From a virus, in the IMG/VR virus record IMGVR_UViG_3300025636_000021, positions 1-29,321 of that record: DNA of 29,321 bases; one strand, 5' to 3'. Positions 1 through 29,321 of this stretch are shown here, one piece after another. The first letter of the stretch is position 1; each line of letters opens with the position of its first letter. The notes under the pieces were generated by a model. The model was given only the letters and a program-made list of their open reading frames with translations, made no database searches and had not been told where the DNA came from. The translations under genes and the position numbers were made by a program.

Positions 1-3000
1 GGATAAATTCTATCAGTGTTTCTAAGTTTAACATGATATGGTTTTGCTTCCATAACATATTCAATAGTATCAGTAAATGTATCATGCTGATATATTGCAT
101 ATTGTCTTAATGGTTTGTTCATTAATATTAAGTCAATATAACTTGTCTTGAACAACCACTCAGGATGTTCTTTTTCAGTATACATATATGATAACATATC
201 AAAAAATAAGTCTTTGATGACTTTGTTTTCTGAGTAAGAAAACAACATATTAATAAATTCGTGTACTTGTACATTTATAACATTTATGTAATATGCTGGA
301 ATCTCATCAGAATTTCCAGTCTGGCCGGGTAATACAATATTATTAAAATCTATATTAAGCGCGCCATTAATCTTGTTAACCATAGTAATTTCTTCAGGTG
401 ATCCATAACCAAAGTAAACTTCTTCATACTCAGGGTTTACTACTCCAAAAGAACGTATACCAGAATTAAACATACTAATCATATCAATATCTCTGGTATT
501 ACTTAGATATTCAAATTGAGTTATTTCTTTGAAATCCGGATGTTTATACCAATCAATTGAATTGAAAATGTAGTGGTTTAATTTAATGTAATCCCCATAG
601 AAGGGATATTCACTTTCTAGTAACTCAGTGTTCAACCGTGTGTTGACAATAGATGCAAAATTATTTCTGGCATTTGTCAAATTTTTATACCAAGAATTAG
701 AGATTGTGCCCATATGATAAACTCTAATAACATCACCTACTATAATATTAAAAGTGTTGTTAATTCTTAATTCGGTACCGTTTAAACTAAAGTTTGTAAG
801 TTCTAAGAACTCATTATTAACTGAAATTGCAAGATCATTTGGAACCAAGTCAAGTAAGAAATCAATTACTAGTAATGCACCATCATTGTCTAAATCAGGA
901 TAATCAATTACGATTTGTTTTAAATTTTCAATCTTAGAATCTGCAATACTATTTTTGAAATCGTTTAAATATTCAGACATTATAGGCTTTGTAGATTCAC
1001 GTGATAGAAGTTCCCAGTCATTATGACTATCTTGATTATTAGACGCAATACTATATTCAGTTGTCACTGTTATTACATCATTTGATGTACGTGAGTTATA
1101 ATTTAAAATTATAGTATTATTATCAATTGGTATAAATTTGTTTTCAATTTGTCCAGTCTCAATAATCATTTTAATTTCATCAGTACTATATTCTTTTTCA
1201 TATCTGGGCAATGTACCAATTGAAGTCCAATAATAAAATGTTGTTACTTCTTTATTCTTAACTGGGTCCCATTCTTTTTCTTGATTAAACCAAGTAATAC
1301 CTACAGGAAGTCTATCATTCTTAACCCATTGCTTGACATCTACTACAGAACCATCAACAACTTTACCCCAGTTACGCATTGCATAATCAACTGAGATATT
1401 ACCATTTGCATCACCATAATCATTGTATCTATAAAAACGTGTACTAGTGGTATCCCACCAAATTTCACCTAAATGTTCTTTTAACCATAGATCGTTACTT
1501 AGATATTCATCATACTTGGCAGGGTCATTCCAATCTACATAATCAATATCTTTCATTACTTTGCCTGGCAATTTTAAGTTTAATGGATCATACAGTGTAT
1601 AGATTGTATGGTCATCACCGTCTGTTACAATAACTCTTTTGACATTGCTAACATCTACTTCATTTGCTTTTCTATTAACAATCTCTAGATTGCCAATTGC
1701 TGTTCTATTCAGAACTGCCCAACCATTGATTCCAGGATATTCATCTACCCATATTTTACTTTGAGAATTCAATCCCAAATCATTGTAGAATTCATCAAAC
1801 GTTGCGCCGTTATATCCTGGAGTAAATCTAACTGATTTCCATCTCATAACTTTAAAGTTTGCGTTACTTGTAACACTAGTGTATTCTGTATAAAAACCTA
1901 TCTTGTCTAACAACGATTGGTTCGTTCCTGCGAAAGTTAACAGCAATGCTGGACTTGTAATAATAAAGCGTCCATCCGATGATATACTTGCTGTTAACGT
2001 AGATGATTGTTGATTAATTATGTCTCTAAATGTAAGCAATGATGAATTTGCTAAACCAGCAGTCAAATACTCGCCTTCGGATATTCCCAAATCATCAAGT
2101 GGGTTGCCATTTATATTAGCAATAGTTACCTTAAATTCATCGCCTGATATTAGTAATTTATCGATAAACGCTCTACTAGCAGTTAGATTGGTTTCAAGTG
2201 ATAGTATAGCATTTATGTCATCAACGATATTATCTAACATATTAGAAGTTATCGTATTAGAGTTAAATCCAAGGCGAACCATTGATCCATTATCTAACGG
2301 ATCAGAAACTACTAGAGTAGAACTTGTAGAAATTATTTTTAGTTTACCAGTTTCAACTGTTGCACTAACATTCGGTATAACTAAATCATTTATTTGTTGT
2401 GCGATACTTGCAGCAGTAGGATCTAATTCTGATTGATATGTAGTAGCAGGGAAACCAAACAAACTAAATCCACTACCGCTAAGAGTCATCGTAGGTAATA
2501 ACGTGGATATAACCAATTTGTCTGAAACAATACTAGCATTGACATCATTCTGTAAATTTATCTGTTCCGCTAAATTGCCCAATTTAGTTTCTGTATATGG
2601 TGATACAGTAATTAAACCCAACTCTACTGCTGCCTGTCCTTGGATTGAAACTGAAGGGGAAGATGAAGTTAAAACTAATACGCTTCCAACATCTTGTGCA
2701 CTAACATCTACCGGCGATGCATTGATAGTATCTACTATATCAGTTAATGTTATTGTAGAACCACTATAAGTGAATGCTATAGTTTGTCCATTAATTTGAA
2801 TAGATTTAGTTTCATCAAACGTAGGTGACTCTACAGTGCCAACTATTTCAATATCCTGTATTGTATAACTTGATTCTACATCAGTGCCTACTTGAACAGT
2901 CAATTCAGAACCTGAGTTTATATTATCAGATGTTGTGAGGGTTGAAGTTGCTCCAATAACACCATTGTCTATTGCGTCTATAACAAGTGTAACATCATTA

Positions 3001-6000
3001 ATAGTAATACTATCACCAACGTTTGAAGTAACATTATTATCTGCAAGTATACTATTTCCAGAAAATGTTATTAATGTATTTGTATTTTTTATAATATCAT
3101 TTTGGTCGTAAACAACAATAGATATCTGCTCACCAGGTGTTACAATTGGATCGGATGTTGCGCTTGCTCCACCAATTGTTATACCAGTATTACCACTAGT
3201 AGCATCCTCTATATATGTATAACTATTACCGTCAATGACTAAGACTTCGCCTTCAATAATCTGTGCATTTGAATTTAGACTAATTGCTTCAACCCCAGCA
3301 TTATCGCTTGTAGGGACAAATATACTATTCTGAGAAGATGTATCAATTTCAACAGTAACCGGTTCAAAATCAGTGTCAAATACCAGATACTTATAAACAG
3401 TTATACCATCTAATAATTCAGTACCATCTTCTACAAAGTTATAATATCCGTTTAATACTGGATCAATTTCTTCATTGATTATTCGTAAATAAACAGATTC
3501 AACTGTATCAATCTCTGACGTAACAACAATGTATAATTGAGAATCTTGGGTTTCACCAACATAAGATATTTCAGATATTTCACTAAGTTTCCTTACATCC
3601 CAATCTCTAAGATTATCGAATTGTATCCAAGCCAAGTCACCTTCATAGTAATTTTCACTTACTGTTGTTTCTAAGATTGTTGCATTTCTTACAATATAAT
3701 TTACATCTTTACTATCTACATATCCGGTAGTTTTTATAGGTGTAGTTCTTTTAGTTGTTTTGTAATCAAATAAACTTTGGTTATCATATGTAATAGAGTA
3801 CGGATCACTGTATATTAATTTGGTATTAATACTTTTACTAACTGATACATCTCTATTTAAATTTCCATACTTTCCTAATTTGAATGCCCATACATCATTT
3901 GAACTTACCTCACTAAAATTAGAATTATTATTAACAATATTATTTAAACTACTAGGTGTGCCCTTATTAGTAATAAAACCTTTATAAAATTCTAATTGAG
4001 ATTCACGTTCCATTAAATGATTTGATAGATAAGCACGTGGTGTAAATCCTATATGGCTTGCCTTAATTAGGTTAACGTTTGATAAACTTTGATCTATGAT
4101 AGTGTCTCTATGGAACTTAGTATCAGCAACCATTGTCTCAAAGTTTGGTATTAATGTGTTTTGATATATAATATAACCATCTGCACTTAGTGTACCATCC
4201 CAGTCACTAGTTCTATTACAATCAATAATCATGCGTAAGTTTCTATTATGCGCAATTGGATTATATATAACATCTCCATAATTGTCAACTCTGTCAACAA
4301 CATAAGCGTGTTCAATATCAATGATATCAATTTTCATTCCATAAACTGGGATAGTTGATTCCCACATTATTGCATCACCATCAGAATAGAATGTTATCGC
4401 TGTATTGGGTATTTGTCTGCCAGCACTATCAAGCACTCTATAGAAATTCTTATTTGTTTCACGCTGTACGCTTGCAACACCGTATGGCGCAGAGAAACGG
4501 CCAGATAGTAAAATTGGAGTTAAGGTAATAAATTCACCAACATCGTGTTTTTCTGCACTCCAATCAAGAAATTTAATTAATAAGTTTTCAAAGTCTACAT
4601 TTTCGCCCAATTCATTGGTATCTGTAAAACTCCATCCCACTGCATTTAAATAATCTTGGTAACCAATCAATAGTTGTGCAATTTCATCAAGTGAATATAA
4701 AACATCACCATAATTATGTGTACGAATTTGGTCTGTTAATGTTTCATCATAACCTTTCGCAGTCACTTGATTAACTCTAGGCCACGATACTAAACGCTTC
4801 CAGTAATCATTGCGGTCATCATTGAACGCAGCAGAACCCGTATGATCTGCAAGAGATATATATGGCACACCGTCATAAACTGTGTAAGAATCTAGTGTAT
4901 AAAATGAACCTGCTTGCCAATCATTTATAACTGCCTTATCACCCAATGTACTCCATGATTTGAATGGTGAAGTTGTATCCCAATTCATAGTATAAAATTG
5001 AGGGTTGAATTCATCAAATCCATTAATTCTATACCCATAATTTTTAACTTGTGGTTGCGCTACCAATGTCCATCCATTATAATCAAAATTAATCACAGCA
5101 TCAGTTTCTTTATCTGTTGGCTGAGTTATCTTTCTTTTATAATATCTGTTATCAGATGTATTGTATACAATATCACCCTGACGATAAGATGCGATATCTG
5201 CTAAACTATAGTTTGGATATGATACGTCAAGTGAAACTTTTTCTATTACAATAGCACTAAAACTTTCGCTACGATTTGGTTCGCCACTGTGTATGAATAA
5301 ATCATAATTATCTTTTGGTATTTCTGTATACCTAGAATTAGATAATGTTGAATTCTCACTACTTAACTTAAAGTTATTAACAAAGCCACCTAATTTAGAT
5401 CCCAACTTAAATTCATACCCATCTTGTTCGTTTTTGATAGTATCAGTGTCAACGCCTTCTACTTTGTGGTATATTTTAATAATATTGTTTAATTCGCTTG
5501 AATATAAATCAATAATCTCAAATGGCTTAGTAATCATTGATAATAAAAATTCAATGAACGGATATTCACTACTACGTCTCCATGCTTGCTCAATAGGCGA
5601 ACCATCACCAAATTCCCAATCTTGATCCATTAATGCTGAATCTGTGGGTGCCAATTGAGAATTAAAAAATAAATCATTAATATTTTTTAAATTACCAAGA
5701 CTGTCTACTGGTATTGGCCATGTGGTAGAATATGTTGTTTTTAAATTATTCCAAAACTCTATGTCAGTATAACGAACTGGATTAGTTTCAAAACCTTCAG
5801 GAATGACACTGTATCCAACTGTTACCCAGGGTTCTAGCAGTGGTGTTTCAGTGCCATACGCATATTGGAATATGCCTCTCCAATAGCCAGGAGCAGCATC
5901 ATTACTTGCACGATAATTCCATGTCTTGTAGTCTTCGATATCAAAATCAGTATTATAAAGATTGTCGATATTGTTTCTCAACATCCACTTCTTAAAGAAT

Positions 6001-8621
6001 GGATACATTGTAAACTTTTTCTCATTCAATGAATATTCAGTTGTACTATCTCTATACATACCATATTTTATATTACTCAGAGAGGTATTTGTAGTATTTT
6101 TTTCTATACGATTATACACCAATTTTTCAAATAATAATATAATTCCATCAGTTCTGTCACCCCAACATAACATTTTAGAGCCATCATGTCCTACTAACAT
6201 TGTTTGCGGTGTATCAAATTCTTGGTCAATAATATACCCAGGCTTATAAACATTAGAAATACCAAGTTTTGTGGCACTCGGCGGAATAAATGTTTCTTGT
6301 AATAACTTAAAATATCTAACTTCAATAACATCACCATCTAAAATTACAGTATCATCAAATGAAATCTCAATACCATTGATTATATTAACATCTGTTGCAA
6401 GTACCCCGTTAACATAAACTGATACATTTTCATTGTCTACTATTTCTGTAGACACACTATTAGGTATAAATTGTGTTGCTGAGCCAGGAATAACTGGATC
6501 AACATTTGCAGTTATATAGTGAGTTGGAAAACTACCAAAATTTATCATGCGACTACCAGTGAATACACTGATATTTTCTCTCTTAATAAGTGCAATCTGT
6601 GCAATTGCTTCGTCAAGAATAAAATCATCAGACTTGGATTCACTTGCTGCATCAGATAGAATATCTTGCACGGTTGTTATTAATTTATTTTTATAATTAT
6701 TATATGATACCGAAAGATATTCAACCGCTGCGAATGGGTTATAATCGTCACGTGTTATTGAAAAATAAGCATTCTTAATATCAATAGAGTTACGAACCAT
6801 AACAGAACCATACTTATTATTACGCATTTTATCTGTATTATCGCCAATATTACGGTAATTATTCACACCGTTTGAATTTCCAGTTAGGCCTATTGTCGTT
6901 GATAACTGTCGAGCCATATGTTCATATATTGTAGAAAATGTAAAGTTTGTATTATTGTGAAATAAGTTATCCGGATTATACTCAAGTGATGGATCAATGC
7001 GTTGCCAAGCACCATCGCCATCAACAAAAACATTATTTTTTGTAGTAAAGTCAACATAGACATAACCTGTAACAGGCTCATTAAACGTAATAGTATTAGA
7101 ACTATAGACATAGTTGCCTATTTGTTTGATACCATCTACATATACATCTATTGTTTCAGAAGATTTAGGTTCTTGTAGTAACTCTAGTTGCGAGTGTGTT
7201 GCGGTTCCATATTCATGGCGTAAATTTCTATAATCAAATTCAGATTTGATATAAAGTTTATGATATACGTCCCCGGATTTAAAACTAACATTGTCAGGTA
7301 TATCTATATTAAATGTAAACTCACTAGCATAATCACCAGATGTTAATAATGCACGAATTGATAAGAACCTATCAATTACGCTATCTTCATCTTCTACATA
7401 ATGGAATATATTATAATCATTTAGATAGTTTAATTCCTCATCATATATTTTAAACGTTGGCACAGACCATACGTCTGCACTGCTACTAGTATCACTTAGT
7501 TCTAAACTCTTATCAAATTCAATAATTGGTCGTTTTGCTTGCTCAACATAAGACTTACTGTCATCAGTGATATACATCCGAATGTCATCATAGTGGAACC
7601 AAGAATTTCTATCACTCCACCAATTAGTTTTAGTTGCCCTATCAGTATTTTTATCAATTGTTATGTAATGTGTATCGTTACTATTTCCTAAATTGAATAC
7701 AAATTCTTCACCATCATATAGTTCCCAGTCAGGTGTACTATCTTGTGAATTGCTTTTGTATTCTATTAAACTTAGTAATCCAACTGATGTATCTGAAAAT
7801 CTCAGTGCATAAGGGTTAACATCAATATTCCATCTATCGTAGATAGTATCTTTAAGAACAAAAGTTTCATTTCCACTTTTCAGTAATGTTATTCTTAATT
7901 CATTTGTATTTACATATGTGTCTCCCAAGTTGGGAGACAACGGTCTTTGGTCTGACGCAAAAAATGATGTGGCACCAGGATCTTCTGAACCTATACGGGC
8001 CCATCCTTCAATGCTGTCCTTTTTCCAATAAACTAAACTTGACTGTTTTATTACAACAGCATAGTCGCCATAATCACCAAATGAAGAACTGGGCAAATAC
8101 TCATCTAATAGATATTCAGAATTACTTTTAAGTACGTATGGTTTTTGTTTTATCCAACCAGTTAGACCAGTGACATATTCTTTAAATTCATATAATGCAT
8201 ACTCACTTGTAAATCCATTATCTACCCAATAATATAATTCCCAATTAATAAACTTATCAATATCAACCGGTAAGTTAATAGTGTATGTATCTGATTTAAA
8301 TAATCTTCTGTGGTCATTTGTAAGAGCACCTTTATTATACAATGAGTTTAATAAATCGTCATAAAATATATTGTCTCCTATACCAGTATTTGAAAATACT
8401 GGTTCAAAACCATAATTGTCTCGTTGGAAGAGATGTTCAGGAAATGATACATATGAATCTGTTTCACTATATACGCCTTTTTCTTTTCTACCAATAAAAG
8501 CCTTTGTTTTTTCTATACTGCCCTTAGAAAATGCTCTTTCTAATGTAGAGTCAAAAATTGTTTCCAATTCTTTATTCTGTAGGTGTGCTGGTAAGAGATT
8601 ATAAATTTTATTATTTGCCAT
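1..8621 (-). CDS. Giant virion structural (baseplate/tail) protein, partial, at least 2873 residues
   Basis: One reading frame stays open on the minus strand from an ATG at 8621 to the left edge; I checked it at several places and found no stop, so the C terminus lies outside the window. It begins MANNKIYNLLPAHLQNKELE and is acidic and rich in Asn, Ser, Thr and Tyr, as large phage tail proteins are. It follows gp6 by three bases with no clear Shine-Dalgarno, so translation is probably coupled. In T4, gene 7 (baseplate wedge initiator) follows gene 6, so this may be the positional counterpart of gp7, but I see no clear sequence match to gp7 and the size is far larger. Residues about 1935-2245 hold tandem hook-like modules, listed separately. 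The last visible residues include a KPYH motif. It most likely acts in the outer baseplate or wedge; function is inferred from position. Confidence 0.85.
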   Translation of the reverse strand, partial: MANNKIYNLLPAHLQNKELETIFDSTLERAFSKGSIEKTKAFIGRKEKGVYSETDSYVSFPEHLFQRDNYGFEPVFSNTGIGDNIFYDDLLNSLYNKGALTNDHRRLFKSDTYTINLPVDIDKFINWELYYWVDNGFTSEYALYEFKEYVTGLTGWIKQKPYVLKSNSEYLLDEYLPSSSFGDYGDYAVVIKQSSLVYWKKDSIEGWARIGSEDPGATSFFASDQRPLSPNLGDTYVNTNELRITLLKSGNETFVLKDTIYDRWNIDVNPYALRFSDTSVGLLSLIEYKSNSQDSTPDWELYDGEEFVFNLGNSNDTHYITIDKNTDRATKTNWWSDRNSWFHYDDIRMYITDDSKSYVEQAKRPIIEFDKSLELSDTSSSADVWSVPTFKIYDEELNYLNDYNIFHYVEDEDSVIDRFLSIRALLTSGDYASEFTFNIDIPDNVSFKSGDVYHKLYIKSEFDYRNLRHEYGTATHSQLELLQEPKSSETIDVYVDGIKQIGNYVYSSNTITFNEPVTGYVYVDFTTKNNVFVDGDGAWQRIDPSLEYNPDNLFHNNTNFTFSTIYEHMARQLSTTIGLTGNSNGVNNYRNIGDNTDKMRNNKYGSVMVRNSIDIKNAYFSITRDDYNPFAAVEYLSVSYNNYKNKLITTVQDILSDAASESKSDDFILDEAIAQIALIKRENISVFTGSRMINFGSFPTHYITANVDPVIPGSATQFIPNSVSTEIVDNENVSVYVNGVLATDVNIINGIEISFDDTVILDGDVIEVRYFKLLQETFIPPSATKLGISNVYKPGYIIDQEFDTPQTMLVGHDGSKMLCWGDRTDGIILLFEKLVYNRIEKNTTNTSLSNIKYGMYRDSTTEYSLNEKKFTMYPFFKKWMLRNNIDNLYNTDFDIEDYKTWNYRASNDAAPGYWRGIFQYAYGTETPLLEPWVTVGYSVIPEGFETNPVRYTDIEFWNNLKTTYSTTWPIPVDSLGNLKNINDLFFNSQLAPTDSALMDQDWEFGDGSPIEQAWRRSSEYPFIEFLLSMITKPFEIIDLYSSELNNIIKIYHKVEGVDTDTIKNEQDGYEFKLGSKLGGFVNNFKLSSENSTLSNSRYTEIPKDNYDLFIHSGEPNRSESFSAIVIEKVSLDVSYPNYSLADIASYRQGDIVYNTSDNRYYKRKITQPTDKETDAVINFDYNGWTLVAQPQVKNYGYRINGFDEFNPQFYTMNWDTTSPFKSWSTLGDKAVINDWQAGSFYTLDSYTVYDGVPYISLADHTGSAAFNDDRNDYWKRLVSWPRVNQVTAKGYDETLTDQIRTHNYGDVLYSLDEIAQLLIGYQDYLNAVGWSFTDTNELGENVDFENLLIKFLDWSAEKHDVGEFITLTPILLSGRFSAPYGVASVQRETNKNFYRVLDSAGRQIPNTAITFYSDGDAIMWESTIPVYGMKIDIIDIEHAYVVDRVDNYGDVIYNPIAHNRNLRMIIDCNRTSDWDGTLSADGYIIYQNTLIPNFETMVADTKFHRDTIIDQSLSNVNLIKASHIGFTPRAYLSNHLMERESQLEFYKGFITNKGTPSSLNNIVNNNSNFSEVSSNDVWAFKLGKYGNLNRDVSVSKSINTKLIYSDPYSITYDNQSLFDYKTTKRTTPIKTTGYVDSKDVNYIVRNATILETTVSENYYEGDLAWIQFDNLRDWDVRKLSEISEISYVGETQDSQLYIVVTSEIDTVESVYLRIINEEIDPVLNGYYNFVEDGTELLDGITVYKYLVFDTDFEPVTVEIDTSSQNSIFVPTSDNAGVEAISLNSNAQIIEGEVLVIDGNSYTYIEDATSGNTGITIGGASATSDPIVTPGEQISIVVYDQNDIIKNTNTLITFSGNSILADNNVTSNVGDSITINDVTLVIDAIDNGVIGATSTLTTSDNINSGSELTVQVGTDVESSYTIQDIEIVGTVESPTFDETKSIQINGQTIAFTYSGSTITLTDIVDTINASPVDVSAQDVGSVLVLTSSSPSVSIQGQAAVELGLITVSPYTETKLGNLAEQINLQNDVNASIVSDKLVISTLLPTMTLSGSGFSLFGFPATTYQSELDPTAASIAQQINDLVIPNVSATVETGKLKIISTSSTLVVSDPLDNGSMVRLGFNSNTITSNMLDNIVDDINAILSLETNLTASRAFIDKLLISGDEFKVTIANINGNPLDDLGISEGEYLTAGLANSSLLTFRDIINQQSSTLTASISSDGRFIITSPALLLTFAGTNQSLLDKIGFYTEYTSVTSNANFKVMRWKSVRFTPGYNGATFDEFYNDLGLNSQSKIWVDEYPGINGWAVLNRTAIGNLEIVNRKANEVDVSNVKRVIVTDGDDHTIYTLYDPLNLKLPGKVMKDIDYVDWNDPAKYDEYLSNDLWLKEHLGEIWWDTTSTRFYRYNDYGDANGNISVDYAMRNWGKVVDGSVVDVKQWVKNDRLPVGITWFNQEKEWDPVKNKEVTTFYYWTSIGTLPRYEKEYSTDEIKMIIETGQIENKFIPIDNNTIILNYNSRTSNDVITVTTEYSIASNNQDSHNDWELLSRESTKPIMSEYLNDFKNSIADSKIENLKQIVIDYPDLDNDGALLVIDFLLDLVPNDLAISVNNEFLELTNFSLNGTELRINNTFNIIVGDVIRVYHMGTISNSWYKNLTNARNNFASIVNTRLNTELLESEYPFYGDYIKLNHYIFNSIDWYKHPDFKEITQFEYLSNTRDIDMISMFNSGIRSFGVVNPEYEEVYFGYGSPEEITMVNKINGALNIDFNNIVLPGQTGNSDEIPAYYINVINVQVHEFINMLFSYSENKVIKDLFFDMLSYMYTEKEHPEWLFKTSYIDLILMNKPLRQYAIYQHDTFTDTIEYVMEAKPYHVKLRNTDRIY
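1895..2815 (-). repeat. Five tandem ~60-residue modules inside the giant structural protein
   Basis: At the protein level this part of the giant gene repeats a pattern: Ile...(Asp/Gln)-Ile-Asn, then Val/Leu-x-Ala-Ser, then Leu-x-Ile-x-Ser, closing with a hydrophobic-Gly-hydrophobic triplet. The closing triplets are LGL (near 2612), FGF (near 2453), LGF (near 2268), LGI (near 2085) and IGF (near 1895), about 184 bases apart. The pattern resembles the IN-motif modules of flagellar hook-associated proteins and flagellins. The repeats are diverged at the DNA level, so they are old. Confidence 0.6.
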
Positions 8622-8624
8622 TTT

Positions 8625-11600
8625 TTATTCGCCCAATAATTCTGATGCTACTATACTGGATATAATTTTAACATCCGCTGATGTTGTTATACTCAAGAAT
8701 ATTTCTGTAGGTTCACTACTAATACTTAGCAAGTTTGTAAACTCACTTGTTTGATATTTGGGTGTAATCACAACTGAAGAAATATGATTCGGTAATGATG
8801 TATGTATATAAGATGCTAATTCGGAAAAGTAGAATGTCTCTCCAAAATCCCAATTATCTATATCAAAGAATGTATTAACAGCATTTGCAACTGAAGTTTT
8901 TATTTCACTATCGCTATATGATGTGCCTTCTTTTTTAACAACTTTGAACACTGCTTGGTTTTCTGATGCAGCGAATGAACCAAATAGATATTTAAACTTA
9001 ACAGGTATATAACTAATATGATCTGATATACTTGCTTTTGGATTAATACTTTCCATAATCTTAGTTAATTCATAGTTATTTGGCGCTAATGGTACTATAT
9101 CAGAGAAACCACCATCTATCCATGCGTTTACTCTTCTGACATAATCAGTGCTTAATACATACATATCGATGATATTACTTGTACTTGGATCAATTCTCTT
9201 ATCAATATCAGCATAGTGATCCCATCTGAATGTCATGAATTTATCTTCGACATAACTTCTGCCTATAACAACTCTATATTGATTACCAGCATAAATTATT
9301 TTATCCTTTGCAGGGGCGTTCACAAGTGTATATTGGCTAGTGGACAATGGTTCCCATCCTGAACCGGAACGTCTTTGCCATTCACCTTCATTAATATCAA
9401 GATCGTCACTTTCTATATAGTATCTAATTATTGCTGTTTCTGGTATTCTATCAGACTGTGCTTGGTTTGTAGCTACAATTCTATCACTGACACGTTCATA
9501 TACAATATTATCAACATCTGTATATTGTTCTAAAACAATATGAGAGAATTCTACTTCAGATACATCGCCTAACTCATCATTATATACATTATCTAAATTA
9601 GTAAATACTTGTAGCATACCGTGTGGGTTACGATCAATATTCATGCTTGTTAATTTAACTTTTGTATAATCAACGTAACCTGCAGGTGTGATATATGAAT
9701 CATATACATATGATTCTACATCTGCATATGCTTGTAGTCTATCAGCATCTATCGGTAATAGACTGCGCTCCACTCTTACTAAGAAATCTGAGAATACCGC
9801 AGTTCCCCCAATGCTTCTAACATTAATACTGTTACCAATACCAGGATCAACTGTCCAGAAAATAATTGTATAGGAACCATTATTTTGTGTTACTTCACAA
9901 TCGCTAAGATTAATTTCATTATTATTAATATCTGTCAATACTAAATTATTAATACTAATATTTTCTGCAGGGAAGTTTATTTCACCAAACGCAAATTGTT
10001 TCCAATATACGTCATTGTCAGGATTATCAGGGTCATCTCCTGTCAAGTTATGATTTCTTATTGACCATCCATCTGCACTCATATCAGTAAATACAAATTC
10101 ATAATTCGAGCCATCAAATGATCTACCAAATTCAGTTTGTACGCCAGTATCACCTGATACTGCTGTATCTATAGTTTTACCAGTAGGCAATTCGGATGAG
10201 TCAACCCACGCAAAATTATTAGGATATGCAAGATCGAAATATGCATTAGTTAAGTTACCTTTAAAACCTTCTTCTTCAAATTTAATATCTGTATAAGAAG
10301 TAGTGTATACAAAACCTTCTGCTAAATTTCCACTATCTTCGATTGTTACTTCTGCGCTTGAATACACATATTTGTCACTATCATCTACTAAGTGATTATC
10401 ATCATAATCATCAAGACTTAATAATTCACTTAGACCATCTTTATCATAACTAACGGTATATTCTGGGTTATCCCCGATAACAGTGTCAGATGACGGTGCA
10501 ACAGGAGCAATTGGATATTCTACACCCAGCGGCGATATAAGTTTGTGCTGGGTACTTGTTACAGTATATGCTGATGTATTGTTAACAAAGTTATGTGTAA
10601 TTACTGCGCCAGTTTCAGAAAAATCTGCATCAAATGTTACAGTATTATCACCTGGTTCTACCAAATTACTAACTTGTGCAGTGCCTATGTTAATTAATTC
10701 TTCACGTCCACTAGATGAATCACTAGCAACTGTAGTATAATATTTTAAAAATAGTTTATCACGTTCTGCTAAACTAGTTTCATTATCTACAACTAATTTA
10801 TCATTGTTGTAAAAGAATTTTACTTGTTTTTTGCTATCGAATACTATTTTCTTACCTGTAAATTTAGCAACATATTCTGCTTCATTTTCTCTAACACCTG
10901 GAACATATGTAAATGTTATATAAACATCTTTTCCTTCGACTAATGGAACATCATTTACTTCATCATGTAATTTCCATTCCCAAACAGATGTATTACTTTT
11001 GGGAACATATTTTATAATAAAACTCTGAACTGATAAGTCTTCTATTTTATTAATTTTAATATCTTTTATTTCATCTGCTTCAAATCGTGTTCTATACGCA
11101 CGTACTATTTTTTCAATACTTCCAGTAGTTTCAGGTAGAATATTTTCAATAAAATATGAATCCACCGCTGATCCTACAACGCTACTTTCAATGTTTCTAA
11201 TTTTTGTCCAAGATAATTCTTTTTCATTCGCGCCCTGAGTTAAAATATGATCACCTGGATACAAAAATACTGAGCCTAATGAAGTTGATGTTACGGTATC
11301 AATTATACTAGTATTCGTACTACGAACAGTAAAATTCAAATATGGCGCTAGAATCGTAGATGCTGGATTATACATATTTTCAAAATAATATAAATTCATC
11401 AGGCTTGGATGTTTTAATACTTCAGTAATTTTATTTCTAATGAAATTATCAATCTGTCCATTCTGGCGATTAAAACTTAGATTCATTGTTATAATATCAT
11501 CTTCTAAGAATACACTACCATCAGTACCAGTTGCACTTAAATTACTATGATTACCAGTAACGTCATCCATTTCAAAGAAACGAGACTTACCAGAAAATGT

Positions 11601-12968
11601 AGTATTAATTGCTTTTGATTTTGATATAACATTTGAGCCAAGAGTTAGAGGATAGATATTATAATCCTGTGCGTTTACCATTCTATCCTGTGAATAATAT
11701 GCTCTTGGTGCAATACGTCTAACACTTTCGAATGTTTCAGCAGCATAGTTTTCACTGAAGTCACTTGTTGTTGTCATTGTTATTGTTAAATCATATGGAC
11801 GATCATCACCGCCAATATATGGTATAGTAATTGCAACTTCTGCTATATCATTTGCGTTTACAGTGAAATTTTCATTTGCGGTTTGTCTATACCAAATACG
11901 ATAATTACCGTATGCAGCATTACCAAAAATACCATCAGGGAAATTAATTGCGATACTATTATCAATATTAGTAGTGACACTCGCTAGATCGCCGCTGCCT
12001 GTTCTTAAAGAATTATATATAGCAGTTTCTCTACTATCATTATCAACTGTTGTTACGGAAGATGTATAATTTCTATTACTATCTGTGCGCTGAATCCAAA
12101 CATCTGTATTTGATATATCGATAACATCAATATTTTGCGTTCTATTAGACAGTTTTAAATCATATGTATAATCACTAAAGTTCATTTCTCCCGCTTTTGC
12201 ATATACAAAAAATCCAGTTCTATCACTTGCAGGACCTAGGCTATCATTACGATTAATAACTGTGAAATTCTTAGAAACTTTAGGCTCTGCTTCGCCAATA
12301 ATATCATCTACAATTTCTACTTTAGTAGTTTCAAATTTTCTACTACTACCAGCAATATCTGCGGAAAAAGGATAATTAAAACGTTTAGTTAAAGGGTTTT
12401 CGTTAATCTCATATATATTATTTTCGATGCCTAGAAAATTTAGAGTTGCGGTTGGGTCTTGTACTTTAGAATTTTTAGAAAAAGATGAGTCTAATATTGT
12501 TATAAAGTTTTCATACCAATCAGCATTATTTGCATCATTCCAATTTACTGTGGTATTTGCTAAAGAGTTACCTTCATTATCTGCCACATCTTGATTTGTA
12601 GTGACACTAGTAATTTTCATATAACCACGGGCGTTAATAGGACGAGTTTTAATATAGCCTAGATTCTTTGCCATACGAAGAATTGATTCGCGGCGTTCGG
12701 CAGTATCTAAGAAATTTTCTCTGGTATTCATATCTAGTCTGAATGAAAGAGAATGACCTAGATATGCAACCAAATCCAAAATTGCAATAAATTCAGAACT
12801 TGCAATAAAATCATTAAATTTATCTGGGTATGTTTGTTGTACATACGCAAGTAATGCTTCACGTATTGTGTCAAAATCATATGCTTTCAAACTAATATTA
12901 GTATATGCTGTATAAACTGCACTCCAACTTTCACTAGCGAATAAGTTATCAACTCTTTCTTGGCTCAT
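8625..12968 (-). CDS. gp6: Baseplate wedge protein, T4 gp6-like, greatly enlarged (1447 aa)
   Basis: The N-terminal part (about residues 45-120) carries the gp6 hallmark stretch, with SSEFIAILDLVAYLG followed by NTRENFLDTAERRES. The C-terminal part (about 1310-1447) also looks like gp6, with FFDIDNWDFGETFYFSELA and a run ending in IISSIVASELLGE. T4 gp6 is about 660 residues, so roughly 700-800 extra residues sit between the two conserved ends; they are acidic and rich in Asn, Asp and Thr, suggesting added beta domains exposed on the particle. gp6 forms the dimeric ring that ties baseplate wedges together. The gene starts one base after the gp25 stop (TAAAATG) with a weak purine stretch upstream. 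A DYDDNHLVDDSD segment near residue 856 looks like a calcium loop, but this is weak. Confidence 0.9.
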   Translation of the reverse strand: MSQERVDNLFASESWSAVYTAYTNISLKAYDFDTIREALLAYVQQTYPDKFNDFIASSEFIAILDLVAYLGHSLSFRLDMNTRENFLDTAERRESILRMAKNLGYIKTRPINARGYMKITSVTTNQDVADNEGNSLANTTVNWNDANNADWYENFITILDSSFSKNSKVQDPTATLNFLGIENNIYEINENPLTKRFNYPFSADIAGSSRKFETTKVEIVDDIIGEAEPKVSKNFTVINRNDSLGPASDRTGFFVYAKAGEMNFSDYTYDLKLSNRTQNIDVIDISNTDVWIQRTDSNRNYTSSVTTVDNDSRETAIYNSLRTGSGDLASVTTNIDNSIAINFPDGIFGNAAYGNYRIWYRQTANENFTVNANDIAEVAITIPYIGGDDRPYDLTITMTTTSDFSENYAAETFESVRRIAPRAYYSQDRMVNAQDYNIYPLTLGSNVISKSKAINTTFSGKSRFFEMDDVTGNHSNLSATGTDGSVFLEDDIITMNLSFNRQNGQIDNFIRNKITEVLKHPSLMNLYYFENMYNPASTILAPYLNFTVRSTNTSIIDTVTSTSLGSVFLYPGDHILTQGANEKELSWTKIRNIESSVVGSAVDSYFIENILPETTGSIEKIVRAYRTRFEADEIKDIKINKIEDLSVQSFIIKYVPKSNTSVWEWKLHDEVNDVPLVEGKDVYITFTYVPGVRENEAEYVAKFTGKKIVFDSKKQVKFFYNNDKLVVDNETSLAERDKLFLKYYTTVASDSSSGREELINIGTAQVSNLVEPGDNTVTFDADFSETGAVITHNFVNNTSAYTVTSTQHKLISPLGVEYPIAPVAPSSDTVIGDNPEYTVSYDKDGLSELLSLDDYDDNHLVDDSDKYVYSSAEVTIEDSGNLAEGFVYTTSYTDIKFEEEGFKGNLTNAYFDLAYPNNFAWVDSSELPTGKTIDTAVSGDTGVQTEFGRSFDGSNYEFVFTDMSADGWSIRNHNLTGDDPDNPDNDVYWKQFAFGEINFPAENISINNLVLTDINNNEINLSDCEVTQNNGSYTIIFWTVDPGIGNSINVRSIGGTAVFSDFLVRVERSLLPIDADRLQAYADVESYVYDSYITPAGYVDYTKVKLTSMNIDRNPHGMLQVFTNLDNVYNDELGDVSEVEFSHIVLEQYTDVDNIVYERVSDRIVATNQAQSDRIPETAIIRYYIESDDLDINEGEWQRRSGSGWEPLSTSQYTLVNAPAKDKIIYAGNQYRVVIGRSYVEDKFMTFRWDHYADIDKRIDPSTSNIIDMYVLSTDYVRRVNAWIDGGFSDIVPLAPNNYELTKIMESINPKASISDHISYIPVKFKYLFGSFAASENQAVFKVVKKEGTSYSDSEIKTSVANAVNTFFDIDNWDFGETFYFSELASYIHTSLPNHISSVVITPKYQTSEFTNLLSISSEPTEIFLSITTSADVKIISSIVASELLGE

Positions 12969-12969
12969 T

Positions 12970-13329
12970 TTATTCTCTTTCTAAATTTACTGTTAGTTCA
13001 ACTTGTTCACCAGTTGGAATAATAGAAACTGATAATTTTATGTTTAAACTGTGGTCATCTTCTGATATGGTAAGGGTGTTAATCGTTACCCTGGGATCTT
13101 CATCAATAATAGAATTTATGTCAATATCAATTATATCTTTAATTTCTGGTGTTAATGGTTCAAAAATTAAGTCATGAATAATACTACCGTATGTTGGCAT
13201 CATAACACGTTCACCTTTACGTGTCATTAAATGATTCATCAAATCCTCAATAACCAAGTCTTTACCATAAAGATTATGATTTATTGCTTTTTTATTTTTA
13301 GTACTAAATCCTGCAAAATTAACTGCCAT
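12970..13329 (-). CDS. gp25: Baseplate wedge protein, gp25/W-lysozyme family
   Basis: A 119-residue protein of the usual gp25 length. It has the family core: a LMTRKGERVMMPTYGS segment, then a Phe-Glu-Pro-Leu-Thr helix start, then an Asp-Pro-Arg-Val-Thr strand leading into beta strands that end in VNLERE. gp25 is a sheath-like wedge protein that helps nucleate sheath assembly. I chose ATG at 13329 because GAGAG lies about seven bases upstream; the frame extends to a TTG at 13341 but that codon has no ribosome site. It is the first gene of a late block that continues into gp6 and the giant protein, about 30 bases downstream of a late promoter. Confidence 0.93.
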   Translation of the reverse strand: MAVNFAGFSTKNKKAINHNLYGKDLVIEDLMNHLMTRKGERVMMPTYGSIIHDLIFEPLTPEIKDIIDIDINSIIDEDPRVTINTLTISEDDHSLNIKLSVSIIPTGEQVELTVNLERE

Positions 13330-13360
13330 CTGTTCTCTCAATTTTAAATATTTTGTTAAG

Positions 13361-13370
13361 AGTATTTATC
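13361..13370 (-). promoter_or_regulatory. T4-type late promoter for gp25-gp6-giant block
   Basis: Read on the minus strand this is GATAAATACT, one base from the T4 late consensus TATAAATA and with the usual CT after it. It lies about 30 bases before the gp25 start, so transcription would begin in the short leader. The gp55 sigma factor encoded at 23082 is the expected reader. Confidence 0.7.
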
Positions 13371-13398
13371 ATCGTATAAACTACGTATATTTGAAAAA
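13361..13398. repeat. 38-bp element, copy A, at divergent late/early promoters
   Basis: This sequence matches 22976-23013 at 35 of 38 positions, with differences only at offsets 12, 13 and 34. It contains the late promoter plus about 28 bases upstream of it, including GTATA-N6-GTATA, an 11-bp-spaced direct repeat. The spacing to the late promoter is fixed in both copies, while the spacing to the plus-strand -35 box differs, which ties it to late transcription. Confidence 0.75.
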
Positions 13399-13403
13399 AG
13401 TAC

Positions 13404-13433
13404 TTGACAAGCACTAATTTTTAATATAATATT
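13404..13433 (+). promoter_or_regulatory. sigma70-type promoter for the small gene and clpP
   Basis: A perfect -35 TTGACA at 13404-13409 is followed by TATAAT at 13425-13430 (15-base spacer) or TAATAT at 13428-13433 (18-base spacer). An AGGAG ribosome site and ATG follow at 13443-13458. This fits early or middle expression by host polymerase. Confidence 0.65.
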
Positions 13434-13455
13434 AATATTATTAGGAGTATTATCA

Positions 13456-13665
13456 ATGAAGGACAAAGATAAAATAATACAACTGAAATCTTTTCAAAAA
13501 AGTAATAACCCCAGGATATTACCAATGCAAAAAATAACTACAGAAGAAATGTTTCGGTTAGAAATAAATGAACTTCAGAAAAATTTGTATGCTGCATATG
13601 ACCGAATTACAGAACTAAAAGAAGAAATACGAAAACTTGAATCTACAAAAACAAATAAGGAATAA
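13456..13665 (+). CDS. Small charged coiled-coil protein, unknown
   Basis: A 69-residue protein that I do not recognise. Residues about 29-64 form a probable coiled coil, rich in Glu, Lys and Leu with heptad spacing (LEINELQKNLYAAYDRITEL). The N terminus is basic. AGGAG lies nine bases before the ATG. It is the first gene of a two-gene plus-strand unit with clpP, whose start is three bases after this stop; an AAGGA for clpP lies inside the end of this gene. Co-expression with clpP allows a guess that it is an adaptor or a partner of the protease, but nothing in the sequence proves that. Confidence 0.8.
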   Translation: MKDKDKIIQLKSFQKSNNPRILPMQKITTEEMFRLEINELQKNLYAAYDRITELKEEIRKLESTKTNKE

Positions 13666-13668
13666 TTA

Positions 13669-14265
13669 ATGCCAAATCTAGTACCAATGGTTGTAGACCA
13701 ATCTGCTAATGGTGAACGAAGTTATGATATCTTTTCACGACTTCTTAAAGAACGTGTACTATTCTTAACAGGAGAAGTCAATGATTATCAAGCAGACTTA
13801 CTATGTGCACAATTTCTATTTTTAGAAAGTGAAAATCCAGAAAAAGATATTCATTTTTATATTAACTCACCGGGTGGCGCAGTAACCGCTGGTATGGCAA
13901 TATATGACACTATGCAATTTATTAAACCAGATGTTAGTACAACAGTAATGGGACAAGCGTGTTCAATGGGTTCATTACTTGCTACGGCTGGCGCAGCAGG
14001 TAAAAGATATATTCTACCCAATGCACGACATATGATCCACCAACCAAGTGGTGGGGCTGGCGGACAAGCAACTGATATGGAAATTCAAGTTAAAGAAATT
14101 CTAAAGATGAAACAATCACTAACACAGATTTATGTAAAGCATAACTCAGCGGGTAAAACTCTGGAAGAAATGCTTGCTGCTATGGAACGTGATAATTTTA
14201 TGGATCCCCACGAAGCACTAGCATATGGTTTAGTAGACCAAGTTATAGATCATAGACCCGTTTAA
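13669..14265 (+). CDS. clpP: ATP-dependent Clp protease proteolytic subunit ClpP
   Basis: A full-length 198-residue ClpP serine protease. The catalytic triad is intact: Ser99 in [10 protein letters not shown], His124 in HMIHQPSGG, and Asp175 in ERDNF. The INSPGG oxyanion strand is at 65-70 and the family C-terminal YGLVD is at 186-190. ClpP forms a double heptamer that degrades proteins fed by a Clp ATPase such as ClpX or ClpA; no ATPase is present here, so the host's is presumably used. Phage-borne clpP is known from T4-like marine phages. It sits between two blocks of late baseplate genes on the opposite strand and ends with a four-base overlap with the converging gene. Possible roles are degradation of host regulators or virion protein processing; neither is shown. 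Confidence 0.95.
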
Positions 14266-14900
14266 CTAAAGCCGGGAACATAACTCCACATCTTAGCAGT
14301 CTCAATTCTTAAAGCGGCAAGTCGTTCATCGACTTTGCCGTTTTTTCTTTTAATGTTACTCTGTATTTCATCTGTTATATCAAACCATTTTTCATTATTA
14401 ATTAAATTAATAATATTATGATTGGGTATTTTGTCTACACCTTCATAATAAAAATAATGAAGTAACGCATCATATTGTGGTTGACCTAACGGTTGTGTAA
14501 TAAATTGTTCTAATACATTTCCAATAGCACGTAATTGTTTTTCTAAAATTATCTGCGCTGATTGTTTTGTTATTTTTTGGCTTTCAATTGAAACTCTTTT
14601 GGAAGAAGATGTAATATAACCATATCTAAATTCTACATCAGGTATCTGATAATTATAACCTATAATACCATTTTTTATTTCCAGTGTAGGAATAACATCA
14701 TTAATAATAGCATTCTTACTTAAATTAGAAAATATAAGTTTATTCACTGCAAATGATGTAACACGTGTATACGATAGTATATACGTAGGATTACCGACAG
14801 TATCGTATCCAGTTCCCAGATATGTACCGTATGGAGTTATAGTATGTAATGGTAATTGAATATAATTTAAAAGCGATCCTTTTCTCTTATCGTAAATCAT
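14262..14900 (-). CDS. Virion/baseplate protein with degenerate GH24 lysozyme-like region
   Basis: A 212-residue protein. Residues about 90-205 follow the layout of the phage T4-type lysozyme C-terminal lobe: an [14 protein letters not shown] helix, then [18 protein letters not shown] (compare the usual PLNQNQFDALVSFAFNVG), then an Arg-rich helix ending in IETAKMW. The N-terminal lobe, which normally carries the catalytic Glu and a TIGxGH motif, is not recognisable; RYGYITS stands where TIGYGHT would be. So it looks like a lysozyme fold reused for structure, or an inactive relative. I chose ATG 14900 because GGAGAG lies just upstream and it starts one base after the gp5-like stop (TAAAATG); the frame opens further upstream without a ribosome site. 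It is the last gene of its late block. Confidence 0.75.
14315..14346 (+). terminator. Intrinsic terminator of the clpP unit, inside the opposing gene
   Basis: CGGCAAGTCG at 14315-14324 pairs with CGACTTTGCCG at 14330-14340 (one bulged base, five-base loop), followed by six T at 14341-14346 and then CTTTT. It is about 50 bases beyond the clpP stop. It lies in the coding part of the minus-strand gene 14262-14900, where the same bases encode [10 protein letters not shown]. Confidence 0.8.
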
Positions 14901-14901
14901 T

Positions 14902-16929
14902 TTATGCTCTCCAATTACTTTCATCTCTTGCAGCAACTAACCAACCAGGCGCAGACCCCTTTTCATGAGTTGATCCCCATACACCCTGATCAGCTTTGTA
15001 TGTTGCTATATCAACATGTACCCCAACATCTTTCATATAACCTGGGCCAACACCAACTGCATTTGCACCCGAATCAAAACACGCTTTAACAAATTTCTTT
15101 ATTATTGGTATATCATTACTTGAACGTGAACTTAATTTACCTGATCCACTGTATAACCAAACATCTACACCATAACCATTGTCATGTCGTGTACTACCTG
15201 TACGTCTTGCTCCGGGGCCTTCTGGATCTTGTCCACCTGAAAATATAACTACATTCACGCCGGCGGAACTAGCGGCTCGTTCTAATATACTAAACAATTC
15301 ATTTCTGATGGATTGATTTCGTGTTTGCGCGGCAAATTTTTCCCAGTATGTTACTAGTCCATTGCCATTACCAACTTGATCCTGTATTGCTTCATCATTT
15401 ACTTTTTGTTCATCGGGATCTACGGTACTATCATTTGTAGCAACACTATTGGGATCTGCAGCAGTCGCAGGTATATTACCGCCATTTACAGTATCACTTT
15501 CATCTGAACTTGAACTTGTGTTAGCAGGCGCAGGTTTTTTTCTTATCATTGGTTCGTGTGATACCATAGTAGATAAAATGCTTTCTTCTATTTTAGTAGA
15601 TTCTAAATTTTGAATATCATTATGAGATACTGTATTAATTCCCGGTGACATTGCTGCCTGTGGTCCATTCAAATGTAATAGACCGCCAGTTGAAATATAC
15701 ATATTACTACCAACTTTAGTATGATTACTACCAGCACTATCATAGAACTGAGAGCCTTCACTTTTTAAATGTATCTGGTCTCCGCTATTTACTTGAATAT
15801 CGTCACCAGATTTAATGTTTATTTTTTCAGCAGCCTCTATATTAATATTTTGATCTGCACGTAAGTTAAAATCTTTTTCTGTTCTCATACTCATAGAACC
15901 CTGAGCATATATCATTACTTCGCCACCAGAACCAATTTCTATCCAACCTGAACCTGTACTATTAATCAAATAGATTAAATCATTTGTCCCATCTAAGATA
16001 ACACTTGCGCCCGATCCTGTTTGTAGTCGTATTTGATTTGGATGCACGAAACCATCATCATCTACACTGCCATCATCCATCGTAAGAACTGTTGATCCTG
16101 GCGTTTTTAAACCATATACTGTATTTGGTGTAGGTTTTTTATAACTTGCATTACGTAATGGCGAGGCAGTTGTTTGTCCTCGTACTCCATCAGCATATAT
16201 GCCCTGTGTCGCAGTATTAATATTTCTAGGATGATTTGCTGGTATCTGGTCTCTGCCACGCGGATCATTTCTGTTGTTAGATGCGTTACGTTGATTTCTA
16301 CCACTAGTTACTTCGTCTGCTGGATCTTCACCATCTTCAACAACTTTTATTAATCCGTCCTTACCATTTAATTTTGGAGTTAATCCACTATCCTTAACAT
16401 CAGTAGCAACTGCCAAAGATTCCGGTGTAACACTAATTGATGATGTATCGGCACCTTGAGAATCTGATAGTTCGGTTTTATTAATTTTTGCGCTAGGCTG
16501 ATTCTTAAATACTCCTTCGCCTTGACCTGAACCATCTACTTTGGGAGGACCAGATGCACCACCAGATGCAATATCTGGTACTTCCTGTGCAACAGCAAAC
16601 CAATACCCTTCACTCAATTCTCCATTGTCAGCAAAGAACACAAGTATAGTCACATAATCAGATGGTGGGACAGCGTGCAACCCATAACTTCCCATAGTAT
16701 TTGAACCCGCAAACGGAGACGCATACTGAAAATATAAAGGATTTTCTGGATTTCCGCCCAATTTAGGAACATATGCAGCTAATCTACCTCTACCCTCAGG
16801 ATCTATACCAGGAACAGTAATAGCATGATATATACCACTCTGTATATTTTTTAGTACAGGGTTAAGATTTGATTGTTTATCTTTTTGTAATGCACCTGCT
16901 AAATTATTTAAATTTTCATCTTGTAACAT
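14902..16929 (-). CDS. gp5: gp5-like baseplate hub spike with C-terminal M15-type peptidase
   Basis: A 675-residue modular spike protein. Residues about 30-120 are an OB-fold of the gp5/VgrG/gpV type (GIDPEGRGRLAAYVP, then a hydrophobic strand with VTILVFFADNGELSEGYW). A disordered Ser/Asn/Pro linker follows. Residues about 290-400 are short beta repeats typical of the triple-stranded spike helix (NLRADQNINIEAAEKINIKS and similar). After a second linker, residues about 530-660 form a zinc peptidase of the M15 (D-Ala-D-Ala carboxypeptidase/endopeptidase) type: His582 in STRHDNGYG, Asp589 in GVDVW, His638 in GVHVD. In T4 the gp5 lysozyme domain cuts glycan; here the enzyme would cut peptide cross-links. 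The start is two bases after the upstream stop, with a weak GAAGAG. It likely punctures the envelope at infection. Confidence 0.88.
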   Translation of the reverse strand: MLQDENLNNLAGALQKDKQSNLNPVLKNIQSGIYHAITVPGIDPEGRGRLAAYVPKLGGNPENPLYFQYASPFAGSNTMGSYGLHAVPPSDYVTILVFFADNGELSEGYWFAVAQEVPDIASGGASGPPKVDGSGQGEGVFKNQPSAKINKTELSDSQGADTSSISVTPESLAVATDVKDSGLTPKLNGKDGLIKVVEDGEDPADEVTSGRNQRNASNNRNDPRGRDQIPANHPRNINTATQGIYADGVRGQTTASPLRNASYKKPTPNTVYGLKTPGSTVLTMDDGSVDDDGFVHPNQIRLQTGSGASVILDGTNDLIYLINSTGSGWIEIGSGGEVMIYAQGSMSMRTEKDFNLRADQNINIEAAEKINIKSGDDIQVNSGDQIHLKSEGSQFYDSAGSNHTKVGSNMYISTGGLLHLNGPQAAMSPGINTVSHNDIQNLESTKIEESILSTMVSHEPMIRKKPAPANTSSSSDESDTVNGGNIPATAADPNSVATNDSTVDPDEQKVNDEAIQDQVGNGNGLVTYWEKFAAQTRNQSIRNELFSILERAASSAGVNVVIFSGGQDPEGPGARRTGSTRHDNGYGVDVWLYSGSGKLSSRSSNDIPIIKKFVKACFDSGANAVGVGPGYMKDVGVHVDIATYKADQGVWGSTHEKGSAPGWLVAARDESNWRA

Positions 16930-16931
16930 TT

Positions 16932-19900
16932 TTACTCTTCGCCTTCTACTAATACAAAATCGTTTATTTCAACTAAAATTTCGGTGAATTTCTGTGCTGT
17001 ATTTGCTGACTCATTATGGATGCTTACAGTTGTTACAAGTGGAAGTTCGTTAGAAATTTGATTTCTAATATTACTTAAATTACCTACAGCCCACTGTGTG
17101 TATCGCGGATCGTCTTGCGAAATTGTTTCGCCTGCTACTACAGTGGTAGTATCTATTCCATACTGTTGTGCAAGTTCTGGATTTTCAAAACTACTATATA
17201 ACTCAGTCTGCCATGTCTTTCCACTAGCCGGATCAACTACATTAACAGTAACAAATTCGCCTTTTCTAAAATCTACCCAATTTTTTTCTGCCAATTCATA
17301 TTGTGCTAAATGTGGATCTGTTATTACGAACTCATCATTTTCAGTTAAATAATCCATTGGCAATGTAAATCCATCTGATGGTTTAACAGGTAGTACAGAC
17401 ATATCTTTCATAATATTTACATTGCCGCTATCATCTACTATCACTCTGTCTGCAATAGGGGTTGAGTGTGCATTATCTAAATTTGAAATGTTCTCTAATA
17501 CTGTATTATCAATTTGTGTTTTTTCTTCTGCTTCTTCTTGTGTCCAACTCCATTCACTATCGCCGCCTGCTAATCTGTCGTTGTATATTCTAATTGATTT
17601 ATCTAATTCATTATTGATCTTAATTAATTTTGATTCATTACGAATGGGATCCAATTGTGCTGCTTCATCAATAGCATCATAAGCATCACTCAAATTTTCG
17701 TAATGACGTTTTTCATCAGCAGATAAATCATTATAACTTCCACCTGCTGCTGCTATCATTTGTGTTTGTGCATCTTCAATTCTTGCTTGCATGATTGCTT
17801 CTCTGGGTGTTTTTAAAGGAGTTGCTGCTATCGTTTCAATAGTTGGTGCGTCATATGGAAGTGTTTTAACAGTATAAGGATTATCAATAGAATTCAATAA
17901 TTCTGCTTGGTCTTCTGGTAGACTATCTATATATTTTCTAACTTTTATTCCATTACGAGTAGCCGCAGCATCTCTATAGCCTTCTACCACGTCAACCGGT
18001 AAATCCAGTGCCGCTAATTGGTCTGGGTTATAATCTACCGCTGGTGAATTAGGGTCCTTATATTCTTCAGTAGAATGTAATGGCAATGAACCGTCTAACA
18101 TCATGTTTGAATTTTCTAAAACCATTTGGGTGGGTGTTTCCGTATTAATACGAGTGTCAACAGTTTGTGTAACATGTCCAGAAATGTCTTGCACCATTTC
18201 AGTAACACTGTTCGTATTCTTAATAGTAATATTTTCTATTTCACTCATAATTTCTGTAACTCTATCTTGGTCAACCGTTGTAGGTGTTATTATTGTTTCT
18301 CCATCATATATTTTAGTGTTTAGTAGTGCAATAAGTTCAGGTGATGGTGGGGTTCCATCATCTGCTGATCCTTGAAAAAGCCCACTAGCTTCTTCTGGTG
18401 TACCAAATGTTTCACGTAGTTTTGATTTTATATCTGCGATTACCTTTGTTGCTTCAGTTGACCCATTATTACTTAGAAGTTCGGCTTCATTAAGTAATGT
18501 CGTTAACCTAGATGCTTGTTCTGCCGTTGGAAATGGAGAAGCCTCGGCCATAATACCTGCAAGACTAGATAAACTTCCTGAAAGTTTTTTAAAAGCACCA
18601 TTAGCAACATTATTTGTCTCATTGGAAAATCCAGTAAATTCTGATGGTTTACCTGCTACTACATCACTGCCTCGTCCGGCACCGACGCGATTAGTTACAT
18701 CAGCAAATTCACCACCGGGACCAAAACCAAATCCATCACCGTCTACTGTTCCTTTATAAACTGTGGTTGATTTAAAGTTTGAAGGTATAGGCTGTCTGAT
18801 GCATTGTAAACTTTGTGTAAATTGTCCTTGACTGAATGTACTTTTTATTTTTCTAACCATATATAAGAATATATCTAAACTATCAATTTTTATATTATCA
18901 AATTCATCTACACCATCCGCTTTATTAACAACTAACATCATGTAATTTGTGCCATTCACATTTGCATTATGTCCTCTAACATCGTCAATGCTGTTATTTT
19001 TACCAAACATTTTTTCTTTTGTTTTCTCTGTTACATAATATTCTACCCAGAATGGATCGCCTTTAATTGTCATTTCAAGGCGTTGCATACTTAGATCAGC
19101 ATTAAGAGATTCATTAAATTTACTTCGTGCTAACGATATGTTACTCCGGTCAGTTGAACTAAAAGATGAAATAGTTGTTCCATTACGCATGTTAGATAGT
19201 ATGTCACGTTCAAATGTAATACTATTAAGTGCGATTGCGTCCATCATTGATGCATATTCTGTGTCAGACAATTTATTTGAGTCTGCGAAAAAATCAGCAC
19301 CCAATTCTTCTGCAAGAGATATTTCATTTATTGGTTTTAATAAATTAGAGCGAATATTTCTGTTAAATTTTGCTTGTTCTTGTAGCATTGCATTAATATC
19401 AATACCTACTTGTGCTCTAAGAGTATTTTCATATTCCTCTATTTGTTTATTATTGTTACTAATACTTGATTTAGTCTCTTCAATATCACGGTCACCTTTT
19501 TTAATGCGCGCACCCAAAAATCCAACATCTCTTCGGATATTATCTGCCTGTATTGCCCGCTGAACTGTGTTAAATAAATCTGGGTCCAATCTTTGTAACT
19601 CAGCCATATCTGCATATGAATCAATATTCTGATATCTATTGCTTACTGTCATGGCATCATCTGCACTAGTGATGTTTTTATTTTCAGTAGCAATCATTCC
19701 CTGCCGGGTTCGGTTAAATAGTTCATCTTGTTTACGTAGCAAGTCTGATCTTTTTTGTTCTTGGTCTGTGCTCTGGCGTATTAGTTTATTATCAAGTTTA
19801 TCTGTAAGCCCAGTTACTTCACGATATCTTGCGAACTGTTCTTTAGTAAGATACTTAGATAAATCAGTATCCCCCTTTAAGAATCTATTCCATGAATACT

Positions 19901-21947
19901 CATCACCCGGTGACCGGTAACTTTTAATAAGTTGCTTGTCCAATGATACCGTTAAATCCAGGATTTGGTCATTAAGACCTGTATATTCGTAGTTGTATAA
20001 TTTTCTACATCTACCTTTATCAAATATTTCAGATAGTAATTTTCGTGTTTCAGAAATTTTTATAGTCTGATCTTCAAGATCCTGAATTATTATTTCACGA
20101 TGCATAGTTATATAATATGTGATATCGTAAGCAGATTTATTTGTAATAAGATTGAATTCTTTTTGAACAACTTTGGGTATAATTCTAACTGCATATGAGA
20201 AACCTGGATTTTTAATTAAAAGCTCATCTTTAACTTTTGACGATTGTATACAAATATCATATAAGAGATGTGCAATACTAACTCCTGAGGTTGATTGTCC
20301 AATTTGCTGTGCAATATTTAAACCATTGGCACTACGGCGTTCAATTTCAGTACTGGCGGAACTTTTATTTGCAAGTTCATTATTCATTTTAGATTCTGCA
20401 AATCTCTCTTTAAAATCTTCACTAAATTCAATATTATAACTGTTAAAATATCCAGTTTGATCTTCACGATAACCAGTACCCAAGTGTGCAGTTTTATTTA
20501 ACTCAGTAACAAAAGAATTTAATGTTCCATTTAATGTAGGCTTGATATCAAAGGTCAAATCATGTTTTGTCGTATTAATAACATGTGTTGATGCAATATA
20601 ATTTACCGCTGTACCAGTTAAACTGGTTGTAGTTCCAGTAGCATTTGTTGTAGTACTAATCTCACTGTAACTAGTAATTAAAAATGGAATAACTTTTGCA
20701 ATTGGCAACACCGTTGAATTTTTTGGATTATCGTTGTCATATCCTTTATATGAAATTTTAATAAAATATACCGCAGTGCCAATGTCTGAATATCCCATAA
20801 GATTAGCAAATGTATGTAATGTATCATTAAGATTGGTATTTCCGATTTGAGTGATATCAAAGGCAAGATGTGAATCTACTCCCACCATTTTAGCAACATT
20901 CCCATCACCTGTACCTAAATTCTCTAAAGTTAAATTATCAATATTGAATTCAGTAGATGTTGCTGTTTGTGCAATAGTTACTTTATCAATATCGTTTGTA
21001 GGCCATCCGCCTGATATAGTTGTTTCAAAAGAATCACGATTAAATTCATGAAACGCAGTTGCATCATCTTTTGGAACAATAAACAGTTCTATATGATATG
21101 AATAATTTTCATAATTATCAAGTTCATTATACCAAAATATTTCTTGTTCTTCAGCAGCGTTAACCACTTCCTTTAATGTAGAGAAATCATTTGCGCTAAA
21201 AAAGCCATTCTCTTTTTTTAATTGTGGTAATTCACTTCTTTTTGTGTCTGTTTTAATTAGATTAGAATATTCCTGTTCATATGGCGTAACGCCTCCACCT
21301 ATGTAAACATTGGGTAGTGGATCAACAGTTGTAATAGTTCTGTTATTTGGTGGTTGCGGTGCAATTGAACTTACATATCCACGATTTAATGAAGTATCTA
21401 ACGATAGTATATCAGATAATCTAGGAGAATCTGGTTTTCCCAATGGTGTGGGGACTCCATCAAGTCTTTCGTCTGAGTTATTATTTTCGTGTTTTGCGAT
21501 AGTTGCAACAGTTGGTTGTGCACCACTTGATATGTTTGCTAAGTTAATACCTTTAGTGATAGAATTTTTAAAATAGTTAGAGGATTCCGTGCCGCCCTCT
21601 TTTTGTATCATTGCGCTTACAAGTTTTTTAGTAGTAATAGGATCTACTTTTAATTCAAGAGGGAGGTCTGGATCTACTCCCATACTTTTAGAAACAAAAT
21701 CAATATACCCGCCAGTATCATTTTCTCCGTATGGTGCCCAACGTGATATTATTTCTCTTATACTAGATAAATTATATCTTTCTTGGTAAGTATGCAAGGT
21801 TTTGACCATTGCACGAACTCCCATTTCAGGAGTAGCAAACGTCACAAATTCAGTGTCGTTGCCTGTTACCGAACCGTCCCAATTACTTCCACCAAGCCTG
21901 ATATTACCGGGATTATTGTTTCTTTGATTTCTGGGTATAGTAGACAT
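16932..21947 (-). CDS. Baseplate hub/tail structural protein with N-terminal lysozyme-like domain (1671 aa)
   Basis: Residues 1-115 hold a domain beginning RNNNPGNIRLGGSNWDG, with FATPEMGVRAM near 37-47 and RWAPYGENDTGGYIDFV near 69-85. This arrangement is known from phage structural proteins thought to have transglycosylase or muramidase activity; activity here is unproven. Residues about 240-690 resemble hub proteins of marine T4-like phages (a RKLYNYEYTGLNDQILDL segment near 645). Residues about 700-870 are charged and helical, probably coiled coil. Near 1030-1055 a VRKIKSTFSQGQFTQSLQ segment marks the end of the conserved hub-like part; the remaining 600 residues are acidic and low in obvious homology. 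It lies between gp53 and the gp5-like spike, the place expected for a gp27-like hub partner, which is inference. It starts two bases after the gp53 stop. Confidence 0.82.
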   Translation of the reverse strand: MSTIPRNQRNNNPGNIRLGGSNWDGSVTGNDTEFVTFATPEMGVRAMVKTLHTYQERYNLSSIREIISRWAPYGENDTGGYIDFVSKSMGVDPDLPLELKVDPITTKKLVSAMIQKEGGTESSNYFKNSITKGINLANISSGAQPTVATIAKHENNNSDERLDGVPTPLGKPDSPRLSDILSLDTSLNRGYVSSIAPQPPNNRTITTVDPLPNVYIGGGVTPYEQEYSNLIKTDTKRSELPQLKKENGFFSANDFSTLKEVVNAAEEQEIFWYNELDNYENYSYHIELFIVPKDDATAFHEFNRDSFETTISGGWPTNDIDKVTIAQTATSTEFNIDNLTLENLGTGDGNVAKMVGVDSHLAFDITQIGNTNLNDTLHTFANLMGYSDIGTAVYFIKISYKGYDNDNPKNSTVLPIAKVIPFLITSYSEISTTTNATGTTTSLTGTAVNYIASTHVINTTKHDLTFDIKPTLNGTLNSFVTELNKTAHLGTGYREDQTGYFNSYNIEFSEDFKERFAESKMNNELANKSSASTEIERRSANGLNIAQQIGQSTSGVSIAHLLYDICIQSSKVKDELLIKNPGFSYAVRIIPKVVQKEFNLITNKSAYDITYYITMHREIIIQDLEDQTIKISETRKLLSEIFDKGRCRKLYNYEYTGLNDQILDLTVSLDKQLIKSYRSPGDEYSWNRFLKGDTDLSKYLTKEQFARYREVTGLTDKLDNKLIRQSTDQEQKRSDLLRKQDELFNRTRQGMIATENKNITSADDAMTVSNRYQNIDSYADMAELQRLDPDLFNTVQRAIQADNIRRDVGFLGARIKKGDRDIEETKSSISNNNKQIEEYENTLRAQVGIDINAMLQEQAKFNRNIRSNLLKPINEISLAEELGADFFADSNKLSDTEYASMMDAIALNSITFERDILSNMRNGTTISSFSSTDRSNISLARSKFNESLNADLSMQRLEMTIKGDPFWVEYYVTEKTKEKMFGKNNSIDDVRGHNANVNGTNYMMLVVNKADGVDEFDNIKIDSLDIFLYMVRKIKSTFSQGQFTQSLQCIRQPIPSNFKSTTVYKGTVDGDGFGFGPGGEFADVTNRVGAGRGSDVVAGKPSEFTGFSNETNNVANGAFKKLSGSLSSLAGIMAEASPFPTAEQASRLTTLLNEAELLSNNGSTEATKVIADIKSKLRETFGTPEEASGLFQGSADDGTPPSPELIALLNTKIYDGETIITPTTVDQDRVTEIMSEIENITIKNTNSVTEMVQDISGHVTQTVDTRINTETPTQMVLENSNMMLDGSLPLHSTEEYKDPNSPAVDYNPDQLAALDLPVDVVEGYRDAAATRNGIKVRKYIDSLPEDQAELLNSIDNPYTVKTLPYDAPTIETIAATPLKTPREAIMQARIEDAQTQMIAAAGGSYNDLSADEKRHYENLSDAYDAIDEAAQLDPIRNESKLIKINNELDKSIRIYNDRLAGGDSEWSWTQEEAEEKTQIDNTVLENISNLDNAHSTPIADRVIVDDSGNVNIMKDMSVLPVKPSDGFTLPMDYLTENDEFVITDPHLAQYELAEKNWVDFRKGEFVTVNVVDPASGKTWQTELYSSFENPELAQQYGIDTTTVVAGETISQDDPRYTQWAVGNLSNIRNQISNELPLVTTVSIHNESANTAQKFTEILVEINDFVLVEGEE

Positions 21948-21949
21948 TT

Positions 21950-22240
21950 TTAGCCCATTCTATCTATATTAGTTTTTTTAGGAATACGTATAACTTTACC
22001 AGTAGTAAAATCATTGATTGGGTCTTGTATGATATCTGGATTACGTAGTGCAAATATCCACCAGTATTTAGATGTACCATATGACTCATAACTTAGAAGG
22101 TCAGGTCTGTTATCTAATCTTTGTGGGATTGTATACTCAATGTCCATGGGATCTTTAATTATATATCTGGGTTTTTGTATATCTAAAATCTTATTAAATA
22201 GTATTGGAGTATTTCTCCATGGTGATCTGTTATCATACAT
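21950..22240 (-). CDS. gp53: Baseplate wedge protein, gp53-like
   Basis: A 96-residue protein matching the core of the T4 gp53 wedge family: a YTIPQRLDNRPDLLS stretch, YGTSKYWWIFALRNPDII, then TGKVIRIPKK near the C terminus. T4 gp53 is about twice as long, so this is the short LysM-like form frequent in marine T4-like phages. gp53 joins neighbouring wedges around the hub. The ATG overlaps the gp48 stop in the sequence ATGTATGA, and GAGAGG lies about ten bases upstream inside the end of gp48. That Shine-Dalgarno region (plus-strand 22246-22256) is complementary to the candidate small RNA at 27604-27715. Confidence 0.9.
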   Translation of the reverse strand: MYDNRSPWRNTPILFNKILDIQKPRYIIKDPMDIEYTIPQRLDNRPDLLSYESYGTSKYWWIFALRNPDIIQDPINDFTTGKVIRIPKKTNIDRMG

Positions 22241-22952
22241 AACCTTTACCTCTCAAATTTCCTCTTAGATATTCATCTACTGTAAAGTTTTCTCTTATAC
22301 TTTTAGGAGAATATGTAGCCAATAATGAAAATACAAATGCGCCATTTACTGGCATTCTAATTGTTTCGTTTGATGTATTAGTGTTTGCTGAACGTAGTTT
22401 TCCTGCAGCAGTCATAACACCATCTTCTACAGGTCTATGTTCTATTTTTTTTAACACATCATAAATTTCGCCTCTGGGATCCCCACCTACTGTTGGATCT
22501 CCAGTCTTTTTATTTTCTATTTCGATATAAGATACATCAGCATCCAAGTTGTATGTAAAATCAGTTAATACAACAGGAACATTTTGAAATATACCGTGTG
22601 CATTAAATCTAAGAACCGGCGGTGGTAATCCTCTATCATTATCCAATTTACCAAATCTCATTTTCATTGAACCTCTAAAAAAGTCTAATGCCTGCAAGAT
22701 ATAATATGCCTGCTCTTCATTCTCAATTAGTATAGGAGCAGTAACGGAAAAAGATGCATTATTTGCAGATTCAAAAAATGATTGTTGAAAGTTAGAATGT
22801 GTTGTAGCCGCTTGTGAATAATTTGCATTTATAATATTAGTAACGGTGGGCGTATACGGAAAGTTAAACTTTCGTATTCCACTCTCTCTCAATCGACCAC
22901 TGGGATCAATGATATTTACAGGTTGCTGGTCCTTGTATGGGTTATACGCCAT
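22233..22952 (-). CDS. gp48: Baseplate tail-tube cap protein, gp48-like
   Basis: A 239-residue protein that fits the T4 gp48 tube-cap family: an alternating SFSVTAPILIENEEQAYYIL strand and helix, LDFFRGSMKMRFG, then GLPPPVLRFNAHG and NVPVVLTDFTYNLDADVSYIEI. gp48 sits on top of the hub and, with gp54, starts tail tube growth. It is shorter than T4 gp48 (about 364 residues). gp54 is related, so it could instead be that partner, but the PPPVLRFNAHG region favours gp48. It is the first gene of its late block, with AGGAG ahead of the ATG and a late promoter about 25 bases upstream. It overlaps gp53 by eight bases. Confidence 0.85.
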   Translation of the reverse strand: MAYNPYKDQQPVNIIDPSGRLRESGIRKFNFPYTPTVTNIINANYSQAATTHSNFQQSFFESANNASFSVTAPILIENEEQAYYILQALDFFRGSMKMRFGKLDNDRGLPPPVLRFNAHGIFQNVPVVLTDFTYNLDADVSYIEIENKKTGDPTVGGDPRGEIYDVLKKIEHRPVEDGVMTAAGKLRSANTNTSNETIRMPVNGAFVFSLLATYSPKSIRENFTVDEYLRGNLRGKGYV

Positions 22953-22975
22953 AACTGCTTCTCCTAGATTACATC

Positions 22976-22985
22976 AGTATTTATC
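22976..22985 (-). promoter_or_regulatory. T4-type late promoter for the gp48-to-GH24 block
   Basis: Read on the minus strand this is GATAAATACT, identical to the late promoter at 13361-13370. It lies about 24 bases before the gp48 ATG. All five genes of the block appear to depend on it, as no other promoter is seen between them. Confidence 0.7.
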
Positions 22986-23013
22986 ACGGTATAAACTACG
23001 TATATTTGGAAAA
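22976..23013. repeat. 38-bp element, copy B, at divergent late/early promoters
   Basis: This is the second copy of the element at 13361-13398 (35 of 38 identical). It again joins GATAAATACT on the minus strand to a GTATA-N6-GTATA direct repeat upstream. Here it lies between gp48 and gp55, with the sigma70 -35 box of gp55 eleven bases further right. Confidence 0.75.
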
Positions 23014-23024
23014 CATTAAATAGG

Positions 23025-23053
23025 TTGACAACTACATAAAAACAATGTATAAT
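23025..23053 (+). promoter_or_regulatory. Consensus sigma70 promoter for gp55 and the recombination genes
   Basis: TTGACA at 23025-23030 and TATAAT at 23048-23053 match the consensus exactly with the ideal 17-base spacer. A TTAGGAGAA ribosome site follows before the ATG at 23082. Such a strong promoter suggests early or middle transcription by unmodified host polymerase. Confidence 0.85.
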
Positions 23054-23081
23054 AATAATAAATTATTAGGAGAATACAAAA

Positions 23082-23972
23082 ATGGCCAGACGGCAGAATT
23101 ATTTAAACAATAGAGATATGCTAAAGCAAATTCATATTTCTAAATCTAATTTTTCATGGTTTGAAGATTATGACCTATACAATCAATTTGATGTAATTAT
23201 TGATAATATTACTGGCGAACTTGATCTAAAAACAGAACTAAATTCATTAATGGATGTTGCTAGACAGACAAAAGCAGACCGTATTCAAAAGGCTGCATGG
23301 GATTTGAACACTGACAAAAAGAAAAAACAAGTTGATTTTGCGGTAGACAAAAATTCATTCAACGAAGAAGAATTAGTATTCCGTGTTATGACATTTGAAC
23401 ATATTCCGGATGAACCAGGCAGAAAACTAAATCCCAAGACTGTGGCAGATCATAAAGTTAAATTAAACTTTCCACCATACAAGCATTATATTCTAAGAAA
23501 TGGCGAAGTTGCCGAAGTGGGCATATCACATTTCAATAAAAATAAAGAATTTGACTTGACATCAGGTAAGATTACTGCTACATTGGCAAATATGTATATC
23601 AAACTAGTAGAACGCTATTCACAGCGTGGTAATTGGCGTGGATATACATATATTGACGAAATGAGAGGACAAGCCTTACTACAGTTGACACAGATTGGTC
23701 TACAGTTTAATGAAGCAAAATCAGATAATCCATTTGCTTACTACACTGCAGCAGTTAATAATTCATTTACACGTGTTCTTAATATTGAGAAAAAAAATCA
23801 AGGCATTAGAGATGATCTATTAGAGAAATCAGGGCAGGCTCCTAGTTGGACAAGACAACTTGAACATGAAATGAAGTCACAAGAGCGGTGGAAGAAAATT
23901 ATTAGAACTAATATCACAGACGACCAAATACCAACTGAAACTATTAAAGAGATTTATGCAGACGATGAATGA
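23082..23972 (+). CDS. gp55: Late-transcription sigma factor, T4 gp55-like, with an internal insertion
   Basis: gp55 is the sigma70-family subunit that directs polymerase to late promoters. The N-terminal NYLNNRDMLKQI (6-17) matches T4 NYVNNKELLQAI. Residues about 168-236 are the sigma region 2 core, with WRGYTYIDEMRGQALLQL and SDNPFAYYTAAVNNSFTRVL. In T4 these parts are only some 30-40 residues apart; here about 150 residues separate them, including FPPYKHYIL near 130-138. T4 gp55 has 185 residues against 296 here. The C terminus (IKEIYADDE) is short, hydrophobic and acidic, as is the T4 segment that binds the sliding clamp, but this is only a resemblance. It is the first gene of a long plus-strand unit and presumably reads the late promoters at 13361 and 22976. 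Confidence 0.9.
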   Translation: MARRQNYLNNRDMLKQIHISKSNFSWFEDYDLYNQFDVIIDNITGELDLKTELNSLMDVARQTKADRIQKAAWDLNTDKKKKQVDFAVDKNSFNEEELVFRVMTFEHIPDEPGRKLNPKTVADHKVKLNFPPYKHYILRNGEVAEVGISHFNKNKEFDLTSGKITATLANMYIKLVERYSQRGNWRGYTYIDEMRGQALLQLTQIGLQFNEAKSDNPFAYYTAAVNNSFTRVLNIEKKNQGIRDDLLEKSGQAPSWTRQLEHEMKSQERWKKIIRTNITDDQIPTETIKEIYADDE

Positions 23973-24978
23973 AAATTTATTCAAAAAATTAGCATACTTT
24001 ACAGATATACATTTTGGAATGCGAAACAACGCACAACAACACAATAAAGATTGTAGTGACTTTGTTGATTGGTTTATTGAGCAAGCAAAAGAGCGCGGAT
24101 GCGAAACGTGTATATTCGGCGGGGATTGGCATCATAATCGTGCCAGTTTAAATATATCAACAATGAAATATTCTATTGAGAGTTTACGTAAACTCAATGA
24201 TGCATTTGAAAATGTTTATTTCATTAAAGGTAATCATGATTTATTTTATCGTGAAAGCCGTGAAGTTAGTAGCGTAGAGTTTGCTAAGGAATTTGAAAAT
24301 ATCACAGTTGTTGATGATACAACCATTATTGGTGATGTTGCACTAGTAAGTTGGTTAATAGGAGATGAATGGAAGAAAGTACCAAAGATAAAATCCAAGT
24401 ATATGTTTGGTCACTTTGAACTACCTACATTCAAACTAAATGCTATGGTAGAAATGCCAGACCATGGTGGACTGAAGCGAGAAATGTTCTCACACCAAGA
24501 TTATGTATTCACAGGTCACTTTCATCAAAGACAAGTTAAAGGTAATATTATCTATACTGGTAATGCTTTCCCACATAACTTCTCTGATGCGTGGGACGAT
24601 GACCGCGGGTGGATGTTTTTGGAATGGGGTGGTAAGCCTGAGTTCTATGCTTGGGAAGATGCACCGAAATACAAAACAATAAAACTTTCAAAGTTATTAG
24701 ATGATCCAGATAAGTATCTACTGCCTAAGTCTACAATTAAAGTATCGCTTGATATTGATATATCATACGAGGAAGCAAATTTTATCAAAGACACCTTTAT
24801 TGAAACATATTCATTGCGTGACATAACACTTGTCCCAGTGAAGTCAAACGAACATGAAGAAGATACCTCAGCAGAGATACATTTTGAAACTATTGATCAG
24901 ATTGTATTGTCACAATTAACATCATTAGATGGAACTTTTGATAAGAATGTATTAATAGAGATTTATAATGGACTATAA
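23956..24978 (+). CDS. gp47: Recombination endonuclease subunit gp47 (Mre11/SbcD-type)
   Basis: A 340-residue metallophosphoesterase that with gp46 forms the phage Mre11-Rad50-like complex, which resects DNA ends for recombination and degrades host DNA. The metal motifs are complete: Asp17 and His19 (DIHFG), Asp57 (GGDWHH), Asn93-His94-Asp95 (KGNHD), His153 (GHFEL), and His188 and His190 (GHFHQ). The length equals T4 gp47 (about 339). It overlaps the end of gp55 and may start at ATG 23956 or at 23965, which would give MNENLFKK; neither has a well-placed Shine-Dalgarno (AAAGAG at 23946-23951). The 3' end overlaps the dehydrogenase-like gene by 11 bases, so the unit is tightly coupled. Confidence 0.93.
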   Translation: MQTMNENLFKKLAYFTDIHFGMRNNAQQHNKDCSDFVDWFIEQAKERGCETCIFGGDWHHNRASLNISTMKYSIESLRKLNDAFENVYFIKGNHDLFYRESREVSSVEFAKEFENITVVDDTTIIGDVALVSWLIGDEWKKVPKIKSKYMFGHFELPTFKLNAMVEMPDHGGLKREMFSHQDYVFTGHFHQRQVKGNIIYTGNAFPHNFSDAWDDDRGWMFLEWGGKPEFYAWEDAPKYKTIKLSKLLDDPDKYLLPKSTIKVSLDIDISYEEANFIKDTFIETYSLRDITLVPVKSNEHEEDTSAEIHFETIDQIVLSQLTSLDGTFDKNVLIEIYNGL

Positions 24979-25570
24979 GAGAGTTTTAATAACAGGAAAT
25001 AAAGAATATGGGCTTTGTAAAGAAATATGTAATATTTTTGATACTGTGGATAACATTGATTATTTTACTGCTTCTAGGGTAAATGATTGGGATCTTACTT
25101 CAGCCACAACGCAAAATAAACTAGCAGACTTTTTTATCTCAGAAAATTGTAATGTCTTTATTAACAATTCTGCTATGTGGAAATTTCAACAAACTCTTTT
25201 GGCTGAGACAATGTATAATCGTATTAAGGATGAACAATTGGCTGCCCATTTCATACATATAGGAAGTACAGCAGATACAGGTGTTAAAGGAAGAACTTGG
25301 AGATACCCAACAGAAAAGAAAGCATTGAAAAACTATAACCGAGATTTATCCTATATGGCAATTGGCGGTTCAAATGTAAAAACCACATTGTTATCTCCGG
25401 GTAGTCTAACAACACCAAATGTTATGAAAAAGCACCCAGATAGAAAACTGTTAGACGTTGAATATATCGCAGAGGTCATTTTATGGTTGCTTTCTCAGCC
25501 GGAATATGTTAACATTAATGAAATTTCACTAGATCCTATCCAAGATGGGACATACGCAAGAGAGAGGTAG
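24968..25570 (+). CDS. Short-chain dehydrogenase/reductase-like protein
   Basis: A 200-residue protein with the layout of a short-chain dehydrogenase: an N-terminal strand and cofactor turn VLITGNKEYGL (6-16), where the third Gly of TGxxxGxG is Leu; NNSA at 66-69 in place of NNAG; Ser100 in HIGS; Tyr113 and Lys117 in YPTEK, the YxxxK pair; and SPGSLTTP at 143-150. Catalytic Ser, Tyr and Lys are all present, so it may be an active NAD(P)-dependent oxidoreductase, but the weakened Gly motif leaves the cofactor uncertain. It is short for the family (about 250). It sits between gp47 and gp46, overlapping gp47, which is an odd place for a metabolic enzyme. Substrate unknown. Confidence 0.75.
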   Translation: MDYKRVLITGNKEYGLCKEICNIFDTVDNIDYFTASRVNDWDLTSATTQNKLADFFISENCNVFINNSAMWKFQQTLLAETMYNRIKDEQLAAHFIHIGSTADTGVKGRTWRYPTEKKALKNYNRDLSYMAIGGSNVKTTLLSPGSLTTPNVMKKHPDRKLLDVEYIAEVILWLLSQPEYVNINEISLDPIQDGTYARER

Positions 25571-25577
25571 ATTACTT

Positions 25578-27374
25578 TTGCTAAAGATTAAAAATATTAC
25601 AATCCGAAACTTTATGAGTGTAGGGAATGTTACGCAAGCAATTGATTTAGAACGAGATTCGTTATCTCTAGTTCTAGGAAACAATTTAGACTTAGGCGGA
25701 GATGGTTCACGCAACGGTACAGGTAAGACAACTCTTATCAATGCGTTATCATATGGACTATATGGTAACGCATTAACGAACATCAAAAAGAATAACCTAA
25801 TTAACAAGACTAACGGTAAAGGAATGTTAGTCACTGTTGATTTTGAATATAACGGAAGCGAATATCGCATTGAACGTGGTCGCTCACCTAATGTATTCAG
25901 ATTAAAGCGTGATAATGTTGAAATTAATGAAACTGAAGACGAAGCACAAGGAGAAATGCGCCAAACACAAGTAGAAGTTGATTCTATTATTGGTATTTCT
26001 CATTCTATGTTTAAGCATATTGTAGCTCTTAATACATATACGGAACCATTCCTCAGTATGAGAGCAGGAGATCAACGTGATATCATTGAAGAACTACTAG
26101 GTATCACAGAACTTTCACGCAAGGCAGAATCCTTACGCGATGATGTTAAATCTACCAAAGAACAAATTAAAGATGAAGAGTATCGTCTAAAATCAATTGA
26201 AGATGCAAATGGACGTATTTTAAAATCTATCAAAGATATTGAACGCAGACAACGTGTGTGGTTACAGAAACATGAGACAGACATCAAAGACCTTGAAACA
26301 GGTTTAGATGCATTGTCACATATAGATATCGATAAAGAGATTCAGAATCATGCGTTGATTGCAGAATTCAATGAAAAGAAAATACGCCTAGATGATGCAT
26401 TACGTTGGATGAATAATATTAATACAGACGATGCAAAACAAGAAAAAGTTATTTCTAAACTTAAAAATGAAATTAAATTGCTAAAGGAGCACACATGCTA
26501 TGCTTGTGGACAAGAAATGCATGATGATAAACAAGAAAGCATTCTTGCAGCAAAGGAAGAACAGAAACAAGAATCTAATCTACAACTTCTTGAAAATAAT
26601 GAGAAACTAAAGGAATACGAAAGTATTGTTGCAGAAATCGGTGAAATTGGTAATAAGCCATCAGTATTTTATGAAACACTAAATGATGCATATGAACATC
26701 AAAACTCAGTTAGAATGTTAGAAGAGCAGATTGAACAAAAGAAACTTTTAGACGATCCGTATACAGACCAAATTAATGAAATGAGAGATAGTGCACTTGA
26801 AGAATTAGACTATACTAATATGAATACACTTGTATCATATCGTGAACATCAAGAATTCCTAATGAAACTATTAACAAACAAAGATAGTTTCATTAGAAAA
26901 AAGATTATTGACCAGAATTTAAGTTTTCTAAATACAAGACTACAAACGTATTTGGACAAGTTGGGACTTCCTCATGAAGTACGATTCCAAAGCGATTTAT
27001 CTGTAGAGATTACTGAATTAGGTAGAGACTTAGATTTTGATAATTTATCAAGAGGAGAACGTAATAGACTTATTCTAGGTTTATCATGGGCATTCCGTGA
27101 TATATTCGAATCACTGTATAGCACGATCAATGTATTATTCATTGATGAACTTATTGACAGTGGAATGGACACCAATGGTGTTGAAGCATCACTCGCCGTA
27201 CTAAAGAAAATGGTAAGAGATAGTGGACGTTCACTATTTCTAGTATCCCATAGAGATGAACTTGTGGGTAGAGTTAGTGATGTATTGAATGTAGTTAAAG
27301 AAAACGGGTTCACTACATTTGCACAAGAAACAGAAACACTAGAACCCAGTGTTGAAATAGATATCGTCATATAG
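25578..27374 (+). CDS. gp46: Recombination endonuclease subunit gp46 (Rad50/SbcC-type ATPase)
   Basis: A 598-residue SMC-like ATPase partner of gp47. Walker A is GSRNGTGKTT (43-52, Lys50), followed by two coiled-coil arms around a zinc hook Cys307-Tyr-Ala-Cys310. The ABC signature is LSRGERNRL (490-498), Walker B is LFIDE (520-524) and the H-loop SH is at 557-558. The length is close to T4 gp46 (560). I chose TTG at 25578: AGAGAGG lies about eleven bases upstream and the protein then begins LLKIKNITIRNF, the usual first strand. The frame extends to ATG 25545, which would add eleven residues and overlap the dehydrogenase-like gene. A good TAGGAG site at the end serves the next gene. Confidence 0.94.
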   Translation: MLKIKNITIRNFMSVGNVTQAIDLERDSLSLVLGNNLDLGGDGSRNGTGKTTLINALSYGLYGNALTNIKKNNLINKTNGKGMLVTVDFEYNGSEYRIERGRSPNVFRLKRDNVEINETEDEAQGEMRQTQVEVDSIIGISHSMFKHIVALNTYTEPFLSMRAGDQRDIIEELLGITELSRKAESLRDDVKSTKEQIKDEEYRLKSIEDANGRILKSIKDIERRQRVWLQKHETDIKDLETGLDALSHIDIDKEIQNHALIAEFNEKKIRLDDALRWMNNINTDDAKQEKVISKLKNEIKLLKEHTCYACGQEMHDDKQESILAAKEEQKQESNLQLLENNEKLKEYESIVAEIGEIGNKPSVFYETLNDAYEHQNSVRMLEEQIEQKKLLDDPYTDQINEMRDSALEELDYTNMNTLVSYREHQEFLMKLLTNKDSFIRKKIIDQNLSFLNTRLQTYLDKLGLPHEVRFQSDLSVEITELGRDLDFDNLSRGERNRLILGLSWAFRDIFESLYSTINVLFIDELIDSGMDTNGVEASLAVLKKMVRDSGRSLFLVSHRDELVGRVSDVLNVVKENGFTTFAQETETLEPSVEIDIVI

Positions 27375-27383
27375 GAGAAAATA

Positions 27384-27560
27384 ATGACAAATCATGATCA
27401 AATTTTAGAACAAATTGAAGTATATATTAAAGAACATGCATCGTTTGAAGAAAAGGGAGTAAAAGCAGCAGCCGCAAGGGCTCGTAAAGCACTAGGAGAT
27501 ATCGGTAAACTAACCAAGGCACGCCGCGCAGAAATTCAAGAAAAGAAAAATAATATGTAA
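27384..27560 (+). CDS. Small basic Hc1 histone-like protein
   Basis: A 58-residue ORF (MTNHDQILEQIEVYIKEHAS...) preceded by TAGGAG, nine bases after the gp46 stop. Residues about 24-52 contain KGVKAAAARARKALGDIGK and TKARRAEIQEKK, an Ala/Lys/Arg helix pattern like the histone H1-like Hc1 family. Such small proteins occur in T4-like marine phages. It could bind or compact DNA, perhaps helping the gp46/47 complex or closing down the host nucleoid; both are guesses. The acidic N-terminal third is unlike Hc1. It ends eight bases before the promoter of the candidate small RNA. Confidence 0.75.
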   Translation: MTNHDQILEQIEVYIKEHASFEEKGVKAAAARARKALGDIGKLTKARRAEIQEKKNNM

Positions 27561-27567
27561 AAAAAAC

Positions 27568-27596
27568 TTGACATACTAATAATAGTATGCTAGTAT
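27568..27596 (+). promoter_or_regulatory. Promoter with internal palindromic operator, ahead of the small RNA
   Basis: TTGACA at 27568-27573 is followed after 17 bases by TAGTAT at 27591-27596. The spacer carries a perfect inverted repeat, CATACTA-ATAA-TAGTATG (27572-27589), exactly where a repressor would block polymerase. No ORF of note follows before the terminator at 27687, so it should drive the candidate RNA. Confidence 0.6.
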
Positions 27597-27603
27597 ATAA
27601 CTA

Positions 27604-27715
27604 TAACATAAAAAGATAGATTGTTACCCTCTCAACTCTCATTACAACTACTTTTTATGCTATTCCCTATATCATAGGGAAAGAAGACCCAGTGCAGTAA
27701 TGTGCTGGGTTTTTT
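27604..27715 (+). ncRNA. Candidate small regulatory RNA
   Basis: A ~110-nt transcript is predicted between the promoter at 27568 and the terminator at 27687. No start codon with a ribosome site lies in it. Its predicted parts are: an outer stem CATAAAAAG (27607-27615) with CTTTTTATG (27651-27659), closing a pyrimidine-rich open loop of 35 bases; a perfect 8-bp hairpin TTCCCTAT-ATC-ATAGGGAA (27663-27681); and the terminator hairpin. The loop piece TTACCCTCTCAA (27624-27635) is complementary to the gp53 ribosome site (11 pairs, one bulge), and its CTCTCAA to the gp25 site. A role in blocking baseplate translation is inference. Confidence 0.5.
27687..27715 (+). terminator. Intrinsic terminator of the small RNA / gp55 unit
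   Basis: ACCCAG at 27687-27692 pairs with CTGGGT at 27705-27710; four further pairs (two G-U) close a GTAA tetraloop, and six T follow at 27710-27715. It would end both the small RNA and read-through from the upstream genes. Confidence 0.85.
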
Positions 27716-27717
27716 AA

Positions 27718-27753
27718 TTGACAAACTCTAGATATTTTGTTATGATAAATATA
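27718..27753 (+). promoter_or_regulatory. Promoter for the 62-residue gene and membrane protein, with late-type box
   Basis: TTGACA at 27718-27723, 17 bases, then TATGAT at 27741-27746 form a good sigma70 promoter directly after the terminator. GATAAATA at 27744-27751 overlaps it and resembles the late promoters, so the genes may be read both early and late. CAGGAG follows before the ATG at 27779. Confidence 0.65.
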
Positions 27754-27778
27754 CTATAATAACAAACAGGAGATTTTT

Positions 27779-27967
27779 ATGAGTATCACACGGCAACCTA
27801 CCGAGAAGTCAACAAAAGATCGCAATGATGCAGAAATGGCAGTACAAGAGTTTTTGAAGAAGGGTGGAAAAATAGAATCTATTCCTGAAGGGTTAGGCAC
27901 TGATGCAGCAGATATGAAGTATAAATTTAGAAAGCCACCAAAAAGAAAAATTCCAAAAGAAGACTAA
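27779..27967 (+). CDS. Small basic protein, unknown
   Basis: A 62-residue protein that I do not place in a family. It has a charged N terminus, a helix near residues 14-30 (RNDAEMAVQEFLKKGGK), and a basic C-terminal tail (KFRKPPKRKIPKED). The Gly-Gly-Lys after the helix and the basic end could suit nucleic acid binding, but there is no firm motif. A CAGGAG ribosome site lies about seven bases upstream. Its stop overlaps the start of the next gene (TAATG), so the two are coupled. Confidence 0.8.
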   Translation: MSITRQPTEKSTKDRNDAEMAVQEFLKKGGKIESIPEGLGTDAADMKYKFRKPPKRKIPKED

Positions 27968-28299
27968 TGGAATTCATACTTAAATCAATAATTGGTGGTA
28001 TTATTATCGCCAGTGTAGTCACTGTAGCTCAGCGTGGTAATCCTACGTTGGGCGCTTTGATTCTGGGTATACCTTTAACTAGCGTGGTTAGTATTCTCTT
28101 TATGTACTATTCTGGCGTTGATGTTGCAGTATTTTCACAATTAGCAAAAGAGACAATTATATTTGTCTTAGTGAGTTTAGTATTCTTTCCATTATTTGTA
28201 TTTCTAGTTAAAAATATTCAATTCTTACCTGCATTGTCTATCAGCCTAATTGCAACTATGGCTTGTTTGTATATCTCAAAGATTTATCTAGAAAGTTAG
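27967..28299 (+). CDS. Four-helix membrane protein, DUF3147-like
   Basis: A 110-residue, strongly hydrophobic protein with four likely membrane helices at about residues 2-20, 28-48, 63-81 and 86-106. A short polar turn after the first helix (AQRGNPTLGALILGIPLTS) recalls the DUF3147 family of small inner-membrane proteins, for which no function is known. The size is right for the family. A holin-like role cannot be excluded, but the helix number and the conserved Pro-rich turn favour DUF3147. It starts on the last base of the previous stop and overlaps the converging nuclease gene by four bases. Confidence 0.8.
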   Translation: MEFILKSIIGGIIIASVVTVAQRGNPTLGALILGIPLTSVVSILFMYYSGVDVAVFSQLAKETIIFVLVSLVFFPLFVFLVKNIQFLPALSISLIATMACLYISKIYLES

Positions 28300-28841
28300 T
28301 AAAAAGAATTTTTGTCAAATCCATTGACACATGCATCTTTGATCTTATCTGTATTCTTCATCCAAAATGGATCCCATGCCGCAAAAATCCATTTACCGTG
28401 CTTTGCACTATCATATATTGTATAGTTAGTTGTTGTGAATCCAGCCTGATACATATGTTCCGGATAACAAATAAATTGACCTTTACGAGTAATTTTAATA
28501 AACATAATATTAACATCGTTATCTTCAGCAACATCAAGACATTGGTCAATCCATTCTTCTAATATCGGTATGTGCTTATCCATAAAAAAGTGGTGAAATG
28601 TAAAGTCTGCATAATTCTTGCACTCACAATTGAAATACTTCCAATCATCGGGTGGAATAATATCTCCCTTAAAACTACGAACTTGGCCTTCACTAAGATG
28701 CTGCGCACGATGGAAGTTACTACCACCGATATACGCACCACTATTGGGAACACGTACAAAACTATCACCATATTTCTCACTTAGAAATTTAGCTACATCA
28801 CGTTCATAACTACTTCCTTTTGTTTTACTTTTACTAGCCAT
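28296..28841 (-). CDS. PD-(D/E)XK nuclease, Holliday-junction-resolvase-like
   Basis: A 181-residue protein with the layout of a small PD-(D/E)XK nuclease: Glu13 in SSYERDVAKFLSEKYG (first helix), Asp60 in FKGDIIPP, and Glu73-x-Lys75 in NCECKNY, followed by aromatic-rich strands. The N-terminal KGSSYERDVAKFL resembles archaeal-type Hjc resolvases and related phage enzymes. It could resolve branched DNA before packaging or cut foreign DNA; T4 uses gp49, which is unrelated, for the former. It is alone on the minus strand, facing the plus-strand unit. Only a weak ribosome site (GGACAG) precedes the ATG. A perfect inverted repeat lies 23 bases upstream. Confidence 0.82.
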   Translation of the reverse strand: MASKSKTKGSSYERDVAKFLSEKYGDSFVRVPNSGAYIGGSNFHRAQHLSEGQVRSFKGDIIPPDDWKYFNCECKNYADFTFHHFFMDKHIPILEEWIDQCLDVAEDNDVNIMFIKITRKGQFICYPEHMYQAGFTTTNYTIYDSAKHGKWIFAAWDPFWMKNTDKIKDACVNGFDKNSFY

Positions 28842-29321
28842 ATCTGTCCATTTCTATATAATCATTACTATCTATTTAACTATAGTAATTATGTAGTTAT
28901 CTTTAAAGGTCTAAAGACCTAATACTTTCATTAATTTCATTCGTTCCACTCATTCAATTAATTCAGTATTTGTTTTTTAAATTAATAATATTATTATATG
29001 GTATTAGATATTATATAATATATTCAATCTTATATATTCTGTCCTGAAGAGTATCCACAATTGCCCTGTTGCCAGGACAATTGATAAAAAACTATAAACA
29101 GAGTATGTCCTGTCCTATGTTTCGTACCTAATGTATGTGAACTAGCTGCCAGATACAGCAAGGTCGGTTGGCGATCCCCTCATCATTCACTATTGCGTCT
29201 TTCGACCCAACGGCACCCTTATGATATCTATACATTAAAAAACATCACAGAGCCGATAGTGCTATAGTAGCCTATCATCGGTTATATTATTAAACTGGTC
29301 AACCACGCGCCTTTAGAGCCG
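28842..29321. other. Gene-free region with several hairpins, possible structured RNA
   Basis: No ORF of note lies here on either strand. The left part to about 29040 is very AT-rich. The rest is richer in G and C and holds several possible hairpins: AGGTCT-AA-AGACCT at 28907-28920; CAATTGcCCTG/CAGGaCAATTG at 29058-29083 with a TTGC loop; GCTG/CAGC at 29145-29159; a compound stem at 29160-29220; and AGCCGAT/ATCGGTT at 29251-29283 enclosing GCTA/TAGC. I could not fit a tRNA or a known riboswitch. Confidence 0.45.
28864..28889. promoter_or_regulatory. Perfect 8-bp inverted repeat upstream of the nuclease gene
   Basis: ATTACTAT (28864-28871) and ATAGTAAT (28882-28889) are exact complements ten bases apart. 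The position just upstream of a gene start suggests an operator. The half-site shares TACTA with the operator-like repeat at 27572-27589. Confidence 0.4.

Follow-up and report, generated by a model that had tools for sequence, protein, structure and literature searches.

A conserved gene for a predicted structured small RNA with a nearly constant pyrimidine-rich loop downstream of gp46 in large marine phages

The window, by which we mean the whole stretch of DNA that was analysed, is a viral record of 29,321 bp. Its genes are T4-like and include those for baseplate proteins, a late sigma factor and members of the SbcD and SbcC families. The nearest cultured relatives of its gp46 DNA are Pseudomonas phages, for example PA5oct, with ~66% identity over about one quarter of the 1.8-kb query. 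On the plus strand no ORF of at least 40 aa occurs between positions 27560 and 27779. The features of this interval and its flanks are as follows.

25545–27374, + strand: gp46 / SbcC-like recombination endonuclease subunit, the syntenic anchor (gp46 searches)
27384–27560, + strand: 58-aa Hc1-like (histone H1-like) gene just upstream of the RNA, profile match to PF07432 above cutoff
27568–27596, + strand: sigma-70-type promoter, TTGACA-17 nt-TAGTAT with TG before the -10 hexamer (sequence check; same place in relatives)
27572–27589, no strand: palindrome CATACTA-ATAA-TAGTATG in the promoter spacer, exact, sequence not conserved, putative operator
27603–27716, + strand: predicted small RNA of ~114 nt, 5' end placed ~7 nt past the -10 hexamer (fold z -6.4, covariation)
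27607–27624, + strand: 5' arm of P1, the long closing stem of 16 pairs with two bulged A's (fold, covariation)
27625–27643, + strand: open pyrimidine-rich loop TACCCTCTCAACTCTCATT (19 nt), the counterpart of the nearly constant TGTCTCCTCTNAACCTCTCTCA in relatives (fold, relatives' sequences)
27644–27659, + strand: 3' arm of P1 (fold, covariation)
27663–27681, + strand: P2 hairpin of 8 bp, with compensatory changes at two pairs in the window's lineage (fold, covariation)
27688–27715, + strand: intrinsic terminator with GTAA loop and T6 tract (fold, covariation in group A)
27718–27752, + strand: separate promoter of the next gene, TTGACA/TATGAT, overlapping the presumed late motif ATAAATAT (sequence)
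27779–27967, + strand: 62-aa downstream gene, lying outside the RNA; most group C members have a different gene here (weak SutA similarity)

The -35 hexamer TTGACA (27568–27573) and the -10 hexamer TAGTAT (27591–27596) are separated by 17 nt, and the perfect spacer palindrome noted in the preliminary description of this DNA is exact on a sequence check. Promoter-like matches between 17000 and 29321 number 60 against 60.9 expected, which is chance level by themselves, and a simple terminator scan missed the terminator, which is visible in the fold and in the relatives. It is conservation that carries the case, and a TTGAC-type promoter occupies the matching place in each of the 46 family contexts that the loop pattern yielded. 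The promoter had also been called repressible. In favour of this, each of the five distinct promoters of group A, the lineage of the window, carries a dyad of 7–9 bp; however, these are two different sequences at different positions, and most of the 52 distinct family promoters have no notable dyad. The 7-bp dyad of the window is equalled by 21 of 300 shuffles and is no more than expected by chance alone. Dyads of 8 bp or more occur in four of the 52 (L003, L004, L005 and L012), each matched by 0–2 of 300 shuffles. A conserved operator in the spacer was rejected because the sequence and position of the dyad vary among the relatives.

The predicted RNA of the window folds with -39.8 kcal/mol (z = -6.4), and none of 200 dinucleotide shuffles is equally stable; the folds of the window and nine relatives have z scores of -4.0 to -8.4. 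P1 is composed of 9 + 3 + 4 pairs with the two bulged A's, and the long stem, 8-bp hairpin and GTAA-capped terminator proposed at the outset all appear in the fold. With its own promoter, an intrinsic terminator and no ORF, the locus has the composition of a stand-alone bacterial-type sRNA gene, and the proposal that it encodes a phage small RNA is strongly supported by the interval devoid of ORFs and by conservation across a family.

Relatives were collected by a gp46 search of viral contigs, from which the best 80 of 593 loci, many of them near copies of one another, were taken without reference to the loop. The sequence following gp46 was inspected for 40 of the 80, and the later loop count covered all of them. 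The family loop lies within 3.2 kb downstream of gp46 in 49 of the 80 loci, 35 of which have exactly TCTCCTCTNAACCTCTC, six the window type, four a TC insertion and three a loop one base shorter; the remaining locus is L017. The 31 loci without the loop comprise five with at most 352 nt after gp46 and 26 with at least 1,005 nt and a gp46 identity of 64% or less. Hence, among these best 80 loci, the family loop is present in every one whose gp46 reaches 69% identity and which has more than 352 nt of downstream sequence, and the more distant phages (gp46 ≤64%) are without it by the patterns used. A pattern scan with TCTCCTCTNAACCTCTC matched 91 stretches. Among its 53 distinct contexts 46 belong to the family and seven are seemingly unrelated (L108, L125, L126, L130, L141, L154 and L157); since the 46 were picked by the loop pattern their loop identity is by construction, and the unselected count is the 49 of 80. 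The window loop TTACCCTCTCAACTCTC matched ten stretches, seven of them syntenic and three (L086, L088 and L090) in unrelated sequence, and the longer pattern TGTCTCCTCTNAACCTCTC had no exact match in a collection of bacterial and archaeal genomes. Each of the 13 matching records among 18 examined has exactly one copy. Many large marine phages carry a small folded-RNA gene just after a DNA-repair gene.

The set of distinct RNAs was limited to copies with TTGAC upstream and TTTT downstream, and removal by hand of L126 and L130 as unrelated left 58. These fall into three groups, with L017 further divergent. Group A (the window, L002–L007 and L089) has the loop TTACCCTCT[C/T]AACTCTCATTAC, group B has GTGTCTCCTCTCAACCTCTCTCA and variants, and group C mostly has [A/T]TGTCTCCTCTAAACCTCTCTCATC; group A retains the two-tract design of the loop with its letters changed. 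The lineage of the window is a divergent branch. What ties it to the rest of the family is its identical position and architecture, together with the loop letters CCTCTCAAC..TCTCAT that it shares, and no significant model score: the covariance model R1, built from 11 group B sequences, found group B and C members down to E ~1e-3 and gave the window 17.9 bits with E 0.38, and model R2 gave it no match up to E 5. Antisense matches of R1 (E 0.018 and above) are, we think, a product of stem symmetry. A search with R2 of 18 records, among which were PA5oct and two single-cell phage records of marine origin, yielded no match, which excludes only the B/C form; R2 missed G003 and G004 too, though both carry the group A form.

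Seventeen group C RNAs (L035 at 2310–2412, L033, L036, L039, L040, L042–L044, L095, L096, L099, L100, L106, L110, L140, L160 and L170) share a further block that hardly varies, GGTGGGTTAGACC(T)TTAACGTACCACC..TAAAAAGCACAAAAAGG with some variants. Read by eye, this block looks like a hairpin with an A-rich strand and perhaps a pseudoknot, in which the loop CCTT would pair with AAGG. For L035, Rfam gave no match close to threshold.

Alignment of whole RNAs with MAFFT gave no consensus structure and misaligned P1, and the structure was then modelled from a subset. The covariation alignment was drawn from 48 selected sources, roughly one for each distinct sequence, and excluded group A and L017, whose scores were too low. 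Double changes occur at all 11 P1 pairs of these 48 aligned matches (42 distinct), in 114 cells compared with 33.1 in shuffles, a number reached by none of 500. The fraction of P1 cells that pair is 91.9% against 65.7% when shuffled and 29–51% when the partner is slid; pair counts lean to the structure that is given, and the slid controls are the safeguard. Compensatory changes in a conserved stem, the hallmark of a structured non-coding RNA, are thus present in the related phages. Within the eight group A sequences 14 of 16 P1 pairs are invariant. Their hairpin and terminator have double changes at four pairs, in 11 cells compared with 3.8 in shuffles (0 of 500), a result to be read with the four pairs as such being reached by 114 of 500 shuffles and the pair types by 498 of 500. 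The sequence comparisons argue that the RNA structure is under selection.

The address of the gene is nearly fixed. gp46 lies 24 to 3,089 nt upstream of the RNA in 54 of 59 copies, and four of the remaining five have at most 882 nt of upstream sequence; the fifth, L112, has 2,286 nt. The Hc1-like gene is upstream in 45 of the 59 copies, at 9–32 nt in 31 and at 617–2,888 nt in 14, and was not found upstream in the other 14, some of which have little sequence. A relative also occurs beside other genes in two marine single-cell phage records. On the downstream side the groups differ. In groups A and B, except L024, the next gene encodes a related protein of 57–66 aa, whereas in most of group C it encodes an unrelated membrane protein of 80–88 aa, often behind a late-type motif. 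Since the downstream gene differs between groups, the RNA is independent of it. This bears on the alternative that the RNA is a cis-acting leader or attenuator controlling the next gene by read-through of the terminator. Many group B next genes do start only 11–24 nt past the terminator with no TTGAC between, as such a leader would have it. The family nonetheless does not share one downstream gene, group A, L017, L024 and L134 have a TTGAC promoter just past the terminator, and motifs of the CTAAATA type, as in late promoters, occur there in most of group C, so that a cis-acting role is improbable. In the window the promoter of the next gene overlaps ATAAATAT, which we take to be a late motif of the T4 type.

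A second alternative is that the loop is translated, as the tiny ORF NTG-TCT-CCT-CTN-AAC-CTC-TCT-CA(T/A) with the peptide (M/V/L)SPLNLS(H/Q). ATG, GTG or TTG precedes TCT in 46 of the 58 distinct sequences, whose agreement with the exact pattern follows from the way they were searched for, and the sole inner variable base falls on a Leu wobble position. However, indels break the frame in L016, L018, L019 and L020, the end is altered in L024, the eight group A sequences have TAC at the codon in question, and the peptides would range from 10 to 32 aa. The remaining wobble positions are invariant and no clear Shine-Dalgarno (SD) sequence precedes the frame. The peptide was rejected on the broken frame, the TAC of group A and the fixed wobble positions, and we consider it extremely unlikely.

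The letters of the loop are complementary to purine runs of the SD type, and as an exposed pyrimidine-rich loop it resembles an anti-SD element. Its pairing was examined with phage leaders in nine records and then in seven more, where leader starts came from a simple ORF caller and some are wrong. Over these phage leaders, pairing with ribosome-binding sites does not exceed chance. In each of the nine records 58 to 147 of 150 dinucleotide-shuffled loops equal the mean pairing energy of the real loop, and exact leader matches in five records show no clear excess, the best being two at 11 nt, which 27 of 300 shuffles reach. In 168 clusters of ortholog leaders from 12 group B and C genomes the best Z of -2.74 compares with a median best of -2.82 for shuffled loops, and the late clusters are no better, being equalled by 98 of 160 shuffles. 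The idea that phage genes in general are subject to an anti-SD effect was rejected since mean energies and exact matches are no better than for shuffled loops. Beyond the leaders, 1.93 Mb of relatives contain no exact complement longer than 13 nt in phage RNA apart from the gene's own antisense, and for pairing with E. coli 16S or 23S rRNA 17 to 50 of 60 shuffles do as well.

A difference between late and other leaders is seen at 8 nt, with loop matches in 10 of 132 compared with 16 of 872, then in 11 of 104 compared with 25 of 697. The late matches are mostly AGGAGACA and TTGAGAGAGAA; the former, for example, precedes a 199-aa protein that we take for the tail tube. In group B and C genomes the B loop matches 21 of 236 late leaders against 40 of 1,569 others, and the A loop 2 of 236 against 16 of 1,569, so the excess with the B loop and not with the A loop favours specificity. 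When near-identical leaders are removed, however, 13 of 176 late leaders match compared with 7.5 expected, 69 of 1000 shuffles reach this number, and no excess is seen with matches of 7 or 9 nt. In group A genomes, which lack it, the B loop likewise finds matches in late leaders (2 of 22 compared with 2 of 141, at 8 nt). Because the excess weakens without redundancy and appears in genomes without the B loop, a specific late-gene effect was not accepted, and late genes are neither claimed nor excluded as targets.

According to the preliminary description, the RNA restrains translation of the baseplate genes gp53 and gp25 until a switch, under a repressible promoter. The complementarity on which this was built is present in the window: CCTCTCAA of the loop is complementary to TTGAGAGG at 22249 in the gp53 leader, and CTCTCAA to TTGAGAG at 13335 in the gp25 leader, TTGAGAG having four occurrences in the window in addition to the antisense of the RNA itself. 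Both matches are kept in the group A relatives, where among the leaders ordered by z gp25 is 5th and gp53 6th of 107 in G003, gp25 is 6th of 79 in G004, and the rank given for these genes in G005 is 9 of 53. The model could also draw on the 7–9 bp dyads of the five distinct group A promoters and on GAGAGA, which is commoner in late leaders than in others (7.8% compared with 2.9%). Yet the z scores of gp53 and gp25 in the group A relatives are just -0.8 to -1.2, the window gp53 has z -0.84 and rank 8 of 31, and the window gp25 has rank 18 of 31, where the ORF caller took an internal start. The matches are absent from groups B and C, in which no ortholog cluster stands out, so that the complementarity is not conserved with the loop across the family. 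TTGAGAGG before gp53 occurs in the window lineage only and overlaps codons for LRGKGYV, and the other gp53 leaders compared have TTGAAAGG or similar, none of them TTGAGAGG. In L003 the loop reads CCTCTTAA and yet the gp53 leader is still TTGAGAGG; the leader has not followed the loop. With pairing to these two genes no more than expected by chance, shuffled loops doing as well across the 168 ortholog leader sets, and the dyad conserved neither in sequence nor in position, baseplate mRNAs are not favoured as targets and the model as a whole is very improbable.

The reading that we tentatively prefer, at somewhat below an even chance, is a stand-alone phage sRNA transcribed early by the host RNA polymerase whose exposed loop pairs in trans with ribosome-binding sites. 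Early transcription would follow from the sigma-70-type promoter. The covarying P1 stem presents the open pyrimidine-rich loop, which would pair with purine-rich ribosome-binding sites on a small number of mRNAs, of phage, host or both, and block ribosome entry, presumably as loops of this kind usually do. From its sequence features, the gene appears to stand alone and to encode a conserved and structured RNA whose open, two-part pyrimidine loop is nearly constant, and its product is probably a regulator made early in infection. The strong covariation, the fixed address and the near constancy of the loop beside proteins that have diverged to ~70% identity suggest that the RNA is probably important to infection.

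Pairing with ribosome-binding sites is the likeliest mode of action and a bound protein its main rival. The loop is so constant, and yet no RNA partner was found in phages or E. coli rRNA, that a protein partner must be taken seriously. The RNA would then be a decoy or ligand for a host or phage protein that binds two pyrimidine tracts separated by AA, with no base pairing involved; Rho, ribosomal protein S1 and cold-shock proteins, which have pyrimidine-tract binding preferences, are examples. The near constancy of the loop in loci that were not chosen by it (35 of 49 exact), the failure of any phage or E. coli rRNA partner to beat shuffles, a composition poor in G and rich in pyrimidine-C steps, and the two-tract design kept in group A with changed letters all agree with a decoy. 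A protein that reads composition should, however, tolerate more sequence change, and we regard the decoy as possible but rather unlikely. More speculatively, and with a low probability, these RNAs might be a hitherto undescribed phage family in which the freely evolving stem presents a frozen two-tract loop to one conserved cellular partner, be it a host protein that binds RNA or terminates transcription or an RNA of the host; the RNA would then be a weapon against a core host process instead of a regulator of the phage's own late genes. Were it such a weapon, the loop would have been retuned in the window lineage, as expected with a changed host or partner. The loop is a precise bait, the 114-nt gene a precise genetic target, and the RNAs a potential Rfam-type family with a clear seed alignment. 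To our knowledge, little charting has been done of conserved non-coding RNAs in large lytic phages.

Comparison with Rfam gave no match reaching a gathering score in positions 26800–28600 of the window or in ten relatives (0 matches). SdsR/RyeB (RF00111) has a full-length match to positions 27622–27718 of 22.9 bits, E 0.31, below its gathering score of 38, and identity with this or any other Rfam family was rejected on such scores. Two family members compared by BLAST with INPHARED phages gave short, chance-like matches only, and no cultured phage with this RNA was found by that comparison or by R2 over the 18 records, the latter for the B/C form only. No published description of such a phage RNA was found in the mostly open-access literature searched. 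Rfam-known RNAs have been reported in a cyanophage (PMC9964418).

Among the known classes of RNA, phage-encoded trans-acting sRNAs come mostly from temperate phages and prophages. The present RNAs are likewise short, structured and non-coding with their own promoter and terminator, but their family belongs to T4-like phages with a relation to jumbo phages, is fixed beside gp46, and combines a covarying closing stem with a loop that is nearly constant. Anti-SD sRNAs with C-rich loops include RsaE of staphylococci and the CcsR/cuckoo RNAs of alphaproteobacteria. They share with the phage RNA an exposed pyrimidine-rich loop complementary to SD sequences, whereas here SD pairing is not above that of shuffled loops; we know of no sequence relation between them. 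IhtA of Chlamydia is reported to repress the histone-like HctA, its target being hctA, and here too an sRNA is linked to an Hc1-like gene (27384–27560, PF07432), one which was not found upstream in 14 of the 59 copies.

The 62-aa protein encoded downstream has weak similarity to the RNAP-binding domain of SutA (PF20661, E 5e-5) and also resembles the small proteins of the PFL_1563 family (E 1.1e-5), both below cutoff, and may be a phage RNAP-binding protein. It is followed at 27967–28299 by a 110-aa membrane-like protein resembling hypothetical proteins of PRK09272 (E 6e-17, short of the curated cutoff) and at 28296–28841, on the minus strand, by a phage PDDEXK endonuclease (PF24608, E 1.3e-28; RusA-like in PHROGs). 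In contig pieces L203–L213 and L246–L280 (G006, G007, G008, G010 and G017), several genes with TTGACA promoters have in common a short leader that carries ATAATCAA..AGAGAGG ahead of the start codon and has the look of one shared by early genes.
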